In this document: one piece after another, positions 1 through 64,000 of the stretch
Numbering within the stretch: the first letter of the stretch is position 1
Layout of the letters: the number at the start of each line of letters is the position of its first letter
NCBI GenBank assembly: GCA_017462915.1
Contig: JAFTQG010000013.1
Location: 1 to 64,000 of the forward strand
Length of the DNA: 64,000 bases
Reading direction: 5' to 3'
Source: Prevotella sp.
GTDB lineage: Bacteria; Bacteroidota; Bacteroidia; Bacteroidales; Bacteroidaceae
Notes under the pieces: model-generated
Seen by the model: only the letters and a program-made list of their open reading frames with translations
Told to the model about the DNA's origin: nothing
Database searches by the model: none
Program-made: the position numbers and the translations under genes

Positions 1-25
1 ATGAGGCGTCTTTGCCGACGACATA

Positions 26-134
<109 letters not shown>

Positions 135-156
135 TTTTTTTTCCGACAGGAGAATG

Positions 157-183
157 GCCCCGGACAGAGATGATGTCCGGGGC
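157..183 (+). terminator. rRNA operon terminator
   Basis: A perfect 10-bp G/C-rich stem (GCCCCGGACA / TGTCCGGGGC) with a 7-nt loop is followed by TTTC, just after the 5S gene and its own T-run at 135-142. This is a strong intrinsic terminator for the rRNA operon. Confidence 0.85.
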
Positions 184-208
184 TTTCTGCATTTATAAGG
201 GCGGACGG

Positions 209-287
209 CGGTTGTGCGGTTATACGGTTTTACGGTTGAGCGGTTGCGATAGCCGGAATAGCCGTGATAGAATAGCCTGAATAGAAC
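209..287. repeat. Octamer (CGGTTnnn) plus nonamer intergenic array
   Basis: Five consecutive 8-mers of the form CGGTTnnn occupy 209-248 (CGGTTGTG, CGGTTATA, CGGTTTTA, CGGTTGAG, CGGTTGCG). They are followed to about 287 by a reverse-strand CTATnnnnn block. The array sits between the rRNA terminator and the next gene and is one member of a family recurring across the window. Confidence 0.8.
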
Positions 288-299
288 AGTAGGAATTAT

Positions 300-746
300 A
301 TGAATATAAAGGAATATATAAGCAGGATAGGTAAGTCCCGTGGCTTCGGCATACAGTCGCCTTGGGCATATAGGTTCGTGACGGAAGTAATCGGCGAACG
401 CTTGCCATATTATGCTTATGAAGATATAGACAAGGAATGCAGCACGGGGAGAGAAAGGAAATACAGGAAACTGCTTCTGAGGATAAGTAATTTTGTATAC
501 CCTGCCAGACTGGAGCAGATAGATATACATGACGATGGCGAGAGCCTTTCTGCGGCTATAGAGGATGCAGGCGTGAATGGAGCTGTCGTTATAGAAGGGA
601 TTAATGCCGACGAGGCAGCAAAAGCCTCATGGGAGAGGATAAAGGATGACGAGCGTATAGGAGTGACTTTTGACCTGTATGACGTCGGGATATGCTTTCT
701 TGACAGGGAAATATACAAACAGCACTATAAACTGAACTTTTTTTGA
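300..746 (+). CDS. Shortened SAM-methyltransferase-like protein (hypothetical)
   Basis: The ORF encodes 148 aa with an ATG preceded by AGGA. The N-terminus (SRGFGIQSPWAYRFVTEVI, about residues 13-31) resembles the HG-hHSPFVYxLVTxVI start of Bacteroidetes class I methyltransferase-like proteins. The C-terminus (VTFDLYDVGICFLDREIYKQ) resembles their last strand. Family members are usually well over 200 aa. Here the middle that would carry the Rossmann fold and the glycine-rich SAM loop (GxGxG) is not visible, so catalysis is doubtful. It could be a decayed gene or a conserved short derivative. It stands alone between the rRNA operon and a promoter for the next gene. Function is not assigned; the family link is an inference from the two ends. 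Confidence 0.6.
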   Translation: MNIKEYISRIGKSRGFGIQSPWAYRFVTEVIGERLPYYAYEDIDKECSTGRERKYRKLLLRISNFVYPARLEQIDIHDDGESLSAAIEDAGVNGAVVIEGINADEAAKASWERIKDDERIGVTFDLYDVGICFLDREIYKQHYKLNFF

Positions 747-763
747 AAAAAAGTGTGACAATG

Positions 764-795
764 TTTGCACATCTCGAATAATAATAGTATTTTTG
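764..795 (+). promoter_or_regulatory. Bacteroidetes-type promoter for the DUF2795 gene
   Basis: TTTG at 764-767 (-33) and TATTTTTG at 788-795 (-7, consensus TAnnTTTG) are separated by 20 bp, matching the Bacteroidetes primary sigma consensus. The predicted start near 802 gives a leader of about 130 nt before the ATG at 933. Confidence 0.7.
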
Positions 796-932
796 CGCGC
801 AAAACTTGCAGAAGCCAGAACGGCAGGATGTTGCAGACGTGCTTTTCTCTGGCAATCATGGTCGGGAGATGCACCGGGCAAAGATGATTCCCTGCAGACG
901 GTTGTATTGTCAAACCTAACAAATAATAAGAT

Positions 933-1154
933 ATGTATTGGACACTTGAACTTGCGTCAAAACTGGAAGACGCGCCATGGCCGGCAACCAAGGAGGAGCT
1001 CCTTGACTATGCCACACGTACAGGATTGCCTTTGGAGGTCATTGAGAACCTCGAGGAGATAGAGGACGAGGGTGATGTGTATGATACCATTGAAGACCTT
1101 TGGCCTGATTACCCGCAGAAGGATGACTTCCTGTGGGATGAAGAAGAATACTGA
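933..1154 (+). CDS. DUF2795 domain-containing small acidic protein
   Basis: A 73-aa acidic protein (MYWTLELASKLEDAPWPATK...). The motif PATKEELLDYATRTGLPLEV matches the DUF2795 helical domain found as short stand-alone proteins throughout Bacteroidetes. The C-terminal third is rich in Glu/Asp and aromatic residues (IEDLWPDYPQKDDF). There are no transmembrane or secretion signals, so it is probably cytosolic. The function of the family is unknown. An overlapping ORF in another frame (793-1062) lacks any family resemblance. The gene has its own promoter and a strong terminator, so it is probably a single-gene transcript. Confidence 0.88.
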   Translation: MYWTLELASKLEDAPWPATKEELLDYATRTGLPLEVIENLEEIEDEGDVYDTIEDLWPDYPQKDDFLWDEEEY

Positions 1155-1184
1155 TATGGTCGTTTCTTTCTGAAACGACATCGC

Positions 1185-1231
1185 GACAGCGGACAGACGG
1201 GCATTGCTTGTTTGTCCGCTGTCTTGTTTTT
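1185..1231 (+). terminator. Terminator after the DUF2795 gene
   Basis: An 11-bp perfect stem (GACAGCGGACA / TGTCCGCTGTC) closes a 17-nt loop and is followed by TTGTTTTT. It lies 30 bp past the stop codon of the DUF2795 gene. Confidence 0.85.
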
Positions 1232-1261
1232 GCCTGCCGTTAAAATCTCAAGACCTATATG

Positions 1262-1324
1262 AAGCAGCTCTAATATGCGGAATGAACGCCATTCTCATCC
1301 TACCTTCTGCATATTAGGCAGCTT
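1262..1324. other. Imperfect inverted repeat in intergenic spacer
   Basis: AAGCAGCTCTAATATGC at 1262-1278 is nearly the reverse complement of GCATATTAGGCAGCTT at 1309-1324, with about 30 nt between. No T-run follows in either direction, so it is not an obvious terminator. The remaining bases to 1451 show no other structure. Confidence 0.5.
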
Positions 1325-1451
1325 TATGCTATACACTAATTCTGTTGACTTACTTATCTATACGTAAATCTGTATAAATGCCCTGCCGAATTTCTTGTAT
1401 TGTTTCGCGACCAACGCTCCTTGTCCATTGGGGCAGAAAGCACACGGATAA

Positions 1452-2309
1452 TCAATAAAGGCTGGTGCTTTTCGCCGATTTCGGCATCTCAATGGGTTTC
1501 AGTTTGGGGCTGGTATCTATAGGAGGAGCAATGATGGCCGGGCCGCGGTTGTTGCCAGCCGAGTGACTTTTGCTGACCGCCTCGCCGGCACCCCACAGTG
1601 CACTCCTGATTATTCCACCGAAATCAAATCCGAGTTTCGTCCCGCCAAGGTTATAGTACGGCATCACGATAGGCACGGTCTCCATCCTGCCCGTCATGGG
1701 GTCGTACACCTGTCGCACACCGACATCCATTCCCCATTTGCGGTTGTTGGTGTTGAAGGTGAAGTATCCGCCGTAGTATGCTACATTGGCGGCAGGCGCA
1801 GGACCGAGGAAGCCGTAATGATACATTCCGGCTATGGCACTGACAGATGCGTTTCTTCCCAGCCGATATGTGAACACGGCATTTCCGCCTACACCGTTTA
1901 CTGCACCCACGGCATTCACCATGGCCTTTGAGACAGAAAGATTCACGGTCAGGGAAGCATTGTCCCACTGTTGCATAAGTGCCATTCCTGCCATGTTCCC
2001 ATAAGATGTGAAACTGGAAAACCTGTTGTTATAGCCCATGACAACGCCGTTGCCCCATTGCATCAGTCCGCGGTCGGGCAGGGGAGGGAGGCGGAGCGCT
2101 TCCGGGTTTATCGTGGGGACGTCCATTTCCGGCAGTGTGATGTGCAAGTCAGGGGACAATTCCGGCAATACGGGAGCTTTGTCCGAGAGAAGCTGCTCCA
2201 TGGGAATCCTGTTGCCGAGAGAGTCGTGTGGCATCTCCGTGGCAATCTCTTGCGCTGTCATCGCTGATGACATAAACAGTGCGCAACCTAAGAACAATAA
2301 GTGTTTCAT
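1452..2309 (-). CDS. Exported hypothetical protein, probable outer-membrane barrel
   Basis: The protein is 285 aa from the ATG at 2309; a longer in-frame extension reads through intergenic repeat and is rejected. Residues 1-18 are a signal peptide (MKHLLFLGCALFMSSAMTAQ). A Pro-rich linker around residues 45-80 is followed by alternating Gly/aromatic strands (NGVVMGYNNRFSSFTSYGN, YGGYFTFNTNNRKWGMDVG) typical of small outer-membrane barrels. The C-terminal 40 residues are again Pro/Lys-rich. No catalytic motif is seen. It resembles uncharacterised Prevotella membrane proteins, and no function is assigned. Confidence 0.72.
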   Translation of the reverse strand: MKHLLFLGCALFMSSAMTAQEIATEMPHDSLGNRIPMEQLLSDKAPVLPELSPDLHITLPEMDVPTINPEALRLPPLPDRGLMQWGNGVVMGYNNRFSSFTSYGNMAGMALMQQWDNASLTVNLSVSKAMVNAVGAVNGVGGNAVFTYRLGRNASVSAIAGMYHYGFLGPAPAANVAYYGGYFTFNTNNRKWGMDVGVRQVYDPMTGRMETVPIVMPYYNLGGTKLGFDFGGIIRSALWGAGEAVSKSHSAGNNRGPAIIAPPIDTSPKLKPIEMPKSAKSTSLY

Positions 2310-2350
2310 ATCTTTTCCCGTTTGATTCACATGCCGATCGTTTATGGATT

Positions 2351-2449
2351 TGGTTTTGGGTTGCAGGTTATAGGTTTTTGGTGTGTGATAATTTGTTGTC
2401 AAGCCGTAAAACCTGCGGCCTAAGACCGTCCAACCGCCAAACCGTAGTC
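2351..2449. repeat. GGTT/AACC-rich intergenic repeat block
   Basis: A run of GGTTnnn-like units (GGTTTTG, GGTTGCA, GGTTATA, GGTTTTT) changes into the complementary AACC type (AACCTGC, CAACCGCC, AAACCGTAG). It lies between the divergent genes that start at 2309 (minus) and 2693 (plus) and would be transcribed as part of the minus-strand leader. Confidence 0.6.
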
Positions 2450-2490
2450 TACCGCCGATACTTGCCGGACGACAGACGGATACCCGTAGG

Positions 2491-2498
2491 CAAAGATA
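2491..2498 (-). promoter_or_regulatory. Possible -7 element for the 1452-2309 gene
   Basis: On the minus strand 2498-2491 reads TATCTTTG, a match to TAnnTTTG. No clear TTTG lies 19-20 bp upstream, so this is a partial match. It would give a leader of about 175 nt containing the repeat block. Confidence 0.4.
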
Positions 2499-2628
2499 CG
2501 TAAAATTTCCTTATTGTCGATGATTTTTGCAAACTTTATGATATTCTGTGCATCATTTTCTTTCTCATTTTCTTTCTCACGCCGATATATGCCAGAACGA
2601 GTCTAATATGAAAATAATCTGCTGACAG

Positions 2629-2660
2629 TTTGGCTGTTAAAGGTATTTTTCGTAACTTTG
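2629..2660 (+). promoter_or_regulatory. Promoter of the peptidyl-dipeptidase gene
   Basis: TTTG at 2629-2632 and TAACTTTG at 2653-2660 are 20 bp apart. This gives a leader of about 26 nt before the ATG at 2693 and supports that start over the earlier in-frame ATG at 2630, which overlaps the -33 box. Confidence 0.75.
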
Positions 2661-2692
2661 CCATTGAATACATAACCCGTAAAAAATATTTC

Positions 2693-4843
2693 ATGAAGAA
2701 AACAGCAGTGTATGTCATGCTTGCGGCGGCGACAGCCGTGGCAGGATGCAAGTCGCAGGCGACTGCCGAGGACACAAAGACAGCAGAAGAAATGGTAACA
2801 GAAGTACAGGCAAACCCGTTGCTCAGGAAGAGTGCCAACAAGCACGGTATAGAGTCGTTTGACAAAATCACCGCCAACGACTACCGCGAGGCAGCCAAGG
2901 CCGGCATGGCGAAGGAGAAGGAGCGCATCGCTGCCATCGTGGCAAACAGCGCCTCACCGACATTCGAGAATACCATCAATGCCATGGACAAGTCGGGCGA
3001 GGAGCTTACACGTGCCCTGATGACCTTCAGTCCGCTCTCCAGCAGCAACTCCACGGCCGAGTTCCGTGACCTCCAGAAGGAGATGTCGCCGTTGCTCTCG
3101 GCACACAGCGACGACATATACATGAACCGCCAGCTCTTCGAGAAGGTGAAGAAGGTATATGACGAGATGGACACCACCGCCCTTTCCCACGAGCAGGTGA
3201 AGACCACGGAGAAGATATACAAGGCGTTCCTCCGCAGCGGAGCCAACCTCAGCGATGCCGACCAGCAGAAGCTGCGCGAGCTCAACCAGAAGATTTCCGC
3301 CCTGCAGATACAGTTCTCGCAGAATCTCCTGCACGAGACCAACAACACATACGTCACCGTAGACCGCCTCTCCGACCTCGAAGGCCTGCCCGAAGCCAAT
3401 ATACAGCGCGCCGCGAAGATGGCAGAGGAGCAGGGAGAGAAGGGCAAATGGATGTTCAACATGCAGCGCGCGTCATGCAATCCCGTGCTCCAGTAGTGCA
3501 AGAACCGTGACCTCCGCCGTAAGGTCTACGAGGCATACTGCAACCGCGGCAATCAAGGCAACGAGTGGGACAACAAGAGCATCTCCGCCGAACTTGTGCG
3601 CCTGCGTCTCGAGCGGGCACGCCTTATGGGCTTCAAGGACTGCGCTTCGCAGATACTCGACACACGCATGGCGAAGACTCCCGAGGCTGTCTACAGCCTG
3701 CTTGACCAGATATGGGCTCCTGCCGTGAAGAAGGCAAACGAGGAGATAGAGGACATCCGCACGGAGATGAAGAAGGATGGTCTCACATGTGAGCCGGAAG
3801 GCTGGGACTACATGTACTACAGCGAGCGTGCGAGAAAGGCGAAGTACGACTTTGACGAGGAGAAGATGTCAGAGTATCTTGAGATAAACAATGTGCTCAA
3901 GGGCGTCTTCTATACCGCCAACAAGCTCTATGGCGTGACCTTCAAGGACGTTACGGCAGAGCTTCCGGCATACGAGAAGACCGCCAACGCATGGGAAGTC
4001 TACGACAAGGACTCCACGCTCCTTGCGGTCTTCTACAGCGACTACTATCCGCGTGACGGCAAGGGCGCCGGCGCATGGTGTACATCGTTCCGCGGACAGC
4101 AGTACGACGGCGACAAGCGTGTGGAGCCTGTCGTTGTCAATGTCTGCAGCATGACGCCTCCGTCGGCAGACCGTCCGGCGTTGCAGACGATAGACAACGT
4201 GCAGACCATGTTCCATGAGTTCGGCCACGCCCTGCACGCCTTCATGCGCGATGTACACTACAACGCCGTGGGCAGCGTGGAGCGCGATTTCGTGGAGCTC
4301 CCTTCGCAGATCAACGAGCACTGGGCGTTCGAGCCGGAGGTGCTTGCCGTCTATGCCAAGCACTACAAGACGGGCGAGCCTATGCCAAAGGAGCTCCTCG
4401 AGAAGTACAATTCCTGCAGCAAGTACGGTCAGGGCTTCGCCACTGTGGAGTATCTCGCCGCCTCGTATGTGGATATGGATCTCCATGTCCTCACTGACGT
4501 CCCGGCAGACCTTGACGTCATGGCCTTCGAGGCGAAGAAGCTGGAGGAGCGCGGCATCCCTCGCCAGATACGTCCGCGTTACAGTGTGACGAACTTCAAG
4601 CACACCATGGGCGGAGGATACACCGCCGGCTACTACAGCTACATCTGGGCAGAGGTGCTCGACTGCGACGCCTTTGACGCCTTCGTCGAGACCGGCGACA
4701 TCTTCAATCAGGAGGTAGCGGCACGCTTCCGCAAGTACGTCCTCACTCCCGGCGGCATCGACGATGGTATGACAATGTACCGCAATTTCCGCGGTGCTGA
4801 CCCGAAGATCGACGGCCTGCTCCGTAAGAGAGGGCTGAAATAA
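2693..4843 (+). pseudogene. dcp: M3-family peptidyl-dipeptidase (Dcp-like) with in-frame TAG
   Basis: The reading frame spans 717 codons and is broken by one TAG at 3494-3496; both halves are in the same frame and together cover the whole family. The N-terminus is a lipoprotein signal (MKKTAVYVMLAAATAVAGC), placing the enzyme in the periplasm. The zinc motif HEFGH (in TMFHEFGHALHAFM) lies in the second half, with the downstream Glu and the GGGYTAGYYSYIWAEV block typical of M3A oligopeptidases that release C-terminal dipeptides. The interruption falls at LQ*CKNRDLRRK, where relatives have Tyr, so one base change from TAC or TAT suffices. If real, only a 267-aa fragment without the active site is made. 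A promoter and terminator are intact. It may be a recent pseudogene or a sequence error. Confidence 0.88.
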
Positions 4844-4852
4844 GTGACGTTT

Positions 4853-4976
4853 AGTGTTTTGGTGGTTTTGAGGTTTAGTGATTTAGTCATTGGTTGTAGG
4901 TTGTAATAGCTGATATAGCCACAATAGGCTAATAACCAAACAACCAAAACACAAAACCACCAATCGGCCAAACCAT
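4853..4976. repeat. GGTT/AACC intergenic repeat block
   Basis: The block begins with GGTGGTTTTGAGGTTTAG and GGTTGTAGGTTGTAA, passes through a short ATAGC-rich piece, and turns into AACCAAACAACCAAAAC and AAACCACC units. It lies directly after the dipeptidase stop and before its terminator, so it would form the 3' UTR. Confidence 0.6.
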
Positions 4977-5007
4977 GACCTTTTGCACGGCAGGAGGTCA
5001 CCTTTCA

Positions 5008-5065
5008 CCCTTTCAACCGTCACCTTTCAGCACATGAAAGGTGACGGTTGAAAGGGCTTCTTTTT
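5008..5065 (+). terminator. Long perfect hairpin, terminator of the dipeptidase gene
   Basis: Arms 5008-5029 and 5035-5056 are perfectly complementary over 22 bp around a 5-nt loop (GCACA), followed by CTTCTTTTT. The arm contains ACCGTCACCTTTCA and is preceded by a further GGTCACCTTTCACC copy, linking it to the AAGGTGACC-type palindromes at 31207 and 41845. Confidence 0.8.
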
Positions 5066-5218
5066 GCAGTTTTCCAGGTGGTTTTATATCTTCCTGATTG
5101 TTAGGCTATTGCTTCGTTGCAGTGTTGCGTGTGTGATTTGTCTCCGAGTGCGTTTGGGACGCGGGAAGAAGAGTGTCCACATATCCGCTTTATGCTCGGC
5201 GTAAAACTCCGATTGACG

Positions 5219-5422
5219 GTTTAACCCGAATCGGTCATTAGATTTCACATCGTTTCGTTTTTATCTCCGTTGCATTGCAACCATTTCGTCGAAGGCATAG
5301 CGGGCTATGTCGAGACGGAACGGGAAGCAAGACAGCGAAGAGAAAGGCGAAAAGAACGAAAAGACCATATAACAATAACAGAATATTACCATATGTCGGT
5401 CTAATGACCGATTTGGGTTTAA
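5219..5422. repeat. Element bounded by inverted AATCGGTCATTAG ends
   Basis: TTTAACCCGAATCGGTCATT starts at 5219 and its near reverse complement CTAATGACCGATTTGGGTTT starts at 5401, giving inverted ends of about 22 bp on a 204-bp segment. Inside is CATAGCGGGCTATG (5296-5309). A third copy of the end sequence is at 15722. There is no transposase. The segment could be a MITE-like or other non-coding repeat. From 5423 to 5651 I see no supported gene; a minus-strand ORF running through this region has no family resemblance. Confidence 0.6.
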
Positions 5423-5651
5423 GCTCCTTCCTGCTAAGTAATCTTGACTTTTCCCGCTTACTCGAAAAGTTCTGCCTCGTAATATCCTGCTGAGCCCGAA
5501 TCGTTGCGGAAACATGCCGTTATGCCAGCCATGCACGGCCTTTGCGCAACCCCTGTGCCGCCCAGTCGTCACCGCCATTTTTGCGAGGCAAAACGCCCTC
5601 CGATTTCATTTAGTGAACAAAAATATAAGAAAGAAGGCAATAATCACGGCA

Positions 5652-6611
5652 ATGTCACGTTATAAGTTTGTGGTGTATCGTCTGAAAATAGCGTTTTTTC
5701 TGGTGGCGATGGCTTTCGCGATGGAAGCCAGAGCGCAGTATGACGTGCTTTTCAGCCACTATTTCGACATGGAGACGAGCTTCAATCCTGCCGCCGCCGG
5801 CAAGGAGACAAAGCTGAACATCACGGGAGCCTACGCCATGGACATGGCAGGCTTTGAGCACAATCCGCAGACGGCATATATCTCCGCAGACATGCCGTTC
5901 CTCATCGGCCGCAGCAAGCACGGTGTCGGAGTGCAGTTTGTGAACGACAAGCTCGGCCTGTTCAACCACATGCGCATCTCCGCGCAGTATGCCTACAAGC
6001 ATAAAGTCTTCGGAGGCGAGCTGAGCATCGGCGTGCAGGCCGGTCTCCTCTCCGAGAAGTTCACGCGCGACGGCCTTGACCTCGAGGAAGGTTCCGACCC
6101 GGCTTTCGCCACCGGCGATGTCAACGGTTCGGGCATAGACCTCTCCGCAGGCCTTTACTATACGCTGAAACGGTTCTATATCGGCGTCTCCGCACAGCAT
6201 CTGACGTCGCCGACGGTGAATCTCGGCGAGGCCAACGAGCTGAAGATAGACCGCTCGTACTATGCCACGGCAGGATACACCTTTCAGTTGCGCAACCCGT
6301 TGCTCTGCCTGAAAACCTCCGCCATAGGCCGTACAGACGGCGTGATGTACCGCGCCGACGTCACCGCGCGGCTGGTGTATACCAGTGAGAAACGCTGCTT
6401 CTACGGAGGCCTCTCATACAGTCCGACCAACTCTGTGACGGCTCTTCTCGGTATGCAGCTTCGCGGTGTGAACATCGGCTACAGCTACGAATACTACATC
6501 ACTGGGCTCAATCCCGGAAACGGTTCCCACGAACTGTTTGTAGGTTACCAGATGAACCTCAACCTCGGCAAGAAGGGCAAGAACCTACACAAGGCCGTAC
6601 GTATCCTCTGA
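5652..6611 (+). CDS. porP: PorP/SprF family type IX secretion outer-membrane protein
   Basis: The protein is 319 aa from the ATG at 5652, the first Met leaving a proper signal peptide (RLKIAFFLVAMAFAMEARAQ). The mature start QYDVLFSHYFDMETSFNPAAAGK is the diagnostic PorP/SprF opening. The rest is strand-rich (YYTLKRFYIGVSAQHL, GGLSYSPTNSVTALLGMQLRG, GYSYEYYITGL) and ends near VGYQMNLNL, as in a 14-stranded barrel. Family members act at the outer membrane in type IX secretion, some binding the peptidoglycan-linked shuttle or handling substrates. Its place just before gldKLMN supports a core role. A repeat block separates it from gldK, but no terminator is seen, so cotranscription is likely. 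Confidence 0.92.
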   Translation: MSRYKFVVYRLKIAFFLVAMAFAMEARAQYDVLFSHYFDMETSFNPAAAGKETKLNITGAYAMDMAGFEHNPQTAYISADMPFLIGRSKHGVGVQFVNDKLGLFNHMRISAQYAYKHKVFGGELSIGVQAGLLSEKFTRDGLDLEEGSDPAFATGDVNGSGIDLSAGLYYTLKRFYIGVSAQHLTSPTVNLGEANELKIDRSYYATAGYTFQLRNPLLCLKTSAIGRTDGVMYRADVTARLVYTSEKRCFYGGLSYSPTNSVTALLGMQLRGVNIGYSYEYYITGLNPGNGSHELFVGYQMNLNLGKKGKNLHKAVRIL

Positions 6612-6617
6612 TGGCTG

Positions 6618-6727
6618 CGGTTGTACGGTTATACGGTTGCACGGTTGTGCGGTTATGCGGTTGTAGGTCAAATAACTAAACCACCAAACCACTAAACCAC
6701 CAAACCACCAAACCACCAAAACGACAA
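6618..6727. repeat. Octamer arrays CGGTTnnn and AAACCACC
   Basis: Six perfect-register 8-mers CGGTTnnn fill 6618-6665, and five 8-mers AAACCAC(C/T) fill 6678-6717. The block lies inside the secretion gene cluster between porP and gldK, ending 12 bp before the gldK start codon. Confidence 0.85.
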
Positions 6728-6739
6728 AAACCATAGATT

Positions 6740-8197
6740 ATGAAAAGAATATATATATTAATGTGCTGCGCCATGGCGGTGATGCTCTCCGCCTGCATGG
6801 GCGGCAAGAAGATGTCCTCCGCCGGGCAAGGCGGAGAAGTCGTCGGTGTCGGCGGAGGCCGTCCGTTCTCCGAGCCGGTGCCTTACGGCATGACACTGGT
6901 GAAGCGCGGATACCTGAAGATGGGCCTCGAGAAGCAGGACAGCCTCTGGGGCAAGAAGACTCCTGTCAAGGAAATCAGCGTTGACGGCTTCTGGATGGAC
7001 GAGACGGAGGTGACAAACTCCAAGTACAAGCAGTTTGTGCAGTGGGTGCGCGATTCCATTCTCCGCACACGTCTTGCAGACCCTGCCTATGGCGGTGATG
7101 AGTCGTACATGATTACCGAGGACAAGGAGGGCAACGCCGTGACACCTCATCTCAACTGGAAGAAGCAGTTGCCGAGAAAGCCCAACGAGGACGAGCAGCG
7201 TGCCATAGAGTCGCTGTATACATACAATCCTGTGACAGGCGAGAAGATGCTCGACGCGAGCCAGATGAACTACCGCTACGAGATATACGACTATACGGCA
7301 GCGGCACTGCGTCGCAACCGTATCAATCCTGCCGAGCGCAATCTCAATACCGATGTCGTCGTGAATCCCGACGAGGTTGTCATGATATCCAAGGACACAG
7401 CCTACATAGACGATGAAGGAAGGATTGTCCGCGAGACCATCAACCGCCAGCTGACAGGCCCGTGGGACTTCCTCAATACATACATAGTCAATGTCTACCC
7501 TGACACCACCTGCTGGGTGAACGATTTCAAGAATGCCGACAACGAGATATACCTCCGCAACTATTTCTCCAATCCGACATACAACGACTATCCTGTCGTC
7601 GGAGTGACATGGGAGCAGGCAAACGCCTTCTGCGCGTGGCGCACGGAATATCTCCTGAAAGGCCTCGGCCCTCAGGCGCGCTATGTGCAGCGCTACCGTC
7701 TGCCTACAGAGGCAGAATGGGAGTATGCCGCCCGTGGCAAGGACGGTACGGAGTTCCCTTGGAACGAGCTTGACACGAAGAGCGAGAGCGGATGTTTCTA
7801 TGCCAATTTCAAGCCCGACAAGGGCAACTATGTCGAGGACGGCAATCTCATAACATCACGCGTGGGAAGCTACGGAGCCAACACCAACGGATTGTTTGAC
7901 ATGGCAGGAAACATCGCCGAGTGGACCTCCACAGTGTATACCGAGGCAGGCGTGACGGCTATGAACGACCTCAATCCGCAACTTGAGTACAATGCAGCCA
8001 AGGAAGACCCGTACAGACTGAAGAAGAAGTCCGTGCGTGGCGGCTCATGGAAAGACCCTGAGTCGTTCATACGCTCGGCATGGCGCTCATGGGAGTATCA
8101 GAACCAGCCACGCTCGTATATCGGTTTCCGCTGCGTCCGTTCGCTGGCAAGCAGTGCCAATGCCACCAAGAAACAGCAGAAAAGGTATAAGAAATAA
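6740..8197 (+). CDS. gldK: GldK/PorK type IX secretion lipoprotein
   Basis: The protein is 485 aa with a lipobox ending at Cys19 (VMLSAC), so it is a lipoprotein. Most of the protein is a formylglycine-generating-enzyme-like (FGE-sulfatase) fold: early VKEISVDGFWMDETEVTNSKY, mid VVGVTWEQANAFCAWRTEYL and RLPTEAEWEYAARG, late NTNGLFDMAGNIAEWTS and SVRGGSWKD, ending YIGFRCVRS. In GldK/PorK this fold is structural. With GldN it forms the periplasmic ring under the outer membrane that is part of the secretion translocon. The order porP-gldK-gldL-gldM-gldN is the standard one. Confidence 0.96.
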   Translation: MKRIYILMCCAMAVMLSACMGGKKMSSAGQGGEVVGVGGGRPFSEPVPYGMTLVKRGYLKMGLEKQDSLWGKKTPVKEISVDGFWMDETEVTNSKYKQFVQWVRDSILRTRLADPAYGGDESYMITEDKEGNAVTPHLNWKKQLPRKPNEDEQRAIESLYTYNPVTGEKMLDASQMNYRYEIYDYTAAALRRNRINPAERNLNTDVVVNPDEVVMISKDTAYIDDEGRIVRETINRQLTGPWDFLNTYIVNVYPDTTCWVNDFKNADNEIYLRNYFSNPTYNDYPVVGVTWEQANAFCAWRTEYLLKGLGPQARYVQRYRLPTEAEWEYAARGKDGTEFPWNELDTKSESGCFYANFKPDKGNYVEDGNLITSRVGSYGANTNGLFDMAGNIAEWTSTVYTEAGVTAMNDLNPQLEYNAAKEDPYRLKKKSVRGGSWKDPESFIRSAWRSWEYQNQPRSYIGFRCVRSLASSANATKKQQKRYKK

Positions 8198-8298
8198 TGT
8201 GCGGAGCATACCGCAGACAAAGATAAAGATACCGTAATAACAGAAACCGGGTCACGGGCGGCGCGTCTTCCCGTGACCGCATATAACAGAAAAACAAA

Positions 8299-9105
8299 AT
8301 GGCAAAATACAGTAAATTCAATTTCGTATATCTGCTGCAGAAGTGGATGGACAGCGTCGCCGGACAGACATTCATGAACTACGCCTACTCCTGGGGCGCC
8401 TCCATCGTCATCCTCGGTACTCTTTTCAAGCTCACCCACTTGCCAGGAGCCAATATCATGCTGTTCATAGGCATGGGAACGGAGGTCTTCGTCTTCTTCA
8501 TCGCAGCCTTCGACCGCCCGTTTGACAAGACCGCAGAGGGCCGTGACCTTGCGACAGACTCACAGCTCGCGGCGCAGCTTGCCGATGAAGAGGAGGAGAC
8601 GGAAGAGGATGCAGAGGACACATCAGCATCCGTCGGCACAGTGATATTCAACGGCGGTGTCATGGAAACTCCTGTAGCAGAGCCTCAGATGTCGTCAGAC
8701 GCTCCTGAGACAGCACAGCCGGCAGGGACAGTCACTGTCATCGGCGGCATAACGACAGGTGCTCCAGCCCCGGCGGTGAGCCAGGAGACTGCCGAAGCTA
8801 TGGAAGAGGCCACCACGACATACGTAGACCGTCTCAACGAGCTCAACGAGCTCCTCCTGAAAGTCGGTGCGCAGAGCGAGCGTCTCACCACAGACTCAGA
8901 GGAGATGGAGAATCTCAACCGCACACTTACAGGTATCGCCCGTGTCTATGAGATGCAGCTGAAGTCGGCATCCCAGCAGATAACGACACAGGACGAGATA
9001 AACGACCAGACACGCAAGCTCGCCCAGCAGATAGCAGACCTCAACGCCATCTATGCAAGGATGATAGAGGCGATGTCTGTCAATATGAATGTACAAGCTA
9101 AGTAA
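8299..9105 (+). CDS. gldL: GldL/PorL type IX secretion motor protein
   Basis: A 268-aa inner-membrane protein. It begins FNFVYLLQKWMDSVAGQTFM, the conserved GldL N-terminus, followed by two transmembrane helices at about residues 27-47 and 52-72. A conserved Glu (GMGTEVFVFF) lies in the second helix, as expected for the proton-driven rotary motor formed with GldM. An acidic, Ala/Thr-rich cytoplasmic linker (about 85-165) precedes a coiled coil (about 175-262). The stop is 5 bp from the gldM start, which suggests translational coupling. Confidence 0.95.
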   Translation: MAKYSKFNFVYLLQKWMDSVAGQTFMNYAYSWGASIVILGTLFKLTHLPGANIMLFIGMGTEVFVFFIAAFDRPFDKTAEGRDLATDSQLAAQLADEEEETEEDAEDTSASVGTVIFNGGVMETPVAEPQMSSDAPETAQPAGTVTVIGGITTGAPAPAVSQETAEAMEEATTTYVDRLNELNELLLKVGAQSERLTTDSEEMENLNRTLTGIARVYEMQLKSASQQITTQDEINDQTRKLAQQIADLNAIYARMIEAMSVNMNVQAK

Positions 9106-9110
9106 AGACA

Positions 9111-10661
9111 ATGGCTATAAAGAAGAATTATGTCTCTCCTCGCCAGAAGATGATCAATCTGATGTATGTCGTCTTGATGGCTATGTTGGCGATGAATATC
9201 TCCAACGAGGTGCTTGACGGCTTCAGCCTTGTCGACGAGAGCCTGAACCGTACGACAGAGAATGCGCAGAAGCAGAATCTCGCCATATACAAGGACTTTG
9301 AGGCGCAGATGAAGGCCAATCCGCAGAAGGTACGCGAATGGTTCGGGAAAGCCCATTGGGTGAAGCAGATGAGCGACTCGCTCTATAATCTTGCACAGGA
9401 CCTCAAGGTGGCGATAGTGAAGGAGGCTGACGGCGCTGACGGTGATGTAGACAATATAGAACGTGTCGATGACCTTGAGGCCGCCAATCATGTGATGCTT
9501 GCCCCTGGTACAGGCAGAGGCCGTGCGCTGAGGAAGGCTATAGACGACTATCGTGAGCGTATCCTCACGCTTATCACCGACGCCAACCAGCGCAGGATTA
9601 TCAGCGGAAACTTTGACACGAAGATTACAGGAAAGTCCAATCCCTACAACAAGTCATGGGAGGAATACACGTTTGAGGGTATGCCAGTCGCCGCTGCCGT
9701 GACGATGCTCAGCAAGCTCCAGAGCGATATACGCTATGCGGAGGGCGAGGTGCTCCATAATCTTGTCAGCAATATCGATGTGAAGGATATCCGCGTAAAC
9801 AAGCTCTCGGCATTCGTCATCCCTACAGCACAGACTGTCGTGCGCGGAGACAAGTTCTCTGCAAAGATAGTCATGGCGGCAGTAGACACGACACAGCAGC
9901 CGCGCATCTTCATAGGAGGACGCGAGGTCCACTTGCCGAACAACACGTATGAGTTCATCGCCGGCAAGACGGGCGATTTCACCCTCTCGGGCTATCTCAC
10001 CATGCTCAACGGCAACGGCGAGACCGTGCGCCGCGACTTTGAGCAGAAATATACCGTTGTGGACCCTTCGGCCACTGTCAGTGCAGACCTCATGAATGTG
10101 CTCTACGCCGGATACTCCAATCCGATAAGCATCTCCATCCCTGGCGTGCCTCTCAACAAGGTCATGGCGACAATGTCGGGAGGAACGCTCCAGCCTACAG
10201 GGCCGGGCAAATATATAGCGCGTCCGGCAAGTGTGGGCAAGGATGTGACAATCACCGTCTCGTCACTGCAGACGGGCAGACCGCAGCAGATGGGGCAGTA
10301 CACATTCCATGTGCGTAAGTTGCCTGACCCAACGGCATACATACAGCTCGGCACAGACCGCTTCCGCGGAGGTGCTCTGCCCAAGGCTACACTCATGACG
10401 GCAGGCGGCATACGCGCCGCGATAGACGACGGACTCCTCGATATAGAGTTCAAGGTGACAGGCTTCGAGGCAGTGTTCTTCGACAATATGGGCAATGCCG
10501 TGCCTATGGTAAGTTCGGGAGCATCGTTCTCAAGCCGTCAGATGGACGCCTTCCGCAAGCTGTCGCGCAACAAGCGCTTCTATATCTCACGCATCACGGC
10601 AGTGGGTCCTGACGGCATCTCGCGCAAGCTCCCTGCCTCTATGGAGATTATTGTAAGATGA
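9111..10661 (+). CDS. gldM: GldM/PorM type IX secretion motor protein
   Basis: A 516-aa protein with a short cytoplasmic start (SPRQKMINLMYVVL), one transmembrane helix at about residues 13-35, and a long periplasmic region. The region starts helical (SLVDESLNRTTENA...) and becomes beta-rich, consistent with the D1-D4 domains that span the periplasm. GldM pairs with GldL to transmit torque from the proton motive force to the GldK/GldN ring. The C-terminal part (GGALPKATLMTAGGIRAAI onward) is the contact region. It follows gldL by 5 bp. Confidence 0.95.
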   Translation: MAIKKNYVSPRQKMINLMYVVLMAMLAMNISNEVLDGFSLVDESLNRTTENAQKQNLAIYKDFEAQMKANPQKVREWFGKAHWVKQMSDSLYNLAQDLKVAIVKEADGADGDVDNIERVDDLEAANHVMLAPGTGRGRALRKAIDDYRERILTLITDANQRRIISGNFDTKITGKSNPYNKSWEEYTFEGMPVAAAVTMLSKLQSDIRYAEGEVLHNLVSNIDVKDIRVNKLSAFVIPTAQTVVRGDKFSAKIVMAAVDTTQQPRIFIGGREVHLPNNTYEFIAGKTGDFTLSGYLTMLNGNGETVRRDFEQKYTVVDPSATVSADLMNVLYAGYSNPISISIPGVPLNKVMATMSGGTLQPTGPGKYIARPASVGKDVTITVSSLQTGRPQQMGQYTFHVRKLPDPTAYIQLGTDRFRGGALPKATLMTAGGIRAAIDDGLLDIEFKVTGFEAVFFDNMGNAVPMVSSGASFSSRQMDAFRKLSRNKRFYISRITAVGPDGISRKLPASMEIIVR

Positions 10662-10780
10662 TGTCTGGAGACGGCAACCAGTGTCGCCGGCAAGGCGGCA
10701 TATTGCACGTCTTCACGGAAATATACAAACAGAACCGTCCCCGTCAGGTGAATGACGACGGGGCTATCACTATTCTGAAT

Positions 10781-11827
10781 ATGAAGAAGTCACTTATATT
10801 TATGGCAATGATGCTGTTGGCCGTTACGGCCGGCGCACAGCCTCAGGCACGACGCAACCAGAAGAAACAGCAGGCGGCGTCAAACGCTAACAATCTCACG
10901 ACCCGTGCGCAGATTTCATTCCCTACATCGTCGGCGATGGCGGAGGATGTGGTATGGCGCCGTGACATCTACCGCGAACTGAATCTCATGGAGACAGCCA
11001 ACGCCGGATTGTATTATCCTGTCGAACCGGTAGGCAGTCAGATGAATCTGTTCACATATATCTTCAAACTTGTGCTCTCGGGCCGTGTGACAGCATACGA
11101 GTATCGCCTTGACGGCAACGAAGTGTTCAATGAGGCGGCGCGTGTGAAGCCGTTGGCTATCCTCGATAATTACCATGTGTATTACACCCGTGACGATAAC
11201 GGACGCCTGCATATAGAGAATGCCGACATTCCGTCAAGGGAGGTGAAGTCTTATTATATCAAGGAGTCTGCATATTATGACCAGGCTAATGCCACTTTCA
11301 GGAAGAAGGTCATAGCCCTCTGCCCGATAATGTCGCGTGAGGATGATTTCGGAGACGGAGCAGCGAAATATCCGCTGTTTTGGGTGAAATATGATGACCT
11401 CGCCCCTCATCTCTCCAAGCAGGTCGTCATGACAAGCGACCTCAACAATGCCGCCACGATGTCTGCCGACGACTATTTCACGCAGAATATGTATAAGGGG
11501 CAGATATACAAGACAAACAACATGCTCGGCCAGACCCTGGCACAGTATTGTCCTACGGACTCTGCCATGAAGAAGGTGCAGATGAAGATAGAGGCTGAGC
11601 TGAAGGCTTTTGAGACCAATGTCTACGGTGACCAGGTAAGGAAAGACTCGCTTGACAGTATAGCAAAGGCTAATGCAGACTTGAAGGCTTCAAAGAAGGC
11701 AAGACGCTCAAATAACCGTCGCGGAGGTCAAAAAACATCGGTTTCATCGAAGAAAACGTCTACCAAGCGTGGGTCTTATTCTCCATCCGGTTCGGCAAGA
11801 GTGTCTGTAAGACGTGAGCGTCATTGA
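10781..11827 (+). CDS. gldN: GldN/PorN type IX secretion protein
   Basis: The protein is 348 aa from the ATG at 10781, chosen because it starts a clear signal peptide (MKKSLIFMAMMLLAVTAGAQ); a longer in-frame ORF reaches back to 10658 but would overlap gldM. The mature protein has the GldN core (VVWRRDIYRELNLMETANAG, LYYPVEP, FTYIFKLVLSGRVTAYEY). It assembles with GldK in the periplasmic ring. The last 50 residues are very basic and Ser-rich (KARRSNNRRGGQKTSVSSKK), an extension beyond the core that may contact peptidoglycan or nucleic-acid-like polyanions; that is speculation. Confidence 0.94.
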   Translation: MKKSLIFMAMMLLAVTAGAQPQARRNQKKQQAASNANNLTTRAQISFPTSSAMAEDVVWRRDIYRELNLMETANAGLYYPVEPVGSQMNLFTYIFKLVLSGRVTAYEYRLDGNEVFNEAARVKPLAILDNYHVYYTRDDNGRLHIENADIPSREVKSYYIKESAYYDQANATFRKKVIALCPIMSREDDFGDGAAKYPLFWVKYDDLAPHLSKQVVMTSDLNNAATMSADDYFTQNMYKGQIYKTNNMLGQTLAQYCPTDSAMKKVQMKIEAELKAFETNVYGDQVRKDSLDSIAKANADLKASKKARRSNNRRGGQKTSVSSKKTSTKRGSYSPSGSARVSVRRERH

Positions 11828-11957
11828 TGATGCCATTGATATGCAGAGACATCCCTGTCGCCCTTGTAGAAATGCTGTATAAGGTAAATATGAGGCGCGG
11901 ACATGTGGCCGTGCCTTACAAATAAAGAAAACAATATAAACAAAAAGCAAGACAACA

Positions 11958-12536
11958 ATGAAAAAGTTTATCATCATTTCCATTGTGATGCTCGCCTTTG
12001 CGGCAGGTTCACAGGCAAAGATCAAGTTCGGTCTCCGTGGTGGTGTCAATATCACTGACATGTCGCTCAGCAGCAGTGTGCTCGATGCCTCCAACCGTAC
12101 AGGATTCTATATCGGTCCGACGGTGAAGATAGGTCTGCCTCTCGGTTTTGACATTGATGCTTCTGCTGTCTATGACCAGCGTAAGGGCAAGATTATGGAC
12201 GTTGAGGGAGACGAGAGCATAAGCATGACATCAAAGAATATAGCCATACCGCTGAATCTCCGTAAGGGATTCGGTCTCGGCGACAAGGCCAGCGTCTTTA
12301 TCTTTGCCGGTCCGCAGTTTGCTTTCCGTGTCGGCGACGAGAAGGTTGCCGACTGGACAATGAAGTCAAGCCAGTTCAGTGTGAATGTAGGTCTCGGTGC
12401 CATGCTCCTCAATCATCTGGAGCTGAAGGCTAACTACAATATTCCTTGCGGAAAGACTGCCGAGGCTGGTATCGATGATGCGATAGGAAATGTGAAGGCA
12501 GGCGCTTGGCAGATAGGCCTCGCGGTGTATTTCTAA
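11958..12536 (+). CDS. Small outer-membrane beta-barrel protein (PorT/OmpX-like fold)
   Basis: A 192-aa protein with a signal peptide (residues 1-20, MKKFIIISIVMLAFAAGSQA) and a mature start IKFGLRGGVNITDMSL that matches the outer-membrane beta-barrel PF13568-type family containing PorT. Strands alternate through GFYIGPTVKIGLPLGFDIDA, VFIFAGPQFAFRVG and NVGLGAMLLNHLELKANYN, ending in an aromatic (LAVYF), as required for barrel insertion. Being last in the secretion cluster and before its terminator, it may assist the apparatus, but PorT identity is not proven because the family is broad. Confidence 0.82.
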   Translation: MKKFIIISIVMLAFAAGSQAKIKFGLRGGVNITDMSLSSSVLDASNRTGFYIGPTVKIGLPLGFDIDASAVYDQRKGKIMDVEGDESISMTSKNIAIPLNLRKGFGLGDKASVFIFAGPQFAFRVGDEKVADWTMKSSQFSVNVGLGAMLLNHLELKANYNIPCGKTAEAGIDDAIGNVKAGAWQIGLAVYF

Positions 12537-12559
12537 AAATATCATAACACAATATAAAA

Positions 12560-12593
12560 AGCAGACTCTTCACTGTAGAGTCTGCTTTTTTTT
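12560..12593 (+). terminator. Terminator of the type IX secretion cluster
   Basis: AGCAGACTCT and AGAGTCTGCT form a perfect 10-bp stem with a 7-nt loop, followed by eight T. It lies 24 bp after the barrel gene. Confidence 0.92.
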
Positions 12594-12654
12594 GCTTATT
12601 TTTGCAGGCGTTACCGAGCGGTATCGTGGTTTGCTGTTTAGTGGTTTTATCAAC

Positions 12655-12756
12655 CTATTTCGACTATACCGGCTATTTCGGCTATCACAACTGCTTCGTA
12701 CAACCTACAACCTAACACCCACAACCCAACACCTACAACCCAACACCTACAACCGC
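12655..12756. repeat. Nonamer then heptamer intergenic array before priA
   Basis: Four 9-mers (CTATTTCGA, CTATACCGG, CTATTTCGG, CTATCACAA) at 12655-12690 are followed by eight 7-mers at 12701-12756 (CAACCTA, CAACCTA, ACACCCA, CAACCCA, ACACCTA, CAACCCA, ACACCTA, CAACCGC). The array runs to within 17 bp of the priA start codon and leaves no ordinary ribosome-binding site. Confidence 0.85.
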
Positions 12757-12772
12757 CAAACCGTAAAAAACC

Positions 12773-15007
12773 GTGAACTACGTTGACTGCATATTGCCAT
12801 TAGGACTGGAAGGACTTTTCACCTACTCTGTCCCCGAAGGACTGGAGCCTCGTGTCAAGCCTTTCACACGTCTTCTTGTCCCCCTCGGGAAGTCGAAGAG
12901 ATACACCGCCCTTGCTGTACGGATACACGATGAGAAGCCTGAGGGCGTCGAGGTGAAGGCGATTATTGATGTCCTGGACGATATGCCTGTGTTGCTGCCG
13001 TCACAGTATGAGCTGTGGCGGTGGATGGCAGAATACTATATCTGCCCCATAGGCGACGTGTATCGGGCTGCCATGCCTGCCGGACTGAAGCAGGAGGACG
13101 GATACAGCGCGAAGACGGAGACATGGGTGCGTCTCGCGGAGAAATACCGTGGAGAGACGGAACTGTCTGTAGCGAGGGCTATCATCAAGCGCGCTGTGAA
13201 GCAGCTGCAGGTGCTTGATGCCTTTGTCAGCCTGTCCGGGACTGACGGGACGGTCACAAGGGAAGAACTCATGAATGTCACTCATGCCACATCTGCGGTA
13301 GTGAAGGCTCTTGTAGACCGTGGCATTCTTGAGGCATACGAAGTGCCTGTTGGCAGACTGAATACTACCGGCGAGGCGCATCATGAGAACATCAAGCCTC
13401 TTTCCGAGGCTCAGACAAAGGCTTATGAGGAGGTGGAGGAGGCAGGGACAGTCCCGGTCTTGCTGCAGGGCGTTACAGGCTCGGGCAAGACAGAGATATA
13501 CATACATCTTATAAAGAAAGCCATAGACGAGGGAAAGCAGGTGCTGTATATCCTTCCGGAGATAGCTCTCACAGTGCAGATAATGCAGAGGCTACATCGC
13601 GTTTTTGGCGATGAAATGGGCATTTATCACTCAAAATACAGTGATGCCGAGCGTGTGGAGATATGGCAGAAACAACTCTCCGACACTCCTTTCCGCCTTA
13701 TACTCGGTGCACGGAGTGCTGTGCTGCTGCCTTTTACTGACTTGGGACTGATTATCGTTGACGAGGAGCATGACCCGTCATTCAAGCAGCAAGACCCGGC
13801 GCCACGGTATCATGCGCGTAGTGTGGCGATGATGCTGGCAAGACATCATGGGGCGAAAGTGGTGCTCGGGACGGCAACTCCTTCGATGGAATCGTTTCAT
13901 AATGCTCTTTCTGGCAAATACCGTCTTGTACAGCTTACGGAGAGATACAGCGGACTGCAGTTGCCTAAGATAGAGATTGTAAACACAGCGGACATGCAGC
14001 GCAGGAAAGTGATGTACGGACCGTTCTCGCCACCGCTCGTACGTGCCATAAAGTCGGCAGTTGATGCTGGACAACAGGTTATCCTGTTTCTTAACAGGCG
14101 CGGCTTCGCTCCTATTGTCGAGTGTCGCGAATGCGGATGGGTGCCTAAATGTGAGAATTGCGATGTCTCGCTGACGATGCACAAGACCACAGGGCAGCTC
14201 ACTTGCCATTATTGCGGATATACCTATACTGTACCTCAGAAGTGTCCGTCATGTTTCTGTACAGACATCCGCGACCACGGCTTCGGCACGGAGAAGGTCG
14301 AGGAGAAACTCCTGGAACTGTTTCCTGAGGTCAAGGTGGCAAGGATGGATCTTGACACAACGCGGACGAAGAATGCCCATGCGCGCATAATTGCCGATTT
14401 CACCGCAGGAAAGACCAATGTACTGATAGGTACTCAGATGGTTAGCAAAGGTCTGGATTTTGGTAATGTCAGCGTTGTCGGCATATTGAATGCAGACTCC
14501 ATACTCAACAATCCTGACTTCCGTGCCTATGAGCGTGGTTTCCAGATGTTGTCACAGGTGGCAGGCAGGGCAGGGCGGAAAGGCAGGCAGGGATATGTAA
14601 TACTGCAGACGAAACAGCCCGATGTGCCTGTCATAGGACAGGTGGTGAGAAACGACTACAGGGCTTTCTATAAGATGCAGCTTGAAGAGCGTCAGATGTT
14701 CAGATATCCCCCATTTAATCGGGTAATTTACGTGTATCTCCGTCACTCCAAAGACCCTGTGGTGGAGACTGCCGGCATAGAGATGGGAGGACGGATGAGG
14801 CAGATGTTCGGTACGCGTGTCTTAGGCCCGGACCGTCCGGCGGTCGCCCGTGTGAAGTCGATGAACATAAGGAAAATAGTGCTGAAACTGGAACCAGGCA
14901 TAGACTTGCCGCGAGTGCGTCTGTGTCTTCGCAAGATAATGGCAGAGATGCTGAGGGATAAACGCTATGCAAGTCTGCAGATATACTACGATGTCGACCC
15001 TCAGTGA
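12773..15007 (+). CDS. priA: PriA replication-restart helicase (primosomal protein N')
   Basis: A 744-aa protein with a GTG start; no better upstream start fits because of repeats. The N-terminal 3'-DNA-binding domain (VDCILPLGLEGLFTYSVPEG) is followed by a superfamily-2 helicase: Walker A GVTGSGKTEIY near residue 236, DEEHD near 331, GTATPSME, and the C-terminal motifs TQMVSKGLDF and QVAGRAGRKG. Between the lobes are the four CxxC pairs of the zinc site (CREC, CENC, CHYC, CPSC). PriA recognises stalled forks and reloads the replicative helicase. It is a single gene between two repeat blocks, with no visible promoter match. Confidence 0.96.
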   Translation: MNYVDCILPLGLEGLFTYSVPEGLEPRVKPFTRLLVPLGKSKRYTALAVRIHDEKPEGVEVKAIIDVLDDMPVLLPSQYELWRWMAEYYICPIGDVYRAAMPAGLKQEDGYSAKTETWVRLAEKYRGETELSVARAIIKRAVKQLQVLDAFVSLSGTDGTVTREELMNVTHATSAVVKALVDRGILEAYEVPVGRLNTTGEAHHENIKPLSEAQTKAYEEVEEAGTVPVLLQGVTGSGKTEIYIHLIKKAIDEGKQVLYILPEIALTVQIMQRLHRVFGDEMGIYHSKYSDAERVEIWQKQLSDTPFRLILGARSAVLLPFTDLGLIIVDEEHDPSFKQQDPAPRYHARSVAMMLARHHGAKVVLGTATPSMESFHNALSGKYRLVQLTERYSGLQLPKIEIVNTADMQRRKVMYGPFSPPLVRAIKSAVDAGQQVILFLNRRGFAPIVECRECGWVPKCENCDVSLTMHKTTGQLTCHYCGYTYTVPQKCPSCFCTDIRDHGFGTEKVEEKLLELFPEVKVARMDLDTTRTKNAHARIIADFTAGKTNVLIGTQMVSKGLDFGNVSVVGILNADSILNNPDFRAYERGFQMLSQVAGRAGRKGRQGYVILQTKQPDVPVIGQVVRNDYRAFYKMQLEERQMFRYPPFNRVIYVYLRHSKDPVVETAGIEMGGRMRQMFGTRVLGPDRPAVARVKSMNIRKIVLKLEPGIDLPRVRLCLRKIMAEMLRDKRYASLQIYYDVDPQ

Positions 15008-15054
15008 ATGATGTTGCGTTATGGTTGTTGTTGCTGGTTATTGATTGACAGCTT

Positions 15055-15090
15055 CTATTTCGGCTATATTGGCTATTCCGGCTATTCTGC
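15055..15090. repeat. Nonamer array after priA
   Basis: Four 9-mers in register: CTATTTCGG, CTATATTGG, CTATTCCGG, CTATTCTGC. Same family as the blocks at 12655, 21463 and 23083. Confidence 0.8.
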
Positions 15091-15158
15091 CAAGCCAGCC
15101 GACGTATATTAGGAAATGTATGATAAGCGGATAGCTTGATTATTAATAAAAAAAACAG

Positions 15159-15707
15159 ATGAACATGAAAAAGACAATTCTTACTTTTGCTTGTGCAGCT
15201 ATATTCTGCGCATGCAGTGCCAATTCAAAGTCGGATAAAGACAATGTTGCTGCACCTATGGAGACGACCGCCACGGAAGCCTCTCAGTTTGTTGCTGATG
15301 ACTCTGAGCTTGCTCCTGACTTTACATTGAATGATATCAATGGCAAACCTTTGACATTGAGTTCTCTGAGGGGCAAGTATGTCGTGCTTGATTTCTGGGG
15401 CTCATGGTGTGTATGGTGTATAAAGGGTATGCCTGAGATGAAAAACTATTATAAGAAGTATGCTGGAAAGTTTGAGATTCTCGGCATAGACTGCAATGAA
15501 TCGGAGGCAAAATGGAAGGCTGCTGTAAAGGAGCTTGAACTCCCGTGGAAGCATGTATATAACCCGAAGTCGTCCGACCTGCTTGGCAAATACGGCATAC
15601 AGGGATTCCCTACAAAGATAGTCATTGACCCGCAGGGAAAGATTGTAAAGACAGTGATAGGCGAGGATCCGGCTTTCTACACATATCTTGACGAACTGTT
15701 CAAGTGA
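15159..15707 (+). CDS. TlpA-like thioredoxin-fold lipoprotein
   Basis: The protein is 182 aa; translation may start at 15159 or at the ATG at 15165 (MKKTILTFACAAIFCAC). A lipobox (AIFCAC) precedes a Ser/Asp-rich linker. From about residue 50 (LAPDFTLNDINGKPLTLSSL) it is an AlkylHyPrx/Redoxin-type thioredoxin fold with active site WGSWCVWCIKGMPEM (CVWC) and a cis-Pro loop GIQGFPTKIVIDPQG. Such periplasmic TlpA/ResA-like proteins reduce disulfides or support cytochrome maturation. CVWC differs from the usual CxPC, which should change its redox potential. No partner gene is adjacent. Confidence 0.85.
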   Translation: MNMKKTILTFACAAIFCACSANSKSDKDNVAAPMETTATEASQFVADDSELAPDFTLNDINGKPLTLSSLRGKYVVLDFWGSWCVWCIKGMPEMKNYYKKYAGKFEILGIDCNESEAKWKAAVKELELPWKHVYNPKSSDLLGKYGIQGFPTKIVIDPQGKIVKTVIGEDPAFYTYLDELFK

Positions 15708-15721
15708 TATTTCCACCAAAT

Positions 15722-15742
15722 CTAATGACCGATTTGGGTTTA
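15722..15742. repeat. Third copy of the CTAATGACCGATTTGGG end repeat
   Basis: CTAATGACCGATTTGGGTTT is identical to the copy at 5401 over 20 bases and close to the inverted copy at 5219. It sits 15 bp after the thioredoxin stop codon, followed by ACTCACAACTCATAACTC-type runs at about 15770-15800. Confidence 0.65.
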
Positions 15743-15904
15743 TGCGGTTTCACGGAGATTATTCTCCTATAACTCACAACTCATAACTCACAACTCAAGT
15801 GTGCTGCCCACTGCCGGGACTGACATTTCCATTTGCCAGAACATGGCGCAAAAATACCTGGACGTGGCGCGGAGATGTCTGGCGTTCAGGAACGCCGCCG
15901 AGGA

Positions 15905-18085
15905 CTACTTCTTGCCCATTCTCGATACAGCATCGGCACCTGCGCCCGTACCTTTATACTTCGACTTTGCCGCATTGAAGGTGTAACGCACGGAGAGACT
16001 GATGCGCTGGCGGTTGAATTTCGTCGCGTTCATGAGGGTGTAGTATCCGCAATCCATGGAGACCTCCTGTTTAGCCCCTGTATTGAAGATGTCCGAAGCC
16101 TTCAGTCTGAGCGACAGCGCGTCGTCCTTCAGCCAGCATTTCTGTATCACGGCGTCAACATTCCATGACGCACGGTTGAGACTGAAGTTCATGTTCTCAC
16201 CCTTCGACTGTATGCCGGCGTTCAGTTCCAGCTGCCATGAGTGCTTCAGTCGGAAGGCGTTGTTGAGCGATGCAAACACTATCGGCTTGTTTCTCTCCAC
16301 GAGTCGCTGTCCGCTCTCCTCACGAGGGTCGGCGAGAAGCTGCTTGAGCCACGGCTTCAGCATCACCACGCTCCAGTTTGGCGTATAGCATCCGAATGTC
16401 GGCATGGCAGAGAGGACAACGGTCATCTGCTTGTAGGCATCAGGGAGATTGACCGATTTCAGCAATATCACGCCGTCATCGAAGCTCTCTCCCGGGGTGC
16501 CCTCCATGCCGCCGACATACGACCACTGGGTGATAGCGTCCTTGTGGTGCTCATACTGCAAGCTGAGTGTCGCCCATTTGTAGCGGAAGTTGGCGGCGAG
16601 CTCCTGCTTGATGGAGTTCTTCAGCTTCGGGTCACCGGTCTGCATACAGTAACGGTTGATATACTGCACCGCGCTCGACAGATACCAGTATCCCGGCCGC
16701 GAGGTCTTCATGCTGTAAGAGAGAGCCGCCTGCACAGGGCCGAGCTGTGTGGAGAACGATGCCGAGGGGAAGATGTTGTCGGTATAGCGCGACATGTTCT
16801 GCGCGGCGTCGAGACGGTCCGTATAGTCGAAACCGACATGCTCATAGCGCAGCCCGACATTGGCGGCACCGACCTTCGGAATCTGGAATCCATACTCCAC
16901 GAACGCCGCGATATTGTTGTCGTCGACCTTGATATTTGACGATGGAATCGTGGTTTTTGTAATGCCGTACTCCGAATCGCGGTCTACGAAAGACATCTCC
17001 GTGCCGGCACTCAGTTCACCCTTCCATATCGGGTATGACAATACCAGCTTCGTGGCAAACATCCTGTTCTTCTCCGTCTGACGGGAATATATCAGGTCGA
17101 GCGTCGTGGCGTTCTGCTCGCTGAGGTCACTCTCGGTGACGGTCTTGTTTCCTAGCATGTCTATATTGAGGTCTATGCCCAGTTTGCCCGCCTTTCCGCT
17201 GTAGTAGGCGTTGGTCTTCCAGTCGTACGGATTCCTCTCCCAGCTTGGAGAGATGGAGAGGATATGCTCGGTGACGACGCCGTTGGTGAGCACCTCCTCG
17301 TCGAGCCGGTTATGGCTCTTGGCGTAAAGCTGGTCGCCGATGTCAAGCCTCACGCCCACGGAGTGGTTGTCGGCTATCTGCCAGTTCGTGCCGAGCGTGT
17401 ACCCCATGCCGTAATAGTTGCTCTTTATGAAGGTCTCTCCTGCCTGCGCTATGACGGCATTCCTGTAGTAGCTCTCCTGGTTCAGGGTCTGCGTGTGCTG
17501 CGAGCGCCACTGCCAGTAGTTCACTTTGCCGAAGATGTCCAGCGAGTTGTGGCGGTAATTGAGCTTCAGAGTGGAGGAAGGAGTGAAGTCCTTGTTGCCG
17601 AAATTGTAGCTGCCGTCGGTGAATGTGCTGAAGCCGAAGCCCTCTCCCTGACGCTTCTTGGTACGGATGCGCACGACGGCGGAGACCGTGGCGTCATATT
17701 GTGCGCCAGGATTGTGTATGACATCGACATCGAGAATCTCCTCCGAGCGTATCGTCTTGAACTCCTTTGTGTCCTGCACCTTCCTGCCGTTGATGTAGTA
17801 TACCGGCGTTCCCTTACCTGCCACCTCGAGGTCATCGCCGTTTTTCAGCATCCCCGGCACCTTCTCGAGCATCTCTTCCAGCGTGCCCGACTTGGCGAGC
17901 ACAGAGCCTTCTATCTTCGTGAGCATGGAGTTGCCCTTGATTTTCGTCTTCGGTGCCGTGCCTTTCACTACCACTGCGCTGAGCTCCGCCTCCTTGTATA
18001 TGCTGTCAAGGGCAGCCGCCTGGTCCTGTGCGGCGACGGAGAGAGAGGCGAGCAGTCCCGTTACCATGAGTATTGTCTTTTTCAT
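15905..18085 (-). CDS. TonB-dependent-receptor-type outer-membrane beta-barrel protein
   Basis: A 726-aa protein with a signal peptide (MKKTILMVTGLLASLSVAAQ). Residues 35-130 are a plug domain (LSAVVVKGTAPKTKIKGNSM, GTPVYYINGRKVQD, SEEILDVDVIHNPGAQYD). A long barrel follows with aromatic-ended strands and finishes SLSVRYTFNAAKSKYKGTG. It lacks the N-terminal carboxypeptidase-like repeat of SusC proteins and fits the outer membrane beta-barrel (OMP_b-brl_3) family. The substrate is unknown; no SusD partner or ECF sigma gene is adjacent. It is convergent with the thioredoxin gene. Confidence 0.85.
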   Translation of the reverse strand: MKKTILMVTGLLASLSVAAQDQAAALDSIYKEAELSAVVVKGTAPKTKIKGNSMLTKIEGSVLAKSGTLEEMLEKVPGMLKNGDDLEVAGKGTPVYYINGRKVQDTKEFKTIRSEEILDVDVIHNPGAQYDATVSAVVRIRTKKRQGEGFGFSTFTDGSYNFGNKDFTPSSTLKLNYRHNSLDIFGKVNYWQWRSQHTQTLNQESYYRNAVIAQAGETFIKSNYYGMGYTLGTNWQIADNHSVGVRLDIGDQLYAKSHNRLDEEVLTNGVVTEHILSISPSWERNPYDWKTNAYYSGKAGKLGIDLNIDMLGNKTVTESDLSEQNATTLDLIYSRQTEKNRMFATKLVLSYPIWKGELSAGTEMSFVDRDSEYGITKTTIPSSNIKVDDNNIAAFVEYGFQIPKVGAANVGLRYEHVGFDYTDRLDAAQNMSRYTDNIFPSASFSTQLGPVQAALSYSMKTSRPGYWYLSSAVQYINRYCMQTGDPKLKNSIKQELAANFRYKWATLSLQYEHHKDAITQWSYVGGMEGTPGESFDDGVILLKSVNLPDAYKQMTVVLSAMPTFGCYTPNWSVVMLKPWLKQLLADPREESGQRLVERNKPIVFASLNNAFRLKHSWQLELNAGIQSKGENMNFSLNRASWNVDAVIQKCWLKDDALSLRLKASDIFNTGAKQEVSMDCGYYTLMNATKFNRQRISLSVRYTFNAAKSKYKGTGAGADAVSRMGKK

Positions 18086-18153
18086 TGTTGTGTTGTTTTC
18101 GTTTTGTGTCTGAATAAAAAAATGTGTTTGTGTTGTATGGTTGATGGTTTTGG

Positions 18154-18327
18154 GGTTGTGGGTTATGGGTTTTAGGTTATAGGTTGTGGGTTATAGGTTG
18201 TGGGTTATGAGAGCCGGAATAGCCCGTATAGCCTCTATGGATTCTATTCCGGCTATGGCGGCTATATGGGCTATTGTTCCTGTTCTCCCCTAAGACCAAC
18301 ACCCCACAACCAAAAACCAAAAAACTA
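18154..18327. repeat. Heptamer GGTTnnn, nonamer and AACC-type intergenic array
   Basis: Eight 7-mers (GGTTGTG, GGTTATG, GGTTTTA, GGTTATA, GGTTGTG, GGTTATA, GGTTGTG, GGTTATG) fill 18154-18209. Nonamers CTATTCCGG, CTATGGCGG, CTATATGGG and CTATTGTTC fill 18244-18279. An AACC-type tail (CCACAACCAAAAACC) ends at the GntR gene stop codon. Confidence 0.85.
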
Positions 18328-18702
18328 TCCCTCCTGTTTCCCCTCTTCCGAGGCACGGAATGCGCTCACCACCTCGTCGATGGATATGTCGAGGAGCCTC
18401 ATCTGGCGGAACATCTCCGCGAGAGTCTTGTGCATGAAGTCGTCCTTGCGCTGGCGCTGTATCGCGCTTCCGGCACCTGCGGTGACGAAATATCCCATGC
18501 CGCGGCGCTGGTAGATTATCCCCGCTCGGGACAGCTCCTCGTAGGTCTTCATGACAGTGTTTATGTTTACCTGCATGAGCGTGGCGTAGTCACGCACGGA
18601 CGGTATACGCTGGTCGTCGGCATAAGCGCCTGAAAGTATCTCGTCGCATATACGGTCGGAGATTTGCAGGTATATCGGCCGGTCTTTATTGAACATTTCC
18701 AT
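18325..18702 (-). CDS. GntR-family (YtrA-type) transcriptional regulator
   Basis: A 125-aa protein with a winged-helix GntR domain at residues 1-70 (RPIYLQISDRICDEILSG, RIPSVRDYATLMQVNINTVMKTYEELSRAGIIYQRRGMGYFV) and only a short helical tail of about 45 residues, the architecture of the YtrA subfamily that controls ABC transporter operons. It is the last gene of a minus-strand operon, 4 bp after the permease gene. The palindrome GTGTACTA-n6-TAGTACAC at 21288-21309 over the operon promoter is its likely operator, so it should repress its own operon until an unknown effector binds. Confidence 0.92.
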   Translation of the reverse strand: MEMFNKDRPIYLQISDRICDEILSGAYADDQRIPSVRDYATLMQVNINTVMKTYEELSRAGIIYQRRGMGYFVTAGAGSAIQRQRKDDFMHKTLAEMFRQMRLLDISIDEVVSAFRASEEGKQEG

Positions 18703-18706
18703 AGGC

Positions 18707-19528
18707 TCAACTGTTGAAAATCCTGTTGTTTATGATCTGGCTGCGGCGGAAAAGGCGGAAGGAGAGCCAGTAGAAGAAGGCTGTCACTGCCATCTCGAAG
18801 AGTATGAGGACCACAGTGGCAAAGGTATCACCGACATACCACTCTACCTGCATCGTGAGGTCGTTGGCGTCGAGCCAGCGGACAAGCAGTGCGCCGAGAC
18901 CGCCGAAAACCATTGAGATGACAAACGGGACGGCTACCCACATCAGCAGACAGGTATATATGAACTGGTGCTTGCGGAAGAGCGTGCCGCCGAGGATAAA
19001 GGAGGCGTGGGTGATGAGAAGTCCGAGGAGCCCTGCCAAAAGTCCGAGGAAGCCTTCGCCGACAAAGCCATCCCAGGACGGGAGAATAATCCTCGAGGCA
19101 TAGTACATCACGGAGTTGGCGTCGCCGTAGACTATCATCGAGACGGCCATCTGGAGAAAATCTCCGACTATGAGACTGACCGCGAGAAGCGCAGTGAGGA
19201 CCACCGTTACGTAAATCCAGTTGGCTATATACTTCTCCGCGTTTGTCGCCGGGAGCATGGCGTAGCTGATGAATGCCGTCTTGGTCTTCGTATTGAATCC
19301 TATGCCTGCGGCATTTTTCAGCATTATAATGCCGAAGACTATCACGAGTATCACCGCCATGCCGTGTACCGTAGACGGATCTGCAATCCAGTCCTTGAAC
19401 CAGAATCCGTTGGCGCAGGTCATTCCGAAGAAGATACCTAAGATTCCTCCGATGAAACTGCGGAAAAGTTGTCCTTTTGTGCCGATGATATTCCATCGCA
19501 ATAGCTGTATGAGTCTTTTCGTTTCCAT
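18707..19528 (-). CDS. ABC transporter permease-like membrane protein
   Basis: A 273-aa protein starting at the ATG at 19528 (METKRLIQLLRWNIIGTKGQ); an upstream in-frame ATG at 19561 adds residues with no support. At least six hydrophobic segments are visible (FIGGILGIFFGMTCANGFWF, MAVILVIVFGIIMLKNAAGI, VTVVLTALLAVSLIVGDFLQ, FLGLLAGLLGLLITHASFIL, CLLMWVAVPFVISMVFGG, VVLILFEMAVTAFFYWLSFR). The Phe-Ile-Ser-Tyr-Ala-Met-Leu-Pro-Ala block resembles the ABC-2-type permeases of YtrA-linked operons. It probably pairs with the ATPase at 20359. Substrate unknown, with envelope stress export as one possibility. Confidence 0.82.
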   Translation of the reverse strand: METKRLIQLLRWNIIGTKGQLFRSFIGGILGIFFGMTCANGFWFKDWIADPSTVHGMAVILVIVFGIIMLKNAAGIGFNTKTKTAFISYAMLPATNAEKYIANWIYVTVVLTALLAVSLIVGDFLQMAVSMIVYGDANSVMYYASRIILPSWDGFVGEGFLGLLAGLLGLLITHASFILGGTLFRKHQFIYTCLLMWVAVPFVISMVFGGLGALLVRWLDANDLTMQVEWYVGDTFATVVLILFEMAVTAFFYWLSFRLFRRSQIINNRIFNS

Positions 19529-19600
19529 ATCGTATGTTGTTCTTTTTCCTTGCGTCAGCATGGCAGAAAGCCGCCTGACACATTATATATAATATAGGTG

Positions 19601-20332
19601 TTACTTACTTCTATTACCCGTCAAGGTGAGTTTCTTCGTCTTGATGTCTCCCGAACCTGCCACACTCTGCGAGAGAGAGCCCAGCGTGCCGCTGAAATCC
19701 ATGTCGCCGGAGCCGGAGATGCTTGCCGAGGCTTCGCCGCAGTCACGGAAGTTGACATCCATGTCTCCTGAGCCGGCTATGGCAAATTCGCTGTACGCGA
19801 CATCGCAGAGGGAGGCGTCTATATCGCCTGAGCCTGCTATCTTGAATGTCACGGTCTCAGCCTTCACGCCCTTGAGCTTAACGTCGCCGGAGCCTGCTAT
19901 CGACACATTGAAGTCCTTTGCGGCAATGGTGTCCTTGCAGGTGAAGTCTGCTGAACCGGAGATTCCTATATGCTCGAGGTACGGAGCGGAGATGTACACC
20001 GTGCAGGAGCGGTTTCTGTGGAAGTTGATGTTCCATATCCTGCCGTTTTCGTTGTCACTGCTGCGGTAGTCGATATACAGGACGCTGTCCTTGTTCTCGA
20101 ACTGCAGGTTCTTCATATCGCCCTCACCTGCCTTGACACGGACGGAGAAGGTGTCTGACACGGTATAGACCACGTCGGCGTAAGTGTCGAGCTGCAGCTT
20201 GTTGAAGTCCTTGACATCGATGGTCTTCTCCACCATCTTGCCTGCCGCTTCCTTATTGTCTATGATGCGTACAGTACATGCTCCGAAGGTGAGCACTGAG
20301 ACTGCCGCGATGATAAATATACTCATTTTCAT
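19601..20332 (-). CDS. GIN-domain (DUF2807) lipoprotein
   Basis: The protein is 243 aa from the ATG at 20332, which gives a lipobox at Cys19 (VLTFGAC); a longer ORF overlaps the ABC gene and is rejected. From about residue 40 it has the head-GIN domain (FNKLQLDTYADVVYTVSDTF). It then shows a ladder of GSGD repeats about 20 residues apart (IAGSGDVKL, IAGSGDIDA, IAGSGDMDV, ISGSGDMDF, VAGSGDIKT), typical of a right-handed beta-helix adhesin-like fold. The protein is exposed on a membrane face. It lies inside the ABC/GntR operon, as this family often does. Its role there is unknown. Confidence 0.88.
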   Translation of the reverse strand: MKMSIFIIAAVSVLTFGACTVRIIDNKEAAGKMVEKTIDVKDFNKLQLDTYADVVYTVSDTFSVRVKAGEGDMKNLQFENKDSVLYIDYRSSDNENGRIWNINFHRNRSCTVYISAPYLEHIGISGSADFTCKDTIAAKDFNVSIAGSGDVKLKGVKAETVTFKIAGSGDIDASLCDVAYSEFAIAGSGDMDVNFRDCGEASASISGSGDMDFSGTLGSLSQSVAGSGDIKTKKLTLTGNRSK

Positions 20333-20358
20333 GGCTTTCCTTTTTTGTATTTGGTTGT

Positions 20359-21171
20359 TTATTTGCCCTGTGTAATGGCATTGAAGAGGATTTCGAGATT
20401 GAGAGGTGTCTCCTGACGGTCTCCGCGAGGTGCCATCACGAGATTTCCCTGCAGGGACGGCTCGCCGTATATCGCGTCGCCCATGTCCTGAGGCAGGCGG
20501 GTCTCGAAGACATATTCGTCGCATATTTCCTGAGTGCTCTTGTTGAGAAGGATGCCTTCGTTGGACATTATCACGATATGGTCGAGCAACTGCTCCACGT
20601 CGTGCACCTGATGGGTGGAGACAACCATAATGCGGTCATCGTCCATGGAGCGCGAGACGGCCTTGCGGAACTGTGCCTTGGAGGGAATATCGAGACCGTT
20701 TGTCGGTTCGTCCATAAGGAGCACCTTGGTCCTTGTCGCAAGGGCGAAGCTCATGAAGACCTTCTTCTTCTGCCCCATGGACAGCTCCGAGAGCTTCAGG
20801 TCGCTGTCAAGACCGAAATCTTCAAGACACTGGTCGAGAATATCCTGAGAGAAACGCGGATAAAACGGTGCGTTCATCTTCACATATTCAGAAAGACGGA
20901 CAGAAGGAAGATCGAACTCCTCGCTGACGAAGAACACTTCCTGAAGCATCTCCGGCTTACGCTTGCCGCTCTCCATGCCGCCGACTGTCACCGTGCCTCT
21001 TGACGGCTGGAGAAGACCGGCGATAAGATAGAGGAGCGTAGACTTGCCTACTCCGTTCTTGCCGAGCAGTCCGCAGATGCGGTTCTCCTGCAGTTCGAGA
21101 TTCAGATTGCTGAGCACCTGACGCTTCGAACCTTTGTACTTGAAACTTACATCCTGTACTTTGATTTTCAT
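20359..21171 (-). CDS. ABC transporter ATP-binding protein
   Basis: A 270-aa protein, the first gene of the operon. Walker A is GKNGVGKST (residues 37-45), the signature is LSMGQKKKV near 133, and Walker B with the D-loop is VLLMDEPTNGLD near 152-163. The H-loop is VVSTHQVHD. The C-terminal 70 residues are a family-specific tail (YGEPSLQGNLVMAPRGDRQE). The class matches the ABC-2 ATPases of YtrA-type operons, working with the permease at 18707. Confidence 0.93.
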   Translation of the reverse strand: MKIKVQDVSFKYKGSKRQVLSNLNLELQENRICGLLGKNGVGKSTLLYLIAGLLQPSRGTVTVGGMESGKRKPEMLQEVFFVSEEFDLPSVRLSEYVKMNAPFYPRFSQDILDQCLEDFGLDSDLKLSELSMGQKKKVFMSFALATRTKVLLMDEPTNGLDIPSKAQFRKAVSRSMDDDRIMVVSTHQVHDVEQLLDHIVIMSNEGILLNKSTQEICDEYVFETRLPQDMGDAIYGEPSLQGNLVMAPRGDRQETPLNLEILFNAITQGK

Positions 21172-21287
21172 GATTCGCTTGTTTTTATGTTGTTATCTTA
21201 TACTTCAGCATGTCACGGAGATGCAACCGACACTGTGTCGTGTGACTTTATGCACTCCTTTATTTGCCTTTTTGTACTCCTTTTATA

Positions 21288-21309
21288 GTGTACTACTTCA
21301 ATAGTACAC
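21288..21309 (-). promoter_or_regulatory. GntR/YtrA operator palindrome
   Basis: GTGTACTA (21288-21295) and TAGTACAC (21302-21309) form a perfect 8-bp inverted repeat with a 6-bp spacer. It overlaps the predicted transcription start (about 21305) of the minus-strand operon whose last gene encodes a GntR/YtrA regulator, an ideal repressor position. Confidence 0.8.
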
Positions 21310-21311
21310 CA

Positions 21312-21343
21312 CAAAGGTATGGTTAATCTTGGAAATGTGCAAG
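21312..21343 (-). promoter_or_regulatory. Promoter of the ABC/GIN/permease/GntR operon
   Basis: On the minus strand the -7 box TACCTTTG is at 21319-21312 and a CTTG (one mismatch to TTTG) at 21343-21340, 20 bp apart. The operator begins 2 bp downstream. Confidence 0.68.
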
Positions 21344-21373
21344 TTTTTCCGTGATTTTTTTGCATAAAGACAT

Positions 21374-21412
21374 AAAAAAAGTGATTTCCGACCTTTCACG
21401 GTCAGAAATCAC
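21374..21412 (-). terminator. Terminator of the FadL-family gene
   Basis: Read on the minus strand, GTGATTTCTGACC and GGTCGGAAATCAC form a 13-bp stem with one mismatch around a 6-nt loop, followed by seven T. It lies 130 bp past the FadL gene stop, beyond a nonamer array. Confidence 0.85.
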
Positions 21413-21462
21413 CTTATTTAAATGTATTTTGGTTGCTCTGTTATTTAGTCACTTTGACCTAT

Positions 21463-21540
21463 CTATTCCGACTATATCGACTATTCCGACTATTACTTCT
21501 ATATCGACTATATCGGCTATCGCTTCTATCCCGGCTATAC
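21463..21540. repeat. Nonamer CTATnnnnn array
   Basis: Eight 9-mers in exact register fill 21463-21534 (CTATTCCGA, CTATATCGA, CTATTCCGA, CTATTACTT, CTATATCGA, CTATATCGG, CTATCGCTT, CTATCCCGG). The array ends 4 bp from the stop codon of the FadL-family gene and would be in its 3' UTR. Confidence 0.88.
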
Positions 21541-21543
21541 TAA

Positions 21544-22926
21544 TCAGAACTCTATATCGCAGCCCACACCGATGACATCGTTGGTACGTGTGAACTCGTT
21601 CATGCCATTTGCAGTCTTGTAAGTATCGTAGAATGTCTTCAGATATGCAGCCTGCAGAGTGACATTATCGTTGACCTTATACTTGCATCCGAAACCGAAC
21701 GACCAGGAGTTTGTGACGAAAGAGATGTCAGACATGTACTCGTCGGTCAGCCCGTAACGTGTCACCTGCGCACCGAGGGACACCGTCACCCTGTCTGTCG
21801 TATCCCACTCGAAGCCGCCGAGGTATTCGTTTGTACCGCCGGAAAGGAGCTCCTGCTTGTCATCGGCCTTCTTCGACTGCTTGTCGTAGAAATGATGGTA
21901 ACCTAAATTGAGTCGCATATTAGGCTTTACGCTCCACTGCGCACCGAGGGCGAGCAACGCCGGAGAGTCCTCACGCACCTTTGTGCCGTCGACAAACTGC
22001 TCCACTGCCGGCATGATAGCATGTTCGAGGTTTGACTTGTTCTTCATTCTCATGCGGGTACGGAACTCGTATTTACCGGCAAAGTTGAATGTGCCGAGCT
22101 TATAGTCCACACCGATTATCGGAGCAAATCCCAGACCTGTCTGGTCAGACTTCAGGTTTACTCCATACTTATATCCACTCACTGCAGCAAGAGAACCCTG
22201 CATCTCAGGAGGAAGCATCGGGGCAAGCTTGTCTACATACTGGTGAAGATACTGGTTGCCGTTGATGATGATATCGGAAATCGACGCCTCGTAAGTAGCT
22301 GTGCCATAGAGGGCACGCACACCGCCATAGACAGAAAGATTCTCTGTCACCTTGTATGCTGCGCCGAGCGTAAAGCCGAAATAATACTGCTTTCCTTGCA
22401 TGTAGCCCTCCATGTCGTAGCTCTGTACTCCGAGAGCTCCCAAAGGCTTTGTCATCTCCTTCATCTGCATAGCCAGACCGCCCACAGTATTCTCGAAAGA
22501 GCCCAAGCCCTTGTCGAACTCACACTTGCCACCGCCACCGGAGATGGCAAAGCCAAACTGGAAAGACCACTTTCCCCTGTTGTGCGCCACCTGAATGGAA
22601 GGGATGAAAGGCACCTGCGCATTGCCCTTGTAACGCTTTGTCTTCATGTCGCCGGAGAGAGTATGGTCAAGCAGAGGGCTTGAGGTATAGACCGTGCGGG
22701 TCTGGAACGCCGCCTGCCAGTTGAGCGACATGTGTGTGCCCTGGCTAAGGAAAGCCACACCGGCAGGATTGGAATATATACCGTCAATGCCTATAGCCGC
22801 CTCACGGGCAGGATTTCTCAGGAAAGCGATATTCTGATTTGTGTTCGTAAGCATACCGCCGGCATGCGCTGTACTGATGCTTGCCGATGCCACTAATGCA
22901 ACGCAAGCCATTTTGATAAATTTCAT
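21544..22926 (-). CDS. OmpP1/FadL-family outer-membrane transporter
   Basis: A 460-aa protein with a signal peptide (MKFIKMACVALVASASISTAHAGG written here in part). The mature start has the family's NQNIAFLRNPAREAAIGIDG and IYSNPAGVAFLSQG, the NPA motif of the FadL hatch. The barrel continues with RYKGNAQVPFIPSIQVAHN and ends with the family-typical VIGVGCDIEF. Members import hydrophobic compounds such as fatty acids. The substrate here is not known. It is monocistronic, with its own terminator and a possible promoter at 22981. Confidence 0.9.
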   Translation of the reverse strand: MKFIKMACVALVASASISTAHAGGMLTNTNQNIAFLRNPAREAAIGIDGIYSNPAGVAFLSQGTHMSLNWQAAFQTRTVYTSSPLLDHTLSGDMKTKRYKGNAQVPFIPSIQVAHNRGKWSFQFGFAISGGGGKCEFDKGLGSFENTVGGLAMQMKEMTKPLGALGVQSYDMEGYMQGKQYYFGFTLGAAYKVTENLSVYGGVRALYGTATYEASISDIIINGNQYLHQYVDKLAPMLPPEMQGSLAAVSGYKYGVNLKSDQTGLGFAPIIGVDYKLGTFNFAGKYEFRTRMRMKNKSNLEHAIMPAVEQFVDGTKVREDSPALLALGAQWSVKPNMRLNLGYHHFYDKQSKKADDKQELLSGGTNEYLGGFEWDTTDRVTVSLGAQVTRYGLTDEYMSDISFVTNSWSFGFGCKYKVNDNVTLQAAYLKTFYDTYKTANGMNEFTRTNDVIGVGCDIEF

Positions 22927-22980
22927 AAATACTTATTGAATTATTCTTAAAACCTTAACAATGTTAAACCAAATTCGTTG

Positions 22981-22988
22981 CAAAATTA
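22981..22988 (-). promoter_or_regulatory. Possible -7 element of the FadL-family gene
   Basis: The minus strand reads TAATTTTG at 22988-22981, an exact TAnnTTTG. The -33 region is weak (ATTG at 23014-23011, 22 bp away). It would give a leader of about 48 nt. Confidence 0.45.
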
Positions 22989-23082
22989 CGTATATTGTTC
23001 CGAATTTCCACAATACAGCGCGTTATGTTATATATTATTAACATTACAAAGACTATTCCTGCTACACCTTTTATTTATATTA

Positions 23083-23235
23083 CTATTACTTCTATCACGG
23101 CTATTACTTCTATACCGGCTATCACGGCTATTACTTCTATACCGGCTATCACGGCTATTACTTCTATTCCGGCTATCACAGCTATTACTTCTATTCCGGC
23201 TATCACGGCTATTACTTCTATTCCGGCTATCACTC
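23083..23235. repeat. 27-bp tandem repeat built from three nonamers
   Basis: One 18-bp partial unit (23083-23100) and five 27-bp units (starts 23101, 23128, 23155, 23182, 23209) are in exact register. Each unit is three 9-mers: CTATTACTT, CTAT(A/T)CCGG, CTATCAC(G/A)G. Substitutions occur at only a few sites. Because 27 is a multiple of 3 the array is open in several frames and creates spurious ORFs. There are no spacers, so it is not a CRISPR. Confidence 0.95.
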
Positions 23236-23288
23236 AACAACCGTACAACCTACACCCTAAAAAAGTTTTAAAAAAATCAACGAAAAGT

Positions 23289-23319
23289 TTTGTTATCTAA
23301 ATAAAAATGTTTAATTTTG
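23289..23319 (+). promoter_or_regulatory. Promoter of the susC/susD locus
   Basis: TTTG at 23289-23292 and TAATTTTG at 23312-23319 are exactly 19 bp apart, a full consensus match. The start near 23326 leaves a leader of about 290 nt before the susC ATG. Confidence 0.82.
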
Positions 23320-23326
23320 CCAAAAA

Positions 23327-23619
23327 TTTGACATACATCATCTACTATATACTAAAATACAAATCGGCATTTTTCACCAAGCGGAGCACGTAACGCGCTG
23401 TCTTCCCAACACTTGCAGGCATACGTCTTGACATGAAAAGCTCCTCTCCCATGATGTCGCAAGACACCGACGGAGAAGTCCTGATGCCACACACCCGTCC
23501 TTGAGACACACAATAAATAAAAAGCTTCAACGGCAAAAAACACGACAAATCCAAGTCTCGGAATACGATTCTATTCAATGATTCTATTTATGTTTAACTA
23601 AAATACTTTCACAAAAACT
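23327..23619 (+). other. Long 5' leader of the susC gene
   Basis: About 290 nt lie between the predicted transcription start and the ATG at 23620 with no supported gene. A minus-strand ORF (23345-23578) overlaps it but has no start context or family. The G/C-richer part at about 23370-23515 (ACGTAACGCGCTGTCTTCCC, GATGTCGCAAGACACCGACG) stands out from A/T-rich flanks and could be a structured regulatory leader. This is inference only. Confidence 0.45.
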
Positions 23620-26600
23620 ATGACTGTAAAACTATTCCGTATTGTGTTCACAGCCCTGTTCACGTGCATCGTGACATCGCTCTCAGCACAGACCATTACA
23701 GGTAATGTGAAGGACTCCAGCGGAGAGCCGATACTCGGCGCGACCATCATGGAGACCGGCACGAAGAATGGTACCGTTACCGACATCGACGGTAACTTCA
23801 CCATCAAGTTACAGTCTGCAGGCAACCTCAATGTATCTTACATCGGCATGAAGCCGCAGGTTGTCAAGACAGCAGGCAAGACCACTATCAACGTGACTCT
23901 ACAGGACGACAACACCACCCTCAACGAGATCGTGGTAGTCGGCTACGGCACAATGAAGAAATCAGACCTCACAGGCTCCGTCAGCTCCGTGGGCACAGAG
24001 AAACTCAACGAGAAAGGTGCTCCAGGTCTTATGGAGAGCCTTCAGGGTGCTACTCCTGGTGTCAACATCACTACAAACACCGGACGTACCGGCGGTGGAT
24101 ACAACATTGAAATTCGCGGCAAGTCTTCCATCAACTCCAACACCACCCCCCTCTTTGTTGTTGACGGCGTGATGTGTGATGATATCGACTGGCTCAACCC
24201 ACAGGACATCGACCGCATCGACGTCCTCAAGGACGCATCGTCTACAGCCATTTACGGTTCCCGCGCGACAGCAGGTGTTGTCATGGTGACTACAAAGGGC
24301 TCGCTCAACATCAAGAAGCAGGAGAAAGCGACAATCTCTTACGATGGATACTACGGATGGACAAAAGCTGTACGCATGCCTGATTTTATGGACGGACAGA
24401 GTTTCTACAACTACCGCTTCATGAAGTTCCTTGGATATGGTTCTACAGAAGGTGCCATGCTCAATATGGCACGTCCTACATACAAGATGGATCTCGAGAC
24501 TATGCAGCAAGGACTTCTCTATGACGGAGAAAAATACGTAATGAAGGAGATGCTTGCAAACGGAACAACCTATGACTGGCCAAGCCTTGTCACCACTGAT
24601 GGTTCACAGCAGAATCACTATCTTGCTGTAAGCGGCTCCTCAGAAAAGATAAACTACCATGCTGGTGTAGGTTACAACCAAGTCAACGGCATCTATGAAG
24701 CCGACAAGCAGAGACGCGTCAATTTCAAGGGATCTCTTGACGCGAAAGTCAGCAAGCTCATCTCCATCGGCTTCAACTTCAACATGGCACGTCAGGAGAA
24801 CGAGTATGCCAACGATGACGCCGTACAGGATGCATACCGCATGAACCCTTACATGATTCCTTACTATCTCAAGGATCAGTACGACAAAGACGGCGCATGG
24901 CACTTGGCAGGAGAAATGGCAAACTTCCCTGGTAACTCAAATACACTGGGCACAACAGCGACAGGTATGCAGTTCACTGATGCATTCAACCCTATGATGC
25001 AGTTCATGAACACGACAAAACAGCGCGAGACATGGCGAATACTCGGCAATGTATACTTGAAGTTCGATTTCACAAAGGATCTCTCGTTCAAGACATCATT
25101 CTCGCCAAACTACAATTACTATCGCGAAGGATACTACAAAGGCTATGAGGACCCATCCAATCCTGGACATACATTCGATGTCACATCAAGCTCACCATAT
25201 ATCCAGCAGCCTATTAATGACGCATATACTTGGAGTGAAGCATACTACCTGACACACAGAGATTTCCAGTGGACATGGGATAATATTATCAACTACAACA
25301 AAACATTCGGCAAGCACTCCATAGGCGCAATGGGTCTCATCTCTCTCGAAAGCAGAAACTATGAGACAGCTCGCTGGGCAGGAACGAACACCTCTCTGAT
25401 AGGTTCTGACTGGTATGCTATGCAGAACCTTACACATAATGCTTCTGATTCATACACGAGATACAGAGAAAGCAGTATGATGTCATACGCACTCCGTGCA
25501 AACTACGGGTTTATGGACAGATATCTCCTCACAGCGACAATACGTTGGGATGGTTCCTCAAAATTCGCCGACGGACATAAATGGGGCTCATTCCCATCAG
25601 TAGCTGCAGCATGGCGCATCTCTGAGGAGAATTTCATGAAGAAGATTGACTGGGTATCCAATCTCAAGTTGCGTGTTGCATACGGTGTGACAGGTAACAA
25701 TTCCGGCATCGGAGAATATGCCACATGGACAACTCCATCACGCTATGGCATCTACCCGGGAATGACAACAGGCTTCGTACCTGCTGGTGTTGTGGACACT
25801 AACCTGCAGTGGGAGACATCAAAAGAATTCAACATCGGTATTGACTTCGGCTTCCTCCGCAACCGCATTTCCGGTAGCATAGACTGGTATACCAAGACAT
25901 CTGACGACCTCCTTCAGGAAGTAACCCTTCCACTTGAGGCAGGCCTTGATGACAATGGTAACCCTATCAAGCTCACGACCAATGTCGGTAGCGTACGTAA
26001 CACAGGTATTGAAGTAGCGCTCACTGGTGTCGTCATAGACACAAAGGACTGGAACTGGACAGTTTCCACAAACTTCTCAATGAACAAGAACAAGGTGCTT
26101 GAAATCAACGGTACCGGCGAAGCATATTACGGAAGTAGCAGCACAAAATCATTGGTTGAGGATACATACTTCGTCGGACATAGCTTCAACGACCTTTACG
26201 GATACAAATATGACGGTGTAGTTTCTGACCGTATGATGACCGTACCTGACAATCAAGCTGCCATAAAGAATGGCTTCACACCTGGCGAGCAGGTTGCAGA
26301 GTACGACTACTACTACAAAGTATATGGTATAGGTGAAGGCCTGCCTAAGATTGCAGACACAGACGGCAACGGAACCATTGATGAAAAAGACCGTCAATTC
26401 TTCCGTGGTGCCCCGAAATTCACGGGAACTTTCACTTCCAACCTTTCATACAAGAACTGGGATTTCGGCTTCAGCATATATGCAAAGCTCGGACAGTATG
26501 TATATTCTTCATTCATGGAGGAATACACACGCTTCTCAGACCGTGGCAGACAGCATCTCAATGTCGACTTCTATATACCTGCAGGCGCACTTGTTGACTG

Positions 26601-26973
26601 CGACGGCATGAACCCTGACGGTACATACATCAACCCTGTATATCAGGAGACGACACACTACGGAGAATACCCGTTCCCTAACAACGCCGCAGCCGCTTCC
26701 GGCCTCGGTCTACTCGGAACACAGTTCGATGAAGCAAGATGTATTCAGAAGGCCTCCTTCGCAAAGGTAAAGAACATAACATTGGGCTACACATTCCCTA
26801 AGAAGTGGCTTACCCCATGGCACTGCTCTTACCTCCGCCTCTACTTCACCGTTACAAACCCGTTCGTCTTCACGAACTATAAGGGCTTTGATCCAGAGTG
26901 GGCTTCTGCCGCCCGTAAGTCTGACGGTCCAAGCACCGTGACATACCAAGTTGGCGCAAGCATCAAGTTCTAA
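23620..26973 (+). CDS. SusC/RagA-family TonB-linked outer-membrane transporter
   Basis: A 1117-aa protein. After the signal peptide (IVTSLSAQ) comes the carboxypeptidase-regulatory-like domain (ITGNVKDSSGEPILGATIME, about residues 25-100). The SusC connector LNEIVVVGYGTMKKSDLTGS and the plug (ESLQGATPGVNITTNTGRTG, IDRIDVLKDASSTAIYGSRA) follow, then a 22-strand barrel ending VTYQVGASIKF. SusC proteins pull oligosaccharides or peptides through the outer membrane using TonB and are capped by SusD. The susD gene follows after 21 bp. No glycoside hydrolase or sigma/anti-sigma gene is near, so the substrate cannot be told from context. Confidence 0.96.
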   Translation: MTVKLFRIVFTALFTCIVTSLSAQTITGNVKDSSGEPILGATIMETGTKNGTVTDIDGNFTIKLQSAGNLNVSYIGMKPQVVKTAGKTTINVTLQDDNTTLNEIVVVGYGTMKKSDLTGSVSSVGTEKLNEKGAPGLMESLQGATPGVNITTNTGRTGGGYNIEIRGKSSINSNTTPLFVVDGVMCDDIDWLNPQDIDRIDVLKDASSTAIYGSRATAGVVMVTTKGSLNIKKQEKATISYDGYYGWTKAVRMPDFMDGQSFYNYRFMKFLGYGSTEGAMLNMARPTYKMDLETMQQGLLYDGEKYVMKEMLANGTTYDWPSLVTTDGSQQNHYLAVSGSSEKINYHAGVGYNQVNGIYEADKQRRVNFKGSLDAKVSKLISIGFNFNMARQENEYANDDAVQDAYRMNPYMIPYYLKDQYDKDGAWHLAGEMANFPGNSNTLGTTATGMQFTDAFNPMMQFMNTTKQRETWRILGNVYLKFDFTKDLSFKTSFSPNYNYYREGYYKGYEDPSNPGHTFDVTSSSPYIQQPINDAYTWSEAYYLTHRDFQWTWDNIINYNKTFGKHSIGAMGLISLESRNYETARWAGTNTSLIGSDWYAMQNLTHNASDSYTRYRESSMMSYALRANYGFMDRYLLTATIRWDGSSKFADGHKWGSFPSVAAAWRISEENFMKKIDWVSNLKLRVAYGVTGNNSGIGEYATWTTPSRYGIYPGMTTGFVPAGVVDTNLQWETSKEFNIGIDFGFLRNRISGSIDWYTKTSDDLLQEVTLPLEAGLDDNGNPIKLTTNVGSVRNTGIEVALTGVVIDTKDWNWTVSTNFSMNKNKVLEINGTGEAYYGSSSTKSLVEDTYFVGHSFNDLYGYKYDGVVSDRMMTVPDNQAAIKNGFTPGEQVAEYDYYYKVYGIGEGLPKIADTDGNGTIDEKDRQFFRGAPKFTGTFTSNLSYKNWDFGFSIYAKLGQYVYSSFMEEYTRFSDRGRQHLNVDFYIPAGALVDCDGMNPDGTYINPVYQETTHYGEYPFPNNAAAASGLGLLGTQFDEARCIQKASFAKVKNITLGYTFPKKWLTPWHCSYLRLYFTVTNPFVFTNYKGFDPEWASAARKSDGPSTVTYQVGASIKF

Positions 26974-26994
26974 CAACAAAACATAATACGCGAA

Positions 26995-28830
26995 ATGAAA
27001 AAGACCATATATATAAAAGCGATAGCCCTACTTCTTGCAGGCGGGACACTGACAGGTTGCAGCGATTTCCTCGAGCCTGAAAACAAGAGCTTGGGCGAAG
27101 GCAATGACGCCGACGGCTTCTTCTCCAACAACCCGGGGGCTCTGCTGACATCATCATACATCAACCTGAAGAAATTCAACAATCAGGCTGATATCACAGA
27201 TCAGGGCACAGACCTCTACATGAACACTCGTGGAGCCGATCCTGGAGCTTTCAACCAGTATGCATCCCTCAATGCAGAAAACACCACAGTTAGAAACTAT
27301 TATGTTAACTGTTACGGTACAATCAATACAGCTAATGGTGTCCTCCACTATACAGAAGGAAATGCAGGGCAAGAGAAGATGCGTCAGGAGGCTCGTTTCC
27401 TCCGTGCATACGCATATTACTGCTTGACACAGCAGTTTGGCGGAGTACCTTATATAACAGAGTACATACAAAGTGCAAACCGCAATTATCCTCGAACAGA
27501 CTTGGGTGCGCTGTATCAAGGTCTTGCAAACGACTTGGAAGACGTCTACAACAACTGTCAACTCGACGCAGCAGACTATACAAGCGGCAAACCGAGCAAG
27601 GAGGCCGTTGCAGCTCTGCTTGCCAAGATTTATCTCGCATGGGGTTGGGATCTTGACACACAACTTACAGATGCGGCAACAGGTACATATACAAAAACTT
27701 CAACAGAGCATTTCGCTCTTGCCGCACAGTGGGCAGAGAGAGCTATCAACGGAATTTCACTGACACAGTCGTTTGCAACGAAGTGGGCTCCGACAAACGA
27801 AAACAACAACGAGTTCATCTGGGGCATACCGTATGATGTCACTGTCATAGAAGATGCCCTTGAGAAAGAGTGCAACGCACAGGCTGGAACTTACGGAGGA
27901 TACTACGGCACAAACCAGAAAGGATGCAACTCACTCAACCAGCAGTCAGAGAAGTCCATGTATCTCTTTGAAGAGGGAGACACACGATATGAAGGAACCT
28001 TCATGACAACCTTCTATCAGGGCAACACTGACGATGACGCTTATTATGCACCATACAATACACCGGCAGCAGACCTTGACCAGCACAATGTAAGCCTCAA
28101 GTTCTTCCCTTACTGGGTAAGCGAGGAAGAAGCAGAAAGCTGGCTGGCAGCTCATCAGGCACAGTTGGTAAAGGGTTCATTCCCTAACACTGTGAAAGCC
28201 GCTATACTGACAGCTCCAAATGTAACTTTCTACACTATCGGCGCCAACGGTGCTGTCACAAGAAAGACATCACAGACCTTGGCTCAGTTCAACAGTCAGA
28301 CAGACAACGGTGTATGTGTCCGCAAGTTTGATGACCCTGTAAACAAAGCTAATTGCTTCCGTGACATCGTGCTCCTCAACCGTAGCGAGATTTATCTCGT
28401 TGCTGCAGAAGCAAACCTCATGGCAGACAACGCTACAGGCTTCTGGAAATATCTCAATGCTGTACGTCAGCGTGCTGGAGTTGCAACCTTGAACAGCATC
28501 AATGATTACAACCCTGCATATACCGTTCCGTCTACATTCGGAAACATAACACTGCTTGACCTGCTCCTTGACGAACGCGGACGTGAGTGCTATGCCGAAA
28601 AGACACGTTTTGCAGATCTCCGCCGTACAAAGCAGCTCGTACGCTACAATCTGGCTTTCAACAACTCTGTCTCTTCTATTGCCAGCATGACCGGTGCTGA
28701 CGGTGGAATAAAGTGGCTTCGCCCGATACCAAGCACAGAACTCAATAAAAACGACGGCATAAACGCCGTTGACCAGAATCCTGGCTACCGTAGTTCTGAC
28801 ACAGAGAATACAGAGGGCTCTCAGGAGTAA
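26995..28830 (+). CDS. SusD/RagB-family nutrient-binding lipoprotein
   Basis: A 611-aa protein with a lipobox at about Cys22 (GGTLTGCSDFLEPENKS). It has the SusD N-terminal helices (GQEKMRQEARFLRAYAYYCL, QQFGGVPYITEYI) and the RagB/SusD C-terminal part (RDIVLLNRSEIYLVAAEANL, LNAVRQRAGVATLN, LLDLLLDERGRECYAEKTRF, WLRPIPSTELNKN). It sits on the cell surface as the lid of the SusC pore. The start is 21 bp after susC and the stop 36 bp before the next lipoprotein gene, consistent with one operon. Confidence 0.96.
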   Translation: MKKTIYIKAIALLLAGGTLTGCSDFLEPENKSLGEGNDADGFFSNNPGALLTSSYINLKKFNNQADITDQGTDLYMNTRGADPGAFNQYASLNAENTTVRNYYVNCYGTINTANGVLHYTEGNAGQEKMRQEARFLRAYAYYCLTQQFGGVPYITEYIQSANRNYPRTDLGALYQGLANDLEDVYNNCQLDAADYTSGKPSKEAVAALLAKIYLAWGWDLDTQLTDAATGTYTKTSTEHFALAAQWAERAINGISLTQSFATKWAPTNENNNEFIWGIPYDVTVIEDALEKECNAQAGTYGGYYGTNQKGCNSLNQQSEKSMYLFEEGDTRYEGTFMTTFYQGNTDDDAYYAPYNTPAADLDQHNVSLKFFPYWVSEEEAESWLAAHQAQLVKGSFPNTVKAAILTAPNVTFYTIGANGAVTRKTSQTLAQFNSQTDNGVCVRKFDDPVNKANCFRDIVLLNRSEIYLVAAEANLMADNATGFWKYLNAVRQRAGVATLNSINDYNPAYTVPSTFGNITLLDLLLDERGRECYAEKTRFADLRRTKQLVRYNLAFNNSVSSIASMTGADGGIKWLRPIPSTELNKNDGINAVDQNPGYRSSDTENTEGSQE

Positions 28831-28866
28831 TAAAAATTGTATAAACGAATATTAAACCGCACGAAA

Positions 28867-29349
28867 ATGAAGAAAATATTATATGGAGTATTTGCCGCCT
28901 TGGCAGTATGCTTTTCATTCACATCTTGCGATGATGATGACTTCAGCGTAGATCATGGTACACACTCTGAACGCCCTGAAACAGTCGTTGCTGGTACATA
29001 CACAGGAAACTATGAAGTGTACAATGCTGACCGTGTGACACTGGAGAACACATATCCTGCAACAGCGACAATCACTCCTGGCACGACAGAATACAGCATC
29101 AGACTGGAATCATCATGTTCTGAGACTTCAATAAACGGTGCAGAGGAGAAACCTCTCAACTGTGCATGGGCAAACGATGAAATCAGATTCTGGGGTTCTA
29201 CAGCACCAGGAACCACAGCAGGATATCTTAATTCTGCCAACCTGAACGGCAGCTATGTAAACGGTACTGTAACTTTCCGTTTCTCAAAATCGATACGCTC
29301 AGGCCGTGTGACTGTAACCAAGTTCTATGTCTTTACAGGAACAAAATAG
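28867..29349 (+). CDS. Small surface lipoprotein of the susCD operon
   Basis: The protein is 160 aa from the ATG at 28867 (MKKILYGVFAALAVCFSFTS then Cys21); an earlier in-frame ATG at 28837 adds a short unsupported extension. Cys21 is followed by DDDD, an acidic stretch like the surface-export signals of Bacteroidetes lipoproteins. The mature part is beta-rich (VVAGTYTGNYEVYNADRVTL, TATITPGTTEYSIRLES, TVTFRFSKSIRSGRVTVTKF), perhaps a calycin/lipocalin-like barrel. It takes the SusE-like position after susD, so a ligand-binding role is likely but unproven. Confidence 0.8.
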   Translation: MKKILYGVFAALAVCFSFTSCDDDDFSVDHGTHSERPETVVAGTYTGNYEVYNADRVTLENTYPATATITPGTTEYSIRLESSCSETSINGAEEKPLNCAWANDEIRFWGSTAPGTTAGYLNSANLNGSYVNGTVTFRFSKSIRSGRVTVTKFYVFTGTK

Positions 29350-29364
29350 AATATCACTCATAAT

Positions 29365-29406
29365 TCCACGGAGAGAAGTCACGGCAACGTGCTCCTCTCT
29401 CGTGGA
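29365..29406 (+). terminator. Hairpin after the susCD lipoprotein gene
   Basis: TCCACGGAGAG and CTCTCTCGTGGA pair with an inner CACG-GCAA-CGTG stem, an imperfect 42-nt hairpin. No T-run follows directly; T-rich sequence comes 24 bp later. It may be a terminator or an mRNA-stabilising processing hairpin. Confidence 0.5.
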
Positions 29407-29464
29407 ACGAGTAAACCAAAAACCAATTTTATTTTTTTTATTAAACACTTAAAAACAAAGCATT

Positions 29465-30421
29465 ATGAAAAAAATGTTTACTTTTGCTGCCATGGCAGCT
29501 ATCGCATTGTCAGCTTCTGCACAGACAGAAAGCGCATTCGTTGACGCAGTAGGTCTTCTTGGCGCAGATGCTGCGACAACAGCTGCATCTGTAACTGCAG
29601 GAACAGAAGTATGTAAGTCTGAGAATGTAGTTATGACAGCCGCTTTTGACGACACTTATAAAGTTGTTGAAATGACAGGAGCAGATGATCCATCAAACCA
29701 AATTACTATTGACGGTGTCACATACAATATGCCCACTGGTATTCAGGGACAGACAAACCCGAAAGTCAACAATATAGCAGACAAGGGTACAGGTCTTGCT
29801 GGTGCAGTCTTCAAATTCGAGGTTAAGGCTGACGGTGTTCTCTATGTATTTGGCAAACTGACAGGAAATAAGCAATATTGGGCATGGGAAGGCGATGTTG
29901 AGAATGGTACGGCAGAAGTGGTAGGCTATACGCTTCAGGGATCGCTCATTGGTAGTGCCGACAAACCTGAGATCATAGGGAAATCCGTTAAGTACACTCT
30001 TCCTGGTGACGAAATGAACTGGTATGCGGTTGGTAATGGCTATGACAATGGCAAGGTTCTCGCTGATGCTTCTTGGTGTACAGAAGTTTACGCAGGTCTT
30101 CCTGGATGGGGTGACGCCAATGCAACAAATACATGGGGTACAATCTGGCCATTAGGCAATGCTCTTGGTGTTATAGCATTCCCTGTATATGCTGAAGTAG
30201 GAAAGTACTATGTACACGCTACAGGTTCAAAGGTTACATCTAACGGCTTCGTATTCGTTAAGGGTGCAACTACAATAAGCGATGTAACATATTCAAAAGG
30301 TGAGAGCACAGGCATTGCAAACATCAATGCAGAGAACGTAAAGGCTGCTCCTGTTAAGGTCATCAAGAACGGTCAGATCATGATCGGTGACTTCAACATC
30401 GCAGGTCAGCGCGTAAAGTAA
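29465..30421 (+). CDS. Secreted protein of unknown function, possible type IX substrate
   Basis: A 318-aa protein with a signal peptide (MKKMFTFAAMAAIALSASAQ). The body is beta-rich with many Trp/Tyr/Gly (GVLYVFGKLTGNKQYWAWEG, WCTEVYAGLPGWGD), like a jelly-roll carbohydrate-associated domain. The last 40 residues form a separate tail (STGIANINAENVKAAPVKVI then KNGQIMIGDFNIAGQRVK). The IKNG-QI-I-----AGQ-VK pattern resembles short C-terminal tails of Prevotella exported proteins and may be a type IX sorting signal; this is inference. It follows the susCD operon and has its own strong terminator. Confidence 0.78.
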   Translation: MKKMFTFAAMAAIALSASAQTESAFVDAVGLLGADAATTAASVTAGTEVCKSENVVMTAAFDDTYKVVEMTGADDPSNQITIDGVTYNMPTGIQGQTNPKVNNIADKGTGLAGAVFKFEVKADGVLYVFGKLTGNKQYWAWEGDVENGTAEVVGYTLQGSLIGSADKPEIIGKSVKYTLPGDEMNWYAVGNGYDNGKVLADASWCTEVYAGLPGWGDANATNTWGTIWPLGNALGVIAFPVYAEVGKYYVHATGSKVTSNGFVFVKGATTISDVTYSKGESTGIANINAENVKAAPVKVIKNGQIMIGDFNIAGQRVK

Positions 30422-30476
30422 GTTTCAACACAGACTTGCAGAAAGACGAATAAAGAATAATCCATTCGCCATATAT

Positions 30477-30518
30477 AATATGGAGAAGCCATTACGGCTT
30501 CTCCATATTTTCTTTTTA
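30477..30518 (+). terminator. Terminator of the secreted-protein gene
   Basis: AATATGGAGAAGCC and GGCTTCTCCATATT form a perfect 14-bp stem with a 5-nt loop (ATTAC), followed by TTCTTTTTAT. Confidence 0.92.
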
Positions 30519-30697
30519 TATAGACCTGAGACACCTTCCTGTGACGATTGTCAACTGCAACAGCCTAAAAAGAAAACATTTCTGTCCGCTAAACATGCAG
30601 AACTTCCTGTCTTGATATGATTTAGTGATTGACAAGCCCATGATATTGCTGTTCACTGTCTGCCAAAACCTGAGATGGCTTCTTGGTAGACACGGTG

Positions 30698-30985
30698 CGC
30701 TCTGAAAGAGCAGCAAGCACAAAGCCCAGGGCAGAGCGCAGCGACACCTTGAGTGGTGTTAGATAATAAAAAACATATTTGGCGCGCTGAAAGTGCAAAA
30801 GCGTTTCATAGTCGTTTGGTTGTTTAGCCGTTTATGGTTCCTCGCAAAACCGTATAATCTCATAGCCATCAAACCATATCCATTACGCTTTTGCGCTTTC
30901 AGCGCGCCTACATATATATCATTGATTTCCCGGGGTGTCGCTACGCTCTGCCCCGGGCTTTGCGCTCATTGGACTTTCAGTCCGC
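30698..30985. repeat. REPIN-like inverted pair of complex repeats
   Basis: Two roughly 110-bp arms lie in inverted orientation. Inner arms: GGCGCGCTGAAAGTGCAAAA (30781 on) against its near complement ending 30908 (TTTTGCGCTTTCAGCGCGCC). Middle arms: AAAGCCCAGGGCAGAGCGCA (30721 on) against the complement at 30934-30961 (GGTGTCGCTACGCTCTGCCC). Outer arms each hold a CTGAAAG-type hairpin (GGACTTTCAGTCC at 30971-30983). The centre (about 30810-30884) has CGTTTGGTTGTTTAGCC- and AACC-type bases. It is non-coding. The rest of the gap from 30519 to 31554 holds only the repeats and promoter listed. Confidence 0.75.
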
Positions 30986-31206
30986 TGAAATGCTGTGGAC
31001 AATCTTGTTTTTAGCGGACACCTATTTATAATATATAGTGTCTGCCAACACTGCCGGGACTGTTGCGTATGTGGGGTGTGAGGATGGTGGATATGCTCCT
31101 GCATATTATTTGGTTTTGAGGCTGTAACTGTCTGTATGCGTTGTGATTGCGTTTGTTTTGACATATAAACAAGACCATCCTCGTCATGTCTCATATTGAC
31201 AATAAA

Positions 31207-31290
31207 GATTAAAGGTGACCTTTTGCTATGCGAAAGGTCACCTTTAATCGTGTAAAGTGTCACCCTTTACGGTGTAAAAGGTCACCCTCT
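31207..31290. repeat. AAAGGTGACC/GGTCACCTTT palindromic repeat cluster
   Basis: Arms 31207-31224 (GATTAAAGGTGACCTTTT) and 31232-31249 (GAAAGGTCACCTTTAATC) pair at 17 of 18 positions. Further copies GTGTCACCCTTTAC and AAAAGGTCACCC follow to 31290. Same family as 5008-5056 and 41845-41935. Confidence 0.75.
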
Positions 31291-31488
31291 GTTTTGTTGC
31301 CGCATAGCTTTTCCTTTCAATGTCATTACCGTTGCCTGCTGAAGGATGGGGCAAGACAAAGAAACCGGATACTATCTTTTCCGCGGAGATTGGCTAAATG
31401 TCATTGTAACAGTGCTTTTGCTTTAGGAGAAACATTTCCTGTAAGAATGTTAAAAGTATGTGTATATTATGGAAAAATAGCAGAAATG

Positions 31489-31520
31489 TTTGTTTGTTTA
31501 TAACTTTTTCGTTACCTTTG
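31489..31520 (+). promoter_or_regulatory. Promoter of the hicA/hicB pair
   Basis: TTTG at 31489-31492 and TACCTTTG at 31513-31520 are 20 bp apart. The predicted start near 31527 gives a 28-nt leader before the hicA ATG. Confidence 0.75.
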
Positions 31521-31554
31521 CGTCGGCGATTCAGCCAAAGAGTTCTTAAATGTC

Positions 31555-31737
31555 ATGAAGACATCCGAGTTATTGAAGAGTCTTAGAGATGCCGGGTGCG
31601 TCTTGGCTCGACACGGAAGTGGACACGACAAATGGATTAATCCCAAGACAGGAAAGTCTGTTTTTGTGCCAAGACACGCGGGCGAGGTCAGTAAAGGACT
31701 TGCGCTTAGGATCCTGAAAGAGATGGCTGGGGAATAG
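31555..31737 (+). CDS. hicA: HicA-family toxin (mRNA interferase)
   Basis: A 60-aa protein of the usual HicA size. It has the double-stranded-RNA-binding-like fold signature: KTSELLKSLRDAGCVLARHG, then SGHDKWINPKTGKSVFVPRH with the catalytic-type His in the GSGHDKW block, and AGEVSKGLALRILKEM at the end. HicA enzymes cut mRNA and are neutralised by HicB. The toxin gene comes first, 89 bp before hicB, which is the common HicAB order. Confidence 0.9.
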   Translation: MKTSELLKSLRDAGCVLARHGSGHDKWINPKTGKSVFVPRHAGEVSKGLALRILKEMAGE

Positions 31738-31778
31738 TCCCAGCCACTTTCAGAGGACGTGGTGATAAGGGTGTTACA

Positions 31779-31788
31779 GTAATATTAC
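31779..31788. promoter_or_regulatory. Palindrome between hicA and hicB
   Basis: GTAATATTAC is a perfect 10-bp palindrome within TTACAGTAATATTACAG. It lies in the 89-bp gap before hicB, whose product has a helix-turn-helix, so it is a candidate autoregulatory operator or a second promoter region for the antitoxin. Confidence 0.4.
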
Positions 31789-31826
31789 AGAACTCTTTTT
31801 CTTATGACTATAATGAATATTCAGAT

Positions 31827-32231
31827 ATGGAGAAAGTATTGGTTACAGTTTCCCAAGCTCCTGACGGCAGCTTCTGGTGTCATGCGGAGCAAGATGTCTA
31901 CGGCAGTGGACTGAACGGTGCAGGTGCATCGGTCAAGGATGCCAAAGCCGATTTGATGGCGTGTCTGGAAGAGGCTAAGGCGGATTATGTGGAGAACGGC
32001 GGTGTTGTCTATGATGTGGATTTCAGTTACCAGTATGACTTGCAGTCGTTCTTTGAGTATTTCTCTTTCCTTAATGTTACGGACATCGCCAGACGTGCAG
32101 GTATCAATCCGTCGCTGATGCGTCAATATGCAAGTGGCATAAAGAATGCCGGCGAAAGGACATACGCCCGTTTGTCCGCCTGCATGGATAGTCTGACAAA
32201 AGAATTGCAAGCCGCGTCATTCCGTTTATGA
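31827..32231 (+). CDS. hicB: HicB-family antitoxin
   Basis: A 134-aa protein. Residues 1-50 match the partial RNase H-like HicB fold (VTVSQAPDGSFWCHAEQDV, GASVKDAKADLMACLEEAKA). Residues 75-130 hold a helix-turn-helix (NVTDIARRAGINPSLMRQYA, GIKNAGERTYARLSACMDSL), which in this family binds the operon operator. The protein should bind HicA and repress the operon together with it. Slightly divergent regulatory spacing (89 bp) separates it from hicA. Confidence 0.88.
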   Translation: MEKVLVTVSQAPDGSFWCHAEQDVYGSGLNGAGASVKDAKADLMACLEEAKADYVENGGVVYDVDFSYQYDLQSFFEYFSFLNVTDIARRAGINPSLMRQYASGIKNAGERTYARLSACMDSLTKELQAASFRL

Positions 32232-32355
32232 CAATGCGGTGTTTTCATAATTAAGAACTCAAATGAAAAATGCCCTGATGCGTGAGCACCGGGGCATTTG
32301 CTGTTCATGTAAGGCAGGCGTCAAGCCGGCTGTTCTCCCGTGTCTGTTCCTGGGT

Positions 32356-34185
32356 TCAGAGAGCTTGACATGCCTTTTCCAGCCAAGTCTTCTCTTCGGA
32401 GGTGAGATATGGCGACAGGGACTCATAGACACGGCGGTGGTAATCGTTGAGCCATCCGCGCTCTTCGGCCGTCAGCATGTCGGCGATTATCGGCTCGCGG
32501 TCGATAGGGCAGAGGGTCAGCGACTCGAATTCGAGGTACTCTGCCGTCGGCGACTCATAGCCTCTGCCGGCTTCCTGCAGTGGGGTGGTGTAGCGGCGCG
32601 TGAGGAGAGTGTTCTCTATGCGCACGCCGAATTTCCCTTCAAGATACACTCCCGGTTCGTCGGTGACCGTCATTCCTGCGTGGAGCGGTGCCGGGCGATA
32701 CTCCATCCTTATCTGATGAGGCCCCTCATGGACGCTGAGATACGAGCCCACTCCGTGGCCTGTGCCGTGGAGATAGTTGTAGCCGTATCGCCAGAGGTCC
32801 TTGCGCGCCACGGCATCCAGCTGTGTGCCGCTTGCCCCGTCAGGGAATTTCAGCATCTCGAGAGCGATATGCCCTTTCAGCACCAGTGTATACACCAGCC
32901 GCTCCTCCTCGGTCAGCGGACCGAGAGGTATGGTGCGCGTGATGTCTGTCGTGCCGTCCTGATACTGCGCTCCGCTGTCGAGGAGCAGGAAACCGCGAGG
33001 CTGCAGCGGTATATCGGTCTCAGCGGTCGGTTCGTAGTGGACTATTGCGCCGTGTGCACCGTAGCCGGCGATGGTGTCGAAGGACACGTCGCGGAAGAGA
33101 TTCTGTTCTGCACGGAGGCTCTGCAGGCGGTCGCTGACAGACAGTTCTGTCATCGGGAGCTTGCCGATATTCTCCTTCAGCCAGCGCAGGAATCTCACCA
33201 TTGCGACGCCGTCGCGCAGCATGGCGTTGCGGAAACCCTTTATCTCAGCCTCCGACTTGACGGCCTTCATCTCAGGAATTGGCGATGCGGCATCGACGAT
33301 GCGGCATTTTATGCCCCGGTACAGTGTATGGTTCACCTCGTCCTTGTCCGCGAGGATGTTGTATTCGGGATACCTCTTGAGACCTTTCGCGACATTCCCG
33401 TAATCGTCGATGTCCACACCCTCGCCCTTGAGATACGCCTCCGTCTCGGCAGAGACCTTCTCCTTCATCGTGAAAAGCGTGGCGCGGTCGGTGGCAATGA
33501 GCAGGTATGCGACGGCGACAGGAGTGCAGTGGACGTCACGGCTGCGGATGTTCAGCGTCCAGGCTATATCGTCGAGAGCCGCCACGAGCATACCGTCGGC
33601 GTGACGGGCGCGCAGGTTCTTGCGTATCCTTGCCAGCTTGTCCGCAGCCCTCTCGCCGGCAAACTCCAGCGGATGTATCTCTATTGGTGCCGTGGGCAGT
33701 GACGGCCGCCCCTGCCATATCTCGGCAAGCGGGTCGAGATTCGTGCGCAAGGTCAGTCCGCCGTGTGAGCGCAGGTCGGCGACAAGTCCTTCGACAGCCG
33801 CGGCAGAGCATACCGTGCCGTCGATGCAGACCTCCGTAGAGCCGTCGGCAGGGCGTGTGTTGTCCTTGAATACCTCTTGGGAAATCCATTCAGGGATATC
33901 CGGTGTGCCGGGCATCTTCTGTCTCATGAGCAGGAATCCTGTATCCCTCAGCTCCTCCTCTGCCTGTATGAAATACCGGGAGTCGGTCCATAGGGCGGCA
34001 GAATGCAGTGTCACCACGGCAGTACCGGCAGAGCCCGAGAATCCGCTTATCCATTTCCGTCCTTCCCAATGTTCCGGGACATACTCTCCGTTGTGCGGGT
34101 CTGTGCTCGGGATTATTACGGCGCAGAGCTTCTCCCGTCTCATGATTTTGCGCAGTGACGCAAGCCTTTCCTTGATAGTCTCCAT
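32356..34185 (-). CDS. pepP: Xaa-Pro aminopeptidase, M24B family
   Basis: The protein is 609 aa from the ATG at 34185 (METIKERLASLRKIMRREKL); an in-frame extension to 34269 runs into the promoter area. Two creatinase-like N-terminal domains are followed by the pita-bread catalytic domain with all metal ligands visible: Asp in LLDSGAQYQDGTTDITRT, His in GTGHGVGSYLSVHEGP, Glu in DEPGVYLEGKFG and IENT. The end (LNDYHRRVYESLSPYLTSEE) is the family C-terminal extension of the roughly 600-aa cytosolic APP group. It removes N-terminal residues before proline. The gene is monocistronic and divergent from mdh. Confidence 0.94.
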   Translation of the reverse strand: METIKERLASLRKIMRREKLCAVIIPSTDPHNGEYVPEHWEGRKWISGFSGSAGTAVVTLHSAALWTDSRYFIQAEEELRDTGFLLMRQKMPGTPDIPEWISQEVFKDNTRPADGSTEVCIDGTVCSAAAVEGLVADLRSHGGLTLRTNLDPLAEIWQGRPSLPTAPIEIHPLEFAGERAADKLARIRKNLRARHADGMLVAALDDIAWTLNIRSRDVHCTPVAVAYLLIATDRATLFTMKEKVSAETEAYLKGEGVDIDDYGNVAKGLKRYPEYNILADKDEVNHTLYRGIKCRIVDAASPIPEMKAVKSEAEIKGFRNAMLRDGVAMVRFLRWLKENIGKLPMTELSVSDRLQSLRAEQNLFRDVSFDTIAGYGAHGAIVHYEPTAETDIPLQPRGFLLLDSGAQYQDGTTDITRTIPLGPLTEEERLVYTLVLKGHIALEMLKFPDGASGTQLDAVARKDLWRYGYNYLHGTGHGVGSYLSVHEGPHQIRMEYRPAPLHAGMTVTDEPGVYLEGKFGVRIENTLLTRRYTTPLQEAGRGYESPTAEYLEFESLTLCPIDREPIIADMLTAEERGWLNDYHRRVYESLSPYLTSEEKTWLEKACQAL

Positions 34186-34315
34186 AGTCTTTTCGTTTAT
34201 GTGTATTCTTTTGCTTCCTGAAGGCCGTTTCGGGCCGTCAGAAGGGGTAGAATTATTAATTATATACAAAAGTAGAAAAAAATGTTTATAATGACAAAAA
34301 TAATGAGTGTAAATA

Positions 34316-34347
34316 TTTGCATTATCTATATATATTCCTTAATTTTG
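34316..34347 (+). promoter_or_regulatory. Promoter of the malate dehydrogenase gene
   Basis: TTTG at 34316-34319 and TAATTTTG at 34340-34347 are 20 bp apart, giving a 26-nt leader before the ATG at 34380. This supports that start; the ATG at 34317 lies inside the -33 box. Confidence 0.8.
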
Positions 34348-34379
34348 CAATGGAATTAAGAATTAAACAATATTACACG

Positions 34380-35378
34380 ATGGCATTTTTAACAGAAGAC
34401 AAACTTGTAATCGTCGGTGCCGGTGGCGCTATCGGTTCGACAATGGTGCAGACAGCACTCACAATGAAACTGACTCCTAACGTATGTCTTTACGACGTCT
34501 ATGCTCCAGGTATGGAGGGCGTGATGGAGGAGATGTTCCACTGTGGATATGACGGTGTGAATCTCACTGCAACAACTGATGTGGCAGAGGCATTCAAGGA
34601 TGCCAAGTACATCATCTCTTCTGGCGGTGCGCCACGTAAGGCAGGCATGACACGTGAGGATCTCCTCGCCGGCAACTGCAAGATTGCCGAGGAGCTCGGC
34701 AAGAACATCAAGGCTTATTGCCCGGATGTGAAGCACGTTGTCGTTATCTTCAACCCTGCCGACCTTACAGGTCTTGTGACTCTTCTCTACTCAGGTCTGA
34801 AACCAAGTCAGGTGACTACTCTTGCCGCTCTCGACTCTACACGTCTGCAGTCAGCCCTTGCAAAGAAGTTCGGCTGCAAGCAGTATGAGGTGACAGGTTG
34901 CGCCACATACGGCGGCCACGGCGAGCAGATGGCTGTTTTCGGCTCTGCTGTCAATGTCAACGGCACTCCGCTGACAGACCTCATCGGCACAGACAAGCTG
35001 ACAGAGGAGGAGTGGGAGCAGCTGAAGGTTGACGTCACAAAGGGCGGCGCGAAGATTATCGAGCTCCGCGGACGTTCTTCATGGCAGTCTCCGGCATATT
35101 GCTCTGTAGAGATGATTCGCTCAGTAATGGGCGGCGAGAAGTTCCGCTGGCCTGCTGGAACATACGTTCAGAACGAAAAGTACGACCATATAATGATGGC
35201 TATGGACACCACTCTCGACGAGAATGGCTGTACATACAGGATGCCGCAGGGCACAGCCGAGGAGATGGCTAAGCTTGATGCAAGCTATGAGCACCTCTGC
35301 AAGATGCGCGATGAGCTCATTACCCTGAATATCGTTCCGGCCATCTCTGAGTGGAGCAAGATCAATCCTAACCTCTAA
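34380..35378 (+). CDS. mdh: Malate dehydrogenase
   Basis: A 332-aa protein. The Rossmann NAD loop is LVIVGAGGAIGSTMVQ, followed by the substrate loop region GGAPRKAGMTREDLL, FNPADLTGLVTLLYSG and the catalytic His in TYGGHGEQMAVF. It interconverts malate and oxaloacetate using NAD(H), in the reductive branch leading to succinate and propionate that dominates fermentation in this group. The start is set by the promoter. The 3' side holds a GNRA-loop hairpin (CAGTCTG-GAAA-CAGACTG, 35410-35427) and a terminator. Confidence 0.93.
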   Translation: MAFLTEDKLVIVGAGGAIGSTMVQTALTMKLTPNVCLYDVYAPGMEGVMEEMFHCGYDGVNLTATTDVAEAFKDAKYIISSGGAPRKAGMTREDLLAGNCKIAEELGKNIKAYCPDVKHVVVIFNPADLTGLVTLLYSGLKPSQVTTLAALDSTRLQSALAKKFGCKQYEVTGCATYGGHGEQMAVFGSAVNVNGTPLTDLIGTDKLTEEEWEQLKVDVTKGGAKIIELRGRSSWQSPAYCSVEMIRSVMGGEKFRWPAGTYVQNEKYDHIMMAMDTTLDENGCTYRMPQGTAEEMAKLDASYEHLCKMRDELITLNIVPAISEWSKINPNL

Positions 35379-35514
35379 TCACACGCAAGTGTGGCGGCGT
35401 GGAGGATTGACAGTCTGGAAACAGACTGCTGAAAATGATACTCTCGACCAACACAAGTTGGTAATATAATTCTCTCTCTTTTTCTAAGGCCAACAGTTTT
35501 TTTGTTGACCACTC

Positions 35515-35549
35515 GGGGTAATAAGTTGTGAAACTTGTTACCCCGTTTC
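35515..35549 (+). terminator. Terminator after mdh
   Basis: GGGGTAATAAGTT and AACTTGTTACCCC form a 13-bp stem with one mismatch and a 4-nt loop (GTGA), followed by GTTTCGTTTC. A second small hairpin, GGCCAACA with TGTTGACC around T7, precedes it at about 35488. Confidence 0.7.
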
Positions 35550-35626
35550 GTTTCTCTATGGCATAATACGGTTTTTCTTCCGTAATGCTTGAGATAAATA
35601 TATGTAAAACGATAAAAATATAGATA

Positions 35627-36190
35627 ATGGCACTTGTAAAATCATACAAAGGCATCACTCCCAAGTGGGGACGTGACTGCTATTTCTCGGAGAATGCGAC
35701 CATCGTCGGCGATGTCACGCTCGGCGATGAGTGCTCCCTCTGGTTCAATGCCGTCGTGCGCGGCGATGTCGCCCGTATCGTCATAGGTGACCGCTGCAAC
35801 GTGCAGGACGGCTCTTGCCTTCATGTAACTAACTTCGGCGGTGACGAGCGTCCTACGGAGGACTTTGTCAACGGTCATGACTGTCTGCTGGAGGATGACG
35901 TTACGGTAGGGCATAACGCCACGCTCCATGCCTGTCATGTAAGGAAAGGCGCGCTGATAGGCATGGGTGCCACGGTGCTTGACAAGGCTGTGATAGGCGA
36001 AGGAGCGGTCATTGCGGCAGGGGCGCTGGTCCTCGGCGGCACACAGGTAGGCGACCATGAGATTTGGGGAGGAGTACCGGCCAAGTTCATCAAGAAGACC
36101 CGTCCCAATCAGGCTGAGTCTTTTGCTCAGCACTATGTAGACTACAGCAAGATTTACCTTGCGGAAGAGCAGGGCGGCGATGCTGAATAG
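35627..36190 (+). CDS. Gamma-carbonic-anhydrase-family hexapeptide-repeat protein
   Basis: A 187-aa left-handed beta-helix protein. Hexapeptide turns run through DCYFSENATIVGDVTLGDEC, VIGDRCNVQDGSCLHVTNFG and RKGALIGMGATVLDKAVIGE. The zinc ligand pattern is in VTVGHNATLHACHV, with His in the expected places, as in YrdA/CaiE/gamma-CA proteins. It probably hydrates CO2 or is a related metalloprotein. It follows mdh after a terminator, so expression is independent. Confidence 0.9.
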   Translation: MALVKSYKGITPKWGRDCYFSENATIVGDVTLGDECSLWFNAVVRGDVARIVIGDRCNVQDGSCLHVTNFGGDERPTEDFVNGHDCLLEDDVTVGHNATLHACHVRKGALIGMGATVLDKAVIGEGAVIAAGALVLGGTQVGDHEIWGGVPAKFIKKTRPNQAESFAQHYVDYSKIYLAEEQGGDAE

Positions 36191-36209
36191 CCTGCCGGAT
36201 GGCTTATGG

Positions 36210-36274
36210 ATATAACGTAATACCGCACTCAAGGAAGCGATATGTAGCTTCTTGAGTGCGGTATTACGTTATAT
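36210..36274. terminator. 28-bp palindrome between convergent genes
   Basis: Arms 36210-36238 and 36247-36274 (core AACGTAATACCGCACTCAAG) pair over 28 bp with one bulged base and an 8-nt loop. It lies between the converging carbonic-anhydrase and waaA genes. There is no T-run, only alternating AT, so it may act in both directions as a terminator or block read-through antisense. Confidence 0.6.
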
Positions 36275-36366
36275 ATATGTTGAGTATGTTATGGAATGCT
36301 TTGGCTTATCCTATGGAAGACATTATTCTACTCTATGGAAGACTTTATTTTGTCCTTTGAAATACC

Positions 36367-37638
36367 TTATTTTATTTTCCCTTTTACCGACAGTTTCAGT
36401 GCCGATATGATAGCCTTTGTTGCTCCCGCCTTGGACTCCACGTAGTCATGTGCCGCCTTGGAGCACTTGGCAAGGTAGGCCGGATCTGACCCGAACCTGT
36501 CCATTGCGGCACGGAAAGCCGCGGCATCCGTTATCTCTATGCCGCCGCCACATGCCTTCAGGTCCTGCGCTTCGGCAAATTTCCTGTTCTCTGGGCCGAA
36601 TATCACCGGCTTGCCCCATACTGCCGCCTCGGGCAGATTGTGTATGCTGACACCGAATCCTCCACCGACGTATGTCACATCGGCATAGCGGTAGATGGAC
36701 GAAAGCAGTCCGAAACAGTTTATTATAAGGGCTTTCTTTCCGTTTCCTGTCACCGTCGAGGCTTTCCCCTCTGCTATATCGGTGTATCGGAAGCAGGAGA
36801 AGCTGTTCTCGCCGAGGAGGCTTTCTATCTGCTGCAGATGGCTTTCGTCTATGACATGAGGAGCTATGATGAGCGTCCAGTCGTCATGTTGCCTGAAATA
36901 AGGTATGAATATTTCCTCGTCAGGCTGCCATGAACTTCCGGCGACAAAGACCTTCTTGCCTTTGTCGGCAGAGAGAAACTGCTCTACGGCGTCGATGTTC
37001 TTCGCCTGCTCGGCTATGGAGATGACACGGTCGAAGCGCGTATCGCCCGTGACGGTGACATTGTCTATGCCGAGAGTGGCGAGGAGCGACTTGCTCTGGT
37101 CGTTCTGCACGTAGAAGTGTGTGAAGCATTTCAGCACCTTGCCGTACTGCTTTCCGTACCATTTGAAGAATATCTGGTCAGGGCGGAAGATGCTTGCCAC
37201 GCTGTATACCGGCACGCCGCGGTGTTTCAGGATGTGCAGGTAGTTGTACCAGAACTCATACTTTATGAACAGGGCGCATACGGGACGTATCGTGCGGAGG
37301 AATCTCCTCGCGTTGCGTATGGTGTCGAGCGGCAGGTAGCATATTATGTCCGCGCCCTCGTAATCCTTACGCACCTCGTAGCCGGAGGGCGAGAAGAACG
37401 TCAGCAACACCTTGTATTCGGGATAGTTCTCCTTGATATGCTCTATGATAGGCCTGCCCTGCTCGAACTCTCCCAGTGACGCTGCATGAACCCAGACATA
37501 TTTTGCCTGAGGGTCAAGTTTCGCCTTTATGGTGCCTATGGCTCTGCGTTCGCCGCGCCACATGGCTCTCACCTTCCTGTCGAAGAGGCTGAGTATGGCG
37601 ACGGCGCACAAGTATGTCCAAAGTGCTATTTGATACAC
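36367..37638 (-). CDS. waaA: 3-deoxy-D-manno-octulosonic acid (Kdo) transferase
   Basis: A 423-aa protein with an N-terminal membrane anchor (MYQIALWTYLCAVAILSLF). The GT-30 motif VHAASLGEFEQGRPIIEHI holds the catalytic Glu. LLTFFSPSGYEV, FIKYEFWYNYLHILKHRGVP and the C-terminal nucleotide site VGGGFGVSIHNLPEAAVWGK, PVIFGP are also present. It adds Kdo to lipid A precursor at the inner membrane face. It lies 107 bp downstream of gltX on the same strand and may be cotranscribed with it. Confidence 0.95.
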   Translation of the reverse strand: MYQIALWTYLCAVAILSLFDRKVRAMWRGERRAIGTIKAKLDPQAKYVWVHAASLGEFEQGRPIIEHIKENYPEYKVLLTFFSPSGYEVRKDYEGADIICYLPLDTIRNARRFLRTIRPVCALFIKYEFWYNYLHILKHRGVPVYSVASIFRPDQIFFKWYGKQYGKVLKCFTHFYVQNDQSKSLLATLGIDNVTVTGDTRFDRVISIAEQAKNIDAVEQFLSADKGKKVFVAGSSWQPDEEIFIPYFRQHDDWTLIIAPHVIDESHLQQIESLLGENSFSCFRYTDIAEGKASTVTGNGKKALIINCFGLLSSIYRYADVTYVGGGFGVSIHNLPEAAVWGKPVIFGPENRKFAEAQDLKACGGGIEITDAAAFRAAMDRFGSDPAYLAKCSKAAHDYVESKAGATKAIISALKLSVKGKIK

Positions 37639-37745
37639 GTTGAGAGTATTGCTGGATTATCGTCGACTGCACCTTGGCCGTCATGTCCGCTGACGATGCT
37701 GGAAGCTGAGGCGGACGGTCTGCCGGCGCATGTCGTTTCCATGGT

Positions 37746-39272
37746 TTATGACTCCTGGTTCAGTGCTGCTATGGCAGCGTCTATGCGCTTTATCGTCTCT
37801 TTCTTGCCGAGGAAGGCGGAGATGTCGAACATGCCCGGACCCTTTCCCTCTCCTACAAGGCAGAGACGGAAAGCGTTCATCACGTCGCCGAGCTTGTACT
37901 CCTTCTCGCCGATCCATGCCATCACGGCCTTCTCCTGTGCTTCCACGGAGAAGTCGTCAAGCGGCTCGAGCACACCTTTCAGTTCGGTCATCTGCTGTGC
38001 AGAGTATTCTTTCCAGCGTTTTCTCACGGTCTTCTCGTCGTAAGTGTGAGGGGCTATGAAGAAGAAAGAGCAGAGATTCCACAGTTCGGAGACGAATGTC
38101 ACGCGGTCTTTCATCATCCTCACGACCTCCGTGATGCGCTCCATGGACTCGTCTATGCCGTTATTTGCCACTGCCGGCGCAAAGAGTCCGGCGATTTCCT
38201 CGGCAGACTTCTGCAGCACATAGGCGTGGTTGAACCACTGGCATTTCTTATAGTCGAACTTCGCTCCTGCCTTGGAACACTTCTCGAGGTTGAAGATCTT
38301 GACCATCTCGTCAAGGGTAAACAGCTCCTGCTCTGTACCGGGGTTCCATCCGAGGAGGGCGAGAAAGTTGATGACAGCCTCCGGGAAATATCCTGACTCG
38401 CGGTATCCCGAGCTCACTTCCCCTGTCTTCGGGTCATGCCACTCGAGCGGGAAGACCGGGAATCCGAGGCGGTCGCCGTCGCGCTTCGACAGCTTTCCCT
38501 TGCCTTCCGGTTTGAGAAGGAGCGGGAGATGTGCGAATCTCGGCATGGTATCTGCCCATCCGAACGCCTCGTAGAGCAGCACGTGCAACGGTGCGGAAGG
38601 AAGCCATTCCTCGCCGCGGATGACGTGCGTGATTTCCATCAGATGGTCGTCGACGATGTTTGCAAGATGATATGTCGGGAGCTCGTCGGCACTCTTGTAA
38701 AGCACCTTGTCGTCAAGGATGTCGCTCTTGACATGAACCTCGCCGCGGATGATGTCGTCGACGGCAACGTCCTGTCCCGGCATTATCTTGAAGCGGACAA
38801 CATACTGCTGGCCGTCCTCGATGAGCGCGTCGACCTCCTCCTTCGGAAGGACGAGGGAGTTGCGCATCTGGAGACGTGTGCGGGCATCATACTGGAAATT
38901 AGGTATCTCGTTTCGCTTTGCCTCAAGCTCTTCCGGAGTGTCGAAAGCGATATACGCCTTGCCGTCGTCGAGGAGCTGACGGACATATTTCTTGTATATC
39001 TCGCGGCGTTCCGACTGGCGGTATGGGCCTTTGTCGCCTCCGAAGCTGACGCCTTCGTCAAACTTTATCCCAAGCCATCGGAAAGACTCGATGATGTATT
39101 CCTCGGCTCCCGGGACGAAGCGGTTGGAGTCTGTGTCCTCTATACGGAACACAAGGTCGCCGCCATGCTGCTTGGCAAACAGATAATTGTACAACGCGGT
39201 GCGCACACCGCCGATATGCAGGGCACCTGTCGGTGACGGTGCGAAACGTACTCTTACTTTTCTTTCTGACAT
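37746..39272 (-). CDS. gltX: Glutamate--tRNA ligase
   Basis: A 508-aa class I synthetase. The HIGH motif is in [20 protein letters not shown], and the KMSKS-type motif is [15 protein letters not shown]. The Rossmann insertion [16 protein letters not shown] and [20 protein letters not shown] are present, with a helical anticodon-binding C-terminus. It charges tRNA-Glu with glutamate. It is divergent from the PgpH-like gene with about 200 bp between. Confidence 0.96.
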
Positions 39273-39394
39273 TTTCTTTTAGCGTTTTCGTTCTTTTGGG
39301 ATAAAGGACACCTTTGTAAGCCGTCGGCTTCAACAGGGAAACCGTGACAGGCACGCCGGATCCTCCCCAACGAAATGAAATTCATAATTTTCTG

Positions 39395-39402
39395 CAAAAT
39401 TA
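39395..39402 (-). promoter_or_regulatory. Possible -7 element of gltX
   Basis: The minus strand reads TAATTTTG at 39402-39395, an exact TAnnTTTG, about 125 bp before the gltX start. No TTTG is found at the right spacing. Confidence 0.4.
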
Positions 39403-39473
39403 ATATATTTATTGCATAAAATCGAATTTTTTTCGTATTTTCGCACTCGATTACAAAACTATTTGATGAAATT

Positions 39474-41561
39474 ATGGCAAAATCATACACGCAGAGCGGC
39501 GTGTTCTGGCAGAATCTGCTGAAACGTTCATGGCTCATCATCGTCACGACAGTGCTTGTCGTCCTTATCATGCCGCACGACCCCGGTGTGTCTTTCGTCT
39601 ACGAGCTGAACCATCCTTGGCATTACGACCAGCTCATTGCGGAGACTGAGATTCCGCTGTACAAGAGCGAGGAGGTGCTGAAGCGCGAGCGCGATTCGCT
39701 CCTGAGAGACTTCGAGCCTTACTACAGTGTCTCCGTCACCGTGAGGGAGGGCGCGCTGAAGAAGTTCAACGAGGAGTTCCGCGACGGCATCCACGGCCTC
39801 TCGCGCTCCTATTCGGCGTATGTGGCGAAGAGGATAAGGCGTGCCTACGATATGGGAATAATCAGTGCCGATGTAGCGCAGACGGCTGTCGCGGACAGCA
39901 CGAAGAGCATACGCCTTGTCTCGGGAAACACCGCGACGAGCGTGCCGATACGCCAGTTCATGACGCCTCTGACAGCCTACGAATGGCTTTTCCAGGACCC
40001 TGCCATGCAGAAGCAGCGGCAGGCGCTGCAGCAATGCAACCTCAACGAGTATCTCGAACCGAACATCCTGCTCGACAAGGACAGGACGGAGATGGAGGAG
40101 AACGACCTCCTGAGCAGTATCCCGACGGCCTCGGGCATAATACAGGTGGGCGAGGAGATAATAAACCGCGGTGTCGTCGTCGACGAGAAGGCGTACACCG
40201 CCATAACATCATACATACGCGAATACCAGAAGCAGAAGACCACCCATGCCGAACTGCTCACGACGTATGGCGGACAGGCACTGTTCGTCTTCATCGTGAT
40301 AACGCTCTTCACGCTTTACCTGCTGCTCTACCGCAGCGACTATTTCGAGAAGACCAGCTCCTATGTGATGCTGTACACCATCATCATCATCCTTCCGGGC
40401 ATAGTGTCGCTCGTCATGCGCAACCACTTCTTCAGCGTATACGTCATCCCTCTGTGCATGGCCCCTATGTTTGTGCGCGTGTTCCTCGACTCGCGCACGG
40501 CGTTCATCACCCATGCTGTGGTAATCATGCTCAGTGCCCTTGCCGTGCAGAGACAGTTCGATTTCGTGGCGATAGGTCTCGCCGGAGGTCTGGCGGCCAT
40601 ATATACGCTCCGCGAACTGTCACACCGCTCGCAGGTGTTCACGGCAGCCATAACGGTGGCGGCGACGGAGTTCCTGGTGTTCCTGTCCATACAGCTCATC
40701 GACGCCAAGGGAATGACGGATATGAACCTCGGGCTTACCACGCATTTCGTTGCCAATGCGGTGCTCCTGCTGCTTGCCTATCCGCTGATGTTCGTGGTGG
40801 AGAAGGCCTTCGGCTTTGTCTCCGCGGTGACGCTCTTCGAGCTCTCCGACATGAACAAGACCATGCTCAGGCGTCTCTCGGAGGTCGCTCCCGGCACATT
40901 CCAGCACTCCATCATGGTGAGCAACCTCGCGTCTGAGATAGCCACACGTATCGGCGCGCGCGCCTTGCTCGTGCGTGTCGGCGCCCTTTACCACGATATC
41001 GGCAAGATGCGCCATCCCGTCTTCTACACCGAGAACCAGGCAAGCATCAATCCCCATACACGCCTTTCCGAGACAGAGTCAGCACAGGTGATTGTCAGCC
41101 ATGTCACAGAAGGCCTCCGTCTGGCGGAAAAGGAGAGCCTGCCGGGTGTCATCCAGGATTTCATACGTACACACCACGGTAACGGACTTGTATCTTATTT
41201 CTATGTGCAGTATAAGAACAGCCACCCAGACGAGACTGTCGACGAGGCACTGTTCCGCTATCCGGGCCCGAACCCGTTCACGCGCGAGCAGGCAATCCTC
41301 ATGATGGCCGACGGCGTGGAGGCCGCCTCGCGCTCGCTGAAGGAGTATACGGAGGAGTCGATAGCCAATCTTGTCGACAGGATAATAGACACGCAGGTGC
41401 AGAACGGCTTCTTCCACGACTGCCCGATAACGTTCCGCGACATACAGACGGCAAAGGATGTCCTCATAGAGCGTCTCAAGACCATCTACCATACGCGCAT
41501 AGCCTATCCGGAACTGCACGTCAAGCAGGAGTCCAAGGATACGGAGACCACGACGCAATGA
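39474..41561 (+). CDS. pgpH: 7TM-HD phosphohydrolase, PgpH-like
   Basis: A 695-aa protein. A first transmembrane helix (residues 18-36, SWLIIVTTVLVVLIMPHDPG) is followed by an extracytoplasmic 7TMR-HDED domain to about 265, a multi-pass block (LFVFIVITLFTLYLLLYRSD, YTIIIILPGIVSLVMRNHFF and others to about 455), and a cytoplasmic HD domain with HDIGKMRHP near residue 507, HSIMVSNLAS, HVTEGLRLAE and RTHHGNG. This architecture is that of PgpH, which hydrolyses cyclic di-AMP. The C-terminal tail is Lys/Glu/Thr-rich. The start fits an A/T-rich leader after the divergent gltX promoter. Confidence 0.9.
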   Translation: MAKSYTQSGVFWQNLLKRSWLIIVTTVLVVLIMPHDPGVSFVYELNHPWHYDQLIAETEIPLYKSEEVLKRERDSLLRDFEPYYSVSVTVREGALKKFNEEFRDGIHGLSRSYSAYVAKRIRRAYDMGIISADVAQTAVADSTKSIRLVSGNTATSVPIRQFMTPLTAYEWLFQDPAMQKQRQALQQCNLNEYLEPNILLDKDRTEMEENDLLSSIPTASGIIQVGEEIINRGVVVDEKAYTAITSYIREYQKQKTTHAELLTTYGGQALFVFIVITLFTLYLLLYRSDYFEKTSSYVMLYTIIIILPGIVSLVMRNHFFSVYVIPLCMAPMFVRVFLDSRTAFITHAVVIMLSALAVQRQFDFVAIGLAGGLAAIYTLRELSHRSQVFTAAITVAATEFLVFLSIQLIDAKGMTDMNLGLTTHFVANAVLLLLAYPLMFVVEKAFGFVSAVTLFELSDMNKTMLRRLSEVAPGTFQHSIMVSNLASEIATRIGARALLVRVGALYHDIGKMRHPVFYTENQASINPHTRLSETESAQVIVSHVTEGLRLAEKESLPGVIQDFIRTHHGNGLVSYFYVQYKNSHPDETVDEALFRYPGPNPFTREQAILMMADGVEAASRSLKEYTEESIANLVDRIIDTQVQNGFFHDCPITFRDIQTAKDVLIERLKTIYHTRIAYPELHVKQESKDTETTTQ

Positions 41562-41584
41562 TATAAAGAGAATTTCATTTTTAC

Positions 41585-41635
41585 GAGACATCGGCAGGCT
41601 TCCCGTTACGGAACGCGTGCCGATGTCTCTTTGTT
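41585..41635 (+). terminator. Terminator of the PgpH-like gene
   Basis: GAGACATCGGCA and TGCCGATGTCTC form a perfect 12-bp stem around a 21-nt loop, followed by TTTGTTT. It lies 24 bp after the stop. Confidence 0.78.
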
Positions 41636-41757
41636 TCCTCGTCACAGTGTGGCGGTTTTCATATCTCCCGTGATGTCTTCCATATTTCCCCGTGATGTTT
41701 CCTGGCTTTTATATGTCGTTTTCCCGTTTTGTTTCTTGATGATTCACCTTTCTTCCA

Positions 41758-41935
41758 GTGACAGTCGGCAGGTCTTTCCATGACAGTCGGCAGGCCTCCC
41801 GTGACGGTCTGCAATCCCTCCGTGACGGCCGTCATGGAGGAAGGTCACGGTTCGCCGGGGAAAGGGTGACACTTCGCCGTGTGAAAGGTCATCTTCCAGA
41901 CAGCAAAAGGTCACCTTTGCTCATACTGATGTTTT
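41758..41935. repeat. Degenerate 21-22 bp tandem repeats plus AAGGTCACC copies
   Basis: Units beginning GTGACAGTCGGCAGG, ATGACAGTCGGCAGG, GTGACGGTCTGCAAT and GTGACGGCCGTCATGG start at 41758, 41780, 41801 and 41822. They are followed by GGTCACGG, AAAGGGTGACAC, GAAAGGTCATC and AAAAGGTCACCTTT to 41935. Upstream (41660-41715) are looser CCCGTGATGT(C/T)TTCC repeats. An ORF across 41758-42096 is an artefact of these repeats. The 690-bp gap to rpsU holds nothing else supported except the promoter. Confidence 0.65.
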
Positions 41936-42155
41936 CCTTGTTGCAGGTATTTGTAAATGAGCGTGTTGGAGGATTGATGCTACGCACTGTGCAGATGGCT
42001 GTTTCCTTGAAGCATGGCTTTCGCGGCGACACAGCCATGCTGTCATGGAAGCCGCAGGACAGCGTGTCAAAAGGTTTTGTGTCGGAAAAGAGTTAATTTA
42101 TTTAAAAGTTTTTGTTTTTGTTTGGCACATTAATCAGTATTTAAATAAAAATATG

Positions 42156-42163
42156 TAAATTTG
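42156..42163 (+). promoter_or_regulatory. -7 element of the rpsU transcript
   Basis: TAAATTTG fits TAnnTTTG; the -33 region has no clear TTTG. The leader of about 80 nt contains a perfect 7-bp hairpin (TCCGCAT-GTGTT-ATGCGGA, 42179-42197) that could regulate rpsU. Confidence 0.55.
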
Positions 42164-42250
42164 CATCCGCTTTTTGCCTCCGCATGTGTTATGCGGAGCG
42201 AAGCGCTATGTACAACATTATTAATAATTTAAACAAAAACCACAGAAAGT

Positions 42251-42442
42251 ATGATTATCGTACCAGTTAAAGAGGGTGAGAACATCGAGCGCGCTCTTAA
42301 GAAGTTCAAGAGAAAGTTTGAGAAGACAGGTGTCGTGAAGGAACTCCGTTCACGTCAGCAGTTCGACAAGCCTTCTGTTCTTAAGCGCTTGAAGATGGAG
42401 CGTGCCATATACGTGCAGAAGCTCCGCCAGAACGAGGAGTAA
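42251..42442 (+). CDS. rpsU: 30S ribosomal protein bS21
   Basis: A 63-aa basic protein matching bS21: MIIVPVKEGENIERALKKFK, VKELRSRQQFDKPSVLKRLK, ending QKLRQNEE. It binds the small subunit next to the anti-Shine-Dalgarno end of 16S rRNA. In Bacteroidetes it helps to occlude that end, in line with the poor Shine-Dalgarno sequences throughout this window. It is first in the row rpsU-xer-tRNA-tuf. A hairpin overlaps its stop codon. Confidence 0.96.
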   Translation: MIIVPVKEGENIERALKKFKRKFEKTGVVKELRSRQQFDKPSVLKRLKMERAIYVQKLRQNEE

Positions 42443-42461
42443 AATCCTCGTTTGTTGTTCT
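42431..42461 (+). terminator. Hairpin overlapping the rpsU stop codon
   Basis: AACGAGGA (42431-42438) and TCCTCGTT (42445-42452) form a perfect 8-bp stem whose loop holds the TAA stop. TTGTTGTTCTTTG follows. It may be a partial terminator or attenuator that lowers transcription of the recombinase gene relative to rpsU. Confidence 0.55.
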
Positions 42462-42476
42462 TTGTCAGCATGATAG

Positions 42477-43388
42477 ATGGATGTCGGCGAACGTTTCCTG
42501 CAGCATCTCAGCGTCGAGAGACGGCTTTCCTCCGGGACAGTAGAAGCCTATGGCGTGTCGCTGAGGCTCTTCCGCGATTTCCTGTCGGCACTGCCTGACC
42601 CGAGGTCGTTGGAAACGGCGGACAGCGACAATATACGCGACTGGATGGAGCGTCTGATGGAAAACGGCAAGTCTGCCGCCTACGTCAACCGCTCTCTCGC
42701 GGCTCTCAGGACATTCTACAGATTCTGCCTCGCCGGCGGAATCCTCAGCGTAGACCCGGCACACAGCGTTTCCGGCCCAAAGAAGCCCAAGCGCCTGCCG
42801 CGGTTCGTGAAGGACAGCGAGATGGAAGCCCTTGCCGACATGATGTGGAAGGGTAGGGACGACCCGGAAGAACCGTTTGATGATGTACGTGCGCGTACTA
42901 TTATATATACGTTCTATCTTACAGGGCTCCGTGCCGCAGAACTCATATCGCTTGACGACTCCATGGTCGACTTCGTGAGCCGCGAACTGAAAGTGACGGG
43001 AAAGCGCGACAAGCAGCGTGTCGTCCCTTTCGGGGAAGAGCTGGAAAAGATGCTCCGCGAGTACATCGGACGGCGCGATGCCGCCGTGTCGCGCGAAGAT
43101 GACGCGCTCTTCGTGTCAGGAAAAGGCAGGCGGGTGACATACGCACAGGTGAGAAAACTTGTGAAAGAAAATCTCCAGGCTGTCAGCAGCCTTGACAAAT
43201 GCTCTCCTCATGTCCTGCGCCACACCTTCGCCACGGCGATGCTCAACCACGACGCGAATCTCGAAAGCGTGAAGAAACTTCTGGGTCACCAGAGTCTCAA
43301 CACCACGGAGATATACACGCACACGACATTCGAACTGCTGAAAAAGACATACGGCAATGCCCATCCGAGGGCAAATCCCGAAGATTAG
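42477..43388 (+). CDS. xerC: Xer-type tyrosine recombinase
   Basis: A 303-aa protein. The N-terminal SAM-like DNA-binding domain (FLQHLSVERRLSSGTVEAYG) is followed by the catalytic domain with Arg in TGLRAAELISLDDS, Lys in VTGKRDKQRVVPFGEE, HxxR in HVLRHTFATAMLNHD, His in LLGHQSLNTTE and the nucleophile Tyr in EIYTHTTF. Size and motifs fit XerC/XerD, which resolve chromosome dimers at dif. Whether this is XerC or XerD cannot be decided from motifs. It starts 34 bp after rpsU, a conserved neighbour in Bacteroidetes, so it is a housekeeping gene and not a mobile-element integrase. Confidence 0.88.
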   Translation: MDVGERFLQHLSVERRLSSGTVEAYGVSLRLFRDFLSALPDPRSLETADSDNIRDWMERLMENGKSAAYVNRSLAALRTFYRFCLAGGILSVDPAHSVSGPKKPKRLPRFVKDSEMEALADMMWKGRDDPEEPFDDVRARTIIYTFYLTGLRAAELISLDDSMVDFVSRELKVTGKRDKQRVVPFGEELEKMLREYIGRRDAAVSREDDALFVSGKGRRVTYAQVRKLVKENLQAVSSLDKCSPHVLRHTFATAMLNHDANLESVKKLLGHQSLNTTEIYTHTTFELLKKTYGNAHPRANPED

Positions 43389-43508
43389 TATAATAATCCC
43401 TTGGCAATCCATGTTGCCATATATATAAGGAAAGTAGAGGTGGAATAACGCCGAAATGGCGGAAAATGCAGGAAAATAAAGAAATTTCCAAAAAAAACGC
43501 CGAAAAAT

Positions 43509-43539
43509 TTTGGCAGTTCAGAAAAAAGTAGTACCTTTG
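43509..43539 (+). promoter_or_regulatory. Promoter of the tRNA-tuf operon
   Basis: TTTG at 43509-43512 and TACCTTTG at 43532-43539 are exactly 19 bp apart, the full consensus. It drives the four tRNAs, tuf and probably tRNA-Trp, secE, nusG and ribosomal genes beyond. Confidence 0.85.
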
Positions 43540-43593
43540 CAACCGCTTACGAAAACAAAGCACTGTGCACGTCAAAGTGACTGCAAAGGTTTT

Positions 43594-43667
43594 GCCTCTT
43601 TAGCTCAGTTGGCCAGAGCACGTGATTTGTAATCTCGGGGTCGTTGGTTCGAATCCGACAAGAGGCT
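43594..43667 (+). tRNA. tRNA-Thr (TGT)
   Basis: A 74-nt cloverleaf with acceptor GCCTCTT/AAGAGGC, D-arm TAGCTCAGTTGG, anticodon loop TTTGTAA (anticodon TGT) and T-arm GGTTCGAATCC. CCA is not encoded. First of four tRNAs in front of tuf. Confidence 0.96.
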
Positions 43668-43675
43668 CGAAGCAA

Positions 43676-43758
43676 GGGTGGTTACCAGAGTGGCCAAATG
43701 GGGCAGACTGTAAATCTGCTGGTTTTTACCTTCGGTGGTTCGAATCCATCACCACCCA
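43676..43758 (+). tRNA. tRNA-Tyr (GTA)
   Basis: An 83-nt class II tRNA with acceptor GGGTGGT/ACCACCC, anticodon loop CTGTAAA (anticodon GTA), a long variable arm and T-arm GGTTCGAATCC. The anticodon is normal; it is not an amber or ochre suppressor. Confidence 0.96.
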
Positions 43759-43827
43759 CCTTGGGACGCGGACGAGATATCCTCTTCCTCGTTTTTTAGC
43801 AAGAAAAACGCCTCTACCAAAGAAAAT

Positions 43828-43903
43828 GCGGAAGTAGCTCAGTCGATAGAGCACTAGCCTTCCAAGCTGGGGGTCGCGGGTTTGAGCCCCGTCTTCCGCT
43901 CCA
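43828..43903 (+). tRNA. tRNA-Gly (TCC)
   Basis: Acceptor GCGGAAG/CTTCCGC, anticodon loop CTTCCAA (anticodon TCC), T-arm GGGTTTGAGCCCC. The discriminator T is followed by an encoded CCA (43901-43903). Confidence 0.95.
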
Positions 43904-43918
43904 ATACGCAACCGAAAT

Positions 43919-43990
<72 letters not shown>

Positions 43991-43993
43991 CTC

Positions 43994-44020
43994 TTCCAAA
44001 AGACGCTCGCGTCTCTGGAA
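43994..44020 (+). promoter_or_regulatory. Hairpin in the tRNA-tuf spacer
   Basis: TTCCA-AA-AGACGC and GCGTCT-C-TGGAA pair around a 2-nt loop, directly after tRNA-Thr. No T-run follows; it is probably a processing or stabilising hairpin at the 5' end of tuf mRNA. Confidence 0.5.
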
Positions 44021-44071
44021 GGGATTCTTGTGTTTATAGAATATTACTTAACATTATAAAATTAGAAAACA

Positions 44072-45259
44072 ATGGCAAAAGAGACTTTCCAGCGTGATAA
44101 AACTCACGTTAACATTGGTACCATCGGCCACGTTGACCATGGTAAGACAACTCTGACCGCTGCTATTACAACTGTACTCGCAAAGAAGGGCCTTTCTGAG
44201 CTCAAGTCTTTCGACCAGATTGATAACGCTCCTGAGGAGAAAGAGCGCGGTATCACTATCAACACCGCTCACGTTGAGTATCAGACAGAAAAGCGTCACT
44301 ATGCGCACGTTGACTGCCCTGGACACGCTGACTACGTCAAGAACATGGTAACTGGTGCTGCACAGATGGATGGTGCAATCATCGTTGTTGCTGCTACTGA
44401 CGGTCCTATGCCTCAGACACGTGAGCACGTGCTTCTCGCTCGTCAGGTGAACGTTCCTCGCCTCGTTGTGTTCCTAAAAAAGTGCGATATGGTTGAAGAC
44501 GAGGAGATGCTTGAGCTCGTTGAAATGGAAATGCGTGAGCTCCTCGACCAGTATGAGTTCGACGGCGACAATACTCCTATCATCCGCGGCTCTGCTCTCG
44601 GTGCCCTCAACGGCGTTGAGAAGTGGGAGGACAAGGTTATGGAGCTTATGGATGCCTGCGACACATGGATTCAGGATCCTCCACGTGACCTCGATAAGCC
44701 ATTCCTTATGCCAGTAGAGGACGTCTTCTCTATCACAGGCCGTGGTACTGTTGCTACAGGCCGTATCGAGACAGGTCGTATCCACGTTGGTGACGAGGTT
44801 GAGCTCCTCGGCCTCGGTGAGGACAAGAAGTCTGTCGTTACAGGTGTCGAGATGTTCCGCAAGCTCCTCGATGAGGGTCAGGCTGGTGACAACGTAGGTC
44901 TCCTCCTCCGCGGTATCGACAAGAAGGAAATCAAGCGTGGTATGGTTCTCTGCCATCCAGGACAGATCAAGCCTTTCAAGAAGTTCAAGGCTTCTATCTA
45001 CGTTCTGAAGAAGGAAGAGGGTGGCCGTCATACTCCATTCGGCAACAAGTATCGTCCACAGTTCTACCTCCGTACAATGGACTGTACAGGTGAGATCACT
45101 CTCCCTGCAGGCGTTGAGATGGTAATGCCTGGCGATAACGTAGAGATCAACGTAGAGCTCATCTACGCTGTGGCTCTCAACGCAGGTCTCCGCTTCGCTA
45201 TCCGTGAGGGTGGCCGCACAGTGGGCTCTGGCCAGATCACAGAGGTTTACGAGGACTAA
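44072..45259 (+). CDS. tuf: Elongation factor Tu
   Basis: A 395-aa GTPase of exact family length. G1 [11 protein letters not shown] (residues 19-29), G2 region [13 protein letters not shown]3 [12 protein letters not shown], then domains 2 and 3 ([40 protein letters not shown]) ending [20 protein letters not shown]4 reads LKKCDMV (nucleotides near 44479) where most EF-Tu have NKCDMV: the Asn is replaced by Lys, from AAA in place of AAC or AAT. That residue contacts the guanine base, so this is a notable substitution or a third sequence error in the window. It delivers aminoacyl-tRNA to the ribosome. Confidence 0.97.
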
Positions 45260-45336
45260 TCCCGTAAGCTGAAGATTCTCTGAAATCTATAAAATCAGAT
45301 AATGGCTTCCGCCGTCTTCATGGCGGAAGCCAACCT

Positions 45337-45407
45337 ACGGGAGTCTTTCAATGGTAGGAAAGCGGTCTCCAAAACCGTCAATGAGGGTTCGATTCCTTCC
45401 TCCCGTG
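45337..45407 (+). tRNA. tRNA-Trp (CCA)
   Basis: A 71-nt cloverleaf with acceptor ACGGGAG/CTCCCGT, anticodon loop CTCCAAA (anticodon CCA) and T-arm GGGTTCGATTCC. It sits between tuf and secE, the usual Bacteroidetes place. Confidence 0.95.
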
Positions 45408-45422
45408 CTAAACGAAATAAAT

Positions 45423-45611
45423 ATGAATAAGATAGTAAATTATTGCAAGGCTTGTTACGATGAGCTTGCGCATAAAACTACTTGGCCATCATACAAGCAG
45501 CTGACACATAGTGCAGTGGTAGTATTGTCTGCTTCCCTTGTCATTGCACTCGTTGTGTTCGCGATGGATACTGTTTTCCAGTTTGTGATGACTACCGTTT
45601 ACCCTAATTAA
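45423..45611 (+). CDS. secE: Protein translocase subunit SecE
   Basis: The protein is 62 aa from the ATG at 45423; a longer ORF from 45351 lies in tRNA-Trp. A cytoplasmic helix [20 protein letters not shown] carries the conserved TTWPS motif, followed by one transmembrane helix ([20 protein letters not shown]). SecE clamps SecY in the inner-membrane translocon. It is followed by nusG after 19 bp. Confidence 0.95.
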
Positions 45612-45630
45612 TCATTTCTCTTTCTACAAA

Positions 45631-46173
45631 ATGGCTGACAATGGTATGAATTGGTATGTCCTCAAAGCTGTGAGCGGCAAAGAGGTTAAGGTAAAGGAAT
45701 ATCTCGAAGCAGAGCAAAAGCACAATGACCTTCTCGCAAGAAATGTTTCGCAAGTGTTGATACCACTTGAGAAACATGTTTCCGTGCGTAACGGTAAGCG
45801 AGTGGTGAAAGAAAAGGTGTCGTTGCCAGGATATGTCTTCCTGGAGGCGAACCTTGCAGGCGACATGGCCTCTCTTATTCGGTTTATGCCTAATGTCCTC
45901 GGCTTCCTTGGAGGCACGGACACTCCGACACCTATCCGCCAGGCTGAAATCAACCGTATGCTCGGAACTGCCGAGGAGACCACTATCGTGGAGGAGACAG
46001 ATGTCCCTTACGAGGTCAACGAGACAGTGAAGGTCATCGACGGTCCTTTCAGCGGCTTCAACGGTATCATCGAAGAGGTGAATACCGAAAAGCACAAGCT
46101 TAAGGTGATGGTGAAGATCTTCGGACGTAAGACTCCGTTGGAACTCGGTTTTATGCAAGTTGAAAAAGAGTAG
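45631..46173 (+). CDS. nusG: Transcription termination/antitermination protein NusG
   Basis: A 180-aa protein. The NGN domain opens [20 protein letters not shown] and includes [20 protein letters not shown]; the C-terminal KOW domain is [20 protein letters not shown]. It binds the RNA polymerase clamp and couples elongation to Rho or to ribosomes. It is cotranscribed with secE. Confidence 0.96.
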
Positions 46174-46231
46174 CATGTAGTTACGTACACGCACCTCTTT
46201 TTATATATACAAAAATTAAATTACAAACAAA

Positions 46232-46669
46232 ATGGCTAAAGAAGTTGCTGGAACACTCAAGTTACAGATTAAGGGTGGCGCTGCGAATCCTTCACCTCCC
46301 GTAGGTCCAGCCCTCGGTTCGAAGGGTATCAACATTATGGGATTCTGCAAGGAGTTCAATGCCCGCACTCAGGATAAGGCTGGCAAGGTACTTCCAGTCG
46401 TTATCACTTACTACGCTGACAAGTCATTTGATTTCGTAATCAAGACTTCTCCTGCCGCTGTACAGCTCAAGGAGATTGCCAAGATCAAGAGCGGTTCTGA
46501 CCAGCCTAACCGTAAGAAGGTGGCAGAGGTCACTTGGGAGCAGATTCGCGCAATCGCTGAAGATAAGCTCGCCGACCTGAACTGCTTCACAGTCGAGGCT
46601 GCAATGCGTCTTGTTGCGGGTACAGCACGTAGTATGGGTATCACTGTAAAGGGTGACTTTCCTGCTTAA
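46232..46669 (+). CDS. rplK: 50S ribosomal protein uL11
   Basis: A 145-aa protein. [20 protein letters not shown] is the diagnostic N-terminal motif. The C-terminal rRNA-binding half has [20 protein letters not shown] and ends [20 protein letters not shown]. It is part of the GTPase-associated centre. Order nusG-rplK-rplA-rplJ-rplL is conserved. Confidence 0.97.
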
Positions 46670-46733
46670 GTAATTAACAATTCCGGGAGCCAAGTCCATG
46701 TGCTTGGCGCTTGTACCGAAAAACTTCAGAAAA

Positions 46734-47426
46734 ATGAGTAAACTGACAAAAAATCAAAAGGCTGTTGCTGATAAGGTAGAGATGGGCAAGGCTTACACTC
46801 TCAGGGAAGCTTCAGAACTGGTGAAGGAAATCACCACAACAAAGTTCGACGCTTCTCTTGATATCGATGTACGTCTTGGCGTTGACCCTCGCAAGGCAAA
46901 CCAGATGGTCCGTGGCGTGGTAACACTGCCTAACGGTACTGGCAAGACTGTGCGCGTCCTCGCTCTCTGTACTCCTGATCAGGAAGCTGCTGCCAAGGAA
47001 GCCGGTGCCGACTATGTAGGTCTTGACGAGTATGTCGAGAAGATCAAGCATGGATGGACAGACGTTGACGTCATCATCACTATGCCTTCCTGCATGGGCA
47101 AGGTCGGTCCTCTCGGCCGTGTACTCGGTCCTCGCGGACTTATGCCTAACCCAAAGAGCGGCACAGTGACAATGGATGTCGCAAAGGCAGTAAAGGATGT
47201 AAAGGCTGGTAAGATCGACTTCAAGGTCGACAAGACAGGTATCGTCCATGCTTCTATCGGTAAGATTTCTTTCCCTGCTGAAAAAATCTTCGAGAATGCA
47301 AAGGAGTTCATCCAGACCATTATCAAGCTCAAGCCTGCAGCTGCAAAGGGAACTTATATCAAGAGTATCTTTATTTCAAGCACAATGAGTAAGGGTATCA
47401 AGATTGATCCAAAATCAGTTGAATAA
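46734..47426 (+). CDS. rplA: 50S ribosomal protein uL1
   Basis: The protein is 230 aa from the ATG at 46734 ([20 protein letters not shown]); an upstream in-frame start at 46698 is not in the family. The motifs [40 protein letters not shown] and [20 protein letters not shown] are all typical. It forms the L1 stalk and in many bacteria represses its own operon by binding mRNA. Confidence 0.97.
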
Positions 47427-47445
47427 ACTCTAAAAGTTTTGTAAA

Positions 47446-47964
47446 ATGAAAAAAGAAGTAAAAGATACTGTCATCGCTGAACTCGGTGAGAAGCTCAAGG
47501 CATATCCTCATTTCTACCTCGTAGACGTTACAGGTCTGAATGCAGGTGCCACAAGCGACCTTCGTCGCAAGTGCTTCAAGAGTCAGATTAAGATGGTCGT
47601 TGTTAAGAACAATCTTCTTCACAAGGCTTTCGAGGCATCTGACATTGATTACTCTCCATTGTATGACTCTCTTGTCGGCAATACGGCAATCCTCTTCACA
47701 GAGACAGCCAATGTCCCTGGCAAGATGCTCAAGGAGTACAAGAAGGCTGGCGTGCCGGCCCTCAAGTCCGCATACGCTGAGGAATCTTTCTTCGTAGGCG
47801 CAGACAAGCTTGAGCAGCTCGCTAACATCAAGAGCAAGAGCGAACTTATCGGCGAGATTGTCTCTCTCCTCCAAAGCCCGGCAAAGAACGTCATCTCTGC
47901 TCTCCAGGCTTCTGCCGGAGGCAAGATCCACGGTCTGCTTCAGACTCTCGAGGAGCGCGGATAA
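47446..47964 (+). CDS. rplJ: 50S ribosomal protein uL10
   Basis: A 172-aa protein: MKKEVKDTVIAELGEKLKAY, DVTGLNAGATSDLRRKCFKS, VVKNNLLHKAFEASD, and a C-terminal helix (SPAKNVISALQASAGGKIHG) that binds L7/L12 dimers. It anchors the stalk. It follows rplA by 19 bp. Confidence 0.96.
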   Translation: MKKEVKDTVIAELGEKLKAYPHFYLVDVTGLNAGATSDLRRKCFKSQIKMVVVKNNLLHKAFEASDIDYSPLYDSLVGNTAILFTETANVPGKMLKEYKKAGVPALKSAYAEESFFVGADKLEQLANIKSKSELIGEIVSLLQSPAKNVISALQASAGGKIHGLLQTLEERG

Positions 47965-48066
47965 TCATACTGAACCTCACATTATATGGGATCTGGCGAT
48001 ACGCCCGAAAGTATTGCTGAAAATTAATTCACAAAGATTATTAATAAATTAAATACATTAAAGAAA

Positions 48067-48447
48067 ATGGCAGATATTAAGGCAATTGCAGAACAGTTGG
48101 TAAACCTTACTGTTGCAGAAGTAAACGAGCTTGCTAACGAGCTCAAGGAGACTTATGGTATTGAGCCTGCTGCAGCAGCTGTAGCTGTTGCAGCTGGTCC
48201 GGCAGCTGGCGCAGCAGCTGAGGCAGCTGAGGAGAAGACATCTTTCGATGTTGTCCTCGCTGAGGTAGGTGGCGCTAAGCTCGCAGTCGTTAAGGCTGTT
48301 AAGGAGGCTTGCGGTCTTGGTCTGAAAGAGGCAAAGGATCTCGTTGACGGAGCACCTTCTACACTGAAGGAGGGTCTTTCTAAGGCAGAGGCTGAGAACC
48401 TGAAGAAGGCTATCGAGGAGTCTGGCGCTAAGGTTGAGCTGAAGTAA
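48067..48447 (+). CDS. rplL: 50S ribosomal protein bL12 (L7/L12)
   Basis: A 126-aa protein. The N-terminal dimer helix ([20 protein letters not shown]) is followed by an Ala/Glu-rich hinge ([20 protein letters not shown]) and the globular C-terminal domain ([40 protein letters not shown]). It recruits translation GTPases. A hairpin in the rplL-rpoB spacer follows. Confidence 0.97.
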
Positions 48448-48507
48448 TAGACTTATCGAATAGAGAAACCGGAAAGTCTCCGATTTCCTTAGATATAAAA
48501 ACATCTT

Positions 48508-48545
48508 GGTTAAGATCTCTCAAATAGAGGGGTCTTAACCTTTCT
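48508..48545 (+). terminator. rplL-rpoB attenuator hairpin
   Basis: GGTTAAGATCTCTC and GAGGGGTCTTAACC pair over 14 positions with two mismatches or wobbles around a 5-nt loop, followed by TTTCTTT. It lies 60 bp after rplL, the classical site of partial termination that sets the ratio of ribosomal protein to RNA polymerase transcripts. Confidence 0.75.
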
Positions 48546-48764
48546 TTATCTCTACACCCCTGATTACAGGATTCACATGCCGGCAACAAAGGGCTGCCCT
48601 CTCTGCAAGGCAGCGGACAGGCTCCACTGCAAGAACCGGTAAAGACAGGGGGCGGCAGCTGGCGAAGGCTTGACGGAGAGAGCGTAAGACATCTTCCTCC
48701 CCGTGCGCCTCGCGCGAATGAATCCATAGATGATAATAGACATCCTAACAACAAATTTAGATAG
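48546..48764 (+). other. G/C-rich leader before rpoB
   Basis: No gene is supported in these 219 bases. The stretch at about 48570-48720 is richer in G/C than a typical spacer here and holds local stems, for example GGCTGCC with GGCAGC around CTCTCTGCAA (48592-48614). It may be a structured leader or a dispersed repeat. A minus-strand ORF across it has no family. Confidence 0.4.
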
Positions 48765-51700
48765 ATGGCTACAAAAGTTATTGATAACAGAGTAAATTTT
48801 GCCCGTGTGAAGAATCCGATGCCATATCCGGATTTCCTCGATGTGCAACTCAAGTCCTTCAAGGACTTCCTACAACTGGACACTCCTCCTGAAGAGCGCA
48901 AGAACGACGGCCTGTATAAGGTGTTCGACGAGAACTTCCCTATTACGGACACACGCAACAATTTCGTCCTTGAGTTCCTGGACTACTATATTGACCCGCC
49001 ACGCTATACCATCGAGGAATGCCTCGAACGCGGTCTGACATATTGTGTGCCTCTCAAGGCTAAGATGAAGCTGTACTGTACAGACCCGGATCATGAGGAT
49101 TTCGGTACATTCATACAGGATGTGTTCCTTGGCTCCATACCTTATATGACAAGCAACGGCACGTTCGTGATCAATGGTGCCGAGCGCGTTGTCGTGGCTC
49201 AGTTGCACCGTTCTCCAGGCGTGTTCTTCGGTCAGGGTATACATGCCAACGGTACTGTCCTCTACAGCGCACGTATCATCCCGTTCAAGGGCTCATGGAT
49301 AGAGTTCGCCACGGATATCAATAACGTGATGTACGCCTACATCGACCGTAAGAAGAAGCTCCCTGTCACAACGCTCCTCCGTGCCATCGGTTTCGAGAAG
49401 GACAAGGATATCCTGCAGATTTTCGACCTTGCGGAGGAAGTCAAGGTAAACAAGAAGAACCTCAAGGAGTGCATCGGCCGTACTCTTGCAGCCAATATCA
49501 TGAAGAGCTGGTATGAGGACTATGCGGATGAGGATACCGGTGAGGTCGTTTCCATCGAGCGTAACGATGTCATCATCGAGCGTGGTACAGTCGTGTCAGA
49601 AGACAATGTCGAGGACATTCTCGACAGCGGCGTTGCTACAATCCTGCTCTCCAAGGATGAGGAGAATGCGAGCAAGTATTCCATCATCTTCAATACTCTT
49701 GCAAAGGACAGCTCCAACTCCGAGAAGGAAGCCATCTACTATATCTACCGTCAGCTCCGCAATGCAGACCCAGCTGATGAAGCATCGGCCCGCGAGGTTG
49801 TGCTCAACCTGTTCTTCTCGGACAAGCGTTATGACCTGGGCGAGGTGGGCCGCTACCGCATCAACAAGAAGCTCGGCCTTGATACCGATATGGATGTGCG
49901 CATCCTTACCAAGGAGGACATCACGGAGATTATCAAGTATCTCATCAACCTCATCAACAGCCAGGCAAGTGTCGATGATATCGACCACCTGTCCAACCGT
50001 CGTGTGAAGATCGTCGGCGAGCAGCTTGCAAACCAGTTTGCCATAGGTCTTGCCCGTATGAGCCGCACCATCCGCGAGCGCATGAATGTCCGCGACAATG
50101 AGGTGTTCACTCCGACAGACCTCATCAATGCCAAGACGATGGCGAGCGTTATCAACTCGTTCTTCGGAACCAACCCGCTGTCACAGTTCATGGACCAGAC
50201 CAACCCTCTGGCAGAGGTGACACACAAGCGCCGTCTCTCAGCCCTCGGTCCTGGCGGTCTTTCACGTGAGCGTGCAGGCTTTGAGGTGCGTGACGTGCAT
50301 TATACACACTATGGCCGTCTGTGCCCTATCGAGAGTCCTGAAGGCCCGAACATCGGTCTTATCTCCTCTCTCTGTATGTATGCCCAGATCAATGATCTCG
50401 GTTTCATAGAGACCCCATACCGTAAGGTGCGTAACGGAGTCGTTGACCTTGACAATGAAAATGTTGTATACCTCTCTGCTGAAGAGGAGGAGAAGCATAT
50501 CATCGGTCAGGGAAATGCCCCTCTGAATGATGACGGTACATTTATCCGCGAGGTTGTCAAGTGCCGTCAGGACGCAGATTTCCCTGTAGTTCCTCCTGCT
50601 CAGGTAGACCTCATGGATGTCGCTCCTCAGCAGATCGCCTCTGTATCGGCAGGTCTTATCCCGTTCCTCGAGCATGATGACGGTCACCGTGCGCTCATGG
50701 GATGTAACATGATGCGTCAGGCTGTGCCGTTGATACATAACGATGCTCCTATCGTGGGTACAGGACTTGAGAAGCAGGTCTGCGAGGACTCGCGTACAAT
50801 GATTACAGCAGAGGGTGAAGGTGTAATAGAATATGTAGACGCTACTACAATACGTATCCTCTATGACCGCACGGAAGACGAGGAGTTCGTCAGCTTTGAG
50901 CCGGCTCTGAAGGAATACCGCATACCGAAGTTCCGCCGCACAAACCAGAACATGGTCATCGACCTCCGTCCTATATGTGAGAAGGGACAGCGCGTGAAGG
51001 CCGGCGATATCCTTACCGAAGGCTACGCTACCGAGAACGGAGAGCTCGCGCTCGGCCGCAACCTCCTTGTGGCATACATGCCTTGGAAGGGTTACAACTA
51101 TGAGGATGCCATTGTGCTCAACGAGCGCATCGTCCGTGAGGATGTCCTCACCTCTGTGCATGTCGACGAGTATACACTTGATGTCCGTGAGACAAAGCGT
51201 GGCGTAGAGGAGTTCACCTCCGATATTCCTAATGTCTCGGAAGAAGCGACAAAGGATCTTGACGACAACGGTATCATACGTATCGGTGCACGTGTCGAGC
51301 CGGGTGACATCATGATAGGCAAGATTTCACCTAAGGGTGAGAGCGACCCTTCACCGGAGGAGAAACTTCTCCGTGCCATCTTCGGTGACAAGGCCGGTGA
51401 TGTCAAGGACTCTTCTCTGAAAGCCAACCCGTCACTGTCTGGTGTCGTGATAGACAAGAAACTCTTCTCCCGCGCCGTGAAGACACGTGAGTCAAAGAAG
51501 CAGGATAAGGTTCTGCTCCAGAAGCTCGAGGCAGAGTATGAGGCAAAGAACAATGACCTCAAGGAGATTCTCATAGACAAGCTCCTTACTCTCACACACG
51601 GCAAGACATCACAGGGCGTAAAGGACTATACAGGCGCTGAAATCATAACAAAGGGCAGCAAGTTCACTGCAACGGCAATAGCTAACCTTGAGTTCGACGG

Positions 51701-52577
51701 CATACAGTCAAACGACTGGACCGATGATGAGCATACAAACCTGCTTATCCAGAAGCTCATAATGAACTATATCCGTAAGTACAAGCTCCTTGATGCCGAA
51801 CTCAAGCGCCGCAAGTTCGCTATCACTATCGGTGATGAGCTTCCATCAGGTATCCTCCAGATGGCAAAGGTATATATCGCCAAGAAGCGTAAGATCGGTG
51901 TCGGCGATAAGCTTGCCGGCCGTCACGGAAACAAGGGTATCGTGTCAAAGGTAGTGCGTCAGGAAGATATGCCGTTCCTTGAGGACGGACGTCCTGTAGA
52001 CCTTGTCCTCAACCCTCTGGGTGTGCCTTCACGTATGAACCTCGGACAGATATTCGAGGCTGTACTCGGTGCTGCAGGAAAGCGTCTCGGCGTTAAGTTC
52101 GCCACACCTATCTTTGACGGTGCAAGACTTGACGACCTTAACGAATGGACAGACAAGGCAGGTCTGCCACGCTATTGCTCAACTCACCTTTACGACGGTG
52201 AGACAGGCGAGAAGTTCGACCAGCCGGCTACAGTAGGTATAACATACTTCCTCAAGCTCGGTCACATGGTTGAGGACAAGATGCATGCCCGCTCTATCGG
52301 TCCTTACTCTCTCATCACACAGCAGCCGCTCGGCGGTAAGGCACAGTTCGGTGGCCAGCGATTCGGAGAGATGGAGGTCTGGGCGCTCGAGGCATTCGGC
52401 GCATCACATGTCCTTCAGGAGATACTTACCGTCAAGTCGGATGATGTCACAGGCCGTAGCCGTTCATACGAGGCTATAGTCAAGGGAGACAACATGCCGA
52501 CACCAGGTATCCCAGAGTCTCTGAATGTGCTTCTCCATGAGCTCCGTGGTCTTGGTCTCAGCATCAAGCTCGATTAA
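48765..52577 (+). CDS. rpoB: DNA-directed RNA polymerase subunit beta
   Basis: A 1270-aa protein of normal length for Bacteroidetes. Visible blocks include [20 protein letters not shown], the rifampicin region [20 protein letters not shown] with [60 protein letters not shown] in the catalytic part, [20 protein letters not shown] and the C-terminal [20 protein letters not shown]. All are intact. In the rifampicin region the residues appear wild-type (D in MDQTN, H in THKRR, S in RLSALG). Confidence 0.98.
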
Positions 52578-52666
52578 TAAAAGGTTAACGGCCATCTGCT
52601 ATGGTATGGCGTACAGTCCATACATATAGCATTTGGCTCATGACTAACAACTTTCAAAAAGAAACT

Positions 52667-55600
52667 ATGGCTTTCAAGAAAGAAAACAAGATAAAGAATA
52701 ATTTCACCAAGATTACCATTGGTATAGCGTCTCCAGAGGAAATTCTTGAGAACTCATTCGGTGAGGTTACCAAGCCTGAAACAATCAACTACCGCACGTA
52801 CAAGCCTGAGCGTGATGGCCTTTTCTGCGAGCGAATCTTCGGTCCTACAAAGGATTTCGAGTGTGCCTGCGGAAAGTACAAGCGTATCCGTTACCGTGGC
52901 ATCGTCTGCGACCGTTGCGGTGTTGAGGTTACAGAGAAGAAGGTGCGCCGTGAGCGTTCCGGACATATCGAGCTTGTCGTGCCTGTTGCCCACATCTGGT
53001 ATTTCCGCTCTCTGCCGAGCAAGATGGGCTATCTTCTCGGTATGCCTACAAAGAAGCTCGAGGCTGTGATATATTATGAGAAATATGTCGTGATACAGCC
53101 GGGAATCCTCGGTCCAAGAGACGAGGAGGACGAGCGTACTGCAGACGAGCATGTATACCGCCAGTTCGATCTCCTCTCAGAGGAAGAGCTGACAAGCCTC
53201 TATGACAATGGAGTGCTTGCCGATGAGAACGACCTTCTTCCTGATGATGATCCAAACAAGTTCATCGTCAAGATGGGTGCCGAAGCCATCTATGACCTCT
53301 TGCAGCGTCTTGACCTTGACGCTCTGTCCTATGAGCTTCGCGACCGTGCCAACAGCGACTCCTCACAGCAGCGCAAGACAGAGGCTCTGAAGCGTCTTCA
53401 GGTTGTAGAGGCCTTCCGTGCAAGCAAGGAAATCAACCGTCCGGAGTGGATGATACTGAAGATACTTCCTGTGACACCTCCGGAGCTCCGTCCGCTCGTG
53501 CCGCTGGATGGCGGACGTTTCGCGACGTCAGACCTCAACGACCTCTATCGTCGTGTCATCATCCGTAACAACCGTCTCAAGAGACTGATGGAGATAAAGG
53601 CACCTGAAGTTATTCTCCGCAACGAGAAGCGTATGCTTCAGGAAGCTGTCGACTCACTCTTCGACAACAGCCGTAAGGCATCTGCCGTGAAGAGCGAGAG
53701 CAACCGCCCTCTCAAGTCCCTCTCAGACTCCCTGAAGGGCAAGGCTGGACGTTTCCGTCAGAACCTTCTCGGTAAGAGTGTCGACTATTAAGCACGTTCG
53801 GTGATTGTCGTAGGTCCAGAGCTCAAGATGGGCGAGTGTGGCCTTCCTAAACTTATGGCTGCCGAACTTTACAAGCCGTTTATCATACGCAAGCTCATCG
53901 AGCGTGGCATCGTCAAGACCGTGAAGTCTGCAAAGCGCATCGTTGACCGTCGCGAGCCAGTCATCTTCGATATCCTTGAGAATGTGATGAAGGGACATCC
54001 TGTGCTCCTCAACCGTGCTCCGACACTTCACCGTCTCGGTATCCAGGCATTCCAGCCGAAGATGATTGAGGGTAAGGCTATCCAGCTCCATCCGTTGGCA
54101 TGTACAGCGTTCAACGCCGACTTCGACGGTGACCAGATGGCTGTCCATCTCCCTCTCTCCAACGAGGCTGTCCTCGAGGCGCAGATATTGATGCTCCAGA
54201 GCCATAACATCCTTAATCCTGCCAACGGTGCACCTATCACAGTGCCGTCACAGGATATGGTGCTTGGTCTCTACTATATCACAAAGATCCGTCCGGGAGC
54301 AAAGGGCGAAGGACTCACATTCTACGGTCCGGAGGAGGCGATTATCGCTTATAACGAGAAGCGTCTTGACCTCCACGCACAGGTTAAGGTTGTCGTCAAT
54401 GACATCGTCGACGGCAAGAAGGTTCGCCACATGGTTGAGACATCTGTCGGTCGTGTCATTGTCAATGAGATGATTCCTGACGAGATGGGATATGTCAATG
54501 CCATTATCTCAAAAGGCTCTCTCCGCGACATTATCGCCGATGTTATCAAGGAGGTAGGTTTCGCCAAGGCCTGCGAGTTCCTCGACGGCATCAAGAACCT
54601 CGGTTATCGTATGGCATACCAGGCTGGTCTGTCATTCAACCTTGACGATATCATCATCCCACCGGAGAAGGAAGAAATCATCCGCAAGGGTAATGAGGCC
54701 GTAAAGGATATCCAGATGAACTACGAGATGGGCTTCATCACGGATCAGGACCGTTACAATCAGGTAATCAACACATGGACACACGTCAATAACGATATCG
54801 GCGATATCCTCATGAAGGAAATGACCGAGGCAGACCAGGGCTTCAACGCTGTGTACATGATGCTTGACTCCGGTGCCCGTGGTTCTAAGGATCAGATCAA
54901 GCAGCTGTCAGGTATCCGCGGACTTATGGCAAAGCCTCAGAAGGCCGGTGCTGACGACCGTGCAACAATCGAGAACCCTATCCTGTCAAACTTCAAGGAA
55001 GGTATGTCAGTGCTCGAGTACTTCATTGCGTCACACGGTGCACGTAAGGGTCTTGCCGATACCGCCATGAAGACTGCCGATGCCGGTTATCTTACCCGTC
55101 GTCTTGTGGATGTCTCCCATGATGTCATCATCAATGAGGAAGACTGCGGTACACTCCGCGGTCTCAACTGTACAGCGTTGAAGAGTGGTGACGAGATCAT
55201 CGCCTCCCTCTCAAGCCGTATCCTCGGCCGTGTATCTGTACACGACGTCCTTGACCCACATACAGGCAAGGTGCTCTGCCCTGCAGGAGAGGAAATCACA
55301 GAGGCTCGTGCCAAGGCCATAGAGGAAGCAGATGTCGAGTCGGTAGAGATTCGCTCAGTGCTTACCTGTGAGTCCAGATCAGGTGTCTGCAAGAAGTGCT
55401 ACGGCCGTAACCTTGCTACAGCCAAGATGGTTCAGAAAGGCGAGGCTGTCGGTGTCATAGCCGCACAGGCTATCGGTGAGCCGGGAACACAGCTTACCCT
55501 CCGTACTTTCCACGCAGGCGGTGTCGCAGGTAATGCCGCTGCCAATGCAACGATTGTTGCCAAGGGTGATGTCCGCATCGAGTTCGACGAGCTTCGTACA

Positions 55601-57007
55601 GTACCGTTCCGCGAGGAGAACGACGGCGAGGATATCGACTGCCAGATGGTTGTATCACGTCTTGCCGAGATACGCTTCGTAGATCCTAACACGAATATTG
55701 CGCTCTCAAGCCAGAATATCCCATACGGCTCTTCACTCTATTATAAGAATGGTGATGTGCTCAAGAAGGGAGACGTCATAGCACGTTGGGACCCGTTCAA
55801 TGCAGTCATTGTCTCTGAGTATGCAGGTACACTTCGCTTCAATGATGTCATTGAAGGCAAGACGTTCCGTGCCGAGACCGATGATACGACAGGTCTTACC
55901 GAGAAGATTATCATCGACTCCAAGGACCGCAACCAGGTACCTACCTGTGATGTCATAGGCAAGAACGGCGAGGTGCTCGGCACCTATTACTTCCCTCGTG
56001 ACGGTCACGTTGTCGTAGAGGACGGTCAGAAGATAGCGACCGGTACAACTCTTGTCAAGATACCTCGTAGTGTAGCCAAGGTCGGTGATATCACCGGTGG
56101 TCTTCCACGAGTGACAGAGCTCTTCGAGGCACGTAACCCTTCCAATCCTGCCGTTGTCTCGGAAATCGATGGTGAGGTCACCATGGGCAAGATACGTCGC
56201 GGTAACCGTGAGGTCATTGTGACATCAAAGACCGGCGACCAGCGCAAGTACATGATTTCGCAGTCCAAGCAGATTCTTGTTCAGGAGCACGACGCCGTGC
56301 GTGCCGGAACACCGCTCTCCGACGGTGTCATCACTCCTGGTGATATCCTTGCCATCAAGGGCCCTACCGCAGTTCAGGAGTATATCGTCAATGAGGTTCA
56401 GGGTGTTTACCGTCTGCAGGGTGTGAAAATCAACGAGAAGCACTTTGAAATCATCGTACGTCAGATGATGCGCAAGGTGCGTATCGATGAGCCAGGCGAC
56501 ACGAACTTCCTCGAGCAGGAGCTTGTTGACAAACTTGACTTCCGTGAGGAGAATGACCGCATCTGGGGCAAGAAGGTTGTCGTTGATGCCGGTGATTCCG
56601 AGAATCTCAAGAAGGGACAGATTGTCACAGCACGCCGTCTGCGCGACGAGAATTCAAGTCTCAAGCGTCGTGACATGCGTCTTGTACAGGTACGCGAGGC
56701 GATACCTGCGACATCTACCCAGATACTCCAGGGCATCACACGTGCCGCCCTCGGTACCAAGTCATTCATGTCGGCAGCATCATTCCAGGAGACCACAAAG
56801 GTACTCAACGAGGCTGCTATCCGTGGCAAGTCCGACTATCTCGTAGGCATGAAGGAGAACGTAATCTCCGGCCATCTCATCCCAGCCGGTACAGGTCTGC
56901 GCGAGTTCGACAAGATCGTTGTCGGCAGCAAGGAAGAGTATGAGCGTATGCAGGCAAACAAGCGTAATGTCCTCGATTTCGTTGACAGCGACATCGTAGA
57001 GCGATAA
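52667..57007 (+). CDS. rpoC: RNA polymerase subunit beta', interrupted by in-frame TAA
   Basis: The frame holds 1447 codons from the ATG at 52667 and is cut by a TAA at 53789-53791. The first part (374 aa) has the zinc site [20 protein letters not shown] and the clamp. The second part has [20 protein letters not shown] (Mg-binding Asp triad, near codon 482), the trigger loop region ([20 protein letters not shown]) and the C-terminal jaw. The stop replaces the Ser of [14 protein letters not shown], a near-invariant switch-2 motif; one change TCA to TAA explains it. Natural splitting is unlikely because the cut falls in an active-centre motif, although a GTG at 53801 could reinitiate. A sequence error is the simplest cause, since the gene is essential. 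It follows rpoB by 89 bp. Confidence 0.93.
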
Positions 57008-57023
57008 CGCCAATGACATAAAA

Positions 57024-57070
57024 GAGGTAGGTGGCGAGTCACTTCCAGGCTCGTTGCTTACCGCTTTTTT
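57024..57070 (+). terminator. Terminator of the rpoBC operon
   Basis: AGAGGTAGGTGGCGAG pairs imperfectly with CTCGTTGCTTACCGCT around a 10-nt loop, followed by six T. It lies 17 bp after rpoC. Confidence 0.7.
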
Positions 57071-57184
57071 ATTTGTAAAGCAGGATTTCCTCTGTCAGAT
57101 TCCGTCTCCGTTTAATAACGGCATCGGCTCTCGGGAAACAGTTTTACCGGAATCTTTGGAATATAAAAATCTTATCATAAGACT

Positions 57185-58435
57185 ATGAACAGACTATTCG
57201 CAATAATAATATCAGCATTCATGGTTGTCCTCTCCGTTTCGGCGGAAAAGCAGATTACAGTACATCTTGCCAACCCTGTCTCCATGGAGCGCAAGTCCGT
57301 TCCCGTTGTTGTCCCTGTCTCAGGAGATGTACGTTCGGCAGTCGTCACCATTGCCGGCAAGGAAGTGCCATGCCAGCTTGACGATATGGATGATGACGGA
57401 CTGTTCGACGAGCTTTCTTTTGTCACCGACATGAAGAAGAAAGAGAAGCTGACAGCCACAGTAAGCCTTTTCACAGAAGGAGAGCCACGCCAGTATGAAC
57501 TGAAGACTTACGGCGGAATGGCGATACGCGACCGCAACAAGTCCGCTGCAAAACCTCAGCACATGCCTGTGAAGTCCATTACCTGCCCGGGAACAAGCAA
57601 TACCTATCAGTATATCTTCCCTCACGGTCCGGTGATGGAGAGCGACATGGCAGGTTTCCGCATCTATGGCGACCATCGTCAGTCGATAGACTATTATGGA
57701 CATAAGCAGCAACGCTGCGAGATAGCCGAGACCAGTTTCTACCCTTCCAAGGAGCAGAAAGCGGCAGGCTATGGCGACGATGTGCTCTATACCGGTACCA
57801 CATACGGCTGCGGCGCCCTCTATGGCTGGGACGGTAAGAATGCCGTGATGTTCCAGAATGTACGCACACGCACATATACAGTCGTCACGACAGGCCCGGT
57901 GCGTACGGTCATCGCCATAACCAACAAAGGCTGGCTTCCTTATAAAGGATGCAAGCCTGTGGACATCACCACGACATATACCGTCTATGCCGGTCACCGC
58001 GATGTGCAGGTCGATGTACGATTCTCCCGTACAGTGGCAGACATCCCGCTGTCTACAGGCATCGTGGATATAGTGGAAGGTTCGGAAGAGTATACGGACA
58101 AGGCCGGTCTCCGCGGATGCTGGGGTACAGCCTGTGCGGGCAACAACCCGAAGGTGTATGACACCCATACCGTAGGTCTCGGCGTATTTGTGCCAAGTCC
58201 TTATTACAAGAGCGACAGCCATTTCACCGACAAGGAAGCTGTTCCTGCTCCGAAGATACCGAACCAGGCCTATGTGGAGGTCTGCGGCACACAGACAGAC
58301 AACCTGCACTATTGGTTTGCCGTCACATGTGACATGGAGACTTTCGGATTCTCAGACAAGAACGCATGGTTCTCATGGCTGAAAGACTGGAAAAAGGCTC
58401 TTGCCAATCCTGTGAAAATAGAGATAAGCAAGTGA
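57185..58435 (+). CDS. DUF4861-family exported protein
   Basis: A 416-aa protein with a signal peptide (MNRLFAIIISAFMVVLSVSA). The body is beta-rich with DDMDDDGLFDELSFVTDMKK, YQYIFPHGPVMESDMAGFRI, IYGDHRQSIDYYGHKQQRCE and a C-terminal YWFAVTCDMETFGFSDKNAW, matching DUF4861, a family found in polysaccharide (pectin, ulvan) utilisation loci of Bacteroidetes. DMDDDGLFDEL also looks like a calcium-binding loop. It is periplasmic or surface-exposed. The downstream EIIC-like permease and KduI suggest work on unsaturated uronates. The reaction is unknown. Confidence 0.85.
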   Translation: MNRLFAIIISAFMVVLSVSAEKQITVHLANPVSMERKSVPVVVPVSGDVRSAVVTIAGKEVPCQLDDMDDDGLFDELSFVTDMKKKEKLTATVSLFTEGEPRQYELKTYGGMAIRDRNKSAAKPQHMPVKSITCPGTSNTYQYIFPHGPVMESDMAGFRIYGDHRQSIDYYGHKQQRCEIAETSFYPSKEQKAAGYGDDVLYTGTTYGCGALYGWDGKNAVMFQNVRTRTYTVVTTGPVRTVIAITNKGWLPYKGCKPVDITTTYTVYAGHRDVQVDVRFSRTVADIPLSTGIVDIVEGSEEYTDKAGLRGCWGTACAGNNPKVYDTHTVGLGVFVPSPYYKSDSHFTDKEAVPAPKIPNQAYVEVCGTQTDNLHYWFAVTCDMETFGFSDKNAWFSWLKDWKKALANPVKIEISK

Positions 58436-58592
58436 GTTGAATGGCTTACATATATTATAATATAGTATGTCCCATCTGCTTATCTTGTCAAGATAAAATA
58501 TATTCCCACGCACGAGGTCAGACACTTGCCTGTAGAGGCTATGCCGTCGGCTTTCCATCGCGAAATCACTAAAAACCAAACATATCTTTCTT

Positions 58593-59969
58593 ATGGAATC
58601 AGTATTCTCTTACATTATCGGTCTTGGCGCCGCAGTGATGATGCCAGTCATCTTCACCATTCTCGGCGTATGCATCGGTATCAAGTTCTCAAAGGCACTG
58701 AAGAGCGGCCTTTATGTCGGAGTCGGTTTTGTCGGCCTGTCGGTTGTCACAGCACTCCTCACCACAAGCCTCGGCCCAGCCTTGGGCAAAGTGGTGGAAA
58801 TCTATGGCCTTGAGCTTCAGGTGTTCGATATGGGCTGGCCTGCTGCTGCATCTGTGGCTTACAATACCCTTGTCGGCTCGTTCATCATACCTGTCTGCCT
58901 CGGTGTCAATCTCGTGCTCCTTCTCCTCGGATGCACACGCACCGTGAACATAGACCTCTGGAACTACTGGCATTTCGCATTCATCGGTGCCGTCGTATAC
59001 TTCATGACAGACTCTGTCGTATGGGGCTTCTTCGCGGCAATCATCTGCTACATCATAACCCTTGTCCTTGCAGACCTCACGGCAAAGAAATTCCAGAAGT
59101 TCTATCCTAACATGGAAGGCATATCCATCCCTCAGCCGTTCTGTCAGGGATTCATGCCTTTTGCAGTGGTTATCAACAAGTGTCTTGACTATGTTCCTGG
59201 CATCAACAAGGTGAATATCGACTCTGAAGGCATGAAGAAGAAGTTCGGCCTCTTCGGCGAACCTCTCTTCCTTGGTGTCATCATAGGTGTCATCATAGGC
59301 TGTCTCGCATGTAGGGACTGGAACGAAGTGGTAGACAATATTCCTGCCACTCTCGGTCTCGGCATCAAGATGGGTGCTGTCATGGAACTCATACCGCGCA
59401 TCACATCGCTCTTCATCGAAGGTCTCAAACCTATCTCCGACGCTACACGCGAGCTCATCGCCAAGAAGTTCGGTGCTGACAAGGAACTGTATATCGGCAT
59501 GTCGCCGGCACTCGTCATAGGACATCCTACTACCCTCGTGGTATCACTCCTCCTTATCCCTGTGACCCTTGCCCTCGCAGTCGTGCTCCCAGGCAACCAG
59601 TTCCTGCCATTGGCATCCCTCGCAGGCATGTTCTATGTCTTCGTGATGGTACTGCCTTACACCAACGGCAATGTCCTCCGCTCTTTCATCGTAGGCCTTG
59701 TAGTCATGGCCATAGGACTCTATTTCGTCACATGGATGGCTGGCGACTTTACCTCTGCCGCCCACTCTGTAGCCGTGGCACATCCAGAGGACGCCGCCGT
59801 GGCAGTGCCTGAAGGCTTCCAGGCCGGTGCTCTGGACTTCGCCTCCAGTCCGCTCTCCATGCTCATCTATGCAGGATGCAAGTACATGAAGTTTATAGGC
59901 GCAGGACTGCTCTGTGTCATCACGGCAGCACTTGTCGTATGGAACTATATGCGCATCAACAAGAAATGA
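58593..59969 (+). CDS. Galactitol-type PTS EIIC permease (orphan)
   Basis: A 458-aa multi-pass inner-membrane protein. It matches the GatC/EIIC-GAT family: VFSYIIGLGAAVMMPVIFTI, FDMGWPAAASVAYNTLVGSF, SIPQPFCQGFMPFAVVINKC, LFGEPLFLGVIIGVIIGCLA, MSPALVIGHPTTLVVSLLLI. No EIIA or EIIB domain is fused or adjacent, and Bacteroidetes generally lack a complete PTS, so it probably transports without phosphorylation. It lies between a DUF4861 gene and kduI, so its cargo may be a keto-uronate. The N-terminus begins at ATG 58593. Confidence 0.88.
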   Translation: MESVFSYIIGLGAAVMMPVIFTILGVCIGIKFSKALKSGLYVGVGFVGLSVVTALLTTSLGPALGKVVEIYGLELQVFDMGWPAAASVAYNTLVGSFIIPVCLGVNLVLLLLGCTRTVNIDLWNYWHFAFIGAVVYFMTDSVVWGFFAAIICYIITLVLADLTAKKFQKFYPNMEGISIPQPFCQGFMPFAVVINKCLDYVPGINKVNIDSEGMKKKFGLFGEPLFLGVIIGVIIGCLACRDWNEVVDNIPATLGLGIKMGAVMELIPRITSLFIEGLKPISDATRELIAKKFGADKELYIGMSPALVIGHPTTLVVSLLLIPVTLALAVVLPGNQFLPLASLAGMFYVFVMVLPYTNGNVLRSFIVGLVVMAIGLYFVTWMAGDFTSAAHSVAVAHPEDAAVAVPEGFQAGALDFASSPLSMLIYAGCKYMKFIGAGLLCVITAALVVWNYMRINKK

Positions 59970-60029
59970 TAATCCGTTTTTACATGAATAATAAGTAAGT
60001 GAACAAAATTAATGTATGATATAAAGCGC

Positions 60030-60130
60030 AGTTATTTTTGAGATGTTTTTCGTTTTGGAGCGAAAGAGCATAGCAGGCTATGCGACTGAGTGAGAAGACG
60101 GAAACAGCCAAAAAGAGCAAGTTTTATGCA
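60030..60130. repeat. CATAGC-AG-GCTATG intergenic module
   Basis: CATAGCAGGCTATG (60069-60082) is a 6-bp inverted repeat with a 2-bp centre, flanked by TTTTTCGTTTTGGAGCGAAA upstream and GACTGAGTGAGAAGACGGAA downstream. A related module with CATAGCGGGCTATG and similar purine-rich flanks (GAGACGGAACGGGAAG) is at 5296-5309. It is non-coding and lies upstream of the kduI promoter. Confidence 0.6.
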
Positions 60131-60149
60131 TACAAGATTATGTCATTTA

Positions 60150-60179
60150 CTTGATTCTATATAGTATCGTTTAATTTTG
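60150..60179 (+). promoter_or_regulatory. Promoter of kduI
   Basis: TAATTTTG at 60172-60179 is an exact -7 match, with CTTG (one mismatch) at 60150-60153, 18 bp upstream. It gives a leader of about 33 nt to the ATG at 60219 and argues that kduI can be expressed apart from the upstream permease. Confidence 0.62.
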
Positions 60180-60218
60180 TTTGCTTACTTAACAAAAACA
60201 ACATCAATAGGAAAACGT

Positions 60219-61205
60219 ATGAAAAAGACCCTTTTGACCGCCGCTCTCGCCGTTATGGCTCTCGGCGCTTCTGCACAGCAGAATGTTTACTTCCAGACAG
60301 CTTGCCATCCGGAAGACGTGAAGCACTATGACACCAAGACTCTCCGCGAGCGCTTCGTCATGGAGAAGGTCATGGCTGCCGACGAAATCAACCTGACCTA
60401 CTCACAGTATGACCGCTTCATCTTCGGCGGTGCAATGCCTGTGAACAAGGATCTCAAGCTCGAGAACTTCACAGCCCTCGGACTCTCTGTCGACAAGACT
60501 ATCAAGGAACCGTACTTCCTCCACAACCGCGAGATGGGCATCATCAACTGCGGACAGGGCGTAGGCTCAGTGTTCGTTGACGGCAAGGAGTATGTCCTCA
60601 GTCCTAAGGAGGCTCTCTATGTAGGCCGTGGCCACATGCAGGACAAGAAAGGTAACTGGATAGACTGCAACAAGGAGGTGGTGTTCCGCTCAAAGGATCC
60701 GAAGAATCCTGCAAAGTTCTATATCAACTCTGCCACTGCCCACAAGCACTACAAGACCCAGTGGGTCACTCTCGACGGACGTAAAGGCTCTCTGAAGGCC
60801 GCTGTCTGGGGACCTGTAGGCACAAAGGAAGAGGCCAACGCGCGCACCATCTATAAGCTCATCGTACGTGACGCTCTGGAAGAAGGCCCTTGCCAGCTCC
60901 AGATGGGTCTCACACAGCTTGAGCCGGGAGCAGTATGGAATACCATGCCTCCTCACACACACGGCCGCCGCATCGAGGCTTACTATTATTTCAACCTTCC
61001 TGAAGGACAGACCATCGACCATGTCATGGGCCAGCCACAGGAGTCACGCAACGTATGGCTGCACAACGAGCAGGCCATCATGTCTCCAGAGTGGTCTATC
61101 CACGCAGCGGCAGGCACATACTACTATACCTTCATCTGGGGTATGGCAGGCGAGAACCTCGAGTATAACGACAAGGATGTCGTTCCTGTAATAGACATCC
61201 TGTAA
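60219..61205 (+). CDS. kduI: 5-dehydro-4-deoxy-D-glucuronate isomerase (KduI) with signal peptide
   Basis: The protein is 328 aa from ATG 60219, set by the promoter and by the signal peptide [20 protein letters not shown]. The rest is a full KduI double cupin: [54 protein letters not shown], then the metal site [20 protein letters not shown] (His, His, Glu) with a further His in [20 protein letters not shown]. It converts 5-keto-4-deoxyuronate to 3-deoxy-glycero-hexulosonate. Typical KduI is cytosolic and about 280 aa, so export to the periplasm is unusual. Together with the EIIC-like permease it suggests isomerisation before uptake. Confidence 0.94.
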
Positions 61206-61306
61206 TCCTCCTCGGGACACTTCCCAAGAATAGTAGAGACATATCTGCGGTGGGCTGATAGGGTGATAACCTGAATCGCTCAGCTCCGCCGAAATATCAT
61301 TCCGTT

Positions 61307-61352
61307 ATCGGGCATATCAGTAAACAATAGATTCTGATATGCCCGATTTTTT
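61307..61352 (+). terminator. Terminator of kduI
   Basis: ATCGGGCATATCAG and CTGATATGCCCGAT form a perfect 14-bp stem with a 13-nt loop, followed by TTTTTT. Confidence 0.9.
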
Positions 61353-61392
61353 GTCACTTACATATTGGGTCCAAAAACATGGGAAAGAGAGC

Positions 61393-61460
61393 CTAATCCA
61401 AAAAGTCAGTATAATTTTTTGGATTATAATCCGAAAAATAAGGTATAATTTTTGGATTAG
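61393..61460. promoter_or_regulatory. TTGGATTA operator-like cluster
   Basis: CTAATCCAAAAA (61393-61404) and TTTTTGGATTAG (61449-61460) are exact inverted copies. Between them GGATTATAATCC (61421-61432) is a perfect 12-bp palindrome of the same core, in TTTTTTGGATTATAATCCGA. The last copy overlaps the -33 box of the following gene, a repressor-like layout. Confidence 0.6.
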
Positions 61461-61482
61461 AAGAAAATTTGATATATCTTTG
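61451..61482 (+). promoter_or_regulatory. Promoter of the AAA/DUF4143 gene
   Basis: TTTG at 61451-61454 and TATCTTTG at 61475-61482 are 20 bp apart; the start near 61489 gives a 13-nt leader to the ATG at 61502. Confidence 0.75.
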
Positions 61483-61501
61483 TAGGCAAAATAAAGGAAA
61501 T

Positions 61502-62647
61502 ATGACACTGGTAAGAAGACAACTGCAGCAGATTATTCAGGAAAGGATGTTCCAAGGAAAAGCCATTGTGCTGGTAGGTGCGAGGCAGGTTGGGAAGAGT
61601 ACGCTGTTTCACCAGATACTTGAGAGCATGGAATATACAGCATCACAGCAAGTGCTTTCTCTGGATTGTGACGACCCGGAGACACGCAGTATGCTCGAGA
61701 ATATGAATCTTAGCGAGTTGCGCCTGTTGGTAGGCAATAACAAGATAATAATGGTAGACGAGGCTCAGCGTGTGAAAGGCATTGGGCTGACACTGAAGAT
61801 GCTGACAGACCATTTCCCGGATGTGCAGCTTATGGCGACAGGCTCCTCCTCTTTTCTGCTGCAAGGGCAACTGAACGAATCTCTTACAGGAAGGAAATAC
61901 GAGTATCATCTTTACCCCTTGTCTACACAAGAGCTGTATGGCGATGGTGGGCTTGTGCATGTGAAGCAGACTTTGGAGACGAGACTCATCTTCGGGTCTT
62001 ATCCCGATGTGCTGAAGCATACAGGTAATACAAGGGAAATCCTTATGAATCTGTCTGACAGCTATCTTTACCAGGACTTGCTGCCGATGGAGGGGATACG
62101 CAGGCCTGTCATACTGGAGAAACTGCTTGTTGCCTTGGCTTTGCAGATAGGCAGTGAGGTCTCTTATAATGAACTGGCGCAAACCGTAGGGACAGACTCT
62201 AAGACGATAGAGAAATATATAGGCCTGTTGGAGAGATGCTACATTGTCTTCCGCCTTCCGGCACTAAGCCGCAATGTACGTACCGAGTTGAAAAAGGGTA
62301 AGAAAATATATTTCTATGACAATGGAATCCGTAATGCCTTGATACAGAACTTTAATCCTATCGCCGTACGTCAGGACATGGGTGCGTTATGGGAGAATTT
62401 CTTCGTAAGCGAGCGCAAGAAATATAACCATTATAATGGCAGATATGTGAAATCATACTTTTGGCGTACGACGCAGCAGCAGGAGATTAATTATATAGAG
62501 GAAACAGACGGTACGTTTACTGCATTTGAGATGAAATGGAATCCACGTAAAGCCAATGCTTCTTTCCCGTCAACTTTCCTTAACGCATACCCTGTGGCAG
62601 ACAAAACTGTTGTCACTCCAGATAATTATCTTACATGGCTGATATAG
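61502..62647 (+). CDS. AAA_14/DUF4143 ATP-binding protein
   Basis: The protein is 381 aa from ATG 61502. An N-terminal ATPase has Walker A LVGARQVGKSTLFHQ (near residue 26), Walker B KIIMVDEAQRVKGIG and sensor LMATGSSSFLLQGQ. Then come TGRKYEYHLYPLSTQELY, a winged-helix region (ALQIGSEVSYNELAQTVGTD) and the C-terminal DUF4143 nuclease-like domain (FYDNGIRNALIQNF, YWRTTQQQEINYIEE as FWRTTQQQEINYIEE). The role of this widespread family is not known; many sit alone in accessory regions. Its own operator-like cluster suggests tight control. Confidence 0.9.
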   Translation: MTLVRRQLQQIIQERMFQGKAIVLVGARQVGKSTLFHQILESMEYTASQQVLSLDCDDPETRSMLENMNLSELRLLVGNNKIIMVDEAQRVKGIGLTLKMLTDHFPDVQLMATGSSSFLLQGQLNESLTGRKYEYHLYPLSTQELYGDGGLVHVKQTLETRLIFGSYPDVLKHTGNTREILMNLSDSYLYQDLLPMEGIRRPVILEKLLVALALQIGSEVSYNELAQTVGTDSKTIEKYIGLLERCYIVFRLPALSRNVRTELKKGKKIYFYDNGIRNALIQNFNPIAVRQDMGALWENFFVSERKKYNHYNGRYVKSYFWRTTQQQEINYIEETDGTFTAFEMKWNPRKANASFPSTFLNAYPVADKTVVTPDNYLTWLI

Positions 62648-62778
62648 TACGGTCATTATGACAGTGATACAGTTCCCTCAGTATGTCTGGGCCGCAGAAA
62701 AGATGACAAGTACAGAGGAAAATGTCGTGCTGTCTACTCTTTTTCTTGATGATATTCGTTTTTCAGCAAGAAAATATG

Positions 62779-62786
62779 TAAATTTG
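62779..62786 (+). promoter_or_regulatory. Possible -7 element of the 62881 gene
   Basis: TAAATTTG fits TAnnTTTG; no clear -33 TTTG at 19-20 bp. It would give a leader of about 88 nt. Confidence 0.45.
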
Positions 62787-62880
62787 TCTCCTGATAAGTC
62801 ATACCCCAGTAGTTTCAGACAAGTTTAACAGCCGCGATTTGCCTTATCCCTCCCATTGTATGAAAACCTTATAATGCTAT

Positions 62881-63768
62881 ATGAAGAAATCATTTATCCT
62901 CATGCTCTTGTTCATAGTGTCGGGAGTATATGCTGACAATGTCATAGTCAAAGACAAGACAGTCTTGACAACTTCCGGTACAGCCAAGTATGTAAAGAGA
63001 GAAACAGCTGGCAATAATGCCGAACTGATAAATAAGTACAACCCTGATGTTAAATTCAACCTGAAGCCGAGAAACAGCAAGGCACATAACTCATTCCCCA
63101 TAATGGGCATGGCTCCGTCGTCGATACTTGCCAACGATGAGGTGGAGATGAATTTTGTGAAAAAGGTTGTGTGGAATTACTATCATAATGCATACTGTCT
63201 CCGATATTATATTGAGATAACCAACAAGACCGACAGCATCATCTATGTAGACAAAGGCAACAGCTACAGATTGGTTGCCGGAATAAAATCCATGTTCTTC
63301 GATATGGAATTTTTCCGCATGTCGTCCGCCATCGCTCCTGTATCCTCTACGCCCGAACCATTCTGTCATTTGCGTTACCTTCCCATACCTCCCCACAGTT
63401 CTGCCTATATCTCCGAGTGTAGATGGGGCTATAATGCTGACAACAAGTGGACGCAGTTGGATGAGGCGGAATATTACTATATACCAGACGGCAACGGCCA
63501 ACCGTTGAAAAGCGGGCATTATCTGGAGTACGGACCAGACAATACTCCTCACAGCAAGTTCCAATATGTCATAACCTATTCCACATCACCTGATTTCAAG
63601 ACATATTCGTCGCTGGATGCAAGCCTGTATGTGCGATATGTCGTCGCTTCAGGTATCTTCAAGAAGCAGTTTAAGTATAAATCCGGGAACATCCGTTGTG
63701 GTGCCGTTCCGAATTTTGAGTCTGAACCTTCGATGATAATGGGAATGTCAGGCTGGAACATGATTTGA
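62881..63768 (+). CDS. Exported protein of unknown function
   Basis: A 295-aa protein with a signal peptide (MKKSFILMLLFIVSGVYADN). The body has a beta-rich core: FVKKVVWNYYHNAYCLRYYI, EITNKTDSIIYVDKGNSYRL, PHSSAYISECRWGYNADNKW and KFQYVITYSTSPDFKTYSSL, perhaps an immunoglobulin-like or DUF-type domain. No catalytic motif or membrane anchor is visible beyond the signal. I do not recognise the family. It is monocistronic with its own terminator. Confidence 0.75.
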   Translation: MKKSFILMLLFIVSGVYADNVIVKDKTVLTTSGTAKYVKRETAGNNAELINKYNPDVKFNLKPRNSKAHNSFPIMGMAPSSILANDEVEMNFVKKVVWNYYHNAYCLRYYIEITNKTDSIIYVDKGNSYRLVAGIKSMFFDMEFFRMSSAIAPVSSTPEPFCHLRYLPIPPHSSAYISECRWGYNADNKWTQLDEAEYYYIPDGNGQPLKSGHYLEYGPDNTPHSKFQYVITYSTSPDFKTYSSLDASLYVRYVVASGIFKKQFKYKSGNIRCGAVPNFESEPSMIMGMSGWNMI

Positions 63769-63785
63769 GCCTCAGCAATCTGGTT

Positions 63786-63856
63786 ATAGGCGTTTTATAT
63801 CTTTGCGTTGAACACAAGAAATGTGTACGGAAGATATAAGACGCCTATACTTTTTT
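63786..63856. terminator. 18-bp hairpin after the 62881 gene
   Basis: ATAGGCGTTTTATATCTT (63786-63803) and AAGATATAAGACGCCTAT (63831-63848) pair over 18 bp with one mismatch, followed by ACTTTTTTAT. It separates the plus-strand gene from the minus-strand gene that enters from the right and could serve both. Confidence 0.8.
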
Positions 63857-63889
63857 ATACCCGAATGCCAGCCAGATGACCGCTTAGGG

Positions 63890-64000
63890 TTACTCCATCC
63901 TCTCCTCGTCCATATTGTCGTCGAGGTGTCCGCTCCACAGATATTTGCGTGTCTCCTTCACTGTGACACCGCTGAGGAACAGGAGCGACAGCAGGTTAGG
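63890..64000 (-). CDS. C-terminal end of a probable sodium:alanine symporter (partial)
   Basis: The last 36 codons and the TAA of a minus-strand gene that continues beyond base 64000. The translation ends NLLSLLFLSGVTVKETRKYL then WSGHLDDNMDEERME. NLL-LLFLSGVTVKETRKY matches the last transmembrane helix and tail of AGCS-family sodium:alanine symporters (typically NLI-LLLLSGVV-K-TK-Y). Too little is visible to be certain, and another secondary transporter family is possible. Confidence 0.5.
   Translation of the reverse strand, partial: PNLLSLLFLSGVTVKETRKYLWSGHLDDNMDEERME

Follow-up and report, generated by a model that had tools for sequence, protein, structure and literature searches.

Periplasmic breakdown of pectin and glycosaminoglycans yields unsaturated uronates in Bacteroides. 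A passage of PMC9067506 describes a periplasmic GH88 enzyme of B. thetaiotaomicron as releasing 5-keto-4-deoxyuronate, and parts of a regulon study of the same species (PMC3878776) state that most glycan pathways end in periplasmic monosaccharides needing import, 5-dehydro-4-deoxy-D-glucuronate being suggested among these products. The excerpted text of that study names no carrier for 5-dehydro-4-deoxy-D-glucuronate; its Figure 3B shows inner-membrane transporters. On the side of the phosphotransferase system (PTS), an elevator mechanism and a substrate pocket have been published for the L-ascorbate permease UlaA (excerpts of PMC6048161), and excerpts of PMC10989795 deduce uptake of xylose without phosphorylation by GalABC, a galactitol-type PTS transporter, in E. 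coli lacking Enzyme I. Our search of full-text literature found no description of a module made of a PTS-type EIIC and the isomerase KduI, nor any mention of DUF4861 by name: within the portions of text retrieved, PMC4769552 and PMC11351048 held no matches for the words sought, PMC3243724 matched for BT4108 only, and PMC11784079 mentions uronate isomerase, with no KduI or PTS.

The locus and its permease

The window (the whole stretch of 64,000 nucleotides analysed) belongs to a Prevotella-like genome with a listed completeness of 99.97%. It carries on its forward strand three genes that profile matches (PF16153, PF03611 and PF04962/NF002091) confirm where the earlier note had placed them, the last one with its leader:

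57185..58435, + strand: DUF4861 protein, 416 aa, predicted exported (PF16153, E 2e-94)
57185..57244, + strand: predicted signal peptide of the DUF4861 protein, MNRLFAIIISAFMVVLSVSA, read from sequence and hydrophobicity
58593..59969, + strand: orphan galactitol-type EIIC, 458 aa, polytopic (PF03611, E 1.4e-78; hydrophobic segments along its length)
59502..59504, + strand: codon of EIIC Ser304, which replaces the Asp of the compared PTS-linked EIIC-GAT proteins
60151..60179, + strand: weak candidate Bacteroidetes-type promoter before KduI (TTG, 18 bases, TANNTTTG)
60219..61205, + strand: KduI, 5-dehydro-4-deoxy-D-glucuronate isomerase with signal peptide, 328 aa (NF002091)
60219..60275, + strand: predicted signal peptide of KduI, 19 residues, then Gln (sequence reading; leader type of its relatives)

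Genome searches found one copy each of KduI and EIIC-GAT, both in the window. Gaps of 157 and 249 bases separate the successive genes; the three need not form a single transcript, and KduI may have a promoter of its own. The candidate listed above is the sole match in the window to what we take to be the Bacteroidetes-type consensus, yet 0.48 matches are expected by chance.

The permease passes the EIIC-GAT profile (PF03611, 265 bits versus a cut-off of 24.2), and a PDB search at E values up to 1 gave the galactitol IIC 9u82 (E 3.2e-77) and nothing else; the permease fails the galactitol IIC subfamily model TIGR00827 (384 bits versus 542). A Pfam search found no IIA or IIB gene beside it in the window. 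The claim that it has no phosphotransfer partners holds genome-wide for the two families searched, HPr (PF00381) and PTS_IIB (PF02302), each with 0 matches at E 0.001 in the window genome against 7 and 6 positive genomes, respectively, among 14 controls. At the position of Ser304, serine is found in all 78 orphan EIICs compared (76 of the best 80 of at least 486 loci, the window and a Phocaeicola massiliensis plasmid; in L151, L162, L194 and L197 the gene caller preferred other frames and gave no EIIC ORF), whereas Asp occupies it in 8/8 PTS-linked EIICs and in 9u82. In a tree of 28 of these 78 proteins, the 8 PTS-linked EIICs and UlaA, the orphan EIICs form a group apart from the PTS-linked ones, with long branches on the PTS side of the tree. 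The serine may have to do with the choice of substrate and not with a loss of phosphotransfer. We propose the orphan EIIC as a candidate non-phosphorylating importer.

A conserved pair with variable neighbours

We compared the gene neighbourhoods of the 80 best-scoring of at least 486 confirmed candidate loci, a sample that leans to close relatives. In 77 of these 80 loci, which are nearly all from Bacteroidales, KduI is no more than 2 kb away from EIIC, and the remaining 3 run into a contig end; the pairing was counted by tblastn, since the four loci named above lack an EIIC ORF call. Among relatives that bear the EIIC, matched by hand, 34 of 35 have KduI beside it, so that the association, which the earlier note had read as meaningful, is more than chance. 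The exception, G002, has no KduI match, and its EIIC frame continues into most of a KduD-like SDR. In a phylum-wide draw of 395 genomes, the EIIC was present in 3, namely the window genome and two others from its family. It also occurs in G096, a relative from another family of the order.

The other neighbours vary. Within the same best 80 of at least 486 loci, an MFS transporter follows KduI in at least 25, KduD is found in at least 10, KdgK or KdgA in at least 10, and relatives of GH88/105 hydrolases and of pectinesterases in at least 13 each, all of these being lower bounds as 3 loci have less than 1500 bases before EIIC and 8 less than 2500 after it. At 25/80 loci, the MFS transporter was rejected as a constant partner.

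The DUF4861 protein had been counted as part of the pathway, but its link to the pair is not constant. It passes PF16153 (317 bits versus 22.3), fails the BT_3233 equivalog cut-off (45 versus 320) and has the hydrophobic N-terminal leader expected of a protein that the earlier note called exported. By BLAST and Pfam, however, it stands directly 5' of EIIC in only 18 of the best 80 of at least 486 loci, a count that is again a lower bound and was repeated with the profile on six-frame translations, and we rejected it as a constant third component. The six-frame profile also adds one distant DUF4861 copy on the other strand of locus L197. DUF4861 and the MFS transporter share a locus in 0 of these best 80 of at least 486 loci, which could be a matter of lineage rather than function. 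The conserved Bacteroidales module, as read from gene order, is thus the EIIC-KduI pair, and DUF4861 is an optional, accessory partner, predicted to be exported; that it helps the unsaturated sugar to open or to bind is only a guess.

A predicted exported class of KduI

The window KduI passes the NCBIfam equivalog NF002091 (343 bits versus 250) and the PF04962 cut-off (E 1.9e-16), and its best PDB match is 9kd0 (E 4.7e-115). The listed open reading frame begins at a TTG at 60177; we rejected this start in favour of the ATG at 60219, whose leader is of the type seen in the relatives. On this reading of the sequence, the ATG is almost certainly the true start, with the leader followed by QQ. The signal peptide that the earlier note had called is thereby retained as a prediction, and a cytosolic location does not fit it. 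Among the EIIC-linked KduI proteins of the best 80 of at least 486 loci, a crude rule finds leaders in 75 of 77, and the residue after the predicted cleavage site is Gln in 71 of 77, as expected from the Bacteroidetes Q-rule, by which Gln comes after the signal-peptide cut (excerpts of PMC5837995).

These proteins form a class of their own, split from leaderless KduI at 99/99 support. In the other class, sampled as 40 fetched loci beside which there are ten further non-paired KduI matches, a leader was seen by eye in 0/40, and a KduD-type SDR, typed on its N-terminal motif, lies close to KduI in 25 of the 29 loci where the gene caller found KduI (11/40 were lost to the caller). We take the metal ligands to be those corresponding to E. 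coli His 196, His 198, Glu 203 and His 245. All four columns are kept in the window protein and in 40/40 of the other class; 76 rows of the exported class (78 less the short L165 and L208; loci from the best 80 of at least 486) have His in 75, His in 75, Glu in 74, with 1 Asp, and His in 75, the rest being X or gap. Of 34 genomes with the pair, 14 also have a match of the other class (a fragment in one case) and thus have more than the export route. Locus L186 has both an exported KduI and a second, leaderless one (55%) on the other strand.

A proposed split pathway and its alternatives

In the window genome, all 3 of the GH88/105 proteins found bear leaders, as does KduI, and KduD (73% identical) has none; if these predictions are right, an intermediate must cross the membrane. 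We propose a split uronate pathway, which we regard as somewhat more probable than the alternatives taken together. In the periplasm, exported GH88/105 hydrolases would act on pectin oligosaccharides and free 4,5-unsaturated galacturonate, a sugar that would open to 5-keto-4-deoxyuronate (DHU, also DKI). Exported KduI would then convert DHU, still in the periplasm, into the diketo acid DKII (3-deoxy-D-glycero-2,5-hexodiulosonate), and the orphan EIIC, as a galactitol-type elevator permease, would pass open-chain DKII through the inner membrane in unphosphorylated form. Reduction and phosphorylation in the cytosol, through KduD, KdgK and KdgA, might pull uptake. The periplasmic activity of KduI and the substrate, direction and energetics of EIIC are all inferred. 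Of the interpretation first offered for this locus, the link between a predicted exported class of KduI and an orphan EIIC stands, in a genome without HPr or PTS_IIB matches, and DUF4861 is no constant part. Pectin or glycosaminoglycans had been named as the source; pectin is favoured because GH88/105 and pectinesterase genes adjoin the pair in part of the relatives, and glycosaminoglycans may still contribute.

Two alternatives keep an exported isomerase and change the substrate of KduI or of EIIC. KduI might isomerise DHU in the periplasm with the MFS transporter importing the product, EIIC carrying another substrate such as DHU or a related open-chain acid. The MFS genes that follow KduI speak for this, as does an MFS relative (74%) kept at another place in the window genome. 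There, however, the MFS gene stands alone, behind the gene that stands immediately before EIIC-KduI-MFS in L039, L046, L051 and L055 (contexts matched by eye on N-terminal motifs), and EIIC and KduI have stayed together away from it; moreover, the search showed no such MFS close to EIIC in 55 of the best 80 of at least 486 loci, the constant partner of KduI being EIIC. We give this arrangement a small chance. It is also improbable, to a slightly greater degree, that exported KduI has hexuronates as its substrates instead of DHU, turning galacturonate or glucuronate into the keto form, with EIIC importing the keto acid. E. coli KduI accepts hexuronates, by report, and saturated galacturonate also comes from pectin degradation, but the enzymes linked to the pair belong to the DHU branch (KduD in at least 10, and KdgK or KdgA likewise in at least 10, of the best 80 of at least 486 loci) and the window protein clears the KduI equivalog cut-off.

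We consider both remaining alternatives very unlikely. An ordinary PTS whose phosphocarriers are encoded elsewhere would suit a true EIIC-GAT by profile, and the partner search covered HPr and PTS_IIB only; against it are the lack of HPr and PTS_IIB matches in a genome listed as nearly complete, in searches whose controls worked, the grouping of the orphan EIICs apart from the others and their uniform change from Asp to Ser, and the score below the galactitol IIC cut-off. Similarly, KduI would be cytosolic if its leader, which is called from sequence and hydrophobicity, went unused; yet leaders, mostly with Gln at +1, recur in nearly all of the EIIC-linked class, no leader was seen in the other, and the solved relative 9kd0 aligns from the end of the leader onward.

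Returning to periplasmic isomerisation followed by import through EIIC, the pair offers a specific and testable candidate for the uronate import step in common gut species, for example Phocaeicola vulgatus and Bacteroides xylanisolvens. If true, a PTS membrane domain would here have been kept as an ordinary transporter, a clear example from nature in which a single residue can be tested. We see even chances for the broader proposition that a Bacteroidales PTS membrane domain has become a stand-alone carrier of the KduI product, that unsaturated uronates generally enter Bacteroidales of the gut and the rumen by periplasmic isomerisation and EIIC import, and that the change from Asp to Ser marks release from phosphotransfer.

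Comparison with known systems

A structure is already known for a close homologue of the exported KduI class: 9kd0, compared here as a chain sequence only, is nearly identical to exported KduI of Bacteroides faecis (636 bits, residues 20-306). The cytosolic kduI-kduD and kduI-dhuD clusters treated in PMC12838403 share the isomerase family and the pathway; the excerpts of that paper mention neither the exported class nor EIIC, with 'signal' and 'PTS' at 0 occurrences and 'periplasm' at one, on Dickeya porins.

The window EIIC is of the same family as GatC/EIIC-GAT (PF03611, 9u82) over nearly its whole length, but differs from it in having no adjoining IIA or IIB, Ser304 in place of Asp and KduI as a partner, in a genome without HPr or PTS_IIB matches, and in scoring under the TIGR00827 cut-off. 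UlaA belongs to the same ascorbate/galactitol superfamily according to excerpts of PMC6048161 and, unlike what we propose for the window EIIC, couples transport to phosphorylation through an EIIA and an EIIB of its own; the UlaA pocket residue Asp314 may fall on Ser304, although the alignment is very weak (hhalign probability 1.5%, P 0.014) and MAFFT is two residues off. The nearest functional precedent is GalABC or mutated GatC taking up xylose in E. coli, where a galactitol-type PTS transporter acts as a facilitator, as we propose for EIIC; according to excerpts of PMC10989795, that is a side activity which appeared upon selection or mutation in the presence of IIA and IIB, whereas the orphan EIICs are a conserved group with KduI as their constant neighbour.

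An exported KduI encoded beside an orphan EIIC

The three-gene arrangement singled out by the earlier note is confirmed in the window, and is stronger than could be seen from one locus:

57185-58435, + strand, DUF4861 protein, after rpoC
58593-59969, + strand, EIIC-GAT permease (profile family match)
60219-61205, + strand, KduI, start set at ATG 60219

The DUF4861 protein has a leader. The EIIC is a plain IIC, with hydrophobic segments all along it and a family match spanning residues 7-400 of 458. The KduI start at TTG 60177, as in the listed ORF, was dropped, since ATG 60219 gives a leader of the relatives' kind. The preceding rpoC (52601-57007) has an in-frame stop at 53789-53791; its relative in locus L037 is a single uninterrupted frame of 1468 aa and, the gene being essential, the stop is probably a sequencing or assembly error.

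Genome searches found EIIC in 35 and KduI in 71 of 119 relatives, with KduI adjoining EIIC in 34 of the 35 (coordinates matched by hand). The sole EIIC-bearing relative without a KduI match, G002, is 81% complete; its EIIC frame (656 aa) continues into most of a KduD-like SDR (L032:967-2934), either a genuine fusion or an assembly chimera. No further KduI match was found in 20 of the 34 paired relatives, ten of them at least 90% complete (the window genome G000, and G008, G016, G024, G030, G035, G038, G045, G060 and G096). Partial matches of exported-type KduI, with no EIIC match, were seen in G040 and G071. Among the named loci (L138-L217, the best 80 of 486 confirmed EIIC candidates), KduI lies within 2 kb of EIIC in 77, and in the remaining three (L163, L190, L192) the sequence stops 219 to 1637 bases past EIIC. 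The pairing of EIIC and KduI that had been suggested is thus well supported.

By record title, these best 80 of 486 comprise 77 Bacteroidales (including two Candidatus genera that we take to belong there), one uncultured bacterium (L144) and two Bacillota-type labels, L140 (Bacillota bacterium) and L179 (Clostridium sp.). The EIIC-KduI loci of the last two are of Bacteroidales type, and both are probably mislabelled bins. An orphan EIIC (74%) is also present in a Phocaeicola massiliensis record labelled plasmid (L228, OY725991.1), which could be a misassigned chromosomal contig.

Changing neighbours of the pair

DUF4861, which the earlier note had treated as a fixed part of the system, is not one: it is near EIIC in only 18 of the best 80 of 486, and its profile, run on six-frame translations, recovered the same 18 loci plus one distant copy in L197. 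An MFS gene is near EIIC in 25 of these 80, and DUF4861 and MFS occur together in none of L138-L217, whether by lineage or by function. Still within the best 80, KduD is found in 10 loci, KdgK or KdgA in 10, and GH88/105 and pectinesterase relatives in 13 each; the DUF4861, GH88/105 and pectinesterase calls held in those examples that were run against Pfam. The pair diverges from GH88/105 and pectinesterase genes in Phocaeicola vulgatus ATCC 8482 (L183) and B. xylanisolvens XB1A (L217).

The window genome has an MFS relative (74%) on contig C16, apart from the pair. The gene directly before it is, by eye, the one directly before EIIC-KduI-MFS in L039, L046, L051 and L055, and MFS stands alone at this apparent EIIC-KduI-MFS site (L237:6412-10614), as if the pair had left it or never entered. 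Together with the differences across loci, this argues that the pair is kept intact while its neighbours are swapped. One ORF, L041:7550-9172, begins as an exported stretch, judged by eye to resemble a pectin-type beta-helix enzyme, and continues as the C-terminal portion of a KduD-like SDR, through either a deletion or an assembly chimera.

Two classes of KduI

A leader was scored by a crude rule on 75 of the 77 EIIC-linked KduI from the best 80 of 486 loci; the start of the other two (L166, L168) is unclear. In 71 of these 77 the first residue past the predicted cleavage point is Gln, in agreement with the Q-rule of Bacteroidetes signal peptides (PMC5837995). From residue 20, which coincides with its mature end, the exported B. 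faecis KduI has almost the same sequence as the solved chain 9kd0. By contrast, no leader was seen, by eye, in the other class, sampled at 40 fetched loci; a KduD-type SDR (called by N-terminal motif, one checked with Pfam) is nearby in 25 of the 29 with a gene-called KduI. A 41-row tree separates the two classes at 99/99 support, and the E. coli metal-ligand columns are kept in both. L186:16201-17124 encodes a second KduI (55%), which lacks a leader and is read in the other direction from the pair of that locus.

Uronate pathway and PTS components of the window genome

The window genome (2.93 Mb, 59 contigs, completeness listed as 99.97%) has one EIIC-GAT and one KduI match, each inside the window. 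Its three GH88/105 proteins each have a leader, one also bearing GH28 in a single chain (L135:9205-11880, contig C27). KduD (73%) has no leader, and KdgK (82%) adjoins a KdgA-like aldolase, called by its N-terminus. The substrate and the only isomerase are thus predicted to be outside and the next enzymes inside, so that, barring another use for un-isomerised material, passage through the inner membrane has to follow isomerisation. Glycosaminoglycans are still a possible source, as a periplasmic GH88 gives 5-keto-4-deoxyuronate from chondroitin (PMC9067506, in part).

The absence of phosphotransfer partners is well supported for HPr and EIIB, the two components searched for: neither HPr nor PTS_IIB had a match genome-wide, and the same searches were positive in 7 and 6 of 14 control genomes, respectively.

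A distinct EIIC group

In a tree of 28 of the 78 orphan EIICs and the PTS-linked set, the 28 fall on one side of a 100/100 branch, PTS-side branches being long. Residue 304 is Ser in 78/78 orphan EIICs and Asp in all eight PTS-linked EIICs, which are plasmid-encoded next to IIA and IIB, as in the solved galactitol IIC 9u82; Q181 and E265 are likewise fixed (78/78), and K259 nearly so (77/78). The residue 304 column pairs with Asp314 of E. coli UlaA, a substrate contact (PMC6048161, in part), in hhalign (probability 1.5%, P 0.014), and MAFFT places that Asp two residues away; equivalence is plausible, though not certain.

A proposed permease without phosphorylation

No exported KduI with EIIC is described among the matches listed, mainly open-access literature, and a kduI-cluster survey (PMC12838403, in part) mentions neither an exported class nor EIIC. 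Most B. thetaiotaomicron glycan pathways are reported to end with periplasmic monosaccharides that need import (PMC3878776, in part). We propose that the orphan EIIC has a transport role here, the KduI product entering through it without phosphorylation and being drawn in by KduD reduction inside the cell. That product is an open-chain six-carbon acid, and the galactitol family takes an open-chain six-carbon substrate. Such uptake would resemble that of xylose in E. coli cells lacking Enzyme I, where a galactitol-type PTS transporter was deduced to admit the sugar unphosphorylated (PMC10989795, in part).
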